Source: Luteibacter yeojuensis
Lineage (GTDB): Bacteria; Pseudomonadota; Gammaproteobacteria; Xanthomonadales; Rhodanobacteraceae
Reading direction: 5' to 3'
DNA: 64,000 nt
NCBI RefSeq assembly: GCF_000964085.1
Contig: NZ_JZRB01000009.1
Location: forward strand, 1 to 64,000
In this document: in pieces, positions 1-64,000 of the stretch
Numbering within the stretch: the stretch's first letter is position 1
Layout of the letters: the number at the start of each line of letters is the position of its first letter
Translations under genes and position numbers: made by a program
Notes under the pieces: generated by a model
Database searches by the model: none
Seen by the model: only the letters and a program-made list of their open reading frames with translations
What the model was told of the DNA's origin: nothing

Positions 1-585
1 GTCGCGAGTCGGCGGCGGGTGGGCCCCTGGGGCCGCCAGTCGCGGACCTTCGGACCGGGCCGTAGCTCCGCTATCGCCACGACATGACGTTACGCGGCCC
101 TCCGCTCATGTCGGCCCCAGGGGCCCACCCGCCACCGAGTCCACACGCATGGTTTCGTGTAGCAGAAGCAAAAGCAGGGGCGAGGCGAGCCGTAACAAAT
201 ACGGCGAGCGCGATCCGTCGAGCCTGGTGTCTCTCCATGCATAGACGCGCCATGCGCTTGAATGCGTGAGGCGCAACGTTGCACCGGCTTGTGCCACGCG
301 ACACGAGGCGTATCGACTCGGGGGCGGGCAGGCCCTTGGGGCCGACATGAGCGGAGGGCCGCCATGCAATCGGTTATCAAGACAGCGGCGCTACGGCCCG
401 GTCCGAAGGTCCGCGACTGGCGGCGCCAAGGGCCTGCGCGCTCCCGACTGCCAACGGCCTACCCGCCTAAGGCGGCGCAAGCCGCTGAAGACATGCGTTC
501 GCGCAGCGAATGAACCGAAAAAAAAGCCCGGCATGTAGCCGGGCTTTCTTTAAGAGCATCGCTTGCAAGCAAGCTCCCACAAGGT
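1..585. repeat. Interspersed inverted-repeat element, copy 1 (cut by window edge)
   Basis: No gene is seen before secA. Bases 1-165 match 5095-5264, and 296-567 match about 5515-5790. The left arm (1-165) and right arm (about 300-460) are largely reverse complements of each other, so the element is a long imperfect palindrome around a non-conserved centre (about 170-285, different from copy 2). Its right end carries the terminator at 518-551 and then a half-REP (554-584, ending in CTCCCACA). Short reading frames in all frames here are by-products of the palindrome. Confidence 0.75.
518..551 (-). terminator. Rho-independent terminator downstream of secA
   Basis: On the minus strand the stem GCCCGGC-N5-GCCGGGC is followed by a run of eight T. 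It lies about 60 bp past the secA stop. An almost identical stem follows lpxC at 5746-5780, so the terminator is part of the repeated element. Confidence 0.85.
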
Positions 586-610
586 CACAAGATCACGAGG
601 CCACCGGGTC

Positions 611-3319
<2,709 letters not shown>

Positions 3320-3386
3320 CGATCATCCGGATCTGGAACTGAAAGGATTGCCAGCAGGACCAAAACCTTACCGGCACGAAGGGACG

Positions 3387-3392
3387 ATCATA
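3387..3392 (-). promoter_or_regulatory. Candidate -10 box for secA
   Basis: TATGAT on the minus strand, 68 bp upstream of the secA start, in the 131-bp gap after the M23 gene. I see no convincing -35 at 16-18 bp, so this is a weak call. Confidence 0.35.
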
Positions 3393-3450
3393 CTACGGGC
3401 GCCCCCAACATGCCTTTTATGGCGGCGCCGGGGCGCCGTTCAAGGCCGTC

Positions 3451-4365
3451 TCAGCGGTGGCTGCGAACGAACGCCAGCGGATTCACCACCCGGTCGTGGT
3501 ACCAGACCTCGAAATGGACATGCGAGCCGGTGGACCGGCCCGTGGAACCGGCCCGGGCGATGACGTCGCCCACGTGCACGCGCTGGCCCACCGTGGCCAC
3601 GAGCTTGCTGTTGTGGGCGTAGCGGGTCATGTAGCCGTTGCCGTGGTCGATCTCCACCACGTCGCCGTAGCCGCTGCGCTGGCCCGCGAAGGTGACCATG
3701 CCCTCGGCCACGGCGGTGACCGGCGTGCCCGTGGGCGCGGCGATATCGATACCGGTGTGGCGGGCGCTGTGGCCGCTGAACGGGTCGGGGCGGCCGCCGA
3801 AGAACGACGAGATGTAGCCCTGTACCGGCATGCCGGTGGGGCGCAGGCTGGATTCGATCTTGCGGTCGAGCAGGAGGTCGTTCAGGGCTTCGAGCTGGGC
3901 CTGCTGGGCGTCGAACTGGCCGGCAAGGTCGTCGATGCCCTGGGTGAGCGCGGCCGGCGCCATGGCGCCTTCATCCTTGCCCACGGTGAGCTCCGGGCCG
4001 CCCTGGCCGGGATCCTCGTTGAAGTTGAACTCGCCGTCGTCGAGCTTGCCCACCTGGGTGAGCCGCTCGCCGAGGGCGTTGAGGCGCACCGACTGCGCCT
4101 GCAACTGGCCGAGCTTGACAGCCAGGGCGTCGATATCGCGCTGGGCATCGGCCTTGACCTTCGCGATGCGGGCATCGGCGTCACTCGGCGCGGTGGCGGC
4201 AGGCCGATGCGGCGAGGCGATGGCGAGCGCCAGGCCGGCACCGACGCCCGCGATGCCGACGGCACCGGCCACCACCATGGCGGCCAGCTTGCAGCGCATG
4301 CGCCGGCAAGCCAGGTCGAGCGTTTTCGGGCCTTGGTGGCCGCGTGGTACGAGTATGATCTGCAT
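3451..4365 (-). CDS. M23 family (LytM-type) metallopeptidase, membrane-anchored
   Basis: Predicted periplasmic peptidoglycan endopeptidase or amidase activator, 304 aa. Order: short cytoplasmic N-terminus, one membrane segment (about 27-50), a helical or coiled-coil region (about 60-160), then a C-terminal LytM domain with HTGID, a GYMTRYAH segment and HVHFEV, which supply the zinc ligands (H, D and HxH). All expected ligands are present, so it is probably active, unlike EnvC or NlpD. I chose ATG 4365 (MQIILVPRG), a family-like start; an upstream ATG at 4398 would share two bases with the ATG of divergent dciA. It lies between dciA and secA, a common neighbourhood in this group. Confidence 0.85.
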   Translation of the reverse strand: MQIILVPRGHQGPKTLDLACRRMRCKLAAMVVAGAVGIAGVGAGLALAIASPHRPAATAPSDADARIAKVKADAQRDIDALAVKLGQLQAQSVRLNALGERLTQVGKLDDGEFNFNEDPGQGGPELTVGKDEGAMAPAALTQGIDDLAGQFDAQQAQLEALNDLLLDRKIESSLRPTGMPVQGYISSFFGGRPDPFSGHSARHTGIDIAAPTGTPVTAVAEGMVTFAGQRSGYGDVVEIDHGNGYMTRYAHNSKLVATVGQRVHVGDVIARAGSTGRSTGSHVHFEVWYHDRVVNPLAFVRSHR

Positions 4366-4396
4366 TGTCACGTCATCGAATAAGTTCAGTCGGTTC

Positions 4397-4870
4397 ATGC
4401 CACAGCCGCCACAGCCAGGCCGTCGCCGTCCCACGCGTGGATTGAAATCCATCGCGGACGTTGGCCCTGTTGCCAAGCTTGCCCACCGGGCTCGCGAGCT
4501 CGACATGCTGGACCGCCAGCTGCGCGCGACGCTGCCGGTGCCGCTGCGCGACCATGTCCGCCTTGCGGACCTGCGCGACGGCCGGCTCGTCTTCCTTGCG
4601 CCCTCGTCGGCCTGGGCTTCGCGGGTGCGCCTGTACCAGGCGCAGATCCTTGAAGCTGCCCGCGCCATCGACGCGTCGGCCTACTCGGTTGCCGTGAAAG
4701 TGGCCCCCCTGCCGGTCGAACCCCCAGGGCCCGACCCGCTTAAACCGCTTTCCGCCGGGGCGGCCCGTCATCTGCGGGCGGCCGCGGCGTCACTTTCCGA
4801 TCCCACGTTGCGGGATCTCTTCCTTGGATTGGCCTCCGTGGCCGAAAAGCCTGATAAAACCGATACCTAA
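4397..4870 (+). CDS. dciA: DUF721 / DciA-like replicative helicase loader
   Basis: 157 aa, DUF721 domain in about residues 20-110 (pattern LDRQLRATLPVPLRDHVRLADL...LVFLAPSSAWASRVRLY). DciA proteins interact with the replicative helicase DnaB and replace DnaC in most bacteria. The family commonly sits beside secA or the M23 gene. The proline-rich start (MPQPPQPGRRR) fits a disordered tail. It is divergent from the M23 gene with at most 31 bp between starts, so each promoter must lie inside or very close to the other gene. Confidence 0.8.
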   Translation: MPQPPQPGRRRPTRGLKSIADVGPVAKLAHRARELDMLDRQLRATLPVPLRDHVRLADLRDGRLVFLAPSSAWASRVRLYQAQILEAARAIDASAYSVAVKVAPLPVEPPGPDPLKPLSAGAARHLRAAAASLSDPTLRDLFLGLASVAEKPDKTDT

Positions 4871-4994
4871 GAGATTTCGGCATGCGTCCGTAAGCACCAC
4901 CGGATCCACCGGCGGGGGGTCTTTATAGCATGCATGCACGGCGCGAACACCTTGCGTGCACACAAAATTGACGCAAATCGCACCCCAGCCGACT

Positions 4995-5815
4995 CATGTG
5001 GGAGCCAGCTTGCTGGCGATGCTCTCAGATCGGTTCATTCGCTTCCGCGAATGCATGTCTTCAGCGGCGTTCGCCGCCTTTGGCTGGAGGGGTGTCGCGA
5101 GTCGGCGGCGGGTGGGCCCCTGGGGCCGCCAGTCGCGGACCTTCGGACCGGGCCGTAGCGCCGTTATCGCCATGATCTGATGTTGCGCGGCCCTCCGCTC
5201 GTGTCGGCCCCAGGGGCCCACCCGCCACCGAGTCCACGCGCCTCGTTTCGTGGGGCAAGAGCGCGTGCTTTGGAGGATTGCCTTACAGGTTGGCAGGTGC
5301 TGCGCCGATGGGCTGAGGTCACCGCATTCGCCATGCTTCATCGCATGGCGTGCGAGAGCGGCCAATGTTTCTCATGGAGTAACTGGGTGCCCGAGGCCGG
5401 GCCGATCCATCTGGTGACCTTCGTGATCTGGCGCCGGTCTCGTCACGCACGTCGGCCTTTACCCGTACCGGAACGCGGTGTGGATGACGAGTACCGCGCA
5501 ATGCAGCACCAGCTTGTGCCACACGAAACGAGGCGCATCGACTCGGGGGCGGGCAGGCCCTTGGGGCCGACATGAGCGGAGGGCCGCCCGGCAATGGGTT
5601 ATCGCGACAGCGGGGCTACGGCCCGGTCCGAAGGTCCGCGACTGGCGGCCCCAGGGGCCTGCCCGTCACCGACTGGCGAAACCCGGCCAGCTTAAGGCGG
5701 CGCAAGCCGCTGGAAACACGCATTCGCTTCAGCGAATGAACCGACAAAAAAAAAGCCCGGCTTATAGCCGGGCTTTTTTAAGAGCATCGCGCACAGAGTG
5801 CGCTCCTACATACAG
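4995..5815. repeat. Interspersed inverted-repeat element, copy 2 (complete)
   Basis: Occupies almost the whole 950-bp gap between dciA and lpxC. The outer ends are REP-like halves in inverted orientation (4996-5024, TGTGGGAGCCAGC...; 5779-5812, ...GTGCGCTCCTACA). Inside are inverted arms of about 200 bp (about 5030-5255 against 5515-5740), containing GCGAATG/CATTCGC, GGACCTTCGGACCGG and GGCCCCAGGGGCC blocks. The centre (about 5265-5510) is not shared with copy 1. The right arm contains the lpxC terminator. I see no transposase, so it resembles a non-autonomous (MITE-like) element. Confidence 0.75.
5746..5780 (-). terminator. Rho-independent terminator downstream of lpxC
   Basis: Minus strand: AAAAAAGCCCGGC, loop, GCCGGGC then a run of T. 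It lies 41 bp past the lpxC stop and ends the dcw cluster transcript. It is nearly the same sequence as the secA terminator and belongs to the repeat element. Confidence 0.85.
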
Positions 5816-5820
5816 CTTTT

Positions 5821-6732
5821 TTACACCGCCTGGGCGGGGTGGGCGTAGCTGATCGGGGCCTTGGCGGCGTCCTTGAAGCTCACCTCTTCCCATGCCGCGG
5901 CATCCGCGATGAGCTCGCGCAGCAGCTTGTTGTTGAGCTCGTGGCCCGACTTGTGCGCCGAGTACGCGCCGATGAGGCTGTGGCCCAGCATGTAGATATC
6001 GCCGATGGCGTCGAGGATCTTGTGCTTCACGAACTCGTTGTCGTAACGCAGGCCATCCTCGTTCAGCACGCGGTAGTCATCGAGCACCACCGCGTTATCC
6101 ATCGAACCGCCCAGGGTGAGGTTGCGCTCGCGCAGCGCTTCGATATCACGCATGAAACCGAAGGTGCGGGCGCGGCTCACTTCCTTGACGAACGACGTGG
6201 TCGAGAAATCCATCTCGGCCTGGGAATTGCGCTTGTTAAACAGCGGGTGGTCGAACTCGACCGAGAAGCCCACCTTGAAGCCGTCGAACGGCTCGAGCTT
6301 CGCCCACTTGTCGCCGTCGCGGACCACGACCGGCTTCTTGATGCGGATGAAACGCTTCGGCGCATCCTGCTCCTCGATGCCAGCGGACTGGATGAGGAAG
6401 ACGAAGGGGCCGGCGCTGCCGTCCATGATCGGCACTTCGGGAGCCGACAGATCGACGTACGCGTTATCGATGCCGAGGCCCGCCATCGCCGAGAGCAGGT
6501 GCTCGACCGTGGATACGCGGACATCGCCATGGATAAGCGTGGTGGAAAGGCGGGTATCGCCGACGTTTTCCGGGCGCGACTTGAGCTCAACCGGCGGGCT
6601 GAGGTCGGTGCGGCGGAACACGATGCCCGTATTGGGCGCCGCGGGGCGGAGCGTCATGTATACCTTGTCGCCCGTGTGCAGGCCGACGCCGGTGGCGCGA
6701 ATGACGTTCTTTAGAGTGCGCTGCTTAATCAT
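5821..6732 (-). CDS. lpxC: UDP-3-O-acyl-N-acetylglucosamine deacetylase LpxC
   Basis: Zinc enzyme for the first committed step of lipid A synthesis; cytosolic, 303 aa, normal length. Seen: N-terminal [21 protein letters not shown], the [18 protein letters not shown] region (zinc His near 79), [14 protein letters not shown] (zinc His and Asp) and [12 protein letters not shown] (catalytic His near 265). It is the last gene of the dcw cluster, 404 bp after ftsZ, as in E. coli, and probably has its own promoter. Confidence 0.97.
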
Positions 6733-7136
6733 GATGGGTCAAACCTTGGTGGCAGCAGCCAGGTGCGGCAGGAATGCTAACACAGTCTTAACCTCGGAAT
6801 AAACAAACCAGACGGTACAGTTTCGTGTCGCTTTCACCAACCCTTCAGAATCAACTGAGAGCGGTTCTCGTTTGGCGGGGTCGGGAACGTCTGCGGGGGG
6901 CCTCGGGTTGACCCCGGGGATTCCGCGTCACCGCTTTGTAGGCTTTTCGCCCACGGGGGTGGGCTCCTACGGGTTGTTGCCCGATGGATGGGCCGTTTCT
7001 GTCCGTTCTGCTGGGGTCGGGGAGGCGCCCCGCCGCCCGGACGGGTGGCGGCGGGGATCCCGGGCGGGGCGGCGTCTTGCCGCCCTTGCCCCACGTCATC
7101 CATGGCGTGCCTGGTGTTCTAGAGCGTTAGTACCGC
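6733..7136. other. ftsZ-lpxC intergenic region, no gene seen
   Basis: 404 bp. Contains a perfect 10-bp stem on the ftsZ side (CCCCGCCGCC at 7028-7037 with GGCGGCGGGG at 7047-7056; no T-run, so not a clear terminator) and a single REP-like half at 6944-6973 (CGCCCACGGGGGTGGGCTCCTAC). The AT-richer 100 bp next to lpxC (about 6760-6830) is the likely place for an lpxC promoter, but I cannot pick convincing -35/-10 boxes. Confidence 0.6.
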
Positions 7137-8339
7137 TTAGTCGGCCTGGCGACGCAGGAAGGCCGGGATATCGAGGTAATCGATGGCCGGCTCGGCCTGC
7201 TTCGGCGCGGGGGCCGGGGCGGCGACGTCCGCGCGCGGGTTCGACGTGATGGTCGGCTCGGCGTGGTGGGCGTAATCGACCACTTCGTTACCCGTGCCCG
7301 TGCGCAACACCACCGGGCGCGGGCGCTGGCGCATCTCGACCTGCTGCTGCACCGGCTGGCGAACCGGCTGCTTGGCGGCGACGCCACGGTTGAGGCCGGT
7401 GGCCACCACGGTGACGCGCACGTCGTCCTGCATTTCCGGGTCGAGCGAGGTGCCGATGACCACGGTCGCGTCTTCCGAGGCGAAATCGTGGATGACGCGG
7501 CCGATCTCGTCGAACTCGCGCATGGTGAGGTTCGGGCCGGCCGTGACGTTGACCAGGATGCCGCAGGCACCGGCCAGGTTCACGTCCTCCAGCAGCGGGT
7601 TGTTGATGGCGGCCTCGGCGGCGGCCTGCGCGCGGTCGTCGCCGCGGGCGGTGCCCGAGCCCATCATCGCCATGCCCATCTCGCTCATCACGGTGCGCAC
7701 GTCGGCGAAGTCGACGTTGATCAGGCCCGGGGCCGTGATCAGGTCGGCGATGCCCTGCACGGCGCCGAGCAGCACGTCGTTGGCGGCCTTGAAGGCGTTC
7801 AGCAGCGTCACTTCACGGCCCAGCACCGAGAGCAGCTTCTCATTCGGCACGGTGATCAGCGAATCGACGTGCTGCGAGAGGTCCTCGATGCCCTTCAGGG
7901 CGACCTGCATGCGGCGGCGGCCTTCGAACGGGAACGGCTTGGTCACCACGGCGACCGTGAGGATGCCCTTCTCCTTCGCGAGCTGCGCGACGACCGGCGC
8001 CGCGCCCGTGCCCGTGCCACCACCCATGCCGCAGGTGATGAACACCATGTCGGCGCCTTCGAGCATGTCCTCGATGCGCTCACGGTCTTCCAGCGCGGCC
8101 TGGCGGCCCACTTCCGGGTTGGCGCCCGCGCCAAGGCCCTTGGTGACGTTGCCGCCCAGCTGCAGGTGCGTACGGCCGCCGCAGCTCTTCATGGCCTGGG
8201 CGTCGGTATTGGCGACGACGAACTCGACGCCTTCGATGTTGGAATTCACCATGTGGGCCACGGCGTTGCCGCCGCCACCACCCACGCCGATGACCTTGAT
8301 GACCGCATTCGGTGCCAGCTTTTCGATCAGTTCAAACAT
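7137..8339 (-). CDS. ftsZ: Cell division protein FtsZ
   Basis: Tubulin-like GTPase that forms the Z-ring; 400 aa. Seen: N-terminal GGGGGNAVAHM, tubulin signature GGGTGTGAAPVVA near residue 105-117, T7-loop region NVDFADVRTVMSEMG, a Pro/Gln-rich linker (about 315-380) and the conserved C-terminal peptide DYLDIPAFLRRQAD that binds FtsA and ZipA. The RBS (GGAGG about 8 bp before ATG 8339) is good. It is separated from ftsA by 134 bp containing a hairpin, which could set FtsZ level apart from the upstream genes. Confidence 0.98.
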   Translation of the reverse strand: MFELIEKLAPNAVIKVIGVGGGGGNAVAHMVNSNIEGVEFVVANTDAQAMKSCGGRTHLQLGGNVTKGLGAGANPEVGRQAALEDRERIEDMLEGADMVFITCGMGGGTGTGAAPVVAQLAKEKGILTVAVVTKPFPFEGRRRMQVALKGIEDLSQHVDSLITVPNEKLLSVLGREVTLLNAFKAANDVLLGAVQGIADLITAPGLINVDFADVRTVMSEMGMAMMGSGTARGDDRAQAAAEAAINNPLLEDVNLAGACGILVNVTAGPNLTMREFDEIGRVIHDFASEDATVVIGTSLDPEMQDDVRVTVVATGLNRGVAAKQPVRQPVQQQVEMRQRPRPVVLRTGTGNEVVDYAHHAEPTITSNPRADVAAPAPAPKQAEPAIDYLDIPAFLRRQAD

Positions 8340-8430
8340 TTCCCGTCCTCCGCAGAACTTGTAGTTTTTTTAGGTGTGTTGCCCAGGGGCGACTCCTGTC
8401 GACCATGGGTGGCGGGCCATCCTCTTGCCC

Positions 8431-8455
8431 CGGCGCCCCTTTCCTTCGGGCGCCG
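8431..8455 (-). promoter_or_regulatory. Hairpin between ftsA and ftsZ
   Basis: Perfect 8-bp stem CGGCGCCC/GGGCGCCG around a 9-nt loop (8439-8447), in the only long gap of the dcw run between mraZ and ftsZ. There is no T-run, so it may be an RNA stability or processing element. The role is inferred from position only. Confidence 0.4.
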
Positions 8456-8473
8456 ACGATCCGGTGAAGCGTT

Positions 8474-9709
8474 TTAGAAGTTCTTCGCGAACCAGCTGCG
8501 GAACTTCTCGACCACGTTGCCCACGTTGCCGACCGGCGAGTTGTTGTGGCGCACGCCGCCCGAGGCGCGCGCACCGTGCAACAGCAGGCCCACGCCCGTG
8601 GAGTGCAGTTCGCTGGAAACCACGTCGCCCAGCCCGGAGACGTGCTGCGGCACGCCGACGCGGACCATCTTGTGGAAAATTTCTTCCGCCAGTTCGAGCG
8701 CGCCCTCCATCCGCGCCGCGCCACCCGTCAGCACGATGCCGGCGGCGACGAGGCTCTCGTAACCCGAGCGGCGCAATTCGTCCTGCACCATCTCGAAGAT
8801 CTCCTCGTAGCGTGCCTGCACCGACTGGGCGAGCGCCTGGCGGGCCAGGCGACGCGGCGGGCGATCGCCCACGCTCGGCACCTGGATGGTTTCTTCGGCG
8901 TGCGCAAGCTGTGCGAGCGCACACGCGTATTTGATTTTGATCTCCTCCGCGTGAGCGGTGGGTGTGTGCACGCCATACGCGATATCGTTCGTCACCTGGT
9001 CGCCGCCCACCGGCAGCGACTTGGTGTAGCGGATGGCGCCCTGCGTGTAGATGGCGATGTCGGTGGTGCCGGCGCCGATGTCGACCAGGCACACGCCGAG
9101 CTCGAGCTCGTCTTCGGTGAGCACCGACTTCGCGCTGGCCACCGCCGCCGGCACCAGCTCATCGACCGAGAGGCCGCAGCGCTGGATGCACTTGGAGATG
9201 TTCTGCACCGCCGATGCAGCACCGGTGACGAGGTGCACGCTGGCCTCCAGGCGCACGCCGCTCATGCCCACCGGGTGGCGGATGCCGTCCTGGCCGTCGA
9301 TGCGATATTCCTGCGATTCCTTGTAGAGCACCTTGCGGTCGGCCGGGATGGCCACGGCGCTGGCGGCTTCGAGCACCTGCTCCAGGTCGGCCGCCATCAC
9401 CTCGCGGTCGCGGATGGCCGCGGTGCCGTGCGAGTTGCGGGTTTCCAGGTGGCTGCCCGAGATGGAGGCGTACACCGAGCGGATGTCGCAGCCCGCCATC
9501 AGCTCGGCTTCTTCCACCGCGCGCTGGATCGAATGCACGGTGGATTCGATATCCACCACCGAGCCGCGCTTCATGCCGCGCGAGACATGCGTGCCGATGC
9601 CGATGACTTCGATCGGTTCGCCCGGCTCGTATTCACCCACGATGGCGACCACCTTGGAGGTGCCGATGTCGAGGCCGACGACGAGCTGTTTGTCGTTCTT
9701 GTTTCTCAT
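8474..9709 (-). CDS. ftsA: Cell division protein FtsA
   Basis: Actin-like ATPase that tethers FtsZ to the membrane; 411 aa. Seen: phosphate-1 motif VGLDIGTSKVVAIVG at the N-terminus, phosphate-2 region LVDIGAGTTDIAIY near 205, GIVLTGGAARMEG adenosine motif near 325, and a C-terminal amphipathic membrane-targeting helix (VVEKFRSWFAKNF). It starts 8 bp after the ftsQ stop. Confidence 0.97.
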   Translation of the reverse strand: MRNKNDKQLVVGLDIGTSKVVAIVGEYEPGEPIEVIGIGTHVSRGMKRGSVVDIESTVHSIQRAVEEAELMAGCDIRSVYASISGSHLETRNSHGTAAIRDREVMAADLEQVLEAASAVAIPADRKVLYKESQEYRIDGQDGIRHPVGMSGVRLEASVHLVTGAASAVQNISKCIQRCGLSVDELVPAAVASAKSVLTEDELELGVCLVDIGAGTTDIAIYTQGAIRYTKSLPVGGDQVTNDIAYGVHTPTAHAEEIKIKYACALAQLAHAEETIQVPSVGDRPPRRLARQALAQSVQARYEEIFEMVQDELRRSGYESLVAAGIVLTGGAARMEGALELAEEIFHKMVRVGVPQHVSGLGDVVSSELHSTGVGLLLHGARASGGVRHNNSPVGNVGNVVEKFRSWFAKNF

Positions 9710-9717
9710 GTTCTAGC

Positions 9718-10458
9718 TCAGGTTCCGACCTTGGGTGTGGCCGTGTTGTCCGATGGCGGCCACCGGATGGCGAATCCGTTGGTGTAACGCAGGTCCGCGT
9801 AGGCGAAGCCGCCACGGTGGCCTGCGATGAGTTGCGGGTACACATCGAGGAAGCGGGCGAGCCGGCGGTCGGCCTGCTCGCGGTCGCCGATGACGATCTG
9901 CGCGCCGCTATCCATGATCACGCTCCAGCTGCCGCGCTGGGTGAGCGAGACGCCGGTGACCGACAGCCCCGCCCTGCCCTCGAACGCCTTGCGCACCTGG
10001 GCGTAGAAGCTCACCACTTCGGCCAGGCGCGAATCCGGGCCCGACAGCCGCGGCAGGTCGCCCATCTGGTCGGCGCCCGGGGCATCGAACACGAGGCCCT
10101 GGCGGCTGATAAGACGGTCTTCGTTCCAGCGCGCGAACGGCTGGCGCTCGTAGATGCGCACCAGCAGCGTATCGGGCCAGCGCTTGCGCACCTCCACCGA
10201 CTCCACCCACGGCAGCGCGCCGATGGACGCGCGCACATCCTCGAGGTTGGTGGCGAAGAAGCCCTTGCCGAGGAAAGGGATGGCCGCGCTGCGGATCTGC
10301 TCCGCGCTGACATGGGCGAACTCCGCCTCCACCTTGAGCTGCGTCACCGGCCAGCGGCCGACGGCGAACCAGCCCTGCATCACGCCCACGATCGGCAACG
10401 CCACCAGGGTGATGGCGATAGCCCATGCGACGATCCGCGTGGCGGCGGCACCCTTCAT
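9718..10458 (-). CDS. ftsQ: Cell division protein FtsQ
   Basis: 246 aa bitopic inner-membrane protein of the FtsQLB divisome complex. Seen: short N-terminus, one membrane segment (about 9-30), POTRA domain (WPVTQLKVEAEFAHVSAEQI..., about 35-105) and a C-terminal beta domain. ATG 10458 forms a TAATG overlap with the ddl stop and places the start just before the membrane segment. Longer upstream extensions of this frame run into ddl and are not real. Confidence 0.95.
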   Translation of the reverse strand: MKGAAATRIVAWAIAITLVALPIVGVMQGWFAVGRWPVTQLKVEAEFAHVSAEQIRSAAIPFLGKGFFATNLEDVRASIGALPWVESVEVRKRWPDTLLVRIYERQPFARWNEDRLISRQGLVFDAPGADQMGDLPRLSGPDSRLAEVVSFYAQVRKAFEGRAGLSVTGVSLTQRGSWSVIMDSGAQIVIGDREQADRRLARFLDVYPQLIAGHRGGFAYADLRYTNGFAIRWPPSDNTATPKVGT

Positions 10459-11429
10459 TATTTCAGGCCCCCTCGTTCCATCGAGGTTTCGAGGACGCGC
10501 CAGCACAGGCCCGGGTAATCCAGGCCCGCCGCGGCGGCAGCCTTCGGCACCAGCGAGTGCGACGTCATGCCCGGGGCGGTGTTCACCTCGAGCAGCCAGT
10601 TCTTGCCGTGGCGGTCGCGCATGACATCGACGCGGCCCCAGCCGAAGCAATCCAGCGCATCGAACGCCTGCAGCGCCAGCGCGCGCATGGCGTCCTCGGC
10701 ATCGCCGGCCAGGCCCGGGCAGAGGTACTGCGTTTCGTCCGAGATGTACTTGGCGTTGTAGTCGTAGTACTCGCCGGCCGGCACGATCTTGATGGTGGGC
10801 AGCACGTCGCGGCCCACGATGCCGACGGTGAATTCACCGCCCTCGCTCGCGTCGCCTTCGATCAGCGTTTCCATCAGCATGTCGCCGGGGTAACGCTGCG
10901 CGAGCGCCACGGCGGCGTCGAGGTCTTCCTCCTTGAACACGCGCGTGACACCCACGCTGGAGCCTTCCCAGGCCGGCTTCACGATCAGCGGGAAACCCAC
11001 CTCGCGCGCCGCGGCGTGCACGTCGGCACCGCGCGGCAGCGCCTTGAACTTCGGCGTGGGCAGGCCGAGCGCGATCCACACCTGCTTGGCGCGAACCTTA
11101 TCGAGCGAGAGCGCGGAACCGAGCACGCCCGAACCGGTGTACGGGATGCCGAGCGACTGCAGCGCGCCCTGCAGCTCGCCGTTCTCGCCGCCCGCACCGT
11201 GCAGGATGTTGAACACGCGCGCGAAGTGGCCTGCGCGCACGGCGTCGAGCAGCGCCGGGATGCCGTCGATGGCATGCGCATCGACGCCCGCGCCGCGCAG
11301 CGCCTGCAGCACGCCAGCGCCGGAGTTCAGCGAGACCTCGCGCTCGGCCGAGTTGCCGCCCATGACCACGGCGACGCGGCCGAAATCGGCGGCATCGGTG
11401 ACACGGCGCGGGAAGCGAGTGGTGCCCAT
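10458..11429 (-). CDS. ddl: D-alanine--D-alanine ligase
   Basis: ATP-grasp ligase making D-Ala-D-Ala for the peptidoglycan stem; 323 aa, cytosolic. Seen: [19 protein letters not shown] (the Glu and Ser of the N-terminal substrate site), ATP-grasp segments [12 protein letters not shown] and [16 protein letters not shown], and [10 protein letters not shown] with [20 protein letters not shown] at the C-terminal metal/substrate site. It joins murC by TAATG and ftsQ by TAATG, implying translational coupling. Confidence 0.96.
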
Positions 11430-12868
11430 TACTTCATGGTCCTCAAGTTACCTGCGTTGCCGAGCTCGACCGCCGCGGCGCCGATGTCGCCGGCGCCCAG
11501 CAGCAGGATCAGGTCGTTGTCGCGCGCCAGCGCCGAGAGCGTGGTGCGCAGGTCGCGCGGGTGGTCCACCAGCACCGGGTCGGTCTTGCCGCGCGCGCGG
11601 ATGGCGCGGGCCAGGGCCTTGCCGTCGGCGCCCGCGATCGGCGATTCGCCGGCCGGGTACACCTCGGTGAGCACCAGCACATCGGTCTCGGCCAGCACGT
11701 TGGCGAAATCGTCGAGCAGATCGCGCGTGCGGCTATAGCGGTGCGGCTGGAACGCGACGACCAGGCGGCGATCGGGCCAGCCACCGCGGGCGGCGGCGAA
11801 CACGGCGGCCAGCTCGCGCGGGTGGTGTCCGTAGTCATCCACCAACAGCGCGGAACCCTGGTCGAGGGCGATCTCGCCGCGGCGGTGGAAGCGACGGCCC
11901 ACGCCTTCGAACGCGGCCAGCGCGTGCGCGATGGCGCTCGGCTCGACGCCGAGCTGCCAGCCCACGGCGGCGGCGGCCAGCGCGTTCTGCACGTTGTGGC
12001 GGCCCGGCAGGTTCAGCGTGACGGGCACCGGCTCGCCCAGGCCCGGCAGGCGCAGGTCGAACTGCATCTGGAAGCCCACCTGGCGCACGTTCGCGGCGGT
12101 GACATCGGCGCCGGCGTTGTCGATGCCGTAGGTGATGACGCGGCGCGAGGTGTCCTGCGCCAGCTTCTTCGTCTCTTCGTCATCGATGCATAGCACGGCC
12201 ATGCCGTAGAACGGCAGGCGGTGCAGGAAATCGTGGAACGCCTTCTTCACCTGGGCGAAGTCGCCGTTGTAGTTCTCGAGGTGGTCGGCGTCGATGTTGG
12301 TGACGACGGCGATGACCGGCGAGAGCATGAGGAACGAACCATCGGACTCGTCGGCCTCGGCCACCAGGTACTGGCCCGTGCCCAGGCGCGCGTTGGCACC
12401 CGCGGCGTTGAGCTGGCCACCGATGACGAAGGTCGGGTCGTAATCGGCCTCGGCGAGCACGCTGGCCACGAGGCTGGTGGTGGTGGTCTTGCCGTGCGTG
12501 CCGGCGATGGCGATGCCACGGCGGAAGCGCATCAGCTCGCCCAGCATCTCGGCGCGCGGCACCGTGGGGATGCGCGCGGCGCGGGCAGCCACCAGCTCCG
12601 GGTTGTCCTGGCGGATGGCGCTGGAGATGACCACGACGTCGGTGCCGTCGATGTTGGCGGCCTCGTGGCCGATGCGCACGTCCACGCCCAGCTTGGCCAG
12701 GCGCTCGGTGGTGGGCGACGGCGCGCGGTCGGAGCCCGACACGCTGTAGCCAAGGTTCGCCAGCACTTCGGCGATACCGCTCATGCCGACGCCGCCCACG
12801 CCAATGAAGTGGACGCGGCGGAACGAGGTCATGAAATCATCGTGGGCGCGCAAACGACCGGGCGTCAT
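11429..12868 (-). CDS. murC: UDP-N-acetylmuramate--L-alanine ligase MurC
   Basis: Adds L-Ala to UDP-MurNAc, the first Mur ligase; 479 aa, usual length. Seen: Rossmann-like [18 protein letters not shown]-loop [16 protein letters not shown] near 125-140, EADESDGSF and [12 protein letters not shown] 12868 overlaps the murG stop (ATGA). An internal ATG 12 codons later (MTSFRRVHF) is also possible. Confidence 0.96.
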
Positions 12869-13947
12869 GCGGAAACCTCCATGCAGTGACGGGCAATCGT
12901 TGATGCAGCGTCGGGTTTGGCCAGCGTGCGCGAGGCGCTCGCGGCGGTAAGGAGCTGTTCGCGGTCGGCGAACAGGTCGACAAGCAGCTGCGCGAGCGAA
13001 CGCGCGGCATCGGCTTCGTTGAGCGAGGCATCGGTGACGATGCGCGCGCCGCCCACGTCCACCATGGCACGGGCGTTGGCGGTCTGGTGGTCGTCCACCG
13101 CGTGCGGGAACGGCACCAGCACGGCTTCGAGCCCGGCGGCGCACAGTTCGGCCACCGTGAGCGCGCCGGCGCGGCACACCACCACGTCGGCCCACTCGTA
13201 CGCGCCGGCCATGTCGTCGATGAAGGGCACGACATTGGCCGCCACGCCGGCGGCGGTGTAGGCGTCCACGGCTTCCGCCAGGCCGCGCTCGCCGGTCTGG
13301 TGCACCACGTCGGGGCGCACGTCGTGCGCCGCGAGCAGGGCCAGCGCCTTCGGCACGGCGGCATTCAAGGTGCGGGCGCCCAGGCTGCCACCGAGCACCA
13401 ACAGGCGCGGCGCGCCGCTGCGCGCGTGGAAGCGCACGGCCGGTGCCGGCAAGGCGGCGATGGCCGCGCGCACCGGGTTGCCCACCCACTCCGCGCCGGG
13501 CAGCACGTTGGGGAAGCCGGTGAGCACGCGCTTCGCGAACGCGGCCAGCTTGCGGTTGGTGTAACCGGCGACGGCGTTCTGCTCGTGCACCACCAGCGGG
13601 ATGCCGGCCAGGCGCGCGGCGACGCCGGCGGGGCCGGCCACGTAGCCACCCATCGAAAGCACGCAGCGCGGGCGCAGCTTGCGCAGCAGCGCCAGCGAAT
13701 CGAACAGCGCGCGCGCCAGCATCAGCGGCGCCATGAGGCGCGTCTTCATGCCCTTGCCACGCAGGCCACCCACCTTGACGGTGTGCAGCGTGATGTCGTG
13801 CGCGGGCACCACGCGGGTTTCCATGCCACCCGCAGCACCCAGCCATGCCACCGGCACGCCCTGCGCGCGCAGTTCATCGGCCACGGCCAGGCCGGGGAAG
13901 ATGTGGCCACCGGTGCCGCCGGCCATGACGAGTACGGGGCCGCTCAT
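12865..13947 (-). CDS. murG: Undecaprenyl-PP-MurNAc-pentapeptide GlcNAc transferase MurG
   Basis: GT28 glycosyltransferase converting lipid I to lipid II at the inner face of the membrane; 360 aa. Seen: VMAGGTGGHIFPGLAVADEL (first G-loop), MGGYVAGPAGVAA (second G-loop), HEQNAVAGYTNR, LGGSLGARTLN (third G-loop) and CRAGALTVAELCAAG. ATG 13947 overlaps the ftsW stop (ATGA). The frame stays open far upstream inside ftsW, but that part is not MurG. Confidence 0.97.
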   Translation of the reverse strand: MSGPVLVMAGGTGGHIFPGLAVADELRAQGVPVAWLGAAGGMETRVVPAHDITLHTVKVGGLRGKGMKTRLMAPLMLARALFDSLALLRKLRPRCVLSMGGYVAGPAGVAARLAGIPLVVHEQNAVAGYTNRKLAAFAKRVLTGFPNVLPGAEWVGNPVRAAIAALPAPAVRFHARSGAPRLLVLGGSLGARTLNAAVPKALALLAAHDVRPDVVHQTGERGLAEAVDAYTAAGVAANVVPFIDDMAGAYEWADVVVCRAGALTVAELCAAGLEAVLVPFPHAVDDHQTANARAMVDVGGARIVTDASLNEADAARSLAQLLVDLFADREQLLTAASASRTLAKPDAASTIARHCMEVSA

Positions 13948-15164
13948 GCGATACCCCCGATGGCGTTGGCGGTGGGCACGGCGGCGGCCGGGTTGCGCAC
14001 CGCCGTCTGGCGGGCGTCCTCGGCGCGGTTGATCTCGAAGGTGGCGCGCAGCAGCACGCCCACCATGCAGCAGGTCATCAACACCGACGAGCCGCCCGAG
14101 CTGATCAGCGGCAGCGTGAGGCCCTTGGTGGGCAGCACGCCGAGGTTCACGCCGATGGAGACCATGGCCTGGAAGCCGAGCATCAGCGAGATGCCGTAGG
14201 CCACGTAGCCGGAGAAACGGTGGCCAAGCTCGACGCCCTTCAGGCCGATGTAGAGGCCGCGGCCCACGAGCACCACGTACAGCGCGATGACGGTGGCGAT
14301 GCCGGCCAGGCCCAGCTCCTCGGCGAGCACGGCCAGGATGAAGTCGGTGTGCGCCTCGGGCAGGTAGAACAGCTTCTGCACGCTGCTGCCCAGGCCCACG
14401 CCCAGCCACTCGCCGCGGCCCACGGCGATCAGCGCCTGGGTGAGCTGGAAGCCGTCGTTGAACGGATCCTTCCACGGGTCGAGGAACGAGGTGAGGCGCT
14501 TGATGCGGTAATCCTCGGCCGTGGCCGCGTAGATGAGCAGCGGCACCAGCGGCAGGCCCAGCAGGAACAGGTTGCGCATGCGCGCACCGGCCAGCCACAC
14601 CATGCCGACGGTGGTGGCCACGACCAGGGCGGCCGAGCCGAAATCGGGCTGGGCCAGCAGCAACAGCACGATGAAGCCGGCCACGCCGATGGGCTTCACC
14701 ACGCCGAACAGTTCGTATTCCACGCCTTCGCGGTGGCGCACCAGGTAGCTGGAGAGGTAGGCGACGAGGATGACCTTCATCGCCTCCACCGGCTGGAAGC
14801 TGGTGACGAACAGGTTGATCCAGCGGCGCGCGCCGTTGATGCGCATGCCGAACCCCGGCACGAACACCAGCAGCAGGCCCACGACGCCGAGCAGGAGCAG
14901 CAGCGTGCTGTGCTTCTCGATCGTCTTCAGTTCGGTGCGCATGGCCACGCCAGCGAGGATGCAGCCGCCGAAGAGGAAGCCGATGTGCTTCTTCAGGTAG
15001 TAGAAGGCGCCCACGTGCGAGCCATCGGCCACGGCGATGGAGCTGGACGTGACCATGACCACGCCGATGGCGGCGAGCGCGAGCGCAGCCACGAGCAACG
15101 GGGTATCGAAGCTACCCCGCGGGCCCTGGCGGCGCTGTGCCTGCTTGTTGCCGAAGCCGAACAT
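13944..15164 (-). CDS. ftsW: Lipid II polymerase FtsW (SEDS family)
   Basis: Septal peptidoglycan glycosyltransferase working with FtsI; 406 aa with about ten membrane segments. Seen: first segment after a cytoplasmic basic tail, VAYLSSYLVRHREG, GLGSSVQKLFYLPEAHTDFILAVLAEELG (large periplasmic loop and following helix, a SEDS hallmark) and SSGGSSVLMTCCMVG near the C-terminus. It lies 6 bp after the mraY stop. Confidence 0.96.
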   Translation of the reverse strand: MFGFGNKQAQRRQGPRGSFDTPLLVAALALAAIGVVMVTSSSIAVADGSHVGAFYYLKKHIGFLFGGCILAGVAMRTELKTIEKHSTLLLLLGVVGLLLVFVPGFGMRINGARRWINLFVTSFQPVEAMKVILVAYLSSYLVRHREGVEYELFGVVKPIGVAGFIVLLLLAQPDFGSAALVVATTVGMVWLAGARMRNLFLLGLPLVPLLIYAATAEDYRIKRLTSFLDPWKDPFNDGFQLTQALIAVGRGEWLGVGLGSSVQKLFYLPEAHTDFILAVLAEELGLAGIATVIALYVVLVGRGLYIGLKGVELGHRFSGYVAYGISLMLGFQAMVSIGVNLGVLPTKGLTLPLISSGGSSVLMTCCMVGVLLRATFEINRAEDARQTAVRNPAAAVPTANAIGGIA

Positions 15165-15170
15165 GGTTTC

Positions 15171-16253
15171 TCAGCGCACCTTCAACGTAGCCAGACCAAT
15201 GAGCACCAGCACCACGCTGATGATCCAGAAGCGGACGATGACCCGCGGCTCGGGCCAGCCCTTCAGTTCGAAATGGTGATGGATGGGGGCCATGCGGAAG
15301 ATGCGCTTGCCGCGCAGCTTGAAGCTGGCCACCTGCAGCATCACCGAGGCGGTTTCCATCACGAACACGCCGCCCATCACCAGCAGCACGATCTCCTGGC
15401 GCACGATCAGCGCCACGCAGCCGAGCGCGGCACCGATGGCCAGCGCGCCCACGTCGCCCATGAACACCTGCGCCGGGTAGGTGTTGAACCAGAGGAACCC
15501 GAGGCCGGCGCCGGCCAGCGCGCTGCAGAAGATGGCCAGCTCGCCCGCGCCGGGGATGCTCGGGATACCGAGGTATTCCGAAAACAGCTTGTTGCCGGCG
15601 AGGTACGCGAAGATGCCCAGCGCGCCCGAGACCAGCACGCTTGGCATGATGGCCAGGCCATCGAGGCCGTCGGTGAGGTTCACCGCGTTGGAGAAGCCCA
15701 CGATGATGAAGTAGCCGATGACCACGAACATGAGGCCGAGCGGCAGGGCCACCTGCTTGAACAGCGGCAGGTACAGCGCGGTTTCCGCCGGCAGCTGGTG
15801 CGTGTGGTACAGGAACAGCGCGGCCGCCAGGCCGAACACCGACTGCCAGAAGTACTTCCAGCGGCTGGCGAGGCCGCGGCTATCCTTCAGCACCAGCTTG
15901 CGGTAATCGTCGTAGAAACCGATGGCGCCGAAGCACAGCGTCACCAGCAGCACCACCCACACGTAGCGGTTGGCCAGGTCGGCCCACAGCAGCGTGGCGA
16001 TGCCGATGGCGAACAGGATCAGCGTGCCGCCCATGGTCGGCGTGCCGGCCTTGGAGAGGTGGGTCTGCGGGCCATCGCTGCGCACCACCTGGCCCGCCTT
16101 CAGCGCGGCCAGCTTGCGGATCAGCGCGGGGCCGAGCAGCAGCGACACGCACAGCGCGGTCAGCGCCGCCATGATGGCGCGGAAGGTGATGTACTGGAAA
16201 AGATGCAGCGACGTGAAGTGCCGAGCCATCCATTCCGCCAGTTCAAGCAGCAT
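15171..16253 (-). CDS. mraY: Phospho-MurNAc-pentapeptide transferase MraY
   Basis: Makes lipid I by transferring phospho-MurNAc-pentapeptide to undecaprenyl phosphate; 360 aa, about ten membrane segments. Seen: [31 protein letters not shown] (Asp-Asp metal/catalytic region), [13 protein letters not shown] (third catalytic Asp) and [14 protein letters not shown] (His cluster). The start overlaps the end of murF by 11 bp. Confidence 0.97.
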
Positions 16254-17607
16254 GGGATGCTCCTTCAGCGTACGACTTCATCGCCGCGACGACCCGCTCC
16301 ATGCCGGACGACCGCGAGCCCTTCACGAGCACGGTGACGCCCTCGTGGATCTGTGCGCACGCGGCCTCGACGAGCGCTTCCTGCGTGGCGAAATGTTGCG
16401 CGCCGGCGCCGAACGCCTCGACGGCCGCGGCGCTTTTCACACCGGTGGCCAGCAGGCGCTCGATGCCGCGCTGGCGCGCCAGCGCACCCGTGGCAGCGTG
16501 CATCTTCAACGTATCGGTGCCCAGCTCGGCCATGTCGCCGAGGATGAGCCAGCGCTCGCCGCGGGCCAGCGCCAGGGTCTCGATGGCGGCGGCGGCCGAA
16601 CCTGGATTGGCGTTGTAGCTGTCGTCGATGAGGGTCCAGTCGCCCGGCATCGGCTCGAGGTTGAGGCGGCCCGCCACGTGCGGCACCTGCTCCAGGCCGT
16701 CGACGATGGTGGCCACCGGCACGTCCAGCGCCACCGCGATGGCGGCGGCGGCCAGCGCGTTCGCCACGTTGTGGCGGCCGGCCAGTGGCAGGCGGACATC
16801 GCCGTCGCCGTGCGGCGTGCTCAGCACGAAGTGGGTGCCGTCGATGCGCTCCTCGACGATGTCGGCGCCGATGTCGGCGCGGTGCGACAGCGCGTAGCGC
16901 AGCACGCGGCGCGAGCCGGCCAGGCCGGTGAAGAAGCCGGCGAAGCGCTCGTCGTCCGCGTTGATGATGGCCACGCCATCGGCGGGGAGCGACTGGTACA
17001 GCGCGCCCTTGGTTTCAGCGACGCCTTCGATCGTGCCCATGCGCTCAAGGTGCGCGGCCGCGATGGAATTGACGAGGCCGATATCGGGCCGCGCGATGGC
17101 GGCCAGGTAATCGATGTCGCCCGGCTTGCCGGCGCCCATCTCGAGCACGGCGTACTGCGTATCGGCCGGCATGGCGAGGATCGTCAGCGGCATGCCGATC
17201 TCGTTGTTGTAGTTGCCGGCGTTGACGTGCGTGCGGCCGTGGCGCGACAGGATGGACGCCGTGAGCGTCTTCACCGTCGTCTTGCCGTTCGAGCCGGTGA
17301 TGCCGATGACGCGGACATTGCCCTGCGCGCGGGTGGCGCTGGCCAGGTCGCCCAGGGCCAGCTGCGTATCGTTGACGATCACCTGCGGCAGGTCGACCGC
17401 GACGGGGCGGGTGACCAGCGCGGCGACGGCGCCGGCCTTCGCGGCGGCGGCGACGTAATCGTGGCCGTCGACGTGCTCGCCCGGCAGCGCGACGAACAGG
17501 TCGCCGGCCTTCAGCTTGCGGGTATCGATGGCGAAGCCGGTGACCTCGGCATCGGCGCCCTGCAGGCGGCCGCGGGTCCACAGGGCGACGGCGGAGAGAC
17601 GCATCAT
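16243..17607 (-). CDS. murF: UDP-MurNAc-tripeptide--D-Ala-D-Ala ligase MurF
   Basis: Completes the UDP-MurNAc-pentapeptide using the Ddl product; 454 aa. Seen: N-terminal uridine-binding domain ([35 protein letters not shown]), P-loop [17 protein letters not shown] near 108-122, [32 protein letters not shown] and [11 protein letters not shown] 17607 overlaps the murE stop (ATGA). Confidence 0.96.
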
Positions 17608-19100
17608 GCGCGTGCCCCCTTCGCGGCCGGGGCCATCAGCTCGCGCGCCACGGCGAGGTCGTCGAACGGCAGCTTGCCCTCCGGGCCTTCCTGGTAGGTT
17701 TCGTGGCCCTTGCCGGCGATAAGCACCACGTCGTCGACCTTCGCGCCGTTGAGCGCCAGCGCGATGGCCTTGGCGCGGTCGCGCTCGACGGCCACCGTCT
17801 CGGCATGGACGAAGCCGGCGACGATCTGCGCGACGATGGCGTCGCCATCCTCACTGCGCGGGTTGTCGTCGGTGACGATCACCACGTCGGCCAGGCGCTC
17901 GGCGATGCCGGCCATGATCGGGCGCTTGCCCGCGTCGCGGTCGCCACCGGCGCCAAACACGCAGATGAGCTTGCCCTTGGTGTGCGAACGCAGCGCCAGC
18001 AGCGCCTGCTTCAGCGCATCGGGCGTGTGCGAGTAATCGACCACCACCAGCGGCTTCTTGCCATCGCCGCCGAGGCGGCTCATGCGGCCATTCACCGGCT
18101 GCAGCGCTTCCAGCGCGGCATGGATGCGCTCGAACGGCTCGCCCAGCGCGCCCAGCACCGCGGCGACGGCGAGCAGGTTGGCCACGTTGAAGCGGCCCAG
18201 CAGCGCGCTGCGCACGGTGCGCATGCCCCACGGGGTGATGAGGTTGAACGACAGGCCCTTGGCCGAGGTGACGATGATGTCGGCGCGGACCTCGGCATCC
18301 TTCTCGGTGGCGTCGTGCGCCATGGAGGTGCGCAACTTCGCCACGCCCTCGGGCAGGCCCTTCGCCAGCTTCACGCCGAATGCGTCGTCGACGTTGATCA
18401 CCGCGGCCTGCAGGCCGGCGAAGGCAAACAGCTTCGCCTTGGCGGCACCGTAGGCTTCCATGGTGCCGTGGTAGTCGAGGTGGTCGCGGGTGAGGTTGGT
18501 GAACACGGCGATGTCGAACGCCACGGCGTTCACCCGGCCCTGCTCCAGCGCGTGCGACGAGACCTCCATCGCCACGTGCGTGGCGCCCGCGTCGCGGAAA
18601 CCGGCGAACAGGCCCTGCATGCTGATGGCGTCCGGCGTGGTGCGCTCGCCTTCCACGATGGCGCCATGCATACCGGCGCCCAGCGTACCGACCGTGGCCG
18701 GCTTCTTGTGCAGGAACGCCAGCGCCTGGCCGATCAGCTGCACCGTGGAGGTCTTGCCGTTGGTGCCGGTGACGCCGATGACATCGAGCGCCTGGGTCGG
18801 CTCACCGAAGAAGCGCGCGGCGATGGCGCCGGTGTGCTCGCGCAGGCCGTCGACGGCGACGACGGGCACGCCCGCGGCGGCCGCGTCGAACGCGCTATCG
18901 GCGAGGATCACGCTGGCACCGTTCTCGACGGCCTTGGCCGCGAAATCCATGCCGTGGCCCTTCGTGCCGCGCAGCGCCACGAAGGCCTGGCCCTCGGTGA
19001 TGGCGCGCGAATCGAGCGAGAGGCCGGAAACACTGATTTCGCCGGCACCCTGGGCGTCGGCGAAACCGTTCAGCAGTTCGTTGAGGATCATGTGGCTCAC
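17604..19100 (-). CDS. murE: UDP-MurNAc-L-Ala-D-Glu--meso-DAP ligase MurE
   Basis: Adds meso-diaminopimelate; 498 aa. Seen: GLSLDSRAITEGQAFVAL, P-loop GVTGTNGKTSTVQLIGQ near 111-125, MEVSSHALEQGRV, VVDYSHTPDALKQAL, and the DNPR motif (TDDNPRSEDGD) that marks meso-DAP rather than lysine specificity. The start is GTG 19100, overlapping the ftsI stop as GTGA. Confidence 0.96.
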   Translation of the reverse strand: MSHMILNELLNGFADAQGAGEISVSGLSLDSRAITEGQAFVALRGTKGHGMDFAAKAVENGASVILADSAFDAAAAGVPVVAVDGLREHTGAIAARFFGEPTQALDVIGVTGTNGKTSTVQLIGQALAFLHKKPATVGTLGAGMHGAIVEGERTTPDAISMQGLFAGFRDAGATHVAMEVSSHALEQGRVNAVAFDIAVFTNLTRDHLDYHGTMEAYGAAKAKLFAFAGLQAAVINVDDAFGVKLAKGLPEGVAKLRTSMAHDATEKDAEVRADIIVTSAKGLSFNLITPWGMRTVRSALLGRFNVANLLAVAAVLGALGEPFERIHAALEALQPVNGRMSRLGGDGKKPLVVVDYSHTPDALKQALLALRSHTKGKLICVFGAGGDRDAGKRPIMAGIAERLADVVIVTDDNPRSEDGDAIVAQIVAGFVHAETVAVERDRAKAIALALNGAKVDDVVLIAGKGHETYQEGPEGKLPFDDLAVARELMAPAAKGARA

Positions 19101-20902
19101 GGCACCACCTCTTCCGCCGCGCTGTCATCGGCGGCGGGGGGTGCGTTGTTCGTGCCGATCATGCCGCCCTGGCTCGGGCCACCGGCATACCAGCGGCCCA
19201 CGTTATCGGGCGGGATATCGAGCAGGCGCACCGCGCCGGTCATGACGTTGGCGAACGCCGGGCCGGCCACGGAGCCGCCGTAGTAGCGGCCACCCTTCGG
19301 GTCGTTGATGACGACGACGGTGACGAGGCGCGGGTTGCTGGCCGGGACCATGCCGACGAAGAGCGAGATGTAGTTGTTGGCGTAGTAGCCGCCCGCGGAG
19401 TTCTTGTGCGAGGTACCCGTCTTGCCGGCCACGCTGTAGTTGGCCACGGAGGCGAAGCCGTAGCCCGTGCCGCCCGGGGCCGTCACGGTCTCGAGCATGC
19501 GCACCAGCTCGTGGGCGACCTCGGGCGTCACCACCTGGTTGGGCGGATTATCCGCGCCCTTGATGAAGCTGGGCGCGCGGTACGCGCCACCGTTGGCGAT
19601 GGCGGCGTAGCCCGTGGCCAGCTGCAGCGGGGTGACGTTGAGGTTGTAGCCGTAGGCGATGCGCGACTTCTCGATCGGCTTCCAGGTGCGGCCCACCGGC
19701 AGGTAGCCCGATGCTTCGCCAGGGAAGCCGCTGCCGGTGCTGTTGCCGATGCCGAACGCCTTGAACATGCCGTACATCTGGTCGGTGTCGAGCGTCATCG
19801 CGATCTTCGCGGCGCCGACGTTGGACGACTTCGTGATGACGCCGGTGGGCGTGAGCGTGCCCCAGTTGTGGGTATCGCGCACGGGGTGGCCACCCATCAT
19901 CCAGGTACCGGGCGAGGTCTCGATGAGCGGCGACGTGGGCGTGTACTTGCCGCTGGTGAGCGCGGCGGCCATGGTGAACGCCTTCATCGTCGAGCCCGGC
20001 TCCACCACGTCGGTGACGGCGCGGTTGCGGCGATCGGACGGGCTGCTGCCACGCACCGCGTTCGGGTTGAACGACGGCAGGTTGGCCATGCCCAGCACTT
20101 CGCCGGTGTGCACGTCCATCACCACGATGGAGCCGGAATCGGCCTTGTTCTTGTCCAGCGCGTCTTTGAGCGCGCTGTAGGCCAGGTACTGGATGCGGCG
20201 GTCGATCGACAGCGTGATGTCGCGGCCGAGCTGCGGCTCGCGCACCAACTCGACGTCTTCCACCACGTGGCCCTTGCGGTCGCGGATGACGCGCTTGGCG
20301 CCCGGCTTGCCGGCCAGCCACTGGTCGTACGACAGCTCCAGGCCTTCCTGGCCGTGGTCGTCGATGTTGGTGAAGCCGAGGATGTGGCTGTTGACGGCGC
20401 CCGAGGGGTAGTAGCGGCGGTATTCGCGCTGCGAATTGATGCCGGGGATCTTCAGGTCCATCACCGCCTGCGCGTCTTCCGGGCGCATCTGGCGGGTGAT
20501 GTACATGAACTCCTTGTCGGCGCGCGCCTCGATCTTCGACTTCAGGTCGTCGGCGTCGACATGCAGCGCCTTGGCCAGGTCGGGGATGCGGTCGGCGTTC
20601 TCGAGCAACTCGGGCGGGTTGGCCCACAGCGACGCGACCGGCGTCGACACCGCGAGCGGCTCGCCGTTGCGGTCGAAGATGGTGCCGCGCGAGACGGCGA
20701 TGGGCATCTCGCGCAGGAAGCGGGCGTCGCCCTGGTCCTGGTAGAACTGCTTGCGCACCACCTGCAGGTCGAACGCGCGCACGAGCAGGCCGCTGGCCGC
20801 GACGCACAGCACGGCGACCATCACCGTCATGCGCTTGCGCGGGCTGGGGCCCTGGCCGCGGCGGCGGCTGGGGACGACCGGCTTGCCCTGGCGCGCCCTC
20901 AT
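19097..20902 (-). CDS. ftsI: Septal transpeptidase FtsI (PBP3)
   Basis: Division-specific class B PBP; 601 aa. Seen: basic cytoplasmic tail, membrane anchor (about 26-45), N-terminal pedestal with ISRGTIFDRNGEPLAVSTP-like box, then the penicillin-binding domain with SxxK (STMKAF), SxN (SSN) and KTG (KTGTSHK). It ends in a disordered Pro/Ala tail. ATG 20902 overlaps the ftsL stop (ATGA). Confidence 0.96.
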   Translation of the reverse strand: MRARQGKPVVPSRRRGQGPSPRKRMTVMVAVLCVAASGLLVRAFDLQVVRKQFYQDQGDARFLREMPIAVSRGTIFDRNGEPLAVSTPVASLWANPPELLENADRIPDLAKALHVDADDLKSKIEARADKEFMYITRQMRPEDAQAVMDLKIPGINSQREYRRYYPSGAVNSHILGFTNIDDHGQEGLELSYDQWLAGKPGAKRVIRDRKGHVVEDVELVREPQLGRDITLSIDRRIQYLAYSALKDALDKNKADSGSIVVMDVHTGEVLGMANLPSFNPNAVRGSSPSDRRNRAVTDVVEPGSTMKAFTMAAALTSGKYTPTSPLIETSPGTWMMGGHPVRDTHNWGTLTPTGVITKSSNVGAAKIAMTLDTDQMYGMFKAFGIGNSTGSGFPGEASGYLPVGRTWKPIEKSRIAYGYNLNVTPLQLATGYAAIANGGAYRAPSFIKGADNPPNQVVTPEVAHELVRMLETVTAPGGTGYGFASVANYSVAGKTGTSHKNSAGGYYANNYISLFVGMVPASNPRLVTVVVINDPKGGRYYGGSVAGPAFANVMTGAVRLLDIPPDNVGRWYAGGPSQGGMIGTNNAPPAADDSAAEEVVP

Positions 20903-21171
20903 CGACGCACCAGCTGGATATCCTGCGGCTTCGGCGGCAGCATGCCGAGCTTCTCGCGGGCGTCGCCGTCGATGCGGCTGGGCTCGGCGTAGGTGGCCTG
21001 CTCCAGTTCGAGGCGGCCGTACTCCACGCCGAGGTCATCCTTCTGCGTCTGCAGGCGGCTGAGCTCGACGAACAGCACGCGGCTCTCGTGGCGCGTCCAC
21101 ACCACGCCAATGGCGCTGCCGATGACGGCCAGCAGCAGCAGCGTGAGGCAGATGGCGCCGAAGGTCTTCAT
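20899..21171 (-). CDS. ftsL: Cell division protein FtsL
   Basis: 90 aa bitopic protein of the FtsQLB complex. Seen: one membrane segment at the very N-terminus (about 4-24), then a leucine-zipper-like coiled coil (VLFVELSRLQTQKDDLGVEYGRLELEQ) and the REKLGMLPPKPQDIQLV end typical of FtsL. ATG 21171 overlaps the rsmH stop as ATGA. The reading frame continues upstream inside rsmH, but that part has no FtsL character. Confidence 0.93.
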   Translation of the reverse strand: MKTFGAICLTLLLLAVIGSAIGVVWTRHESRVLFVELSRLQTQKDDLGVEYGRLELEQATYAEPSRIDGDAREKLGMLPPKPQDIQLVRR

Positions 21172-22091
21172 GCGATTTTCTCCGCCACGCGCAACACGGC
21201 GGAACGCGAACGCGGGTTCGCGGCCACCTCGGCGTCGGAGGCGAAGATCGCCTTGCCCACGGGCTTCAGGCGCGCGGCGGGCGCCTCGGTGGGCGGCGCG
21301 CGACGGCTGCCCTGCACGCGGCCCTCGTGCGCGCGGATGAACTGCTTCACCATGCGGTCTTCCAGCGAGTGGAAGCTGATGACGGCGAGGCGGCCACCCG
21401 GGTTCAGCAACTCGAGCGCGGCGTCGAGGCCACGCTCCACCGAGCCGAGCTCCTCGTTCACGCGGATGCGCAAGGCCTGGAACGTGCGGGTGGCGGGGTT
21501 CTTGCCCGGCTCGCGGCGGCCGACGCAACGCGCGACCAGCTCGGCGAGCTCGCCCGTGCGGGTGATGGGCTGCGTGGCGCGGCGCTCGACGATCTGCTTC
21601 GCGATGCGGCGGCTGAAGCGCTCCTCGCCGAATTGCCACAGCACGTCGGCGATCTCGGCTTCGTCGGCATCGCGCAGGAAATCGGCCGCGCTGATGCCGC
21701 GCGTTGTGTCCATGCGCATGTCGAGCGGCGCATCGGCCATGAAGCTGAAACCGCGGCTGGCATCGTCCAGCTGCGGCGACGAGACACCGAGGTCGAGCAG
21801 GATGCCGTCGAGGCCGCCCGCGAGCGCGGCCCACTCGCCCATGGTGGCGAAGTTGTCGTGGCGCAGGGTGACGCGCGGATCGGTGGCGAGGCCAGCTTCG
21901 GCCACGGCGATGGCGGTCGGGTCGCGGTCCATCAGGAACAGGCGGCCCTCGCTGGAGAGGCGCGAAAGGATGGCCGTGGCGTGGCCGCCGCGTCCAAAGG
22001 TTCCGTCCAGGTAGCGCCCGTTCTCGCGCAAGGCGAGGCCCTCCACCGCTTCGTCGAGCATCACCGGGATGTGCACATCGCGCCCCGCCAT
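21168..22091 (-). CDS. rsmH: 16S rRNA m4C1402 methyltransferase RsmH (MraW)
   Basis: SAM-dependent N4-methylation of C1402 in 16S rRNA; 307 aa from ATG 22091. Seen: HIPVMLDEAVEGL, the SAM loop DGTFGRGGHA, DRDPTAIAVAEA, LDLGVSSPQLDDASRGFSF, and PGGRLAVISFHSLEDRMVKQF. I chose ATG 22091 because it puts the conserved HxPV motif close to the start; a GTG at 22115 would add eight residues. Confidence 0.95.
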   Translation of the reverse strand: MAGRDVHIPVMLDEAVEGLALRENGRYLDGTFGRGGHATAILSRLSSEGRLFLMDRDPTAIAVAEAGLATDPRVTLRHDNFATMGEWAALAGGLDGILLDLGVSSPQLDDASRGFSFMADAPLDMRMDTTRGISAADFLRDADEAEIADVLWQFGEERFSRRIAKQIVERRATQPITRTGELAELVARCVGRREPGKNPATRTFQALRIRVNEELGSVERGLDAALELLNPGGRLAVISFHSLEDRMVKQFIRAHEGRVQGSRRAPPTEAPAARLKPVGKAIFASDAEVAANPRSRSAVLRVAEKIA

Positions 22092-22144
22092 CGCTACATC
22101 CCGCTCCCGTTCCACTTACAACGTCTTCTTATGGGTTTTTGTCG

Positions 22145-22591
22145 TTACAGCCTGAGCTCCGCCATGTCGTCGCTGATCTCGTCCTCGGTGATCGTCTGGC
22201 GGATCTTCGCGAGGTGGGCCTGTTCGCTCCAAAGCTCGAACTTGCTGCCCATGCCGAGTAGCACGGCTTTTTTCTCGATCCCGGCCGATGCGCGCTGGCT
22301 GGCTGGAAGAAGGATGCGTGCCGCACCGTCGGGTTCGACGATGGTGGCGGCGCCCACCAGCTTCATCTGGAGGTTGCGGTGCACGGCCTTGACCGAGGAA
22401 AGCGCGTTGACTTCATCGCGTACCCGTTCCCATTCCGCGTACGGAAAGATCCACAGGCAGCCGATTTCGAAGGGGTTGTACGTGACCACCAGGCGGTTCT
22501 TGCAGGCGTCGGCCACCTGATCCCGATACGAGGTCGGAATCGTCAGACGACCTTTGTCGTCGACCGTGATGGCTGTTTCGCCTTGGAACAT
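22145..22591 (-). CDS. mraZ: Transcriptional regulator MraZ
   Basis: 148 aa with two AbrB-like half-domains. The first DxxxR is seen as DDKGRLTIP (residues 11-19); the second is DGAARILLP, where the usual Gly is Ala. MraZ is a DNA-binding ring protein that in E. coli represses its own dcw promoter by binding TGGGN direct repeats. It heads the cluster, directly downstream of a promoter with matching boxes (22605-22639). Confidence 0.95.
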
Positions 22592-22604
22592 GTCTGGTTG
22601 CCCG

Positions 22605-22639
22605 CCCCACCAAATCCCACGATTTCACACTGGGGCCCA
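22605..22639 (-). promoter_or_regulatory. Candidate MraZ operator: four boxes at 10-bp spacing
   Basis: Minus strand, reading toward mraZ: TGGGC (22639-22635), TGTGA (22629-22625), TGGGA (22619-22615), TGGGG (22609-22605), each 10 bp apart. E. coli MraZ binds TGGGN repeats separated by 5 bp. Three of the four boxes fit TGGGN and the second is degenerate. The first box overlaps the -10 element, fitting autorepression. Confidence 0.7.
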
Positions 22640-22667
22640 CGATAGTCTCGGGTCCTGAGACTGTCAA
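22639..22667 (-). promoter_or_regulatory. Sigma-70 promoter of the dcw cluster (PmraZ)
   Basis: Perfect -35 TTGACA (22667-22662), 17-bp spacer, -10 TATCGT (22644-22639) on the minus strand. The spacer is itself a near-palindrome (GTCTC...GAGAC). Confidence 0.75.
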
Positions 22668-22918
22668 GGAATTTTTTCTTGTGAATCAAGGAGAAAGCTC
22701 CTGTTCATCACGATTTCCAGCCATTTCTGAGCAATAAACGGAAGGTGTTTGAATCGCGGGGATTTTTTGATTTTTCCTACACACCATCGGGCGGGAGCCG
22801 ATGGCGAAATCGGGCATGTGACTTACTTCACGTTCACACGGTGAACACGTTCTCGTGGGCGATCGCCCCACTTTCGCCACAAATCTGAAGCCAGAAACAA
22901 TGTGGCAGCCAGAAACAA
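22668..22918. other. Intergenic stretch upstream of mraZ, no gene seen
   Basis: AT-richer than its surroundings. It holds a 6-bp dyad GTTCAC-ACG-GTGAAC (22832-22846) and a 17-bp direct duplication AGCCAGAAACAATGTGG (22889-22905 and 22907-22923) whose second copy runs into the REP-like stem-loop at 22919. I see no promoter that I would trust. Confidence 0.5.
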
Positions 22919-22986
22919 TGTGGGAGCGCGCTTGCGCGCGATGGGCGCCTGTCGCAGCACCCATCGCGCGCAAGCGCGCTCCCACA
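22919..22986. repeat. REP-like stem-loop, family R1
   Basis: GTGGGAGCGCGCTTGCGCGC...GCGCGCAAGCGCGCTCCCAC, a 26-bp inverted repeat with a short loop, just past the 3' end of rnpB. The same arms recur at 23397, 24341, 26685 and 58631. Confidence 0.85.
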
Positions 22987-22996
22987 CCTACCTAAA

Positions 22997-23368
<372 letters not shown>

Positions 23369-23373
23369 CGCCG

Positions 23374-23379
23374 ATTATA
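23374..23379 (-). promoter_or_regulatory. -10 box of rnpB
   Basis: Perfect TATAAT on the minus strand, 6-7 bp before the predicted RNA start. At 17-bp spacing the -35 would be CCCACA, at the edge of the R1 repeat at 23397. Confidence 0.75.
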
Positions 23380-23396
23380 CGGCGGCGGACCCTCCC

Positions 23397-23468
23397 TGTG
23401 GGAGCGCGCTTGCGCGCGATGGGTGCTAGCGGCAAGCCTCCAAATCGCGCGCAAGCGCGCTCCCACAG
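23397..23468. repeat. REP-like stem-loop, family R1
   Basis: CTGTGGGAGCGCGCTTGCGC... and ...GCGCAAGCGCGCTCCCACAG, inverted arms around a 20-bp centre, between rnpB and rsmI. With the copy at 22919 it brackets rnpB. Confidence 0.85.
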
Positions 23469-23481
23469 TCAGGCCAGGGCA

Positions 23482-23487
23482 TACAAT
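23482..23487 (+). promoter_or_regulatory. Candidate -10 box for rsmI
   Basis: TACAAT, 27 bp before the rsmI ATG. No clear -35; the position for one falls in the end of the R1 repeat. Confidence 0.4.
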
Positions 23488-23514
23488 GCCGGTCCGCTCC
23501 AGCAAGGCCCCACC

Positions 23515-24342
23515 ATGCCCACCCCCCGCCCAGGCACCCTGCACGTCATCGCCACGCCCATCGGCAACCGCGACGACATCAGCGCGCGGGCGGTGGCCAC
23601 GCTGCGCGCGGTGGCGGTGGTGGCCGCGGAGGATACGCGGCACACGCGGCCGCTGTTGCAGCACCTGGGCATCGACACGCCGCTGGTGGCGCTGCACGAC
23701 CACAACGAGCGCACCGCGGTCGATGGCCTGGTGGAGCGCATGCGCAACGGCGACGACGTGGGGCTGGTCTCCGACGCCGGCACGCCGCTCATCAGCGACC
23801 CGGGGTTCCGCCTCGTGCGCGCGGCGCGCCAGGCCGGGCTGAAGGTGAGCCCAGTGCCGGGCGCCAGCGCCGTCGTCGCGGCGCTGTCGGTGGCCGGCCT
23901 GCCGAGCGACCGCTTCGTGTTCGAAGGCTTCCTTCCGGCAAAAGGCGGCGCCCGCAAGGCACGGCTGGCCGAACTGGCGGGCGAGGCGCGCACGCTTATC
24001 TTCTATGAATCGTCGCACCGCATCCTCGAGTGCCTGGAGGATATGCGCGACGTGTTCGGCGCTGACCGCGAGGCCGTGGTGGCCCGCGAGCTCACTAAGC
24101 TGTTTGAAACCGTGCTCGGCGCGCCGCTGGGCGAGCTGGTGGGCACCGTCGCCGGCGACGCGAACCAGCAGAAGGGCGAGTTCGTGGTGATGGTGGCCGG
24201 GCGCGAGGCGGGCGAGGACGAGAAGCTGGCCGAGGGGTTGCGGGTGTTTGGGATCCTTAAGGAGGAGCTGCCACCGGCCAAGGCGGCGAAGCTGGCGGCG
24301 GCGATCACGGGGGCGGCGCGGAAGGCGTTGTACGGGGCTTAA
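23515..24342 (+). CDS. rsmI: 16S rRNA 2'-O-methyltransferase RsmI
   Basis: Methylates the 2'-O of C1402 in 16S rRNA, the same nucleotide RsmH modifies. 275 aa, tetrapyrrole-methylase-like fold. Seen: LHVIATPIGNRDDISARAVATL, EDTRHTRPLLQHLGI, DAGTPLISDPGFRLV, PGASAVVAALSVAGLPSDRFVFEGFLP and FYESSHRILECLEDM. The start is ATG 23515 (MPTPRPGTLHV); upstream codons in frame cross the R1 repeat and rnpB. The stop is followed at once by an R1 half-repeat. Confidence 0.95.
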   Translation: MPTPRPGTLHVIATPIGNRDDISARAVATLRAVAVVAAEDTRHTRPLLQHLGIDTPLVALHDHNERTAVDGLVERMRNGDDVGLVSDAGTPLISDPGFRLVRAARQAGLKVSPVPGASAVVAALSVAGLPSDRFVFEGFLPAKGGARKARLAELAGEARTLIFYESSHRILECLEDMRDVFGADREAVVARELTKLFETVLGAPLGELVGTVAGDANQQKGEFVVMVAGREAGEDEKLAEGLRVFGILKEELPPAKAAKLAAAITGAARKALYGA

Positions 24343-24367
24343 TCGCGCGCAAGCGCGCTCCCACATT
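24341..24367. repeat. Single REP-like half, family R1
   Basis: ATCGCGCGCAAGCGCGCTCCCACA, sharing the last bases of the rsmI stop codon. No partner arm nearby. Confidence 0.7.
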
Positions 24368-24404
24368 TGGGGCGGGCTCACGCAGGCCTCGCAAACCAAT
24401 CAGC

Positions 24405-24438
24405 TATGATCCCTTCGTTTCGGCGCCGGAGCGGCGCC
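24405..24438 (+). promoter_or_regulatory. Candidate -10 and leader hairpin of lpoA
   Basis: TATGAT at 24405-24410 followed by the perfect stem GGCGCC-GGAGC-GGCGCC (about 24422-24438) in the short leader before the ATG. No clear -35. Confidence 0.35.
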
Positions 24439-24461
24439 TCTTGCGCCCCAAGGAACCTGCG

Positions 24462-26273
24462 ATGCGACCGATCCGCGCCACCGCCCTGTGCGTCCTCATC
24501 ACCGCCGGCCTCGCGGGCTGCGTGACCCCGGGCGCCTCGCGGCCGGAAGCACACAGCCCCTCGGGCGAGGCCACGCAGGCCGCGCAGGCGATGTACACCA
24601 AGGGCCAGTTCGACCAGGCGGCGCAGGCCTACCTGGCCCTGGCCCAGCAGGACCCGGACCACCGCGACTATTACAAGCTGCTCGCGGGCGAGGCCTACCG
24701 CCAGGAAGGCGCGCTCGACCGGGCCGCGCCGGTGGTGGAAGACATCCGCCGCTCGCACCTCGAAGGCGAGGATGCCCTGCGCTTCGACGCGCTGCGCGCC
24801 GAGATCGCGCTGAAGAACAACGATGCCAAGACGGCGCTCTCGCTCACCGGCAAGCCGGCCACGCGGGTCTCGCCGCAGATCGACCAGCGCCTTGCCGAGC
24901 TGCGCGCCCGTGCGCAGGCCGCGGCGGGCGATCCGTGGAGCGCCGCGCAGACCCGCGTCGAGCTCGACGGCCAGCTGCGCGGCCTTGACCGCGAACAGAA
25001 CCGCCGCGAGATCCTCACCCTGCTCACCGGCATGGGCAATGCGGAACTGGCGGCACGCGGCAACGACCTGGCCGGCAACGACCCGATGCGCCCGTGGGTC
25101 ACCGAGGCCGAAGCCCAGCTGGGCAACGTGAGCCGCTCGCCCGCCGTGCTCGACCAGGCCGTCGGCACGGTGACGGGTGCCCAGGGCGTGCGCGAAGGCT
25201 ACAAGGTGCCCGACAAGGTGGCGCTGCTGCTGCCGCTCAGCGGCCCGCTGGCGGGTGCCGGCGCCGCCATCCGCGATGGCTTCTTCACCAACTACGTGGA
25301 GGCGGGGCACACCAATGCGCCGCGCCCGCAGGTGGTGGTGTACGACGCCGGCAACGATGCCGCGCACGCCGTGGCCGCGTACGACAAGGCCGTGGCCGAA
25401 GGCGCCCGCTTCGTGGTCGGCCCGCTCAACCGCGAAGGCGTCTCGGCCATCTTCGCCAAGGGCGCCCTGCCCGCGCCCATGCTCACGCTGAACTACCCGG
25501 CCGATAGCAAGAACCTGCCGCCCGCGGGCGCCAACGAGTTCGGCCTGCTGCCGGAGACCGAAGGCGCGCAGGTGGCCGACCACATGGCCGACAAGGGCAT
25601 CAAGAACGCCACGGTCATCGTCAGCACCGACGACTTCGCCCGCCGCGCGGGCAATGCCTTCAAGGCGGAGTGGCAGGCGCGCGGTGGCACGCTTGCCAAC
25701 CAGGTGACGCTCGACGCCAACAGCATCGACTTCGGCGCGCAGCTCGGCGCCCTCGCCGTGCCCACCGAAGACGATGCCAGCACCAGCGGTGTCTTCATCA
25801 GCATGAAGCCGCAGCAGGCCCGCCTGTTGCTGCCGCAGCTGCGCCTGGCGAAGAACAACCTGCCGGTGTTCGCCACCTCGCACGTCTACGCCGGTGGCGA
25901 AGACGCCACGGCCGACCGCGACCTGGAAGGCGTGGAGTTCTGCGATGCGCCGTGGCTGTTCGATGCGCAGCCGGGCCTGCCGCGCCGCGCCGACCTGGCC
26001 AACGCGCTGCCCGCCACGCGTGGCGTGGCCGCGCGCCTGTTCGCGTTCGGCATGGATGCATGGGGCCTCGTGCCGTACATCGACTGGATGCGCGGCCACG
26101 CCGGCGCGTACCTGCCGGGTGCGACGGGCCAGCTGGTAGCCGATCAGTTCGGTCGGGTCCGACGCGTACTCATTTGGGCGCGTTTCGCTGACGGCGTTGC
26201 CCACCCGGTGGCAGGTAGCCTTGAACTCGAAGCGCCGGCCACAGCGCCGAACGTCGAGAACGGCGGCGGCTAA
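24462..26273 (+). CDS. lpoA: LpoA-like outer-membrane lipoprotein activator of PBP1A
   Basis: 603 aa (E. coli LpoA 678). Signal peptide with lipobox LAGC (acylated Cys near residue 20), then a TPR-like helical N-domain (YTKGQFDQAAQAYLALAQQDPDH...) and a C-terminal periplasmic-binding-protein-like domain (DKVALLLPLSGPLAGAGAAIRDGFF...). LpoA spans the periplasm from the outer membrane and stimulates PBP1A. RBS AGGA lies about 8 bp before ATG 24462. The rsmI-lpoA-yraN order matches the E. coli rsmI/lpoA/yraN locus and supports the call. Confidence 0.9.
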   Translation: MRPIRATALCVLITAGLAGCVTPGASRPEAHSPSGEATQAAQAMYTKGQFDQAAQAYLALAQQDPDHRDYYKLLAGEAYRQEGALDRAAPVVEDIRRSHLEGEDALRFDALRAEIALKNNDAKTALSLTGKPATRVSPQIDQRLAELRARAQAAAGDPWSAAQTRVELDGQLRGLDREQNRREILTLLTGMGNAELAARGNDLAGNDPMRPWVTEAEAQLGNVSRSPAVLDQAVGTVTGAQGVREGYKVPDKVALLLPLSGPLAGAGAAIRDGFFTNYVEAGHTNAPRPQVVVYDAGNDAAHAVAAYDKAVAEGARFVVGPLNREGVSAIFAKGALPAPMLTLNYPADSKNLPPAGANEFGLLPETEGAQVADHMADKGIKNATVIVSTDDFARRAGNAFKAEWQARGGTLANQVTLDANSIDFGAQLGALAVPTEDDASTSGVFISMKPQQARLLLPQLRLAKNNLPVFATSHVYAGGEDATADRDLEGVEFCDAPWLFDAQPGLPRRADLANALPATRGVAARLFAFGMDAWGLVPYIDWMRGHAGAYLPGATGQLVADQFGRVRRVLIWARFADGVAHPVAGSLELEAPATAPNVENGGG

Positions 26274-26308
26274 ACCCTTCCCTACCCCGGCGCGGAAAGG
26301 AGTTCCGC

Positions 26309-26677
26309 GTGCAAGACCAAGCAAAGAAAACCCCGCGCCGCGCCATCGGAGACCGCTTCGAAGCCGCGGCGCGTTCGTATCTGGAAGCCAGGGGCCTGCG
26401 CTTCGTGCGCGCCAACTTCCTCTGCCGCCTGGGCGAACTCGACCTGGTGATGCGCGACGGCGCAATGCTGGTGTTCGTCGAGGTGCGTTACCGGCGCAGC
26501 AGCGCGTACGGCGGTGCGCTGGGCTCGATCACGGCGCGCAAGCAACAGCGGATGATCCGCGCAGCGCAGGTGTGGCTGCGGGCGCACCCGTGGGATGCGC
26601 AACGGCCGTGCCGGTTCGACGTGGTGGCGTTCGAGGGTGATGGGGTTGAGTGGGTTCGTGGGGCGTTTGATGCCTGA
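26309..26677 (+). CDS. yraN: UPF0102 / YraN family nuclease-fold protein
   Basis: 122 aa. GTG start with AAAGGAG 7 bp upstream. Restriction-endonuclease-like core seen as GELDLVMRD...LVFVEVRYRR (the G-E-x-D-L and E-V-R/K pattern of the PD-(D/E)XK superfamily). Exact cellular role not established; it commonly follows lpoA. Confidence 0.88.
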   Translation: MQDQAKKTPRRAIGDRFEAAARSYLEARGLRFVRANFLCRLGELDLVMRDGAMLVFVEVRYRRSSAYGGALGSITARKQQRMIRAAQVWLRAHPWDAQRPCRFDVVAFEGDGVEWVRGAFDA

Positions 26678-26684
26678 TGCACCG

Positions 26685-26770
26685 CTATCGCGCGCAAGCG
26701 CGCTCCCACAGCTAGGGAGGCGCGCCTGCGCGCGATGTATTCCTGTGGGAGCGCGCTTGCGCGCGATGCC
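26685..26770. repeat. REP-like cluster, family R1 (three arms)
   Basis: ATCGCGCGCAAGCGCGCTCCCACA, then a degenerate arm (GGAGGCGCGCCTGCGCGCGAT), then TGTGGGAGCGCGCTTGCGCGCGAT. It fills the gap between the convergent yraN and HAD genes. Confidence 0.8.
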
Positions 26771-26776
26771 CTACCT

Positions 26777-27466
26777 TCAAGCAGCAGCAACAAACGCCTC
26801 ACGCCCCATCGCCGCCAACTCACCCACGCCGCTGACAACGATATCCGGCGGCGTCTCGTCCATGGCATGGCCCGCCGCCGTGGCGTAATGCCCCTGCTTC
26901 ACGAACACGGTGGTGACGCGGCTGCCGAGCAGCTTCTTGATGGCGACGAGGATGCGCGGCTTGTCGTCCACCATCACGTAGTGATCCGCCGGGTAACGCG
27001 CCTGCATGTCGTCGAGCATCTCTTCCTTGTGCACGTAGATGAGCACGTCGCCGCGGAAGGCATCCCACAGGCCGGCGCGGCGGATCTTGCGCGGCTGGAA
27101 CACGGTATCGCCATCGCTCATGATCACCGGGCGGCCCAGCGTGCGCAGGTGGTCGATAGTTTCCAGCGCGCCGGGGAAGCGGCGCTCGTCGAACGGGTAA
27201 TCGAGCAGGAAGAAACTCATCTCCATGAAATCGATGCCGCTCTGCGTACCCCGCAGGCGCTGCAGCACGCCGAGGTAATCGGCGTAGCCCACCTGGGCAC
27301 GAACCTCCTGGTCGATGGCGTTATAGCGTTCGCGGCCGTCATGGCCGAAGCGCTGCTCGAGCTGCGCGGCCAGGTCGGCGCTGAAGCGGTCGTTATCGAT
27401 CAGCGTGTTGTCGACATCGAACAGGAAGACAATGGGGTCGTGGGTGGACACGTCGGATCCTTGCAC
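26777..27466 (-). CDS. HAD-superfamily hydrolase
   Basis: 229 aa, single-domain haloacid-dehalogenase-like phosphatase. Seen: motif I FDVDNTLIDND (nucleophile Asp), motif II at VIMSDGD, motif III Lys near KPRIL, and motif IV as VMVDDKP. The cap is helical (C1 type). The substrate cannot be told from the sequence; phosphoglycolate-like or other small phosphomonoesters are possible. It is convergent with yraN. Confidence 0.8.
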   Translation of the reverse strand: MQGSDVSTHDPIVFLFDVDNTLIDNDRFSADLAAQLEQRFGHDGRERYNAIDQEVRAQVGYADYLGVLQRLRGTQSGIDFMEMSFFLLDYPFDERRFPGALETIDHLRTLGRPVIMSDGDTVFQPRKIRRAGLWDAFRGDVLIYVHKEEMLDDMQARYPADHYVMVDDKPRILVAIKKLLGSRVTTVFVKQGHYATAAGHAMDETPPDIVVSGVGELAAMGREAFVAAA

Positions 27467-27542
27467 GGGGCGTTGGCCCTACATATGGGGATGGGTAGCG
27501 TGAACCACAGGGGGTGAAGGGGTCTTGTACGCGCCACGCCCA

Positions 27543-27640
27543 TGTAGGAGCCCACTTGTGGGCGACATCTTTCGCGGAAGAGCCACAGACCCTGTGGCGG
27601 CTGTGCGAAAGGCGTCGCGCGCGAAGCGCGCTCCTACAGG
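27543..27640. repeat. REP-like pair, family R2
   Basis: TGTAGGAGCCCACTTGTGGGCGACAT... and, inverted, ...CGCGCGCGAAGCGCGCTCCTACA with TTTCGCG/GCGAAAG inner blocks. Family R2 recurs at 33568, 34393, 36514, 37502 and 40641. This copy lies just past the stop of the GGDEF-EAL gene. Confidence 0.85.
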
Positions 27641-27646
27641 GGATCG

Positions 27647-30391
27647 TCACGCCCTGCGCGGCGGCACCACGCTCAGGTGCTTGCCGCCCGAGGCGCCGGG
27701 CTTGGGCGCCAGCATGCGGGCGATGTCTTCGGGTGCCACGGGGCGGGAGTAGAGGTAGCCCTGGCCTTCCTGGCAGCCGGCGCGGAGAAGGAAATCGTGT
27801 TGCGATTCGGTTTCGATGCCTTCGGCCACGGTGTGCAGGCCGAGGCTGCGGGCGATGGCGATCATGGCTTCGGTGATGGCCACGTCGTTGCTGCTGGCCG
27901 GCAGGCCGGTGACGAACGAGCGATCGATCTTCAGGAACGCCACGGCCGGCAGCTTCAGGTACGCCAGCGACGAATAGCCGGTGCCGAAATCATCGATGGC
28001 CACGGCCACGCCGAGGTTGTGCAGCGCGATCATGGCCTTCTCGGTGTCCTCGCCCATGCGCAGGATGGCGCTCTCGGTGAGCTCCACCAGCAGGCGCTTC
28101 GGCGGGACGCCACTGGCGAGCAACGCCTGGCCCACGCCCGACAGGAAATCGGGGTGGCTGAACGAGCTGGCGGAGACGTTCACCGCCATGCGCAGCGGCG
28201 GCAGGCGCGCGTCGTCCCACAGGCGCAGCTGCTCGCACGCGCGTTGCAGCACCCACTGGTCGATCTGGCGGATGAGGCCGAGGCTCTCCGCGATGGGGAT
28301 GAATTCATCGGGCGGCACCATGCCGCGCTCGGGGTGCTGCCAGCGCAGCAGCGCCTCGACGGCCACCACGCGGCCGGTCTTCATCTCGACGCTGGGCTGG
28401 TACACCAGGTGGAACTCGTTGCGCTGCAGGGCCTGGCGCAGCTCCGCCGCCAGCTTGAGGCGGCGGCGCGCGTCGGCGTGCATCTTGGGCGTGTAGAAGC
28501 GCAGCGCGTTGCGTTCTTCCATCTTGGCCACGTACATGGCGGCATCGGCGTTGGCGATGAGCGTCACGGCGTCGTTGCCATCGAGCGGGTAGCCCGCGAT
28601 ACCGATGCTGGCGGACACGAACAGCTCGTAATCGCCCAGGTCGAACGGGCGCGACAGCGCGGCGAGCAGGGCCTCGGCCACCACCAGGGCTTCCTCGCGC
28701 GAGCGCAGGTCGGTGAGCAGCACGGTGAATTCGTCGCCGCCGATGCGCCCGGCCACGTCGTGCGGCGACATGAGCGCCTTGATGCGCTCGGCCACGCGGA
28801 TGAGCAGCGCATCGCCCGTGGCGTGGCTGTAGCTGTCGTTCACCACCTTGAAGGCATCGAGGTCGACGAACAGCACCGCCACGGCGCCACGCGCATGCGC
28901 GGCGCGCGTGATGGCCTCGGCGCAGCGGCGCTCGAACTCCGAGCGGGTGACGAGGCCGGTGAGCGGGTCGTGGTTCGCAAGATGCTGCAGGCGCAGGCGA
29001 TCGGCCTTGCGCGTGGTGATATCGGACACCACCGCCACGTAGTGCTGCGGGCGGCCATCCTTGTCGCGGATGCTGCTGATGCTCATCAGCTCGGGGTAGG
29101 TGCTGCCATCGGCGCGGCGGCTCTCCACCTCGCCCAGCCAGTTATCGCCCGCGGCGATCTCGTCCCATAGCGACTGCGGCAGCGGCCGGCCATCGGGCAG
29201 CGTGCGCGTGGCGTCGAGGCGGTGGTTGCGCAGGCTGGCGAGCGGGATGCCCGTGAGCTTCTGGTGCGCGGCGTTGGCCGTGGTCACGCGGCGGTCGGCG
29301 TCGGCGATGATGACGCCCTCGGCGATGCTGGCCAGCGCCTCGGCGGCGATCTTGCGTTCCTGCTCCATGGCCACGCGATCGGAGATATCGCGGACGATGG
29401 CCTGGCATACCTGCTGCTGGCCCCACACCACGAGGCTGCTCTGCGTTTCCACCGGGCGGGTGCCGCCATCGGTGCTGCGCAGCACGCCGGCGCCGGAGTG
29501 CGGCGAGCCCTCGAGGAACAGGCTGGCCAGCGGCAGGCCGATCAGGTCGTGCCGGGGGCAGCCCACCCACGCCGCGGCGCGGCCGTTGGCGTCGAGCACG
29601 GCGCCCGTGGCCTCGTCCACCATGAAGATGGCATCGGCCGCGCTGTCGAACAGCAGGCTGTAGCGCTCCTCGGTGCCGCGGATGCCGGCGAGCACGCGCA
29701 GGGCGAAGCGGATCCACAGCAGGGCGGCCAGCACGGCCACGCCCACTACGGTGAAGAACAGCACGCGGCCCAGCCAGGAGGCGCCATTGGCGATATCCAG
29801 CGAGAAGGCCTCGGCGCGCGGCTCGATGAAGGTGTTCAGGTCGGCGATGTGTTCGCGCTCGCGCTCGACCATGGCCGGGTCGACCGTATGCGCGCCATAG
29901 GCGTGCTCGAGGCGGTCGGCCGTGTCTTCCAGGTCGGCCAGGCTGGCGTCGACCGAGCGCCACTCGGCGATGGCCTCGCGCACGTAGGGCATGGAACTGA
30001 AGTGGGCGAAGATGAAGACCATGCCCGGGATGGCCTCGGGGATGACCCCGCCACGGGCGAAGGCATCCTCCACCTCGGCCTGGACGTAATCGCCGCTGGC
30101 GATGGCGTCGCGGGCCCAGCGGTCGGCCATCATCACGCCGTAGTTGGCCCGGAACCCGTCCAGGTCGGCCTGGCGGCCGTGGGCAGCGTAGGCGTCGAGA
30201 TCGATCACCGCCTGCTTCTGCGCCTTCGACCAGAGACTCTCGCCGTTGAGGAAACCGGCGAGAGTCACCTGGGTTTGCAATGCCACCCAGGTCAGGGCCA
30301 GCACCAGCACCGCGCCGGCGACAAGCGCGTACGCCAGGGGCCGGAGGCGCCTGGTGAGCGGTTGCAGCTGGTTGGCTTGAACGCGGAGCAT
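27647..30391 (-). CDS. Membrane PAS-PAS-GGDEF-EAL cyclic-di-GMP protein
   Basis: 914 aa. Order: membrane segment (about 20-40), periplasmic helical sensor region (about 45-195), second membrane segment (about 199-222), PAS (about 240-340), PAS (about 350-460), GGDEF domain with intact RIGGDEF at 549-555, EAL domain with intact EALLRW at 679-684. Both catalytic signatures are intact, so synthesis and/or hydrolysis of c-di-GMP is possible. The inhibitory RxxD site before GGDEF reads SPHD, so product inhibition through the I-site is probably absent. The signal sensed is unknown. Transcribed alone or with the gene upstream. Confidence 0.92.
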   Translation of the reverse strand: MLRVQANQLQPLTRRLRPLAYALVAGAVLVLALTWVALQTQVTLAGFLNGESLWSKAQKQAVIDLDAYAAHGRQADLDGFRANYGVMMADRWARDAIASGDYVQAEVEDAFARGGVIPEAIPGMVFIFAHFSSMPYVREAIAEWRSVDASLADLEDTADRLEHAYGAHTVDPAMVEREREHIADLNTFIEPRAEAFSLDIANGASWLGRVLFFTVVGVAVLAALLWIRFALRVLAGIRGTEERYSLLFDSAADAIFMVDEATGAVLDANGRAAAWVGCPRHDLIGLPLASLFLEGSPHSGAGVLRSTDGGTRPVETQSSLVVWGQQQVCQAIVRDISDRVAMEQERKIAAEALASIAEGVIIADADRRVTTANAAHQKLTGIPLASLRNHRLDATRTLPDGRPLPQSLWDEIAAGDNWLGEVESRRADGSTYPELMSISSIRDKDGRPQHYVAVVSDITTRKADRLRLQHLANHDPLTGLVTRSEFERRCAEAITRAAHARGAVAVLFVDLDAFKVVNDSYSHATGDALLIRVAERIKALMSPHDVAGRIGGDEFTVLLTDLRSREEALVVAEALLAALSRPFDLGDYELFVSASIGIAGYPLDGNDAVTLIANADAAMYVAKMEERNALRFYTPKMHADARRRLKLAAELRQALQRNEFHLVYQPSVEMKTGRVVAVEALLRWQHPERGMVPPDEFIPIAESLGLIRQIDQWVLQRACEQLRLWDDARLPPLRMAVNVSASSFSHPDFLSGVGQALLASGVPPKRLLVELTESAILRMGEDTEKAMIALHNLGVAVAIDDFGTGYSSLAYLKLPAVAFLKIDRSFVTGLPASSNDVAITEAMIAIARSLGLHTVAEGIETESQHDFLLRAGCQEGQGYLYSRPVAPEDIARMLAPKPGASGGKHLSVVPPRRA

Positions 30392-30451
30392 GGTCTAGCT
30401 GGATTCCCGGTCCCGTGGTGATAGTGCGCTACTTCGTACCCAACTTGCGAG

Positions 30452-31228
30452 TTATGCGGCGACTTCGTTCGGCATCTGGAACGAGCCAACCACGTCCATG
30501 CAGCGATCCAGCGTGATAGCCATGCTGATATAGCTGCGACGGACGCACTCCATCACGTGCTCCACCTGGTCCACCGGCGGGTTGGTGCCGAGGAGGGTGC
30601 AGACGATCTCGAGTGCTTCCCACGGATGGGTATCGTCATAAGCGGCGTGCAGCTGAAGCCAGCGCAGGCCGGCCTTACGGCCGGAAATCGGCAGACTTTC
30701 GGCATACGCCGCGCTTTCATAGACGATCTGCGACCAGTCGCCGGTGGCGCCTTCCACCGCATAGTTGGTGGCGGCGATGCCGGCGGCCAGCGAATCGTGG
30801 CGAGTCACCTCCTCACACCAATCGGCCAGCGCCTGGGAACCTTTAGGCGGCTGGCCAGCCAGCACCTCGGCGCGCGGCACGCCCGCGGACTCGGCCCAGT
30901 TCAGCCAGTACTCGGCGTGGTTCTGTTCCACGCGGATATTGCGGACCAGCCAGCGGCGGGCCAGGTCATCGCCCGGGCTGCGGCCGAAGCGGGTCTTCAG
31001 CAGGCTGTGGGCCATGTAGCCCGGGAAGCGCTCAATGACCGGCCACACGCCCACCATGAAGTTGCGGGTGGCTTCCGGGTCCAGCTGGGCCGTCGTCATC
31101 AAACCCCACATCTCGTGGTTGACGATGGCGCGCCGAGCATCCTCACAGGACGACACCATGTCCTGCGCCCAGGTCGGATAGCTGGCGATGTCCATCTGCG
31201 GGCCGGTCAGTTCAAAACGTGCATTCAT
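30452..31228 (-). CDS. Haem-oxygenase-fold (TenA/PqqC-like) protein
   Basis: 258 aa, all-helical. Candidate metal-ligand motifs at family-like places: NHEMWG, EQNHAEYW, and HAAYDDTHPWEALE. This pattern is typical of haem-oxygenase-like di-iron oxidases annotated as TenA/PqqC or iron-containing redox enzymes. No pqq or thi genes are near, so neither PQQ nor thiamin salvage is supported. The substrate is unknown. Confidence 0.65.
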   Translation of the reverse strand: MNARFELTGPQMDIASYPTWAQDMVSSCEDARRAIVNHEMWGLMTTAQLDPEATRNFMVGVWPVIERFPGYMAHSLLKTRFGRSPGDDLARRWLVRNIRVEQNHAEYWLNWAESAGVPRAEVLAGQPPKGSQALADWCEEVTRHDSLAAGIAATNYAVEGATGDWSQIVYESAAYAESLPISGRKAGLRWLQLHAAYDDTHPWEALEIVCTLLGTNPPVDQVEHVMECVRRSYISMAITLDRCMDVVGSFQMPNEVAA

Positions 31229-31380
31229 GTTCGATCTCCCTAAAGATCATTGCTGCCAATTGAAGGTCCGGGCGAGCCCGGGCGACCCGCGGCCCGCCCC
31301 ATTACCGGCCCCATTGCGGGTGCCGGACACCCATTAGCGCACAACGGTTCTTCACATCTGTCTTTAGAGAGCGAGGCATT

Positions 31381-31414
31381 CGTCTAGGCCAAACGTCATG
31401 GGCCCACCTAGACG
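31381..31414. promoter_or_regulatory. Dyad upstream of the M13 peptidase gene
   Basis: Perfect 8-bp inverted arms CGTCTAGG (31381-31388) and CCTAGACG (31407-31414), with the small palindrome TGGGCCCA between them, about 50 bp before the ATG and 11 bp before a TATCGT -10-like box (31425-31430). It looks like an operator; the regulator is unknown. Confidence 0.4.
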
Positions 31415-31466
31415 TTGGTGGGCTTATCGTGGGCGCCCCAGCCATGCCATTTAGGGTCTGTTACCC

Positions 31467-33512
31467 ATGAAAGCCTCGATCCTCGCCGCAGCCATCGCCT
31501 GCGGCCTCGCCAGCACCGGCGCCCTCGCCGCCAGCCCATCCGGCATCGACCTGAAGGGCATCGACCACGCGGTGCAGCCCGGCGACGATTTCAACGGCTA
31601 TGCCAACGGCGCCTGGATCAAGACGGCGCAGATCCCGGCCGACCGCGCCAGCACGGGCGTGTTCCTCGAGGTGTTCCAGAAAGCCGAGAAGCGCAACGCC
31701 GACCTGATCAAGGCCGCCGGCGCCGGCAACCCCGCCGCGGGCAGCAACGAGCGCCTCATCGCCGACTACTACAAGGCCTACATGGACGAGGCCGGCATCG
31801 AGAAGAACGGGCTGAAGCCGCTGCAGCCGCAGCTCGACGCCATCGCCGCCATCAGGGACAAGAAGGCCCTCTCCACCGCCCTGGGCGCCCAGCTGCGCGC
31901 CGACGTGGACCCGATCAACGCCACCAACCTGCATACCGAGCACCTGCTGGGCCTGTTCGTGGCCCAGGGCCTCGAAGACCCCTCGAAGAACGTGCCCTAC
32001 CTGCTCCAGGGCGGCCTGGGCATGCCCAACCGCGATTACTACCTGAAGACCGACAAGGACATGGTTGACGCGCGCACCAAGTACGCCACTTACGTGCAGG
32101 CGATCCTCGCCGCCGCCGGCGACAAGGACGCGGCGGGCGAGGCAAAGGCCATCGTCGCGCTGGAGATGAAGATTGCCCAAGCGCAGGAATCCATCGTCGA
32201 CAGCGAGGACGTGCACAAGGCCAACAACCCGTGGCCGCGCACCGCCTTCGCCAGCAAGGCCCCGGGCATCGACTGGGATGCCTACTTCACCGCCGCGGGC
32301 CTGGCCGACCAGCCCACCTTCGTGGTGTGGCAGCCGGCCACCGTGACCAGGCTGGCCGCGCTCGTCGGCAGCGAGCCGGTTGACACCTGGAAGGCCTGGC
32401 TGCGTTTCCACGCCATCAACGAAGTGGCCGGCGGCCTCATCGGCAAGAAGTTCGACGAGCTGTCGTTCGACTTCTACGGCAAGACCCTCACCGGCACGCC
32501 GAAGATGCGCGACCGCTGGAAGCGCGGCGTGGGCCGCGTCAACGCCGACCTCGGCGATGCCGTGGGCCAGATCTACGTGAAGCAGTACTTCCCCGCCAGC
32601 TCGCGCGCCGAGGTGCAGGGCATGGTGAAGAACATCCTCGCCGCGTTCGACCAGCGCGTGGACAAGCTCGAGTGGATGACCCCCGCCACGCGGCAGAAGG
32701 CAAAGGCCAAGATCGCCACCATCAAGGTGGGCGTGGGCTACCCCGATACCTGGCGCGATTACTCGAAGCTGGTGGTAAAGCCCGACGATGCCGCGGGTAA
32801 CGCCGAGCGCGCCAGCCTCGCCGAGTTCGCCCACCAGAAGGCCAAGCTGGGCAAGCCGGTGGACCGCGACGAATGGTGGATGACCCCGCAGACCGTCAAC
32901 GCCGTGAACCTGCCGCTGCAGAACGCGCTGAACTTCCCGGCCGCCATCCTCGAGGCGCCCTTCTTCGACCCGAAGGCCGACCCGGCTTCGAACTACGGTT
33001 CCATCGGCGCCGTCATCGGCCACGAGATCAGCCACAGCTTCGACAACCTCGGCGCCGAGTTCGACGCCCAGGGCCGCCTCGCCAACTGGTGGACCGAGGC
33101 CGACCAGAAGCACTTCAAGGAAGCCGGCCAGAAGCTGGTGGAACAGTTCAACGCGTACGAGGCCCTGCCGGGCGTGCACGTGAACGGCCAGCAGACCCTC
33201 GGCGAGAACATCGCCGACGTCTCCGGCCTCACCATCGCTTACGCCGCGTACAAGCAGAGCCTGGGCGGCAAGGAGGCCCCGGTGGTCGACGGCCTCACCG
33301 GCGACCAGCGCTTCTTCCTCGCCTTCGCCCAGAGCTGGCGCGAAAAGACCCGCGACGCCGCACTACGCTCGCAGTTGGTCGGCGACGTGCACGCCCCCGG
33401 TAACTTCCGCGCGCAGACGGTGCGCAACCTCGACCCGTGGTACGACGCGTTCAAGCCCAAGCCCGGCCAGAAGCTCTACCTCGACCCGAACCAGCGGGTG
33501 AAAATCTGGTAA
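31467..33512 (+). CDS. pepO: M13 family metallopeptidase (neprilysin/PepO-like)
   Basis: 681 aa exported zinc endopeptidase. N-terminal signal peptide (MKASILAAAIACGLASTGALA). The mature part has the M13 N-domain (PGDDFNGYANGAWIKT) and the catalytic domain with HEISH (zinc and catalytic Glu, near 517), GENIADVSGL (third zinc ligand) and the substrate-binding segment VNAVNLPLQNALNFPAAIL, where the family more often has VNAYY. It degrades peptides in periplasm or outside the cell. A strong terminator follows; monocistronic. Confidence 0.93.
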   Translation: MKASILAAAIACGLASTGALAASPSGIDLKGIDHAVQPGDDFNGYANGAWIKTAQIPADRASTGVFLEVFQKAEKRNADLIKAAGAGNPAAGSNERLIADYYKAYMDEAGIEKNGLKPLQPQLDAIAAIRDKKALSTALGAQLRADVDPINATNLHTEHLLGLFVAQGLEDPSKNVPYLLQGGLGMPNRDYYLKTDKDMVDARTKYATYVQAILAAAGDKDAAGEAKAIVALEMKIAQAQESIVDSEDVHKANNPWPRTAFASKAPGIDWDAYFTAAGLADQPTFVVWQPATVTRLAALVGSEPVDTWKAWLRFHAINEVAGGLIGKKFDELSFDFYGKTLTGTPKMRDRWKRGVGRVNADLGDAVGQIYVKQYFPASSRAEVQGMVKNILAAFDQRVDKLEWMTPATRQKAKAKIATIKVGVGYPDTWRDYSKLVVKPDDAAGNAERASLAEFAHQKAKLGKPVDRDEWWMTPQTVNAVNLPLQNALNFPAAILEAPFFDPKADPASNYGSIGAVIGHEISHSFDNLGAEFDAQGRLANWWTEADQKHFKEAGQKLVEQFNAYEALPGVHVNGQQTLGENIADVSGLTIAYAAYKQSLGGKEAPVVDGLTGDQRFFLAFAQSWREKTRDAALRSQLVGDVHAPGNFRAQTVRNLDPWYDAFKPKPGQKLYLDPNQRVKIW

Positions 33513-33518
33513 CAAGGA

Positions 33519-33545
33519 GAGGGCCCCTGACGGGGCCCTTTTTCT
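33519..33545 (+). terminator. Rho-independent terminator of the M13 peptidase gene
   Basis: GGGCCCC-TGAC-GGGGCCC followed by TTTTTCTT, 8 bp after the stop codon. Confidence 0.9.
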
Positions 33546-33567
33546 TCATGGCGGAATGCTGCTCACC

Positions 33568-33667
33568 TGTAGGAGCCCACTAGTGGGCGACATCCTTTCG
33601 CGAAAGATCCACAAACCCTGTGGCGGCTTTACGAAAGGCGTCGCGCGCAAAGCGCGCTCCTACAAGG
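33568..33667. repeat. REP-like pair, family R2
   Basis: TGTAGGAGCCCACTAGTGGGCGACAT and inverted CGCGCTCCTACA. Its right arm overlaps the end of the neighbouring permease gene and supplies that gene's TAG stop (33662-33660 on the minus strand, within TGTAGGAGC). Confidence 0.85.
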
Positions 33668-34391
33668 GATGTCGCCGAATACGTTTCTCGGCTAAACCCA
33701 GCAACCCATCCACCGACAACGCCAGCGCGCCCACCAGCAACGCACCTTGCACCACGTAGGCGGTGTTGTTACCCACCAGCCCCTCCACGATCGGCGCGCC
33801 CAGTGTCGCCGCGCCTACCGCGGAACCGATCGTCGCCGTGCCCACGCTGACGATCGCCGACAGCCGCACGCCCGCCATGATCGGCCCGGCGGCCAGCGGC
33901 AGTTCCACCTCCCACAGCCGCCGCCAGCGCCCGTAGCCCATGCCATCCGCGGCGTGCAGCGCGCTGGCCGGCACCTGGTCGAGCCCCGCCACCGTCTGCC
34001 CCAGCACCGGCAGCACGCCGTACAGCGACAGCGCCAGCAAGGTCGGCGCGGCACCGAAGCCCAGCAGTGGCACCGCGATGGCCAGCACCGCCACGGGTGG
34101 GAACGTCTGCCCGATCACCGCCACCGCGCGCACGGTTGGCAAGAGCGACCGCCCCGCTTCGCGCGTGGCGAGGATGCCCAGGGCCAGCCCGACGATGACG
34201 GCAATGAGGGTAGCGATGCCCACCAGCGCCGCGTGCGCCAGCGTGAGTTCGACGAACGACGTGCGCCAGTAAAGCGGATGCGAGAGCTCCGGGAACCACG
34301 CGTGGAAAAGCCCGCCGGCGTGCGGCAACGCCACCAGCAACGCGATGAGGATGAGCAGGGGAGCCAGGGCCCTCAAGCGACGGCACCCCAT
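33660..34391 (-). CDS. Osmoprotectant-type ABC transporter permease (2nd)
   Basis: 243 aa, about six membrane segments, BPD-type permease of the ProW/OpuCB/YehY group (GLALGILATREAGRSLLPTVRAVAVIGQTFPPVAVLAIAVPLLG; EAA-like loop around AADGMGYGRWRRLWEVELPLAAGPIMAGVRLSAI). Partner of the permease at 35415 and the ATPase at 34501. The start at 34391 directly abuts an R2 repeat that fills the gap to the ATPase gene, and the stop lies inside another R2 repeat. I see no good RBS; a later start is possible. Confidence 0.85.
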   Translation of the reverse strand: MGCRRLRALAPLLILIALLVALPHAGGLFHAWFPELSHPLYWRTSFVELTLAHAALVGIATLIAVIVGLALGILATREAGRSLLPTVRAVAVIGQTFPPVAVLAIAVPLLGFGAAPTLLALSLYGVLPVLGQTVAGLDQVPASALHAADGMGYGRWRRLWEVELPLAAGPIMAGVRLSAIVSVGTATIGSAVGAATLGAPIVEGLVGNNTAYVVQGALLVGALALSVDGLLGLAEKRIRRHPL

Positions 34392-34392
34392 C

Positions 34393-34494
34393 CCTGTAGG
34401 AGCCCACTTGTGGGCGACATCTTTCGCGACAAGGCAACAGGGCCTGTAGCGTTTTCGCGAAAGATGTCGCCCACGCAGTGGGCTCCTACAGAAG
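34393..34494. repeat. REP-like pair, family R2
   Basis: TGTAGGAGCCCACTTGTGGGCGACATCTTTCGCG and its inverted partner CGCGAAAGATGTCGCCCACGCAGTGGGCTCCTACAG (in pieces). It fills the intergenic space between the ATPase and the second permease. Confidence 0.85.
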
Positions 34495-34500
34495 CCCGGG

Positions 34501-35418
34501 TCATCGTGGCCGCACCACGATGTCGCTCAACAGAATCGCCCCGCCGCCTTGTACCGGCAGGCGCTCGCGGCGTTCGGCCAGCATCACGCCCAGCGCATCC
34601 TGCAGCGTCGCGTCGGGCGACACCGCGTCGCCTTCCGCCGCTTCATCGCGGCGCATGCTGTCGCGGACGCGCCGCACGGCCAGTTCGCGCAGGTACGCAC
34701 GCGTGCCGCCGACGAACTCATTCACCCGCTCATCGGCCGGCGAACGGATCAGCGCCAGCGGCGTGCCCACCTGGGCGAGCCGGCCATCGAGCATCAGCGC
34801 CACGCGATCGCCCAGGCGGAACGCTTCATCCATGTCGTGCGTGACGAACAACATGGTGGTGCCGGTTTCGCGCTGGATCTGCTTCACGCTGGCCTGCAGC
34901 GATTCGCGCGTGAGCGGATCGAGCGCGCCGAAGGGCTCGTCCATCAGCACGATCTTCGGCCGCGCCGCCAGCGCGCGCGCCACGCCGACACGCTGCGCCT
35001 GGCCACCCGACAAGGTATCGGGGTAACGGCCGGCGATACCGGGCTCGTCGAGCTTGAGCAACGCGATGAGCTCCGCCACACGTGCGTCGATCTCGGCTTC
35101 CGGCCACCCGAGCAGCCGCGGCACCACCGCGATGTTCTCCGCCACCGTGCGGTGCGGGAACAAGCCCACCGACTGGATCGCGTAGCCGATGCCACGGCGC
35201 AGCGCCTCGATGGGTTGCGTCGCCACGTCCTGCCCATCGACGAGCACGCGGCCACCGTCGATCGGCACCAGCCGGTTCACCGTTCGCAGCAGCGTCGACT
35301 TGCCCGAACCCGAAGGCCCTACCAGTACGAAGAATTCGCCATCCTCCACGCGCAGGCTGAGGTCTTCGATGACGACGTGGTCGCCAAAGGCCTTGCGAAC
35401 GTGGTCGAACTCGATCAT
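34501..35418 (-). CDS. Osmoprotectant-type ABC transporter ATP-binding protein
   Basis: 305 aa, ProV/OpuCA/YehX-like. Seen: Walker A GPSGSGKST (about 35-43), Q-loop, signature LSGGQAQRVGVARALA, Walker B IVLMDEPFGALD, and H-loop FVTHDMDEA. The last ~60 residues look like a degenerate regulatory (CBS-like) tail. ATG 35418 overlaps the stop of the upstream permease (ATGA), so the two are probably translationally coupled. Confidence 0.92.
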   Translation of the reverse strand: MIEFDHVRKAFGDHVVIEDLSLRVEDGEFFVLVGPSGSGKSTLLRTVNRLVPIDGGRVLVDGQDVATQPIEALRRGIGYAIQSVGLFPHRTVAENIAVVPRLLGWPEAEIDARVAELIALLKLDEPGIAGRYPDTLSGGQAQRVGVARALAARPKIVLMDEPFGALDPLTRESLQASVKQIQRETGTTMLFVTHDMDEAFRLGDRVALMLDGRLAQVGTPLALIRSPADERVNEFVGGTRAYLRELAVRRVRDSMRRDEAAEGDAVSPDATLQDALGVMLAERRERLPVQGGGAILLSDIVVRPR

Positions 35419-36626
35419 GCGCGGCGCCCCGTGGCGGCCATCATGGCCTGGAAGAGAAGATCGGCGGCCAGCGCCAGTCCGATGATGGCCAGCGTACCGA
35501 GCAGCACCATGTCGGTCGCGCCCTGGCCGATGCCAAGGAACACGAAGCGGCCCAGGCCACCCGCGCCGATCAGCGCGGCGACGGCGGCCAGGCCGATGGT
35601 CTGTACGGCGACGATGCGAAGGCCCGCCAGCAGCACGGGCCAGCCCAGTGGCAGCTGCACGCGAAGCAGCAGCTGGCCGCGCGTCATGCCCAGCCCGCGC
35701 GCGGCTTCACGCGTATCGGCGGGCACGGCGTCGAGGCCGGTCACGGTGTAACGCACCACCGGCAGCAAGGCGTACAGCACCAGCGCGAACACCGCCGGCG
35801 CCGCACCCGTACCGCCGAAGCCGAGCGCGGCCAGCGCCGGCCATTCGCGCGCCAGCCACGCGAACGGGCCGATGAGCAGCGCGAACAGCGCTAGCGACGG
35901 GATCGTCTGCAGGAACGCCAGCACGCTGAGCAGGGTGCCGCCCGCACGCCGCGCGCGCCATGCGAGGTAGCCCAGCGGCGCGCCAATGGTGAGGGCGACG
36001 CCGAGCGTGATGAGCGACAGTGTGACGTGCGAGGCCAGCGCATCGGTGAAGGCGCCGCGTTGCGCCTGCCATTCGCGGACAAGGGCGAGGTCGTCGAAGA
36101 CACCCTGCCAGCCACCAACGACCAGCGATACCACCACGACCGCCCACGCCACGGCTCGCCACCCGGCACGCACATGGCGCAGGCGATCAAGCAGCAACAA
36201 GGCGGCGGCGAGCCACATCACCCAGAAACCCGCGCCCAGCTGGATGCGTGTGGTGGGTGGCTTGTGGTGCAGCAGCAACGTCGCATCCACCGCCGCGATC
36301 AATGGCAGCACCAACGCCAGAAGGACAGCCGCCACCGCCCCACCCCGCCACCCACCCGCGGCGGCCGCCACGAGCCAAAGCAAAGCGAACACGCCCTGCT
36401 GCCCGCCACTGGCGTGGCCGCTGAGCAAGCGATTCGGCGCGATGTTGAGGAAAGGCAGCGCAAGACCGGCAACGAGGCCGATCACACAAAGCACCACGAC
36501 CGGCAACCGCTGTTGTAGGAGCGCACTCTGTGCGCGACGCCTTTCGCGAGGCGCAACAGGCCCTGTGCCGTTTTCGCGAGAAGCGTCGCCCACGGGGTAG
36601 GCTCCTACAGAGGCATGCCCTGTCAT
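35415..36626 (-). CDS. Osmoprotectant-type ABC transporter permease (1st, long)
   Basis: 403 aa if read from ATG 36626, which overlaps the TGA of the substrate-binding protein gene (ATGA). Residues about 5-38 are encoded by an R2 repeat. The first membrane segment follows (VVVLCVIGLVAGLALPFL). The N-terminal half adds extra membrane segments; the C-terminal half is the BPD permease domain (GAPLGYLAWRARRAGG...; EAA-like loop at AARGLGMTRGQLLLRVQLPLGWPVLLAGLRIV). It resembles the longer permease (YehW/YehY type) of OsmU importers. Translation could instead start at TTG/GTG codons just before the first segment. Confidence 0.85.
   Translation of the reverse strand: MTGHASVGAYPVGDASRENGTGPVAPRERRRAQSALLQQRLPVVVLCVIGLVAGLALPFLNIAPNRLLSGHASGGQQGVFALLWLVAAAAGGWRGGAVAAVLLALVLPLIAAVDATLLLHHKPPTTRIQLGAGFWVMWLAAALLLLDRLRHVRAGWRAVAWAVVVVSLVVGGWQGVFDDLALVREWQAQRGAFTDALASHVTLSLITLGVALTIGAPLGYLAWRARRAGGTLLSVLAFLQTIPSLALFALLIGPFAWLAREWPALAALGFGGTGAAPAVFALVLYALLPVVRYTVTGLDAVPADTREAARGLGMTRGQLLLRVQLPLGWPVLLAGLRIVAVQTIGLAAVAALIGAGGLGRFVFLGIGQGATDMVLLGTLAIIGLALAADLLFQAMMAATGRRA
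36514..36610. repeat. REP-like pair, family R2, inside a reading frame
   Basis: TGTAGGAGCGCACTCTGTGCGCGACGC and its inverted partner lie within the 5' end of the first permease gene and stay open in its frame. Confidence 0.8.
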
Positions 36627-37504
36627 TGGGTGAGTCCCTGCTGGCGCAAATAGTCAGCCGCCACCTCTGACGCATCCTCGCCGTTGATCTGCGTGCGGGC
36701 GTTGAGCTGGCGCAGGCGCTCGACGGTGAGCGGGGCGAACGCGGCTTGCAGCGCGCCGCGCATGGCGGGGTAGCGCTTGAGCACGGCGTCGCGCACCACG
36801 GGCGCGGGCTGGTACACCATCTCCACGCGTTTCGGATCCTCCAGCACCACCAGGCCGGTCACCGCGATGGCGCCGTCGGTGGAGTAAACCATGCTTGCGT
36901 TCACCCCGGAGGTGCCTTCGGCCGCGGCCTTGATCGTGGCCGAGGTATCGCCGCCCGCCACGACCAGCAGCTGCTCGCCGGTGAGCGCGAAGCCATAGGC
37001 TTTCTGGAAGGCGGGCAACGCCGCATCGCTCTCCACGAATTCCGCCGAGCCCGCCAGCAGCACGCCGCCGGCGCGCGCCCAGCGGGCGAAATCGTCGAGC
37101 GTGCGCAGGCGCTGTGCGGCCGCGACATCCTTGCGCACGCCGATGGCCCAGTGGTTGTCCGCCGGCGCGGGCGTGAGCCATGTCACGTGGTTGGCCTGGT
37201 CCAGCCGGGCGGCCAGCGCATAGGCCTTCGCGGCATCGCGGAACGCCGGGTCGCTTTCGCGGTGGAAGAAAAACGCGGCGTTGCCTGTGTATTCCGGGTA
37301 CACGTCGAGGTCGCCGCCAAGCAGCGCGCGGCGCACGATCGACGTAGGCCCCAGTTGCGTGCGGTCGACGACCGGGATGCCTTGGGCCTTCAATACCTGC
37401 AGCACCACCTGGCCGAGGAAGGCGCCTTCGTTGTCGGCTTTGGAGCCGACGCGCACGGCTTCCTGCCCATGCACCCCTCCCACCACGAACAGCAAGGCAG
37501 CCAT
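36623..37504 (-). CDS. Osmoprotectant-type substrate-binding protein
   Basis: 293 aa from ATG 37504. OpuAC/QAT-type binding protein (VRVGSKADNEGAFLGQVVLQVLKAQGIPVVDRTQLG; DVYPEYTGNA, the usual E-Y-T-G motif; LAGSAEFVESDAALPAFQKAYGF). It resembles OsmF/YehZ, which bind glycine betaine-like solutes. The signal peptide is short (AALLFVVGGVHGQEA) and lacks a basic n-region from this ATG. A GTG four codons upstream, inside the R2 repeat, would add MRSY and restore one. TGA overlaps the permease ATG. Confidence 0.88.
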   Translation of the reverse strand: MAALLFVVGGVHGQEAVRVGSKADNEGAFLGQVVLQVLKAQGIPVVDRTQLGPTSIVRRALLGGDLDVYPEYTGNAAFFFHRESDPAFRDAAKAYALAARLDQANHVTWLTPAPADNHWAIGVRKDVAAAQRLRTLDDFARWARAGGVLLAGSAEFVESDAALPAFQKAYGFALTGEQLLVVAGGDTSATIKAAAEGTSGVNASMVYSTDGAIAVTGLVVLEDPKRVEMVYQPAPVVRDAVLKRYPAMRGALQAAFAPLTVERLRQLNARTQINGEDASEVAADYLRQQGLTQ

Positions 37505-37601
37505 GTAGGAGCGCACCCCGTGCGCGACGCCTTTCGCGACACCGCCACAGGGCGTGTGGGGTGTCGCGAAAAGATGTCGCCCACGGGGTGGGCTCCTACG
37601 G
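37502..37601. repeat. REP-like pair, family R2, at a gene start
   Basis: ATGTAGGAGCGCACCCCGTGCGCGACGC and the inverted arm ...CCCACGGGGTGGGCTCCTAC. Its left end contains the ATG of the substrate-binding protein on the minus strand. It fills the gap to the GH31 gene. Confidence 0.85.
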
Positions 37602-37611
37602 GGGGTGCGCA

Positions 37612-40212
37612 TCAGCGGCCTAGCAGATCCGCGAAGGTTTGCTTGAACGCGTCGTCGATGGGCGTGGCGTTGACGCTGGCGGGCAGGCCCTTGAAACGCG
37701 CCTCGAACTCGGCCACCGCGTCGGTGAAGCGCTGCGCGCGGCCTTCGTCGTCGCCCTGCTCCACCGCGTAGGCCAGCACGCGCGCGGCCTGGCTGGCGAG
37801 GTCGACGTCGTCGGGCAGCGCCGAGATATCGCCCCACACCTGCTTCAGGTAGAACACGGCCTCGCCCGCACGGCGCATGCGGTGTAGCAGGCCGCGCGGC
37901 ATGGCGTGCTCGGGCGCGAAGCGCGCGACGATGTCCTGCGCGCGATCGACGAGGCGCGGGCCCAGGTCGATGCGGATGCTCAGCGACGCCGTATCGAACA
38001 GCCACGTGCGCGGCTGCGGTTCCGCGCTGTACGGCAGCGCCTCGCCGTTCACTTCCACGCTCTCGGGGATGCCCGCGTCGAGCAGTTCCACCACGTAGCG
38101 GCGCGTGGTGGGCCGGCCCTTGTACTGGCCTTCCATCGCATCGATGTGCACGCGGTGCGCGCGATCGCCGCGGCGGCTGCGCACGCAGGTGCGCGCGAAC
38201 TCTCCATCCTGGTAACCCTGGGTGGCGCCATCGTCGTCGTACAGCGCCGTGGAGCCATCCTCGCCCGGGAACACCTGCAGGATGAGCGTACTGGGCACGC
38301 TGGCCAGGTTACGCATGCCCTCGGGGTACAACGGCACCACGCTGCCCGGCCGTACGAAAATGGGGATCTCCTCGAGCGTGTACGAGCGCTCGAGCATGCC
38401 ACCGCCCTCGAAGGCCTCGGCGCCATCGCGGCTGTACCACAGCCCCGGCGGCAGCCACACGGGGAACGGGGCCGTGCCATCCGCGCCCACCGGCGCCGTC
38501 ACCGGCGCCACCAGCACGTCGTTGCCAAACATGTATTGCGCCGGGTGCGCGTAGGCTTCCTCGTGCTCCGGCCAGTGGTAATACATGGGCCGCACCAGCG
38601 ACATGCCCGAATCGTACGCATCGCGCGCGGCGCCGTAGATATACGGTGCCAGCTGGTATCGCAGGCGGATGGCCGCGAACACCGCGTCGCCGTACGGCGG
38701 CCCGAAGTGCCACGGCTCCTTGTGCAGGCTGGCCTCCTTCGCCGAATGCGTGCGCAGCACGGGCGAGAACACGCCCAGCTGCATCCACCGCGCATACAAC
38801 TCGGGGTCGAGGTGGCGCTCCGGCCGCGGGATGTGCTTGTGGAACGTGTGCCCGCCGATGTCGTGGCTCCAGTACCCGTAGAGCACGTTCGACGCCATGG
38901 CCGTGAAATGCGGCTGGTAGGCCAGCGAGGTCCAGCTGATGACGCTATCGCCCGAGAAACCGATGGGGTAGCGGTGGTTACCCAGCCCGCCCCAACGGTG
39001 GTAGATGAGCCCGCGCTGCTCGCCGCCGCGCTGCATCTCGGTGAAGAACACATGGTTGAGCCACCACGTGTTCGACAGCCCCGGAAACGCCTTCGATTCC
39101 TTCCACTGCTGCCAGTCGAGCCACCAGAAATCCACGCCCTCCTGCTCCAGCGGGTGCAGCACCGTATCGAACAATGCGCGCATGTAGGGTTGCGATGCGC
39201 CTTCGAACGGGATGGGCGCCTGGGTGGAGGTATCCCACGACAGCGCGCTCGCCATCGCTTCGTATTTTTCTTCGTGCGGCATCACGCCCGACGCGGGGTG
39301 CAGGTTCAGGGTGATGCGCAGGTGCTCGCCATGCGCCCAGCGCATGAAGGCCTTCGGGTCGGGGAACAGGCTGCGGTTGAAGGTGTAGCCCGTCCAGCCA
39401 CTCTGCTCGCCGAACACGTCTTTTTCTTCGTGGCCGGGCCGCAGCGACAGGCCTGGCGTGGTGTGCCAGTCCATGTCCAGCACCAGCACGTCGAGCGGTA
39501 TGCGCTCCTTCTCGAACCGGGCGCCCAGCGTGCGCAGCTCCTCGTCGGAGTAATTCCAGTAGCGCGACCACCAGTAGCCGAACACGAAGCGCGGCGGGAT
39601 GGGCTGTGGACCCGCGATGGCGGCGAAATCGGCCAGCGCGGCGCGGAAATCATGGCCGTAGCCCATGAAATACCAATCCTGCCGCTCGCCCTCGGGGCGC
39701 TCGGCCACCCAGCCCTCGTCATCGATGCCGAAGCTGGCCGTGTCGTCGACCACATGCCAGCCATCGCGGGCGATGAGGCCCTCCTCCAGGGGCAGCTTGC
39801 TGCCGTCCTGCCAGGTATCGCCGTCGTAGCGGTCCAGGGTACGGAACGTGCCGCCCAGGTTCTGGGCCTGGGTATCGCCCGGGTGCCAGGTGGCCTCGCG
39901 GCCCGGGCCGCGGACGAGGATCTGCAGGTTTTCGGCGCTGAAGCGGCCGCTGCCCTTGGTGTAGCGCAGGCGCAGCAGGCCGGTATCGACCTGCAGCGTG
40001 GCCTCGTCCTCGTCGATATGGAACGGGGGCACGTCGAGCGCCCGGTGCACCACCACCTGGGTGCGGATATCGCGGAACTGCCCGTCGGCGCTCCATTCCA
40101 GGCGGATGAGCCGCGGCGTCAGCACGGTGAAACGCACTGGGCCGCGCTGGATCGTGGCCTCGGGCCAGGCGGCCGCGCCGGGCCCGGGGGAACGGCCTTT
40201 CGTGGCTTCCAT
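37612..40212 (-). CDS. GH31 family alpha-glycosidase
   Basis: 866 aa from ATG 40212 (a GTG at 40224 would add four). Order: N-terminal galactose-mutarotase-like beta domain (about 20-200), TIM barrel with FGYWWSRYWNYS and DVLVLDMDWH, nucleophile region FWWLDWQQW (Asp), acid/base region GFSGDSVISW (Asp), then C-terminal beta domains with YDDDGATQGY. No signal peptide, so cytosolic. Exact sugar specificity is unknown (alpha-glucosidase or alpha-xylosidase-like). It heads the minus-strand run that continues into the ABC importer; the gap is an R2 repeat. Confidence 0.9.
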   Translation of the reverse strand: MEATKGRSPGPGAAAWPEATIQRGPVRFTVLTPRLIRLEWSADGQFRDIRTQVVVHRALDVPPFHIDEDEATLQVDTGLLRLRYTKGSGRFSAENLQILVRGPGREATWHPGDTQAQNLGGTFRTLDRYDGDTWQDGSKLPLEEGLIARDGWHVVDDTASFGIDDEGWVAERPEGERQDWYFMGYGHDFRAALADFAAIAGPQPIPPRFVFGYWWSRYWNYSDEELRTLGARFEKERIPLDVLVLDMDWHTTPGLSLRPGHEEKDVFGEQSGWTGYTFNRSLFPDPKAFMRWAHGEHLRITLNLHPASGVMPHEEKYEAMASALSWDTSTQAPIPFEGASQPYMRALFDTVLHPLEQEGVDFWWLDWQQWKESKAFPGLSNTWWLNHVFFTEMQRGGEQRGLIYHRWGGLGNHRYPIGFSGDSVISWTSLAYQPHFTAMASNVLYGYWSHDIGGHTFHKHIPRPERHLDPELYARWMQLGVFSPVLRTHSAKEASLHKEPWHFGPPYGDAVFAAIRLRYQLAPYIYGAARDAYDSGMSLVRPMYYHWPEHEEAYAHPAQYMFGNDVLVAPVTAPVGADGTAPFPVWLPPGLWYSRDGAEAFEGGGMLERSYTLEEIPIFVRPGSVVPLYPEGMRNLASVPSTLILQVFPGEDGSTALYDDDGATQGYQDGEFARTCVRSRRGDRAHRVHIDAMEGQYKGRPTTRRYVVELLDAGIPESVEVNGEALPYSAEPQPRTWLFDTASLSIRIDLGPRLVDRAQDIVARFAPEHAMPRGLLHRMRRAGEAVFYLKQVWGDISALPDDVDLASQAARVLAYAVEQGDDEGRAQRFTDAVAEFEARFKGLPASVNATPIDDAFKQTFADLLGR

Positions 40213-40350
40213 GGGAGGGCACACCCCTTGTTCAACCAGAGAGGTGGTCGATTATGACGCGTTGCGGCATGGACTGGCGGTGAAGGTTTGACGTCGATTT
40301 GGCGAATCGTGCACTCCGTCGCAGGCACCTTTGCACGGTCAACCCATGAC

Positions 40351-40360
40351 GGAAGGAGGA
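40351..40360 (+). promoter_or_regulatory. Strong RBS deciding the CsbD-like start
   Basis: GGAAGGAGGA, 6 bp before ATG 40367. It excludes the in-frame upstream ATG at 40331. Confidence 0.8.
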
Positions 40361-40366
40361 CCCACC

Positions 40367-40621
40367 ATGAACGAAGACCAGATCCGCGGTGCCGCGAACA
40401 CCATTGGCGGCCGTGTGCAGCGCGCCGCTGGCGCCCTGGCAGGCGATCACGGCCTTGAAGGCGAAGGCGCCATCCGCGAGACCGCCGGCCGCGTCCAACA
40501 GAAGGCAGGCGACGCCGTCGAGCACGTCCGTGACGCCGTGGCCCACCGTCCGCTCGGCGCCATCCTCAGCGGCTTCGGCGTGGGCATCCTCGTCGGCATG
40601 CTGCTGGCCCGCCGCGATTAA
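40367..40621 (+). CDS. CsbD-like stress protein with C-terminal membrane anchor
   Basis: 84 aa. N-terminal half is CsbD-like (MNEDQIRGAANTIGGRVQRAAGALAGD...GEGAIRETAGRVQQKAGDA). The C-terminal half has a glycine-zipper membrane segment (LGAILSGFGVGILVGMLLARR), as in ElaB/YqjD-type proteins that tether to the inner membrane. CsbD proteins are general-stress induced; the molecular role is unknown. Divergent from GH31. Confidence 0.75.
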   Translation: MNEDQIRGAANTIGGRVQRAAGALAGDHGLEGEGAIRETAGRVQQKAGDAVEHVRDAVAHRPLGAILSGFGVGILVGMLLARRD

Positions 40622-40640
40622 GCCAAGCCCCGACCCATGA

Positions 40641-40711
40641 CGTAGGAGCCCACCCCTGTGGGCGACAGCTGTTCGCGAAAAGCTGTCGCCCACAGTGTGG
40701 GCTCCTACGTG
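40641..40711. repeat. REP-like pair, family R2
   Basis: CGTAGGAGCCCACCCCTGTGGGCGACAG and inverted CTGTCGCCCACAGTGTGGGCTCCTACG, almost perfect arms round CTGTTCGCGAAAAG. It lies between the convergent CsbD-like and TpsB genes and could act as a bidirectional transcript end. Confidence 0.85.
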
Positions 40712-40724
40712 TCTGCAGAAGGGC

Positions 40725-42458
40725 TTAGTTGAAGCCCTTCTGCACCTGGATCCAGAAGCGGGACTTGGTGTCGGCATCGCGCAGCACCACCGGCGTGTTG
40801 CCGATCTTGTGCGACGCGGTGGCCGCGACCATCCAGTTGCCCGGTGCCGCCCAGCGCAGGCCCAGGCCCGCGCTGCTCAGCCGGCCACGGTTGACGCCGG
40901 GCGTGAAGGCATCCTTGTACAGCGCGACCCGGCCCGAATCGGCGAACAGCGACGCCTGGAAGCGGCCCGGCACGCTGGCGAAGCCAAAATCGTGGCGGTA
41001 TTCCGCGGTGAACAGGTTGCCCTGCGAACCCGAGAGCGCGCCCGTGTCGTAGCCGCGCACCGTGTTCGAGCCACCGAGGAAGAACTGCTCGGAGGTATCG
41101 AGGTTCTTGCTCGACCACTGCATGCTGTAACCGGCGTAGAGCGCATCGTTCGCGCCCAGCTGCTGCAGGCGCGATAGCGATAGGCTGTACTTGTTGTAGG
41201 TGCCGCTGGTACGGGCGGTCAGCGTATCGATCAGCGACGCGAGGCCATCGGTGATCGTCACCTTGCCGTGCGAGGCGCTGACGTTGAAGTTCGTCACGCC
41301 ATGGTCATCGCGCTCATCACCGGCCAGCGAAGCGACCCACACATTGGCGTGGCGGTCGTTATTGATATCGACCAGGCCAATATCGTCCTTGAGCAGCTTG
41401 TGGTCGAACTCCAGCTGGCCGTACAGGTTGCCGGCCGTGGTGCGCACGAACGGATGGGTCAGCGTCAGGCTGGCCACCTTGGCCGAGCCCGAGGCATCGA
41501 GCGCGGACAGGTCGTCGCCGAGGTGGTAATGCAGCGCCGACACGGCGGCACGCAAGGTGGTGCCCTGGCCGTTGAGCAGGTAGCGGTACCCGCCCTGGAA
41601 GTAATTCATGCCGCCGCCGGAGCTCAGTGCGCTGAAATCGAGCAAGTCGCCACGGTGCAGCAGGCTGTTCACGTAGAAGTTGCCGCCCACGCGCGCACGG
41701 CCCGTGTAGGCGTTGCCGAAGTTATCGGCACCCACGGTGCCCGTGTAGCGCGACGTCCCCGCCGCGTCGACCACGAGATCGGAGGTGCCCGGCTCGTCGC
41801 CCGGGCGGATCGCCGAGCTGGGCTGCACGCCCGGGATATCCGACAGCAACAGCAGGCTGCGCTCCAGCGTGCCGTTGGCCACGGCCGAGCCGGCCTGCAG
41901 CGGCGCCAGCGTGGCGCGCAGCGTATCGTCGCTGACCGTGCTGCCGTTCTGCAGCACCACCTTGCCGTAACGCGCCTCGACCACGGCGATTTTCACGATG
42001 CCGTTCTCGAGCGTCTGCGCCGGCACATACACCCGCACCAGCGGGTAGCCCGCCTTCAGGTACGCGTCGCTGATGCGGTCGGCCAGCACGTCGAGGTCAT
42101 CGAGCGAAAGGCGCTTGCCTTCGCTGCCCGCCACCAGCGCGTGCAGCGTCCCGGCCGGCAGCAAGGTGTTGCCGACGACCTGGATCCCGTTCACCTGGAA
42201 CGCGTGCGTATCCTTCGCGTGCTGGTAGCCCGGCCGCGCCATGCGCAGGTCGAGGTCGGACGGCGGCACGGTGGCCGGTTGCTGCGGCAGCTGCTGCATG
42301 AGCAGGCCGGCGTTGGGCAGCTGGGTGCCGCCCGGCAGGGACTGGGCGTGCGCGCCGCCCGGGAAGGCCAGTGCGGTAGCGATGGCCAGCGCGCCCAGGC
42401 GGGCCAGGGGGAAAGGCTTCGTGTTCATGTGTTCCATGGGAATGCGTGCGTGGGTCAT
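40725..42458 (-). CDS. TpsB outer-membrane transporter (ShlB/FhaC/HecB family)
   Basis: 577 aa from ATG 42458, four bases after the exoprotein stop; internal ATGs at 42437 and 42428 (MNTKPFPLARLGALA) give a more normal signal peptide. Order: signal peptide, Pro-rich segment, POTRA domains (FQVNGIQVVGNTLLPAGTL... and following, about 80-210), then a 16-strand beta-barrel (about 215-577) with the Omp85/TpsB L6-loop motif LGGSNTVRGYD. It exports the TpsA partner encoded upstream. tpsA-tpsB order is less common than tpsB-tpsA. Confidence 0.93.
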   Translation of the reverse strand: MTHARIPMEHMNTKPFPLARLGALAIATALAFPGGAHAQSLPGGTQLPNAGLLMQQLPQQPATVPPSDLDLRMARPGYQHAKDTHAFQVNGIQVVGNTLLPAGTLHALVAGSEGKRLSLDDLDVLADRISDAYLKAGYPLVRVYVPAQTLENGIVKIAVVEARYGKVVLQNGSTVSDDTLRATLAPLQAGSAVANGTLERSLLLLSDIPGVQPSSAIRPGDEPGTSDLVVDAAGTSRYTGTVGADNFGNAYTGRARVGGNFYVNSLLHRGDLLDFSALSSGGGMNYFQGGYRYLLNGQGTTLRAAVSALHYHLGDDLSALDASGSAKVASLTLTHPFVRTTAGNLYGQLEFDHKLLKDDIGLVDINNDRHANVWVASLAGDERDDHGVTNFNVSASHGKVTITDGLASLIDTLTARTSGTYNKYSLSLSRLQQLGANDALYAGYSMQWSSKNLDTSEQFFLGGSNTVRGYDTGALSGSQGNLFTAEYRHDFGFASVPGRFQASLFADSGRVALYKDAFTPGVNRGRLSSAGLGLRWAAPGNWMVAATASHKIGNTPVVLRDADTKSRFWIQVQKGFN

Positions 42459-42462
42459 GCGG

Positions 42463-45400
42463 TTACTGCACCTGCGCCGGCATGCGCACGCCGCCGTCGA
42501 CCACCTTCAGGGCCATGCCCGAAGTGAAGTCGTCGCGCGAACGGTTGCGTTCCACCTGGCGGTGCCACTTCTTGTTGTTACCGGTGTAGATGCCCACGGT
42601 GTCGTCGTCGGCCAGGCCATACGGCGTCGGCAGCACCGCGCGGCCCGTGACGGCATACGCCTGCGCGACCACGCCCTGGTCGATGCCGAAATCCGGGCCA
42701 CGGGCGCCGGTGATATCCGCCTGGGTCATCGCCGTGGTGCTGGTCAGGGTGTAATTGCCTGCATCGGCACCGCCCAGCGCCAGCCCGGTCACCAGCACCG
42801 GCTTGCCGGTGCCGAGGTTCGCGGTGTCGAAGTTGGCGCCGCCCATGAGGAACTGCAGCACGTCGCCCGGCACCACGTTGTTCGCGCCCAGCGTCACCAC
42901 GTCGAGCGTATTGCCGTCGAACATCTTGTTGGTGCCGGTGGCATCCACCGTGATGGCACGCGGCGTGATGGTGAGCGTGTCGTTGCCACCGAGCAGCGTG
43001 TAGTTGCCCGCGAGGCCACCGTTGCCGCCATCCACCAGCGCCAGCGAGCCGAGCGACGTGACGGCCTTGCCGTTGCCCACGTTCTTGTCGGCCACGTGGC
43101 CGGTGCCGGCCACGCTGACCGTTTCACCGTTGAGGCCCGCCAGCACGCCGCCCTGGCCGAACACGCTGCCCGCGGCATCCACCGTGCCGTCGTAGACGCG
43201 CGTGCCGGTGAGGTCGAGCACATACGGGGTGATGCTGGCCGTGGTCGTGGTGGTGGTGCTGCCGAGCACGTAGTTGCCGGCATCCACGCCCATCTTGGTC
43301 AGGCCGGCCACGAGCACCGCCTTGCCGGTGGCGGCGTTGGCGTCGCTGAAGTTCGCCGAGCCGTACCCGAAGGCCACCACGTCGCCGGCGACCACGCCCT
43401 GGCTACCCAGGGACGTGACCGTGGCGCGCGTGCCGGTGTCGTACACCTTGTCCCCGGCCGTGGCGCTGACCAGGATCGACTTGGGCGTGACGTTGGCAGT
43501 GAGGCCCGTCGCCGTGGTGAACGTGTAGTTCGCCGCGTCGGCGCCAGCCACCGTCATGTGCGTGGCCACGGCCTTGCCGGTACCCACGTTCTTGTCCTGC
43601 AACGTGCCCTGCGCCGCGTTGCCCAGCGTCACCTGGTCGCCCGCCACGAGCCCGACCAGGGCCGCGCCGGAGAGGCCCACCACGGTGCCGCCGTCGTAGA
43701 CGCGGTCGTTCGCCGTGGCCGTGGCACCCAGGGCCTTCGGCGTGATGCTGAGCGTATCGTTGCCGCCGACCAGCGTGTAGTTACCTGCCAGGCCGCCGTT
43801 GCCGCCATCCGCCAGCGCCAGCGTACCGAGGTTGGCGAACGCCTTCTGCGCGCCCACGTTCTTGTCGGCGACATGGCCCGTGCCGGAAAGGTTGAGCGTC
43901 TCGCCGTTCAGGCCGGCCAGCACGCCGTGGTTGCCGAACAGGTCGGCGGCGGCGTCGACGCTGCCGTCGTAGATCCGCGTGCCAGCCAGGTCGAGCACAT
44001 AGGGCGTGATGTTGGCCAGCGCGGCCACCGTGGTGCTGTTGAGCACGTAGTTGCCGCCGTCCGTGCCGCCCGCGGCAAGGCCGGTCACGGTGACCGTCTT
44101 GCCGTTGGCCACGTTGGCATCACCGAACGTCGCGCCGCCGGCGGTGAAGGCCACGCTATCGCCGGCCACCACGCCCTGGCTGGTAAGCGACGTGACCGTC
44201 GCGCCCGTGCTGGTGTCGTAGACCTTGTTGCCCGCCGTGGCCACCACGTCGATCGCCTTGGGCGTGATGCTCAGCGTGTCGTTGCCGCCCACCAGCGTGT
44301 AATCGCTGGCCAGGCCACCATTGCCGTCGGCCAGCGCCAGCGTGCCGCGGTTCGCGAAGGCCTTGTGGGTGCCCACGTTCTTGTCGGCGACATGGCCCGT
44401 GCCACTGAGGTTCAGGGTCTGGCCATTCAGCCCGGCCAGCTCGCCGTTGTTGCCGAAGAGGCTGGCCGCGGCGTCGACGCTACCGTCGTAGATGCGCGTA
44501 CCGGCGAGGTCGAGCACGTAGGGCGTGATGTCCGCGAGCGCCGTGGTGCTCGCCGCGAAGGCATAGTCACCGGCATCCTGGCCGCTGGCCGTGATGCCCG
44601 AGATCGTCACCGTCTTGCCGTTGGCGGCATGCGCATCACCGAACATCGCCGCCGAGGACGCGAACGTGATGTCATCGCCCGATACCACGCCACCGCTGGT
44701 CAGCGAGGTGACCGTGGCGTCCGCCGTCGTGTCGTACACCTTGTTCGCGACGGCACCTGCCACTGCCACCGTCTTCGGCGTGATGGTGAGGTCATCCGTG
44801 CCACCGACCAGCGTGTAGTTCTGGGCGAGCCCACCGTTGCTGCCATCCTGCAACGCAAGCGTACCCAGGCTGGTGAAGGCCTTGTTGTTACCCACGTGCT
44901 TGTCGCCCACCGTGCCGCTGCCCACCAGCTGCACCGTCTGGCCCGCGATACCGGTGATCACACCGTGGTTGCCGAACAGCGCCGCGGCGGCGCCGTTGGT
45001 GCCGTCGTAGACACGCGTGCCCGAGATATCAAGGACCAGCGGCAGGATATTCGCCGTGGTCTGCGCGACGGTGTTGATGACGTAGTTGGCCGCGTCCTGG
45101 CCGTTCTTCGCGATACCCGTGACCGCGACGGTCTTGCCGTTGGCCGCGTTGGCATCGGAGAACATGGCCGAGCCGTACGTGAAGTTCACATCATCGCTGC
45201 CAAGCACGCCGTTGCTACCGATCGAGGTGAGGACGGCATTGCTCGTGGTGTCGTAGTTCTTGTCCGCGGCCGCAACGGCCACCGTGATGGCCAGCGGGTT
45301 GATGTTCGCGAAGAGGTTGGACGGCTGCGTGAACAGGTAGTTGCTGGCATCGCCACCCGAGATCGTCATGTTCGTGGTGACATCCTTGCCTGCCCCGACC

Positions 45401-48400
45401 GACTTGTCCTGGAACGTGCCCACCGTGGCGTTACCCAGCGCGACGTCGTCGCCTGCGATAAGGCCCGACAGCGCCGAGCCGCTGAGCGCCGCAAGGTTGG
45501 TGCCGTCGTAATCGCGGCTCAGCGCCGTGCTCGTGGCCGTCAACGCCCTGGGCGTGACCGTCAGCGAATCCAGCCCCCCGACCAGCGTGTAGTTCTGCGC
45601 CAGGCCGCCATTGCCACCATCCTGCAGGGCCAGCGTACCCAGGCTGGCGAAGGGCTTGTTGTTCCCCACGTTCTTGTCGCCGAGCATGCCGGCGCCCACC
45701 AGGTTCACGGTCTGCCCCGCGATACCAGCGATGACGCCATTGCTGCCGAACAGGCCAGCGGCCGCGCCCGTGCTGCCGTCGTAAACGCGCGTACCCGACA
45801 GATTGAGGACCACCGGCGTGATGTTCGCCAGCGTTTGCGCGGTGGTATTGATGGTGTAGTTGTTCGCGTCCGCGCCGCTCTTGGCAATGCCAACGACGTT
45901 GACCGTCTTGCCGTTGGCGACGTTCGCGTCGTTGAAATCCGCCGAGGCCGCCGTGAAGTGCACCTGGTCGCCGGCCAGCACGCCCTGGCTCGCAAGGCCC
46001 GTGAGCAGCGCGGAGGTGGTGGTGTCGTAGGTCTTGTCCGCCGCCGTGGCGACCACGTTGATGCCTAGCGGGGTGATGTTCGCCGTCGTCGTGGCATTGG
46101 CCGTGTAGCTGTAGTTGCCACTGTCGGCGCCACCCAGCGAACTGGCAAGGCTCACCTGCTTGCCATTGGCCACGTTCTTGTCGCCGAACGTACCACCGGT
46201 GATGAACGCCACGGTATCGCCATTGAGCACGCCCGTGAGCGTGCCATGGGTCGTTGCCGTGCGCGTGCTGTCGTAGACCTTGTTGTCAGCCGTGATCGCG
46301 CCAGTGATCGCGCGCTGGGTGATGTCGAGGCTGGACGTGCCGATCGCGTAGTTGCTGCCCAGCGAACCGTTCACGCCCTGCAGGGCCATGTCCGTCGCAC
46401 CAGCAAACCCCTTGTTGATGCCTACGTTCTTGTTGGCCACGGTGGAGCTGCCGGTCAGCATGACCTGCTCGCCCGCCACGCCGTTGAGCGTGCCGTTGCT
46501 GCCGAACAGGCCCGAGGCCACGACCGTGCTGCCGTCGTAAACGCGCGTGCCGTGCAGGTTGATGATGTACGGCGTGATGTTGGCGGTGGTGCTGGCCGTC
46601 GTATTGGCAAGCGTGTAGTTACCGGCGTCGGTGCCGCTGGCGTTGACGCCGCTGACCGCCACGTTCTTGCCGTTACCCACATCCTTGGTGTCGAACACAC
46701 TGGTGCCAGCGAAGTTCACCGTGTCGCCCGCCTTGACGCCCGCGCTGCTCAGCAGCGTGGTGGCAGCCGTGGTGCCGTCGTAGACCTTGTTGACGCCCTG
46801 CGCCCCCACGGTGATCGTGGCCGGCGTGATGCTGGCCTGCGCCGTCTGGACCGTGACGTTGTAGTTGCCGATATCGGTACCGCTAAACGTCATGTCGCCG
46901 GTGACGGTCTTGTTGTTGCCGACGTTCTTGTCCGAGAAGTGCGCGGTATTGGGGTTGATGATCGAGATGGTGTCCCCGGCGAACAAGCCCGTCAGGGTCT
47001 GGTTGCTGATCGTGGCCGCGGTCGTGCGGTCATAGACCTTGTCTGCCGCCGTGAAGGCGTAGGTAAGCGCCGCCTTCGTCACCGTGAGCTTGTCGGTGCC
47101 ACCGATGAGGGTGTAGTTGCTGGCAAGCCCACCGTTGTTGCCATCACCCAGCGCGAGGGTGCCGAGAGAGAACGTCTTGTTGTTGCCGACGGTCTTGTCA
47201 GCCAGGTTGCCGCTGCCGCTCATCGCCAGCGACTCGCCACCGAAGCCCGTGTTGATCAGCCCGCCCGTGGTGAAGAGACCGGCATCGGCGTGGGTCGTCG
47301 AATCATAGACCCGCGTGCCGGTGAGGTTGATGACGCGCGGCGTGATATTCGCCGTGGTGGTCAGCGTGGTGTTGTCGATGACGTAGTTGCCCGCATCGGT
47401 GCCGTTCTTGTTGACACCCGTGACGGTCACCGTCTTGCCGTTGCCCACGTCCTTGTCGCTGAACGTGGCCGAGCCGTAGATGAAGTTGACGGTATCGCCG
47501 GCGATGACGCCGGCGCTGGCCACGGTCGCGCCGGGGTCGTTCACGGTGGCGTCGTACTGCTTGTTGGCGCCCGTGGCCGTGGCGGTGATGTGCAGCGCGT
47601 TGATCGCCGCCCGCGCCGTGCCGTTGGTGAAGGTGTAGTTGCCGGCGTCGGCGCCGCCGACCGTCATGCTGCCGGTCACCAGCTTGTTGGTGCCGACGTT
47701 CTTGGTATCGAACTTGCCCACGGTGGCGTTGTTCAGCACCACGTCGTCGCCCGCGACCAGGCCCGACGTGCCGTTATCCGTGGTCAGGGCGGCATTGGTG
47801 AGCACATCGTTGGTGGTGGCGTCGTACGTCTTGTCCGTGGCGGTGAAGGTGGCGGACAGCGCGCGCGGCGTGATCGTCACCCAATCGGTGCCGCCGACGA
47901 GCGTGTAGTTGCTGGCCAGGCCGCCGTTGCCACCGTCGGTGAGGGCCAGGCTGCCCAGGCTGCTGAACGACCAGCGGTTGCCCACGTTCTTGCTGGAAAG
48001 CGTGCCGCTGCCCGTGGCACCCAGGGTTTCGCCATTCACGCCCTGCAGCACGCCAAACAGCGAACCTGCGCCCGTGGTGGTGCCGTCGTACACGCGGCTG
48101 CCGGTGAGGTCGATGGCCTTGGGCTGGATGATGCCGTTGTTGCCGGCACCCGTGGACGGCAGCGCATAGTTCGCGAGGTTGGTACCCGCGTTGGCGAGGA
48201 AGTCGGAGGTGACCAGCGTGGATTCCACGCCCAGGCCGGTGCCGACGTTCTTGGTGGTGTAATTCGCGGTCGCCGACTGCGGCACCGTGGCGCCATCGGC
48301 TCCCACGAAACCGTCGAGGCGGTAATCGGCGGCGGTGAGCGTGGCCGAGTTGGTGCCGTCGTAGATCTTGGTCGGGCTGCCGATGATGACGGCGGTGAGC

Positions 48401-51400
48401 GGGGCCGGGTTGATCGTCGCCTTCAGGCCGGCCGGCTGGGTGAGCGCGTAGTTGCTGGCGCTGCCGCCCGTGAGCGAGAACGCGGTGACCGTCACGCCCA
48501 GGTTATCGCCGGCGTTGGCGGTGATGAAGGTGCCCTTGGCGTTGGTGCCGTCGAACCCGACGACGTCACTGCCCTGTACGCCGCTGAGGGCGGCGTTGCC
48601 GGCAATGGTCAGCGCCGCGTTGGCGTTGCCGTCGTAGACCTTGTTGTTGGCCGTGATGCCACTGAGTGTCAGGGTGGCCTTGTTGATGTTCGCGCTGAGG
48701 CCGGTGATCGGCTGCAGCAGGTAATTGGCGGCCTGCGAACCGGTGATGGCGAAGCCCGTCGCCGTCACGGCGACGCCGTTGCCCGCGTTGGCGGTGGCGA
48801 AGTTGGCGGTCACGCCGCTGAAGTTCGCCGCCACCTTGCTGGCGTCGCCCGCGTCGCTGTCGACCAGGCCGGCCAGGCGGGCATTGCCGGTGTTGAGCGT
48901 CGCGGTGGTCGAGCCCGACACGTACGTGCGGCTATTGGCGAAGATGCCCGTGATGAACAGCGGCGCCTGGTTGATCTGCCCGGGGCCCTGCGCACTGGTG
49001 GCCAGCGTGTAGTTCGACAGCAGGGTGCCGTTGTTGGCCAGGTAGTTACCCGGGGTGAGCTGTGCCGTGACGGTACGCGCACCCGCGTTGGCCGAATCGT
49101 AGCCCGCCGTCGCGGTCGGGTTGATGGAGCCACCCTCGTTGCTGGCCCAGCCACCGATGGTGAAGTTCCCCGAGGTCAGCGCCACGGCCGTCGAGCCGTT
49201 GTAGACCTTGGTCGGCGTGCCGGTGATCGACACCACCAGCGCGGCCGGCGTGATGTTGCCCACGCCGAGCACCGGCGTGTTGATCTGGTAGTTGCCCAGC
49301 TCCTGCTGCGTCGTGCCGTTGGTACCCGTGAGGTCGGTGATCGCCAGCTGCGCGGAGAGCGGCACGTTGGTGCCGACGTTCTTCTGGCCGAACGTGCCCT
49401 GGATACCATCGTTCACCACCGCGCTATCGCCGTTGACGAAGCCGCTGAGCGTGAAGTTGTTGCTGTTGAGAGTGATGCTGGTGCTGCCGTCGTACACCTT
49501 GGTGGCGTTGACGATGCCCGCGTTGAGCACGAACGAGCCGGTGAGCGGCGCAGGCGTGATCGTGCCCGAGCCGGTCCAGGTGGTGGGCAGCAGGTAGTTC
49601 GACAGCAGCGTGCCGTTGGCCGCGGTGAAGTTACCCGCAGCCACCGAGCCCAGCGTCACGCCGCGTGCGCCGGCATCCTTGCTGTCGTACGCGCCGGCGA
49701 CAGTACCGCCGAAGCTGGCGTTGATGCCCTCGCCCGGGACGAAGCCGTTCAGGGCCAGGTTGTTCGCAGCGAGCGCCGCGGTGGTGGTGCCGTCGTACAC
49801 CTTGGTCGGGTTGTTGACGACCTGGCCGGTCAGCTGCAGCGGGTCGATCTTGCCAAGGCCCGAGCCCAGCACCGTCGGCACGAACGTGTAGTTCGACATG
49901 AGGGTGCCCGACGCCGGCGTGAAGTCGGACGGCTGCAGGCGGGCGGTGACATCGATGCCGTTGCCGGCGTTGGCGCTGGCGTAGGTGGCGGAGCTCTGGG
50001 CCACCGTGGCGCTTTGCGTGCCGATGAAGCCGGCGATGGTGAAGTTGGCGGCACCGAGCGTGACGGCGTTGGTGCCGTCGTAGGTCTTCTCGGGCGTGCC
50101 ACGCATGGTGATGGTGAGCACGGCGGGCGTGATCGCGGCCACGAACGTCGGCTGGTTCAGCGCGTAGTTGCCGGCGGCGGTGCCGCCCAGGCCAAACCCC
50201 GTGGCGGTCACCGTCAGGTTGTTGCCCACGTTGGCCTGGCTGAAGCGCGCCGTGGCGCCGGCCGTGGCCAGGCTCACGTCATCGCCGGCGATGGCGCCGC
50301 TGAGGCGGCCAGCGGCCGTGTTCAGCGTGGCCGCCGTGGTGTTGTCGTAGGTCTTGTTGCCAACCGTGACCGAACCGCTGGCCACGCTCAGCGTCTTGCG
50401 CGTGATGTTCGCCGTGAGGTTCGTGGGCGGGGTCAGCACGTAGTTGTTCTTCTTCGCGCCATTGAGCACGAAGCCGGAAAGCGACACGGCGAGGCCATTG
50501 CCCACATTGGCCTGCGAGAACGTGCCGACGGCCGCGCTGCTGTCGAGCGTGACCTGGCCCGAATCGGGCGCGATGACGCCGAACAGCTTGGCGCCGCTGG
50601 TGTTCACCGAGCCGTTGGTGGTGCCGTCGTAGGTCTTGTTGTTGGCCAGCAGCCCGCTGATCAGCAGCGGCGCCTGGTTGATGTAGCCCAGGCCCGTCGC
50701 CGCGGTGGGCAGCGCATAGTTCGACAGCTTGGTGCTGCCGGTGGCGGTGAAGTTCGTCACCGAGAAGGTCGCGTTGACCGCCTCCACGCCTGCATCCGAG
50801 CCCGCGTAGGCGATGGAGCTGGGCTGCTTCACCGTGGCGCCGTCGCTGCCGATGAAGCCGTCGATCTGGTAGTTCGACGACGACAGGGTGGCGGTGGTGG
50901 TGCCGTCGTACACCTTGGTGGGGTTGCCCACGATGGAGGCCGTCAGCTGCTTCGGCGTCACCTGGCCGATGGCGGCCGTGACCGGCGCGCCGCCCAGCGT
51001 GTAGCCGTAAACGGTGGCACCGTTGTTGGTGATGGCGATGTTGCCGATCGACGAGGGCGAGGTGACATTGATACCCGTCGCCACGTCGGCCGATGCCCAG
51101 GTGCCGGTGGCGGAGGCGACCGTATCGCCACCGAGCAGGCCCGTGGCGGTGATGTTCGACGTGCCGATGGTGCCCGAGGTGCCGCCGTCGTATACCTTGG
51201 CCGCCGTGCCGGTTAGCCCGGTGATCTGTACCGTCGGCGCCACCGAGTACACCAGCGCATTGCCGGTGCCGGCCAGCGTCGAGCTGGTGTTGGCGTTGTA
51301 CTGGATGAAGTTGGGGGCCAGGCCGCCCAGCGTGTTGGCCGCCGGGTTAACCGTGTAAAGCTTCCAGTTGCTGCCGAGCGCGCCGGCGCCCGCGCTGTTG

Positions 51401-52803
51401 GTGAACTTGCTGGCCTGCAGCTTCGCGCCCGCGCCCGCGGAAAGGCCACCGGCATTGCCGATGGCCAGCGTGCCGTTCGGCGCGTTCATCACGATGCCGC
51501 CGGTACCGGTGACGCCCGCGTTCACGTTGATGTTGCGGAACGCATCCAGCTGGAAGGTGGCGGCGGCGTTGTTCCAGCTGACGGCGGCGTTGATGTTGAT
51601 ATCGCCGTTACCAGGCGCCTGCGTGCCGGGGCCCGACGCGGTGGTGGCCGTCGTCGTCTCCGTCACATTGGTGCCGCTGTTGAGCGTGCTTGAGATGGTC
51701 GACGCGGCGGCCGCGTCGATGGTCAGGTCGACCGGATCGACCAGCCAGGTGCCCGCCGCGCCCTTCGGCGCGGACGCGCGGATGGCCGCGTCATGGGCGA
51801 GCTCGAAGTGCGCCGCCGAGGTTTCGATGAGGCCGCCGTTGCCACCCGTGGGGGCGCTGGCATCGAGCGTACCGCCCACCTGGACGGTGCCCGCCTCCAT
51901 GCCACCCAGCAGGGTGATGGTGCCGTTGTGCTCCTGCACCGCCTGGGCCTGCACCACGCCGGTGTTGTTCACCACGCTGGCCACCAGCGAGGCGCGGGCG
52001 CCTGCGGTCATGAGCACCGTGCCGCCATCGGCGACGATGAGGTGGCGGTTCTCCACCAGGCTCCGCACGGTGTTTTCGTCCACCACCAGGTGCATCAGGT
52101 GGTTGTCGGCGAACGTGAGCGTCACCGCGGTGCCGCCGGCGAGCGCCACCGTGCCCAGCTGCGCGCGGATCACGCCCTGGTTCGATACGTCGTTGCCGAG
52201 CAGCGCGGCATAGCCGCCCGCCGCCGTCGTGATGCTGCCCTGGTTCACCACCTTGCCGCGGCCGTTACCGGCGAAGCGCACCGTGCCCGATGCCGAGCCG
52301 TCATCGGCCAGGTCGAGCGTGGATGCGACGATGCCGCCCACGTTCACCTGGGCATCCTTGCCGAACAGCACGCCGTTCGGGTTGATGAGCCACACCTGGC
52401 CGTTGGCGTTGAGGTGGCCGAAGATCTCGCTGCCGCTGTTGCCCAGCACGCGGTTCACCGCGATGGCGCTGGCGCCCGGCTGCACGAAGTTGACCGTCTG
52501 GTCGGCGCCGATGTCGAAGGTCTGCCAGTTGATCGACAGCTTCTGGCTGCCCTGCTGGATGGTGGTCGTGTTGCCCACCTGGTTGATTGAGCCCGAGCCC
52601 GCCACCACCTGGCCGCCGCCCGGCGCGTTCGCGGCCTGGGCAAGCCCCGTCATGCCAAGCGAGGCCGACAGGAAGCAGAGCAGGAGGGCGCGGCGGCCGA
52701 GCGGGCTGCGCTGCACCCCGCCGGTGTTGCTCTTCGCAAGTTCCGAGGCCGGAACCCAGGCCTTGAGGGTACGGTTCCAGCAGAGGCGGTAGATGTGGTT
52801 CAT
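42463..52803 (-). CDS. TpsA giant exoprotein with YDG-type repeats
   Basis: 3446 aa secreted by the adjacent TpsB. Order: ESPR extended signal peptide (MNHIYRLCWNRTLKAW, then hydrophobic core and AQA cleavage), TPS secretion domain (about 60-340) with INPNGVLFGKDAQVNVGG, a linker, then about 32 YDG-type repeats (KVYDGTTTATL-like) from about residue 510 to 3380, then a short non-repetitive end (ending RMPAQVQ). I counted the units by eye. From about residue 1560 (plus-strand coordinate about 48125) the repeats fall into three alternating types A, B and C. Probably an adhesin or biofilm protein (inferred; the family includes filamentous-haemagglutinin-like adhesins). No C-terminal toxin domain is seen. 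Confidence 0.92.
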   Translation of the reverse strand: MNHIYRLCWNRTLKAWVPASELAKSNTGGVQRSPLGRRALLLCFLSASLGMTGLAQAANAPGGGQVVAGSGSINQVGNTTTIQQGSQKLSINWQTFDIGADQTVNFVQPGASAIAVNRVLGNSGSEIFGHLNANGQVWLINPNGVLFGKDAQVNVGGIVASTLDLADDGSASGTVRFAGNGRGKVVNQGSITTAAGGYAALLGNDVSNQGVIRAQLGTVALAGGTAVTLTFADNHLMHLVVDENTVRSLVENRHLIVADGGTVLMTAGARASLVASVVNNTGVVQAQAVQEHNGTITLLGGMEAGTVQVGGTLDASAPTGGNGGLIETSAAHFELAHDAAIRASAPKGAAGTWLVDPVDLTIDAAAASTISSTLNSGTNVTETTTATTASGPGTQAPGNGDININAAVSWNNAAATFQLDAFRNINVNAGVTGTGGIVMNAPNGTLAIGNAGGLSAGAGAKLQASKFTNSAGAGALGSNWKLYTVNPAANTLGGLAPNFIQYNANTSSTLAGTGNALVYSVAPTVQITGLTGTAAKVYDGGTSGTIGTSNITATGLLGGDTVASATGTWASADVATGINVTSPSSIGNIAITNNGATVYGYTLGGAPVTAAIGQVTPKQLTASIVGNPTKVYDGTTTATLSSSNYQIDGFIGSDGATVKQPSSIAYAGSDAGVEAVNATFSVTNFTATGSTKLSNYALPTAATGLGYINQAPLLISGLLANNKTYDGTTNGSVNTSGAKLFGVIAPDSGQVTLDSSAAVGTFSQANVGNGLAVSLSGFVLNGAKKNNYVLTPPTNLTANITRKTLSVASGSVTVGNKTYDNTTAATLNTAAGRLSGAIAGDDVSLATAGATARFSQANVGNNLTVTATGFGLGGTAAGNYALNQPTFVAAITPAVLTITMRGTPEKTYDGTNAVTLGAANFTIAGFIGTQSATVAQSSATYASANAGNGIDVTARLQPSDFTPASGTLMSNYTFVPTVLGSGLGKIDPLQLTGQVVNNPTKVYDGTTTAALAANNLALNGFVPGEGINASFGGTVAGAYDSKDAGARGVTLGSVAAGNFTAANGTLLSNYLLPTTWTGSGTITPAPLTGSFVLNAGIVNATKVYDGSTSITLNSNNFTLSGFVNGDSAVVNDGIQGTFGQKNVGTNVPLSAQLAITDLTGTNGTTQQELGNYQINTPVLGVGNITPAALVVSITGTPTKVYNGSTAVALTSGNFTIGGWASNEGGSINPTATAGYDSANAGARTVTAQLTPGNYLANNGTLLSNYTLATSAQGPGQINQAPLFITGIFANSRTYVSGSTTATLNTGNARLAGLVDSDAGDASKVAANFSGVTANFATANAGNGVAVTATGFAITGSQAANYLLQPITGLSANINKATLTLSGITANNKVYDGNANAALTIAGNAALSGVQGSDVVGFDGTNAKGTFITANAGDNLGVTVTAFSLTGGSASNYALTQPAGLKATINPAPLTAVIIGSPTKIYDGTNSATLTAADYRLDGFVGADGATVPQSATANYTTKNVGTGLGVESTLVTSDFLANAGTNLANYALPSTGAGNNGIIQPKAIDLTGSRVYDGTTTGAGSLFGVLQGVNGETLGATGSGTLSSKNVGNRWSFSSLGSLALTDGGNGGLASNYTLVGGTDWVTITPRALSATFTATDKTYDATTNDVLTNAALTTDNGTSGLVAGDDVVLNNATVGKFDTKNVGTNKLVTGSMTVGGADAGNYTFTNGTARAAINALHITATATGANKQYDATVNDPGATVASAGVIAGDTVNFIYGSATFSDKDVGNGKTVTVTGVNKNGTDAGNYVIDNTTLTTTANITPRVINLTGTRVYDSTTHADAGLFTTGGLINTGFGGESLAMSGSGNLADKTVGNNKTFSLGTLALGDGNNGGLASNYTLIGGTDKLTVTKAALTYAFTAADKVYDRTTAATISNQTLTGLFAGDTISIINPNTAHFSDKNVGNNKTVTGDMTFSGTDIGNYNVTVQTAQASITPATITVGAQGVNKVYDGTTAATTLLSSAGVKAGDTVNFAGTSVFDTKDVGNGKNVAVSGVNASGTDAGNYTLANTTASTTANITPYIINLHGTRVYDGSTVVASGLFGSNGTLNGVAGEQVMLTGSSTVANKNVGINKGFAGATDMALQGVNGSLGSNYAIGTSSLDITQRAITGAITADNKVYDSTRTATTHGTLTGVLNGDTVAFITGGTFGDKNVANGKQVSLASSLGGADSGNYSYTANATTTANITPLGINVVATAADKTYDTTTSALLTGLASQGVLAGDQVHFTAASADFNDANVANGKTVNVVGIAKSGADANNYTINTTAQTLANITPVVLNLSGTRVYDGSTGAAAGLFGSNGVIAGIAGQTVNLVGAGMLGDKNVGNNKPFASLGTLALQDGGNGGLAQNYTLVGGLDSLTVTPRALTATSTALSRDYDGTNLAALSGSALSGLIAGDDVALGNATVGTFQDKSVGAGKDVTTNMTISGGDASNYLFTQPSNLFANINPLAITVAVAAADKNYDTTSNAVLTSIGSNGVLGSDDVNFTYGSAMFSDANAANGKTVAVTGIAKNGQDAANYVINTVAQTTANILPLVLDISGTRVYDGTNGAAAALFGNHGVITGIAGQTVQLVGSGTVGDKHVGNNKAFTSLGTLALQDGSNGGLAQNYTLVGGTDDLTITPKTVAVAGAVANKVYDTTADATVTSLTSGGVVSGDDITFASSAAMFGDAHAANGKTVTISGITASGQDAGDYAFAASTTALADITPYVLDLAGTRIYDGSVDAAASLFGNNGELAGLNGQTLNLSGTGHVADKNVGTHKAFANRGTLALADGNGGLASDYTLVGGNDTLSITPKAIDVVATAGNKVYDTSTGATVTSLTSQGVVAGDSVAFTAGGATFGDANVANGKTVTVTGLAAGGTDGGNYVLNSTTVAALANITPYVLDLAGTRIYDGSVDAAADLFGNHGVLAGLNGETLNLSGTGHVADKNVGAQKAFANLGTLALADGGNGGLAGNYTLVGGNDTLSITPKALGATATANDRVYDGGTVVGLSGAALVGLVAGDQVTLGNAAQGTLQDKNVGTGKAVATHMTVAGADAANYTFTTATGLTANVTPKSILVSATAGDKVYDTGTRATVTSLGSQGVVAGDVVAFGYGSANFSDANAATGKAVLVAGLTKMGVDAGNYVLGSTTTTTTASITPYVLDLTGTRVYDGTVDAAGSVFGQGGVLAGLNGETVSVAGTGHVADKNVGNGKAVTSLGSLALVDGGNGGLAGNYTLLGGNDTLTITPRAITVDATGTNKMFDGNTLDVVTLGANNVVPGDVLQFLMGGANFDTANLGTGKPVLVTGLALGGADAGNYTLTSTTAMTQADITGARGPDFGIDQGVVAQAYAVTGRAVLPTPYGLADDDTVGIYTGNNKKWHRQVERNRSRDDFTSGMALKVVDGGVRMPAQVQ
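42690..48125 (-). repeat. Higher-order A-B-C repeat array inside the exoprotein gene
   Basis: Type A (GTRVYDGS...LFG...NYTLVGGNDTLTITP) recurs near 48090, 47310, 46540, 45785, 45010, 44490, 43975 and 43192. Most spacings are about 770 bp (A+B+C) and the shorter ones about 517 bp (A+C). Reading order is ABC, ABC, ABC, ABC, AC, AC, ABC, AC. Type B contains LVAGDDV...NMTVSGGDA, and type C contains GVVAGD...FSDANVANGKTV. Confidence 0.75.
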
Positions 52804-53069
52804 TGCGAAGTGCGTCCTGTTCTCTCATGAGAGGCCGGACGTACAGCGGCAACCGCCTTGCCCCCGCTTGGGGGCCGGCAACGGCATGCGCAGGTGGCAC
52901 TGGCGAACGCATGCACGGCGGCGCCACCTCAGGCCGCGCGGGGCGGTTGGTGGTCGCGCACTCGTGTGGTTCATTTAACGGCCCGGCCCTGCCGGCTACC
53001 GCCCCCCAGCCCCTGTCATCTCGTCGCGATAGGCCTGACGCCCCTGTCGTCCATTACGTCGACCAAAAG
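52804..53069. other. Leader region upstream of the exoprotein gene, no gene seen
   Basis: No convincing reading frame. Contains inverted CTCTCATGAGAG next to the start (about 52832) and GC-rich runs. The tpsA promoter is presumably here, but I cannot identify its boxes. Confidence 0.4.
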
Positions 53070-53095
53070 CCGGCCGATAGTCGGTTATCGGCCGG
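53070..53095 (-). terminator. Candidate terminator after the aldo/keto reductase gene
   Basis: Perfect 10-bp stem CCGGCCGATA/TATCGGCCGG around 6 nt, followed on the minus strand by CTTTTGG. The T-tract is weak, but it lies 58 bp past the stop and before tpsA. Confidence 0.55.
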
Positions 53096-53152
53096 ACGCG
53101 ATAGTAATTGAGACGTACGTCACATTAAAAGTGCCTACCCGCGCACAAACCC

Positions 53153-54148
<996 letters not shown>

Positions 54149-54213
54149 TCACCTCGTGGAAGGGGGCATTGGGGAAGGTAGACACCCAATGTAGGCCCAC
54201 GCCCGCTGGTGAA

Positions 54214-54234
54214 CTAGCCACATCACTAAGCTAG
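54214..54234. promoter_or_regulatory. Candidate LysR-type operator
   Basis: CTAGC-N11-GCTAG, an inverted repeat with the T-N11-A geometry of LysR boxes, in the 111-bp divergent gap, 23 bp before the lysR-type start. Confidence 0.55.
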
Positions 54235-54256
54235 GGCTTATGAAATCCTGATATAA

Positions 54257-55153
54257 ATGACCATGCGCAAGGATATCCAGGACATCATCGCCTTCATCGC
54301 CGTCGCCCGCGAACGCAGCTTCACACGCGCCGCGGCGAAACTCGGCACCTCGCAGTCGGCGTTGAGCCACACGGTGCGCGGGCTCGAGGCGCGGCTGGGC
54401 GTGCGGCTGCTCACCCGCACCACGCGCAGCGTCTCCCCCACCGAGGCAGGCGAGCGGCTGCTCGTGTCGGTCGGGCCCCGCCTCGACGAGATCGAGGAGG
54501 CGATGGACGCCCTCGGCGAGTTGCGCGAAAAGCCCGCCGGCAAGCTGCGCATCACCACGGCCGAGCACGCGGCCAACACCATCATCTGGCCGGTGCTTGA
54601 AACCTTCCTGCCGCGGTACCCGGATATCTCGGTCGACGTGGACGTGAACTACGGCATGATCGACATCGTCGCCGAGCGCTTCGACATCGGCATCCGCCTC
54701 GGCGAGCAGGTGGCAAAGGACATGATCGCGGTGCGCATCGGGCCCGACATGCGCATGGCCGTGGTCGGGGCGCCATCGTATTTCGACGGCCGCAAGCCGC
54801 CGAAGACCCCGCAGGACCTCACCGCGCACAACTGCATCAACCTGCGGCTGCCGACGCATGGTGGCCTCGCCGTGTGGGACTTCACCCGCGGCGGGCGCGA
54901 CGTGAAGGTGCGCGTCGACGGCCAGCTTGTCGTCAGCAACGGCACGCAGATGCTGGGCGCGGCACTGCGCGGGCTGGGCCTGGCATGGGTGCCGGAGGAC
55001 CTGGTGCTACCGCACCTGGCCGAGGGCACGCTGGTGCGCGTGCTGGAAAAGTGGTGCGAGCCGTTCGACGGCTACCACCTTTACTACCCTAACCGCCGAC
55101 AGGGCTCGCCGGCGCTTTCGTTGCTGGTGGAGGCGTTGCGGTATCGGGGGTGA
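54257..55153 (+). CDS. LysR-family transcriptional regulator
   Basis: 298 aa. N-terminal winged HTH (about 5-63: DIIAFIAVARERSFTRAAAKLGTSQSALSHTVRGLEARLGVRLLTRTTRSV), then a LysR substrate-binding domain (about 92-295). Divergent from the aldo/keto reductase; effector unknown. A second ATG two codons in is equally possible. Confidence 0.92.
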   Translation: MTMRKDIQDIIAFIAVARERSFTRAAAKLGTSQSALSHTVRGLEARLGVRLLTRTTRSVSPTEAGERLLVSVGPRLDEIEEAMDALGELREKPAGKLRITTAEHAANTIIWPVLETFLPRYPDISVDVDVNYGMIDIVAERFDIGIRLGEQVAKDMIAVRIGPDMRMAVVGAPSYFDGRKPPKTPQDLTAHNCINLRLPTHGGLAVWDFTRGGRDVKVRVDGQLVVSNGTQMLGAALRGLGLAWVPEDLVLPHLAEGTLVRVLEKWCEPFDGYHLYYPNRRQGSPALSLLVEALRYRG

Positions 55154-55223
55154 GCAATGCCTTGGCGAACGCAGGATCTTTCTCGATCCGGTGCCGGATC
55201 GTTTCGAGATAATCAACGAGCAT
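55089..55223 (-). pseudogene. Possible remnant of an addiction-module antidote-like gene
   Basis: A 44-codon frame (MLVDYLETIRHRIEKDPAFA...) whose first ~24 residues resemble the start of small HTH antidote proteins (DPAFAKALL-type). The frame then degenerates into a Pro/Ala tail over the end of the LysR gene. No partner toxin was found. Could be chance. Confidence 0.25.
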
Positions 55224-55387
55224 GTTGCTCACGGGTCAGGAAAACAATCGCCATCCTAGGGCGACTCGATGAAACGAGCGCCACCCGTAAAATCGCCCAT
55301 TCATACAGCAGACGGCGACTCGTGAGATCCATCTCAACCTCGAGCGAATGGTGCGATCATGCCGCTACCCATCGCTGAGAGGACACC
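55154..55387. other. Intergenic region before the serine hydrolase gene
   Basis: Apart from the possible antidote remnant on the minus strand, nothing clear. Lower GC than the flanks. A promoter for the hydrolase must lie here, but I see no good -35/-10 pair. Confidence 0.4.
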
Positions 55388-56743
55388 ATGCGCACGAATG
55401 GATTCTTGCTAGCTACGGCGGCGCTCCTCGCCCTTCCCGTTATGGCGGTAACGGCTCCGAAGCCTGCCTGGCGCGCGCAGGCGGATGCCCTTCTCGCTGC
55501 TATACCGAATGATGGGCCGGGGGCCGCGGTAGTCGTGACGCAGGGCTCGGCCGTGACCTATGAAGCCTCGCGCGGCTTCGCCAGCGTCGAGCTCGGCGCG
55601 GCGCTTTCGCCGGCCACGCAGTTCCGCATCGGCTCGATCACGAAGACCGTCACCGCCGCCGCCATCCTGCGCCTGGCTGCCGACGGCCGGCTGGATATCG
55701 ACAAGCCGATCGCCACGTGGTTGCCTACGTTTCCCAACGCGACGGCCATCACCGTGCGCGAGCTGCTCAACCACACCTCGGGCGTCAGCGATGAATGGGA
55801 GGCGCCACTCACCGACGTATTGGATACGCCGGCGCGACTGGCACTGATCGGCAAGGCAAAGCCCGGCTTCGCACCCGGCACCGACTGGAGCTACAGCAAC
55901 TCGGGGTACATGGTGCTGGGCGCGATCCTCGAGAAGATCACGGGCAAGCCGTGGGACGAGGCCGAGCGAGCCCTGGTGCTCCAGCCGCTCGGCATCCCCA
56001 CGATGGGGTACCACGGCGACACCGCGGTGATACCGGGCCTCGCGGCCGGCTACACAGTTGGCGCCGACGGCAAGCTGGCGCGGCCGGTGCTCTACAGCAT
56101 CGCCGGCCCCGGTGCCGCCGGCTCACTCACGGCGGATGCGCGCGCTGTCGCGCTGCTGCCGCACCAGCTCGCGACGGCCGCAGCCCCGTGGCCGTCGGTG
56201 TTCAAGGCCATGGCTACGCCGGCGCGCGTGGGCGACACCATGCTCCCGTACGGCCTCGGCACGGTGCCGGGCACGCTGCGCGGTACGCCGGTGGTCGAAC
56301 ATTCGGGCGGCATCGAAGGTTTCACCGCGCACTACGTTTATATACCCGGTAAAGACACCAGCGTGGCCGTTCTCGAAAACTCCGATGCGCCGGCGGTCCC
56401 CGCGCGCGCCCTCGCCCGCCGCATCGCCGCGTTGGCGATCGGGAAGCCCTACCCCACATTCACGCCTGCCACGTGGTCTTCGACGGCACTGGCATCCGTG
56501 GCTGGCAGCTATGACATCGGCGACGGCAGCCAGCACGTCATCACCGTGCAGGGCGGTACCTTGCGCATCCGGCGCAGCGGCGGCCCGACCAAAGGCCTGG
56601 TCACCGCGCAGGGCGACATCCTCTACTACGCCGGCGACGGCACCGACTTCATCCATGTGGCACGGGATGCGAACGGTGCCGTCGTGGCCATCGAATTCCA
56701 CGCTGACGGGGCCGAGGCGTCCCGTCGGGAGAAACGCCGTTGA
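55388..56743 (+). CDS. Secreted serine hydrolase, beta-lactamase class C fold
   Basis: 451 aa. Signal peptide (MRTNGFLLATAALLALPVMAV). Penicillin-binding-protein/AmpC-like domain with SxxK (SITK, 83-86), YxN (YSN, 169-171) and a third motif HSG near 309 (instead of KTG), as in esterase or D-aminopeptidase/peptidase-type members. A C-terminal beta domain follows (about 365-440). RBS AGAGGA before the ATG. Likely a periplasmic peptidase or esterase; true beta-lactamase activity is less likely. The stop overlaps the next gene's start (TTGA). Confidence 0.88.
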   Translation: MRTNGFLLATAALLALPVMAVTAPKPAWRAQADALLAAIPNDGPGAAVVVTQGSAVTYEASRGFASVELGAALSPATQFRIGSITKTVTAAAILRLAADGRLDIDKPIATWLPTFPNATAITVRELLNHTSGVSDEWEAPLTDVLDTPARLALIGKAKPGFAPGTDWSYSNSGYMVLGAILEKITGKPWDEAERALVLQPLGIPTMGYHGDTAVIPGLAAGYTVGADGKLARPVLYSIAGPGAAGSLTADARAVALLPHQLATAAAPWPSVFKAMATPARVGDTMLPYGLGTVPGTLRGTPVVEHSGGIEGFTAHYVYIPGKDTSVAVLENSDAPAVPARALARRIAALAIGKPYPTFTPATWSSTALASVAGSYDIGDGSQHVITVQGGTLRIRRSGGPTKGLVTAQGDILYYAGDGTDFIHVARDANGAVVAIEFHADGAEASRREKRR

Positions 56744-58617
56744 AGATCCGTCTTGCCGCGTGCCTTTGGCTCGCCGCCTGCCCTTTCGCCGCGCTAGCCA
56801 CCGACGGCCCCACGTACACACCCTTCGCATCAACCATCCCTGCTCCGGTCGACCACGCGTTCCCCGGCCACATCGAACTGGCGGTGGACGCGACGGACAC
56901 CGTGCAGAAAATCTTCCGCATCCACGAAACGCTGCCCGTGCAGCCGGGGCCGGTGACCCTCCTCTACCCGGAGTGGGAACTCTCGAGCCACGGCCGAACC
57001 GTCTCGGCGGCGAACCTTGCCGGCCTGGTGGTCACCGCCGGTGGCCAGCCTGTCGCGTGGGAACGCGACCCCGTCGACATGCACGCCTTCCACGTGGACG
57101 TGCCGCCCGGCGCGGCAAACCTGGTGGTGGACTTCCAGTTCATCACGCGGGCGGACGACGCGCTGATCCGCGACGACCTCGTCAACGTGGCGTGGCAACG
57201 CCTGCTTGTGTACCCGGCGGGCTGGTTCGCACGGAACATCCCCGTGCAGGCGAGCCTTAAGGTGCCCGGGGGCCTTTCGGTCGCGACCTCGCTTACCGCT
57301 TCGGGCACCAGCGGCACCACCACGCGCTTCGCGGAAACGACGCTGGAAACGCTGCTCGATTCACCGGCCTTCGCCGCGCGGCATATCCAACGCGTACCGC
57401 TGGGCGACCCGAACCAGCCGGCCATGCAGTTGGACCTGATCGCCACCGACCCAGCCGATCTGCCCGTCGCACCAGACGCTGTCGGCAAGCTACGCAAGCT
57501 GGTGCGCGAAACGCGCGCCGTGATGGGCCCGCCACCTTACGCGCACTTCGACGGCCTGGTGGTGCTGGACGACAACTTCTCCGCCGGCGGCATCGAACAC
57601 GCCAGCTCGGCGGAGATCTACCTGCCCGCGAACTACCTGCGCGAACCGGCCGACCAGCTCAACAATCTTGACCTCATCGCGCACGAGCACGTGCACGCGT
57701 GGAACGGCCGCTGGCGCCAGCCGGCCGACCTGTGGATCCCCACGCCGAACGTGCCCAGCCGCAACAGCCTGCTATGGGTGTACGAAGGCCAGACGGAATT
57801 CTGGGGCCGCGTGCTCGCGGCACGCAGCGGCATGCGCACCGTGCAACAGACGCTGGACAAGCTCGCGCTGGATGCGGCCGCCGTGCAGATCCATGCCGGG
57901 CGGGCGTGGAAGCCGCTGGCCGACACCACGAATGACCCGATCTATGTCACCGGCCGCAACACCGTGTGGCCGGAATGGCAGCGGCGCAAGGATTACTACG
58001 GCGAAGGCGTGATGCTGTGGCTCGATGTCGCGTCCAAGGCACCCATCGATGCCTTCGCCCATGCGTTCTTCGCGGTGCATGGCAAGCCCGGGAATGTCTC
58101 GACCTACACCTTCGACGATGTGTGCGCGGCACTCGCGAAGGTGGCGCCATCGGTCGACTGGCGGGCGTACCTCACGGAACGGCTGCAGGCAAAGGATGCG
58201 CGCGTGCTCGACGGGCTGGCGCGGCTTGGCTGGGCGCTGGCGTATACCGATACAGCGACCGACACCTTCCTGCAGGACGAGAAGGAAAGTGGCGCCACGA
58301 ACCTGGCGTACTCCGTGGGCCTGGCGGTGGATGCCAAGGGGCGCGTCCGTGGCGTCGTCTGGGATAGCCCGGCGTTCAAGGCAGGCATGGCGCCTGGCGA
58401 CATGATCACGGCGGTGAACGGGCAGGCGTTTTCGACGAAGGGTTTGCTGGACGCGGTGCGAGCGACGGTGACTACGCCGTTGGCGCTTACGTTCGAGCTA
58501 GATGGGGAGAAGCACGACGTGCGGCTGGTGTACAGCGGCGGTGCTCGCTATCCGCATCTCGTACGGTTACCAAAGGCAGCGGATCGCTTGTCGCCCTTGC
58601 TAGCGCCGCGAAGCTGA
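56740..58617 (+). CDS. M61 family glycyl aminopeptidase with PDZ domain
   Basis: 625 aa. TTG start overlapping the previous stop; signal peptide MKIRLAACLWLAACPFAALA. N-terminal beta domain (about 30-200), catalytic domain with HEHVH (315-319) and the downstream Glu in WVYEGQTEFWG, then a C-terminal PDZ domain (GVVWDSPAFKAGMAPGDMITAVNG, about 535-605). Exported zinc peptidase. Coupled to the serine hydrolase, suggesting joint breakdown of peptides outside the cytoplasm. Confidence 0.92.
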   Translation: MKIRLAACLWLAACPFAALATDGPTYTPFASTIPAPVDHAFPGHIELAVDATDTVQKIFRIHETLPVQPGPVTLLYPEWELSSHGRTVSAANLAGLVVTAGGQPVAWERDPVDMHAFHVDVPPGAANLVVDFQFITRADDALIRDDLVNVAWQRLLVYPAGWFARNIPVQASLKVPGGLSVATSLTASGTSGTTTRFAETTLETLLDSPAFAARHIQRVPLGDPNQPAMQLDLIATDPADLPVAPDAVGKLRKLVRETRAVMGPPPYAHFDGLVVLDDNFSAGGIEHASSAEIYLPANYLREPADQLNNLDLIAHEHVHAWNGRWRQPADLWIPTPNVPSRNSLLWVYEGQTEFWGRVLAARSGMRTVQQTLDKLALDAAAVQIHAGRAWKPLADTTNDPIYVTGRNTVWPEWQRRKDYYGEGVMLWLDVASKAPIDAFAHAFFAVHGKPGNVSTYTFDDVCAALAKVAPSVDWRAYLTERLQAKDARVLDGLARLGWALAYTDTATDTFLQDEKESGATNLAYSVGLAVDAKGRVRGVVWDSPAFKAGMAPGDMITAVNGQAFSTKGLLDAVRATVTTPLALTFELDGEKHDVRLVYSGGARYPHLVRLPKAADRLSPLLAPRS

Positions 58618-58630
58618 CGTGCCAACGACC

Positions 58631-58680
58631 CTGTGGGAGCGCGCTTGCGCGCGATCGCGCGCAAGCGCGCTCCCACAAGA
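58631..58680. repeat. REP-like perfect palindrome, family R1
   Basis: CTGTGGGAGCGCGCTTGCGC followed directly by its reverse complement, with no spacer beyond the shared GCGCGATCGCGC centre. It lies between the convergent M61 and acuI genes. Confidence 0.85.
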
Positions 58681-58716
58681 GGGCGATGCAGACCCACAGA
58701 TAAACAACAAAGCGCG

Positions 58717-59712
58717 CTACGCGTTAACGTCAACCACGATACGCCCGCGCACCTTGCCCGGGATGATGTCTTCGTAGACATCCAGCACCTCGGCCAGGCC
58801 GATGAGTTGCACGGTGCTGTTGAGCTTGTCCAGGTCCAGGTCGGTGCCGAGGCGGTCCCAGGCTTCCTGGCGTGCGTGCTGCGGCGCGTTCACGGAATCG
58901 ATGCCGGCCAGGGTCACGTTGCGGAGGATGAAGGGCAGCACGGTGGTCGGCAGGTCGGTGCCCTGCGCGAGACCGCAGGCGGCGACGGCGCCGCGGTATT
59001 TTGTTTCCGCGATGGCGTTGGCCAGGGTGTGGCTGCCGACGGCATCGACGACGCCGGCCCAGCGCTCCTTGCCCAGCGGCGCCTCACGCGGTTCGGAGAG
59101 GGTCTTGCGGTCGACGATGTCGGCGGCGCCCAGCGCACGCAGGTAATCCGCATGCTCCGGGCGGCCCGTGGCGGCCACCGTGCGGTAGCCCAGCTTCGAC
59201 AGGATCGCCAGCGCGATGGAACCCACGCCACCGTTCGCCCCGGTGACCAGGATATCGCCCTTGTCGGGCGTGACGCCCGCATGCTCCAGCGCTAGCACGC
59301 ACAGCATCGCCGTGTAGCCCGCCGTGCCGATGGCCATGGCGTCGCGGGTGCTGAGCGTATCCGGGATCTTCACCAGCCACTCGCCGCGCACGCGCGCACG
59401 CTGGGCCAGGCCGCCATGGTGCGTCTGGCTCAGGTGCCAGCCGTTAAGCACCACGCGGTCGCCCGCCTTGAAGCCCGGGTTGCCCGACTCGAGCACCACG
59501 CCCGAGAAATCGATGCCCGGGATCAGCGGGAACTGCTGGATGACCGGGCGCGTGTTCGTCAGCGCGAGCGCATCCTTGTAGTTGAGCGTGGAGTACTCGA
59601 CCTGCACGAGGACATCGCCCTCCATCAGGTTTGCTTCCTCGAAATCGACCACCTGGGTCGACACGGTGTCACCGTCCTTGCGGGTGAGCAGTGCTTTGAA
59701 CGTCATGGCCAA
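58717..59712 (-). CDS. acuI: AcuI/YhdH-type acrylyl-CoA reductase (MDR family)
   Basis: 331 aa medium-chain NADPH-dependent enoyl (acrylyl-CoA) reductase or quinone-oxidoreductase-like. Seen: GroES-like N-domain (LNYKDALALT...FPLIPGIDFSGVV), no catalytic zinc ligands, Rossmann motif VTGANGGVGSIA (about 155-165) and the AcuI-like end GKVRGRIVVDVNA. Divergent from the HxlR gene, which may repress it. Confidence 0.85.
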   Translation of the reverse strand: MAMTFKALLTRKDGDTVSTQVVDFEEANLMEGDVLVQVEYSTLNYKDALALTNTRPVIQQFPLIPGIDFSGVVLESGNPGFKAGDRVVLNGWHLSQTHHGGLAQRARVRGEWLVKIPDTLSTRDAMAIGTAGYTAMLCVLALEHAGVTPDKGDILVTGANGGVGSIALAILSKLGYRTVAATGRPEHADYLRALGAADIVDRKTLSEPREAPLGKERWAGVVDAVGSHTLANAIAETKYRGAVAACGLAQGTDLPTTVLPFILRNVTLAGIDSVNAPQHARQEAWDRLGTDLDLDKLNSTVQLIGLAEVLDVYEDIIPGKVRGRIVVDVNA

Positions 59713-59756
59713 GCCTCAGTGTTTGCGAGATGCAACCATGCTAGGGTCGTACCTTG

Positions 59757-59776
59757 ATCGTCACAAGAACGACGAT
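59757..59776. promoter_or_regulatory. Dyad in the acuI-hxlR divergent gap
   Basis: ATCGTC-N8-GACGAT, nested inside wider GTACC (59749-59753)/GGTAC (59785-59789) arms. A TACTAT -10-like box for the HxlR gene lies at 59787-59792. Plausible HxlR operator. Confidence 0.4.
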
Positions 59777-59810
59777 ATTTCATAGGTACTATGGTTTTCA
59801 GGAGTATGCG

Positions 59811-60179
59811 ATGCGCGCCAAACGCTGGGACGGGAAAAGCGGCTGCGCCGTCGAGGTGACGTTGTCGGTCATCGGCGGCGTGTGGAAGCCGGTGGTGCTG
59901 TTCCACCTCATCGAAGGCAAGAAGCGCTTCATGGAACTGACGCGGCTGGTGCCCAACGCCACGCAATCGATGCTGACGAACCAGCTACGCGAACTGGAAG
60001 CCGATGGCGTCATCACGCGGCACGTCTACCCGGAAGTACCGCCAAAGGTGGAATACGAGATGTCGGAATTCGGGAAGACGTTGATCCCGATTCTCTTGTC
60101 GATGCGTGCGTGGGGCGAGGCGTATCGGGATAGCCACGGCGACGAGGCCGTGGATGCGTCGAACTGCGGCGTGGCTTAA
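59811..60179 (+). CDS. HxlR-family transcriptional regulator
   Basis: 122 aa winged-helix regulator. Seen: the family N-terminus CAVEVTLSVIGGVWK with the conserved Cys near residue 12 (redox-sensing in YodB-like members), and MELTRLVPNATQSMLTNQLRELEADGVITRHVYPEVPPKVEYEMSEFG in pieces. The start at ATG 59811 is set by GGAG 6 bp upstream. Its TAA overlaps, on the other strand, the TAA of the truncated gst fragment inside the palindrome GTGGCTTAAGCCAC. Confidence 0.9.
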   Translation: MRAKRWDGKSGCAVEVTLSVIGGVWKPVVLFHLIEGKKRFMELTRLVPNATQSMLTNQLRELEADGVITRHVYPEVPPKVEYEMSEFGKTLIPILLSMRAWGEAYRDSHGDEAVDASNCGVA

Positions 60180-60310
60180 GCCACGTCCTTCGGCACCTGC
60201 GAAGCAAACGCCCGCTGGTACGCCGGCCGCGCTTCACCACGCGCCACGTATGCCGCCAGGTTCGGGAACTCGTGGAGGATGCCTGACATCTTCAGGCGCG
60301 ATAGCACCGA
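60176..60310 (-). pseudogene. 3' fragment of a glutathione transferase gene
   Basis: Encodes only the C-terminal ~43 residues (LKMSGILHEFPNLAAYVARGEA... to VPKDVA). 60185-60310 is a direct copy of 62605-62730 inside the intact gst (118 of 126 bases identical). The similarity stops sharply at 60310, and upstream the frame continues in unrelated sequence. Read as the left-over end of the ancestral gst after the cassette was inserted. Confidence 0.85.
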
Positions 60311-60525
60311 CCATAAAATCAAGTCAAGCTTCGGACGCCTTGATCGCGTCAACATCAAGAAAGGCTTACACGACGTCGCGGCGTACGCCTTCAACGATTG
60401 ACAGAATTCCCCGACATCGGTGGAGCAGCGGCATGTCTACGCTTCCTTGAACTTCGCGCCAAGTACGCGCGCGGACGTTCGCGCCAAGGCATTGGGGCCT
60501 TGGCGTCCATCAAGGAAGCACATTC
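60311..60525. promoter_or_regulatory. Control region of the accessory cassette
   Basis: Non-coding. Holds a direct repeat TTCGCGCCAAG (60453-60463 and 60478-60488, 25 bp apart) and a perfect 9-bp dyad CGCCAAGGC/GCCTTGGCG (60482-60490, 60497-60505) just before the RBS (AAGGAAG) of the first cassette gene. It looks like an operator; no promoter boxes are clear. Confidence 0.45.
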
Positions 60526-61233
60526 ATGCAAAAGCTCACTAAGGAAGACCGCGATCTCATTGCTGGCGGACAACACACGACCCTGCTCCCTGGCCCGAAC
60601 GTCCCGGAACCTCCGAGCATCCCCACCGACCCCGACGACCCCTCTGGCGGCATTGCCGGCGACGGCAACGGTGGCGGCGGTGGCGGCGATGGCGCTGGCG
60701 GCGGTGGTGCGGGCAACGGAGATGGCGGATCTGAGTCCTCGCAGGACAAGAGGCCGAAGTACCAGCATAAGACGCCCGGCGGCATCCCGTTCACGACGCG
60801 CGCCCTGCTCAACCATGAGCAGGTGGCGCTCGCCTCCGAGATTCTCGACTATGCCCAAGCGAGAGGAATTCGATCGGACTATGCCGGCATTCTGGTTCGA
60901 CAAGCATTCTACGAGACGTCGCTCGGCACCAATTTCCGAAACCCCACGCATATTGGTATTTTCCAGTACGGCCCGAAGACCTGGGCCGAGCGACATAACG
61001 ACCTGAACATCAATAGCCGGTCGGATCAGATCAAGGCGATGTATCGTGACGTTGAAGGATATGGTCCGCGGTATTCTGAGAAGCATAATTCGGGCGAGAT
61101 TCCTTGGCATATCTCGTTCGAGTATTACGTTGAGTTGAAGCATCATGGCGGGACGAACTTCACCGACTGGAACTCACCCTGGATCGCTGAGTACCAGGCG
61201 GCCGCTGCAAACCTCGGCTTCAACGAGTGGTAG
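60526..61233 (+). CDS. Double-glycine-leader protein with lysozyme-like domain (candidate bacteriocin)
   Basis: 235 aa, not closely recognised. Residues 1-15 (MQKLTKEDRDLIAGG) match the form of microcin V/class II bacteriocin leaders: same length, L-T near the start, acidic patch, I-x-G-G end. Such leaders are cut after GG by C39-peptidase ABC exporters. Residues 16-75 are a Pro- then Gly-rich linker. Residues 85-235 look like a lysozyme/lytic-transglycosylase fold: a candidate catalytic Glu in FYETS (E130) followed by HIGIFQYGPKTW, the usual E...GxFQ...T-W arrangement. I infer a secreted cell-wall hydrolase. GC is visibly lower than in the core genes. Start fixed by AAGGA 9 bp upstream. Confidence 0.6.
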   Translation: MQKLTKEDRDLIAGGQHTTLLPGPNVPEPPSIPTDPDDPSGGIAGDGNGGGGGGDGAGGGGAGNGDGGSESSQDKRPKYQHKTPGGIPFTTRALLNHEQVALASEILDYAQARGIRSDYAGILVRQAFYETSLGTNFRNPTHIGIFQYGPKTWAERHNDLNINSRSDQIKAMYRDVEGYGPRYSEKHNSGEIPWHISFEYYVELKHHGGTNFTDWNSPWIAEYQAAAANLGFNEW

Positions 61234-61238
61234 CGAAT

Positions 61239-61724
61239 ATGTACTTCGCCCACTGGATTGTCGCTGCGTCTAGCCTGATCACGCCGCCACCCTTGCCTTG
61301 CGATTACTCGAATGCGCACTACGAGCATTCGAGCAATCATGATTGGAAGGTGGATTTCGTTCACCTCGGACGACGCGTCTTCGCATCTGACATCGCCCTA
61401 CGCCTGACTGGCCCTGGGCCTGATGCTTCGTATTGGTTCTTGTACGATGTCGGCGCCGCTCCGCAGGTAAATCTTATTTCCACCACTGACGTAACCGCTG
61501 CCGGGTGGGAGCCACCCGACGCTGACGGTGGAATACGGCCCCTCGGACAGCTCGTGGTGTTTGCATGGAACAAGGACGACGTCATCGACCTCTCCCCGCC
61601 CGACGGGCATAACCGAGCTGCAACGGCCTTGTTTCTTCCCGGACTCAGTGACGCCTTGGCTCATAGAGCCAGCATCCGAAAGTCGTTGGAACCCGGCATC
61701 TTCAGATTCACCCATTGCAAATAG
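61239..61724 (+). CDS. Small protein of unknown function, candidate immunity protein
   Basis: 161 aa, not recognised. Starts 5 bp after the previous stop (ATG 61239; a GTG at 61227 would overlap it), so it is co-transcribed. The N-terminus has a short hydrophobic stretch and then Cys (FAHWIVAASSLITPPPLPC), which could be a weak signal peptide or anchor. The rest is mixed, with many aromatic and acidic residues. Position right behind a putative wall hydrolase and a possible export signal suggest a periplasmic inhibitor/immunity protein. This is inference from context only. Confidence 0.45.
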   Translation: MYFAHWIVAASSLITPPPLPCDYSNAHYEHSSNHDWKVDFVHLGRRVFASDIALRLTGPGPDASYWFLYDVGAAPQVNLISTTDVTAAGWEPPDADGGIRPLGQLVVFAWNKDDVIDLSPPDGHNRAATALFLPGLSDALAHRASIRKSLEPGIFRFTHCK

Positions 61725-61728
61725 GAGC

Positions 61729-61757
61729 AGTGCCCAGCCCGAACAGGGCTGGGCACT
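61729..61757 (+). terminator. Perfect 12-bp hairpin before the fic gene
   Basis: AGTGCCCAGCCC-GAACA-GGGCTGGGCACT, 5 bp after the stop of the candidate immunity gene and 7 bp before the Fic ATG. There is no T-run, so it may reduce rather than end transcription, or protect the upstream message. Confidence 0.55.
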
Positions 61758-61763
61758 CTACTC

Positions 61764-62561
61764 ATGCCCGACGCAGTGACGACTCGCCTCACGAAGGTCA
61801 TAGCACTTCCCAGCATGCTCTCCTGCGCGCAGGTACACCTCTCCAAGGCCGATAGGGCACTTCGTTCCTTCAGCCGAATTCCGGCTTGGAGAGCCTCGGA
61901 TCCCGTTAATACATGGGTACCACCCAGCCACGATGAGTTTTGGATTGCAAATCGACATCCGCTCGCATCGACACCGTCGACGACCACGTCGCCCGAGACC
62001 ATCGCCTGGCACCCGCACTCGCTTATGTCAGGTCAGGCGCTAAGTTTGCTTGGTCAACGCTTACTGGGACCTACTCTTTCGAGCTCTGCACAATTCATCG
62101 ATGTATTGAGCGGGGTCAACCGCGCAAGCGATTCGAAATCTCAGGGCGTACGACGTGTCGCGGTCGGCACGCGAGGTACCGACGGGTCTACCGTAGCGTT
62201 TCCGCCATGGCCCGACGTTATGCCTGCTCTCACATGTCTTTGGCAGTGGTTGCATCGAGCGAATGTCCCTCTTTTCGTCAGATCGACGGCCGCAATGCTC
62301 GCGATCTGCAATATCCATCCATTCGTCGACGGCAACGGCCGAGCGGCTCGCTGGCTTTTCAATACGATCATCCTTGGCGGCACCACCCCACCCCAGCGCA
62401 CGCTCCCCCTTTACGAATACTTCCATCGTGATGGCGGGACATCAACCCTGCTGTTCCGAACCGTGGAGCTTAGCGGCGATTGGGACCCGCTCTTTGCCTA
62501 CATCGCGGCGATCCTCGACGAAATGGCCTATCGAAGATCGCTCGCTAACGCATGGCTCTAG
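61764..62561 (+). CDS. Fic-domain protein (putative AMPylator)
   Basis: 265 aa. Intact Fic core HPFVDGNGRAAR (185-196): His185 as base, Asp189 for Mg, Gly-Asn-Gly-Arg for the nucleotide phosphates. The preceding flap region GVRRVAVGTRGTDGSTVAFPPWPDV also fits. Fic enzymes transfer AMP or other phosphate-containing groups onto target proteins. I see no clear inhibitory (S/T)xxxE(G/N) helix, so control may come from a separate protein or be absent. No good RBS before ATG 61764; a later start (ATG at residue 18) is possible. Lower GC than its surroundings; part of the accessory cassette. Confidence 0.75.
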   Translation: MPDAVTTRLTKVIALPSMLSCAQVHLSKADRALRSFSRIPAWRASDPVNTWVPPSHDEFWIANRHPLASTPSTTTSPETIAWHPHSLMSGQALSLLGQRLLGPTLSSSAQFIDVLSGVNRASDSKSQGVRRVAVGTRGTDGSTVAFPPWPDVMPALTCLWQWLHRANVPLFVRSTAAMLAICNIHPFVDGNGRAARWLFNTIILGGTTPPQRTLPLYEYFHRDGGTSTLLFRTVELSGDWDPLFAYIAAILDEMAYRRSLANAWL

Positions 62562-62595
62562 ATCAAGCTGCTTCGCCAATAGCGCGACGCGGCGC

Positions 62596-63234
62596 TCAAC
62601 CGCCGTCCTTCGGCACCTGCGAAGCAAACGCCCTCTGGTACGCGGGCCGTGCTTCACCACGCGCCACGTACGCCGCCAGGTTCGGGAACTCGTTGAGGAT
62701 GCCCGACATCTTCAGGCGCAGTAGCACCGAGACCATCATCAGGTCGCCGGCGCTGAACTCGCCATCGAGCCATTCGTCATCGCCCAGCCGCGCGGAGAGC
62801 TGTGCCAGGCGCTGGCGGATGCGGTCCATCACCAGCGGCAAGCGTTGCTCGGCCCACGGCTGGTCGCCTTCGGCGAAGCGCGCGCACTGCAGGTCGAGGA
62901 TGGGCGGTTCCACGCTGTTCACCGCCGCGAACATCCACATGATGGCGCGGCTGCGTGCGTCTTCGTCCCTGGGCAGCAGATGGCCGTGCTTGTCGGCGAG
63001 GTGCAGGATGATGGCGCCGGATTCGAAGAGGACCAGGTCGTCGTCTTCGTACGTGGGGATCTGGCCGAAGGGGCTGCGCGCGATGTGCGCCGGCTCCTTC
63101 ATCGCCGGGAAGGTGAGCGGGCGGATGTCGTAGTCCTGGCCCACTTCCTCCAGTGCCCAGCGCACGCGAGTATCGCGGGCCAGGCCCCTGCCGCCATCGG
63201 GCGAACGCTCGAACGCGGTGATGGTGACGGTCAT
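62596..63234 (-). CDS. Glutathione S-transferase family protein
   Basis: 212 aa from ATG 63234. Thioredoxin-like N-domain (RWALEEVGQDYDIRPL...SPFGQIPTYEDDDLVLFESGAII, with the cis-Pro and the E-S glutathione contact) and a helical C-domain (about 90-200, including GEFSAGDLMMVSVL). Its 3' 126 bp (62605-62730) are repeated at 60185-60310. The two copies end differently (VPKDGG here, VPKDVA in the fragment), so this gene's 3' end probably came in with the cassette. Confidence 0.9.
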   Translation of the reverse strand: MTVTITAFERSPDGGRGLARDTRVRWALEEVGQDYDIRPLTFPAMKEPAHIARSPFGQIPTYEDDDLVLFESGAIILHLADKHGHLLPRDEDARSRAIMWMFAAVNSVEPPILDLQCARFAEGDQPWAEQRLPLVMDRIRQRLAQLSARLGDDEWLDGEFSAGDLMMVSVLLRLKMSGILNEFPNLAAYVARGEARPAYQRAFASQVPKDGG

Positions 63235-63398
63235 GGCACGCTCCCCGGTGGGCCAATGGCGACCCGGCGAGCTTACCTCACGCCCGGGCGCCATGGTCAC
63301 CGTGGCGCAAATGCCACTATCGGTGTCGTTCGCGGCGCTAGGGGCCGGCGCCGATCGCGCGTAGAGTGCCCCCACACCCACCGCCTACAGGAATGCCG

Positions 63399-63803
63399 AT
63401 GTCCCCCGACCTGCTTTGGCTCGTCTACACCTGCGTCCTTACCGGCATCATCTGGGTGCCCTACGTGCTGGCCCGGATCGTGCGGCACGGGCCCTGGGCC
63501 GCCTTCGGCACGCCCGACCACGCCACGCGCCCCGACCCCGCCTGGGCGGAACGTGCCCGCGCGGCACACGCGAACGCCGCTGAGAACCTGGTTGTGTTCG
63601 CCCCGCTGGTGATCATCGCGGTGATGGTCGGTGCGACCTCCCCCAACACGCTGATGGCAGCGAAGGCGTACTTCTTCGCCCGGCTGGTGCATGTGCTCGC
63701 CTACAGCCTGGCCATCCCCGTGGTGCGTACCCTGGCCTTCGTGGCCGGCTTCGTCGCGACGGCGGTGTACGCGGTGGCGATCCTGCAGCACATGGCGGCG
63801 TGA
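63399..63803 (+). CDS. MAPEG-family membrane protein
   Basis: 134 aa with four membrane segments and the MAPEG pattern (RIVRHGPWAAFGTPD...ERARAAHANAAENLVVFAPLVIIA...YFFARLVHVLAYSLAIPVVRTLAF). MAPEG proteins are membrane glutathione transferases or related eicosanoid-type proteins; bacterial roles are unclear. The start at ATG 63399 is favoured by AGGA 7 bp upstream; ATG 63393 is an alternative. The stop overlaps the next gene's GTG. Confidence 0.88.
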   Translation: MSPDLLWLVYTCVLTGIIWVPYVLARIVRHGPWAAFGTPDHATRPDPAWAERARAAHANAAENLVVFAPLVIIAVMVGATSPNTLMAAKAYFFARLVHVLAYSLAIPVVRTLAFVAGFVATAVYAVAILQHMAA

Positions 63804-64000
63804 GGCGCGTGCTGGCGTTCCTTCTGGCCGCCGCCAGCGCACTACCCGCACCCGCCGCGCCGGTCGTCAGCGATGCCGCGTACACGCATGCGGCGCGCCT
63901 CGTCGACGTCGGCCATGGCCGGCGGATCAACCTGTACTGCCGTGGCAGCGGCTCGCCCACCGTCATCTTCGATGCGGGCCTCAGCGACAGCACGCGGGCG
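63800..64000 (+). CDS. Alpha/beta hydrolase, exported (partial, runs off the window)
   Basis: First 67 codons only. GTG start overlaps the MAPEG stop (GTGA). Signal peptide (VRRVLAFLLAAASALPAPAAPV), then the N-terminal strand pattern of alpha/beta hydrolases (RLVDVGHGRRINLYCRGSGS, then PTVIFDAGLSDS). The catalytic part lies beyond the window. Confidence 0.7.
   Translation, partial: MRRVLAFLLAAASALPAPAAPVVSDAAYTHAARLVDVGHGRRINLYCRGSGSPTVIFDAGLSDSTRA

Follow-up and report, generated by a model that had tools for sequence, protein, structure and literature searches.

The window analyzed here, a 64,000-nucleotide stretch of the Luteibacter yeojuensis genome (G000, contig C134), contains a cassette of three genes on the + strand. 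The first (60526-61233; ATG at 60526, stop codon at 61231-61233) encodes a 235-residue candidate toxin, the second (61239-61724) a 161-residue candidate immunity protein and the third (61764-62561) a 265-residue Fic protein. The coordinates and frames given by an earlier sequence-only reading all held, including the small gene that starts at ATG 61239 after a gap of 5 bp from the toxin stop codon. The GC3 of the cassette genes was 0.70, 0.65 and 0.63, compared with 0.84, 0.89, 0.79, 0.87 and 0.91 for flanking genes (n = 5). A complete GST gene, with GST domains in Pfam, flanks the cassette on the right, and its 3' end (62604-62730) recurs as a partial copy on the left (60184-60310); the two 127-bp copies are 94% identical, and such a repeat at both cassette edges suggests that the DNA was inserted or duplicated. 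Within the three-gene cassette no integrase was seen. An empty insertion site was sought and given up, as the HxlR and GST query pieces matched different places in other Luteibacter genomes, and a phage or plasmid origin was set aside after the toxin gave no match in phages, plasmids or viral contigs. In the spacer that separates the immunity gene from Fic, a hairpin (61729-61757; stem of 12 bp) was reported as terminator-like on the - strand (one found versus 1.9 expected by chance); it may give Fic an expression level of its own, split from that of the immunity gene. No sigma-70 promoter was detected upstream of the toxin in 60150-62650.

The toxin begins with a double-glycine (GG) leader of 15 codons (MQKLTKEDRDLIAGG, 60526-60570, + strand), followed by a Pro/Gly-rich linker evident from the sequence (residues 16-84, 60571-60777) and a lysozyme-like domain of about residues 85-235 (60778-61230), delimited by the structural model, fold comparison and conserved positions. 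The mature protein after GG comprises 220 residues (23.8 kDa). A toxin search of 147 family genomes at a cut-off of 1e-3 matched six genomes. Besides the window, full-length forms were present in G062, which belongs to the same genus, and in G123; these homologues, L019 and L020, share 45 and 43% overall identity with the window toxin. The match in G076 was a piece near a contig end with an internal stop, and those in G015 and G135 were weak and confined to the linker half. The leader matches MRTLRPEELELVAGG in L019 and MRELSLEELELVAGG in L020, and because it is conserved in both full-length homologues a chance match is excluded; the leader of microcin V form proposed earlier is real. Neither Pfam nor NCBIfam recognized the toxin. 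The E...GIFQ...TW pattern previously picked out in the C-domain was also borne out, with E130, G144, Q147 and W153 invariant in all five aligned relatives (one a partial sequence); Glu130 (60913-60915, + strand) is the proposed catalytic residue, on the strength of its conserved position. Structure prediction gave a pLDDT of 79 over residues 75-235, and fold comparison assigned the C-domain to the lysozyme superfamily. The catalytic-Glu, G-[IL]-F-Q and T-W positions, combined with the predicted lysozyme-like fold, are those of the lysozyme/lytic transglycosylase superfamily.

All three full-length GG lysozyme proteins found (window, L019 and L020) are accompanied by both partner genes. The gene order is HlyD, C39-ABC, toxin, immunity homologue and Fic in L019, and C39-ABC, toxin, immunity homologue and Fic in L020, with no HlyD gene seen adjoining the latter. 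A GG-less lysozyme-like paralogue of the same genome (L018, 5804-8475) has an immunity homologue on either side, and no Fic gene was found near it in the 14 kb read. The 161-residue protein was recognized by neither Pfam nor NCBIfam, and no fold was retained for it, its model (pLDDT 50) being set aside. Its N-terminus is hydrophobic and Cys21 and Cys160 are invariant in five of five sequences (signal peptides were judged by eye), so judged by eye the protein looks periplasmic, as expected for immunity against a wall enzyme. Candidate ColM-type immunity proteins described in Stenotrophomonas and Luteibacter also have two cysteines (PMC5821083).

Export by a C39 transporter, which had been proposed from the leader, was examined across the genome of the window. 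This revealed three C39 matches, two of which lie on contig C55, in trans to the toxin, and are complete C39-ABC exporters with an HlyD-type gene beside each; the third is a 243-residue peptidase frame. One C55 exporter (L015) adjoins a 284-residue GG protein, and the other (L016) lies near a 186-residue GG protein, a Fic gene and a 54-residue peptide. Past its GG leader the peptide (L016, 7319-7483) has nothing but a TonB-box-like stretch and a linker rich in glycine, as though the toxin domain had been lost or displaced. C39 matches occur in at least 102 of the 147 family genomes, so the presence of an exporter alone is weak evidence; the placement of exporter and toxin side by side in relatives is stronger.

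Among the C39 matches listed, 73 exporters with open frames of more than 600 residues were surveyed, with GG proteins found by pattern and ORFs read at 11 exporter loci. Large GG proteins (about 180 residues or more) were present at no fewer than 12 loci (L015, L016, L019, L020, L052, L053, L054, L067, L073, L076, L080 and L085); since 34 of 72 loci gave no GG match by pattern, others may have been missed. Short-type Fic genes occurred at six surveyed exporter loci (L116 being the L020 Fic again), corresponding, among the matches listed, to 6/12 large-GG loci and 0/25 loci with small GG peptides only. An earlier count of 6/9 versus 0/25, made before the large loci rose to 12, gave a value of 6e-5. 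The automatic Fisher test (P = 0.0097) used miscounted loci, including false large matches (e.g. L065, L089, L102, L106, L107 and L114) and missing L019 and L054. In a quick exporter tree the six Fic-bearing exporters and the three other large-GG exporters then known fell within one 21-row branch (support 95); a single clade of Fic-bearing exporters was rejected, as the Fic label needs five changes and 72 of 500 shuffles equalled that number. A Thr at position 3 after GG was also discarded as a mark of Fic linkage (6/10 Fic-linked versus 2/6 other large proteins, too weak).

The GG module is common to at least three kinds of C-domain: the lysozyme-like domain, an NPGN-type domain that weakly matches a PHROG endolysin (L016 and L157; 0.0019 and 0.0014), and a third kind found at L015, L052, L067 and L158. 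Downstream of the GG proteins in this third group, a partner of 430-439 residues carries a retropepsin-like aspartyl protease domain in Pfam (L052, 7733-9040; L015, 11104-12423; L158, 10752-12062; L067, 12829-14121). This partner occupies the position held by the immunity gene in other cassettes.

We also examined the region after the leader using a TonB-box profile built from 22 boxes picked by eye from 29 receptors of the window's genome; the seven receptors dropped included L152, with the box-like DTVVVTS. Of 16 GG proteins scored, each large or linked to Fic, nine carried a TonB-box-like motif at shuffle P < 0.05 (e.g. LPPITVTA in L015 and LDTIVVNG in L052), these P values being overstated because the motif was noticed before the test and the sequences are related. 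The best score among small GG peptides (n = 25, 22 residues each) was 6.0. The window toxin did not carry the motif (score -1.7, shuffle P = 0.73), and L020, L073, L080, L085, L157 and L158 fell short of P = 0.05. The motif may reflect TonB-dependent entry or a linker that resembles a TonB box.

The Fic gene is intact, as the sequence-only reading had it, with 265 codons, no inner stop and a PF02661 score of 44.7 bits against a cut-off of 24. Its motif, HPFVDGNGRAAR (62316-62351), satisfies HxFx[DE]GNGRxxR. The His and GNGRxxR are present in 9/9 cassette Fics, with Asn at the acidic position in L019 (HALPNGNGRLSR). The motif [ST]xxxE[GN], which is inhibitory in self-inhibited Fic classes, was identified in 0/9. 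Cassette Fics are 265-294 residues long, compared with about 400 residues for most Fics among the matches listed.

A search with the window Fic matched 34 of 147 genomes at 1e-6 and led to eight neighbourhoods. A profile (A3) was then built from seven aligned cassette Fics (window, L016, L019, L020, L052, L053 and L054), with L055-L059 left out after being seen, for want of a cassette. At 1e-22, A3 identified 14 loci in 11 genomes among 233 family genomes and three further loci among 398 order genomes, giving 17 in total, seven of which had built the profile. Among 369 class genomes, own genome aside, the matches were looser, none better than E 3e-21, and lay in frames of 324-553 residues, mostly near 400. 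As L055-L059 were known before A3 was built, the truly unseen loci are L157, L158, L171, L172 and L173. In L157 and L158 a GG protein, a C39-ABC exporter, an HlyD-like neighbour and a partner gene lie beside Fic. The 10.7 kb of L171 include no exporter; a GG protein is encoded 1.2 kb from Fic on the opposite strand. At L172 and L173, Fic lies next to a C39-type exporter and no GG protein was seen. The C39 part of the L172 exporter lacks the first 25 profile positions, in which the catalytic Cys presumably falls.

Several loci presented other arrangements. Neither a GG protein nor an exporter was found in the stretch read at L055, L056, L058 and L059; the contig that carries L055 also carries the L015 exporter locus, ~8 kb away. 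L055, L056 and L058 have a further short Fic form (LHPF.DGNGRVGR), which in L056 and L058 adjoins a 271-residue protein with MLATIPRSGST that looks sulfotransferase-like by eye. Two other Fic-family genes (G024:C1:1149785 and G048:C9:88994; frames of ~147 residues) lie ~5-8 kb from C39 exporters. At L057 (9137-9680), a truncated Fic shares part of its DNA with a GG-leader-like frame (MRRLTLRELALIAGG) read in another phase, and the locus looks like a decayed cassette. Literature searches confined to open-licence PMC turned up no title or abstract that links Fic to GG/C39 bacteriocins.

What might the Fic protein do in these cassettes? An incidental neighbour at this one locus is excluded by its recurrence elsewhere, with GG proteins of several C-domain types. 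The sequence-only reading had raised a second effector, and Fic/Doc domains do serve as toxin domains of polymorphic toxins with other secretion routes (PMC3482391). However, a GG leader was present in 0/9 cassette Fics whose N-termini were read (the AGGG at residues 11-14 of the L019 Fic is not a leader pattern), which argues against export by the same route; no separate Fic immunity gene was noticed in the cassettes read, and the L057 frame over a truncated Fic is read as decay, the opposite reading being possible. A second toxin sent into competitors is thus very unlikely.

Fic could instead be a passenger, an addiction or defence module carried along by mobile cassettes and functionally unconnected with the toxin. 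The cassettes do look mobile (low GC3, repeats, and IS genes near L053 and L085), PF02661 is common (at least 99/147 genomes), and Fic is absent at 6/12 large-GG exporter loci among the matches listed. Against this, the ordinary Fics of these genomes are of the other, longer form and the short form was absent from the 25 small-GG-only loci, both among the matches listed, while all five loci first met through the profile adjoin a GG protein, a C39-type exporter or both. No cognate antitoxin gene was recognized, and the inhibitory motif is missing from the nine Fics read. We regard such a passenger as possible, if somewhat improbable. Because Fic accompanies varied C-domains and has no recognizable leader, the simplest guess is a substrate that is common to the cassettes and lies inside the producer. 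Our leading suggestion for its job, offered tentatively, is nucleotide modification of the part shared by the toxins or of the exporter. A more specific proposal, which we hold to be rather doubtful, makes Fic a maturation enzyme that would place a nucleotide on a Ser, Thr or Tyr of the shared GG N-region (or on the exporter) before C39 cleavage, after which the TonB-box-like N-terminus would carry swappable enzymes into the target periplasm.

Like class II microcins, the window cassette has a 15-residue GG leader, close to the MRTLTLNELDSVSGG of microcin V (PMC10231218), an adjoining immunity gene, and a C39-ABC exporter with an HlyD-type partner in the genome. It differs in its Fic partner, in having its exporter in trans and in its enzyme-like mature protein, which at 220 residues is far larger than the 60-90-residue cores of class II microcins (PMC10233263). 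It resembles the pesticin and colicin M type in the proposed attack on peptidoglycan from the periplasm and in a putative periplasmic immunity protein. Pesticin combines a TonB box with a lysozyme-fold domain. In the window toxin there is no TonB-box-like motif, for which reason it is not filed with this type, and Pfam recognized no receptor-binding domain in it; dedicated GG/C39 export is proposed for it, whereas colicin-M-type release is described as requiring lysis (PMC5821083). The cassette Fics fit the Fic/Doc family (PF02661) in the intact motif of the window protein, and depart from it in their shorter length and in the acidic position of L019. The domain shuffling is that of polymorphic toxins (Zhang et al. 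2012, PMC3482391), in which one N-terminal export module is joined to differing C-domains with downstream partner genes. The features seen here include a shared N-module with varied C-domains, the same toxin domain on another N-terminus (L018) and leftover cassettes such as the leader-and-linker copy of L016; the difference is that the N-terminal module is a C39-type GG leader, a route not listed in the passages of PMC3482391 consulted. We file the system as a polymorphic toxin predicted to leave by the GG/C39 route, bearing an enzyme-like domain and having Fic as an optional partner.

Taken together, the predicted fold, the C39 exporters and the co-occurrence of the three genes lend partial support to the earlier proposal of a secreted wall-degrading bacteriocin with its immunity protein. 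We consider it probable that the cassette encodes a secreted peptidoglycan-cutting bacteriocin, exported by a C39 transporter, with periplasmic immunity and an accessory Fic. A C39 ABC exporter encoded elsewhere would remove the GG leader and carry the toxin through the envelope, and the lysozyme-like domain, judging from fold and motif, would reach the periplasm of a Gram-negative competitor and cut its wall. The toxins of several relatives may enter via TonB-dependent receptors, as suggested by the TonB-box-like motif that closely follows their leader. The 61239 product, from its position, N-terminus and conserved cysteines, would be the periplasmic immunity protein that blocks the enzyme, and Fic, an optional accessory, would stay in the cytoplasm of the producer. 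Alternatively, the exported lysozyme could serve the producer itself, whether by remodelling its wall, in autolysis or in predation on other types of wall, with the small gene restraining it; a lysozyme domain by itself does not reveal what is attacked, and small GG-leader peptides mediate autolysis in another bacterium (PMC11798529). The patchy spread (full-length forms in 3/147 family genomes), lower GC3, C-domain swapping and leader-only L016 copy look instead like competition genes and make a producer-serving role unlikely.

Gram-negative C39 exporters have been described for small peptides of under 10 kDa (PMC10231218). The compact cassettes described here suggest that their cargo extends to wall-cutting enzymes of the 20-kDa class whose domains can be exchanged, and this would link microcins with polymorphic toxins. 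Should the toxin or the exporter prove to be modified by Fic, the Fic family would gain a new function and, to our knowledge, bacteriocins a new kind of modification.
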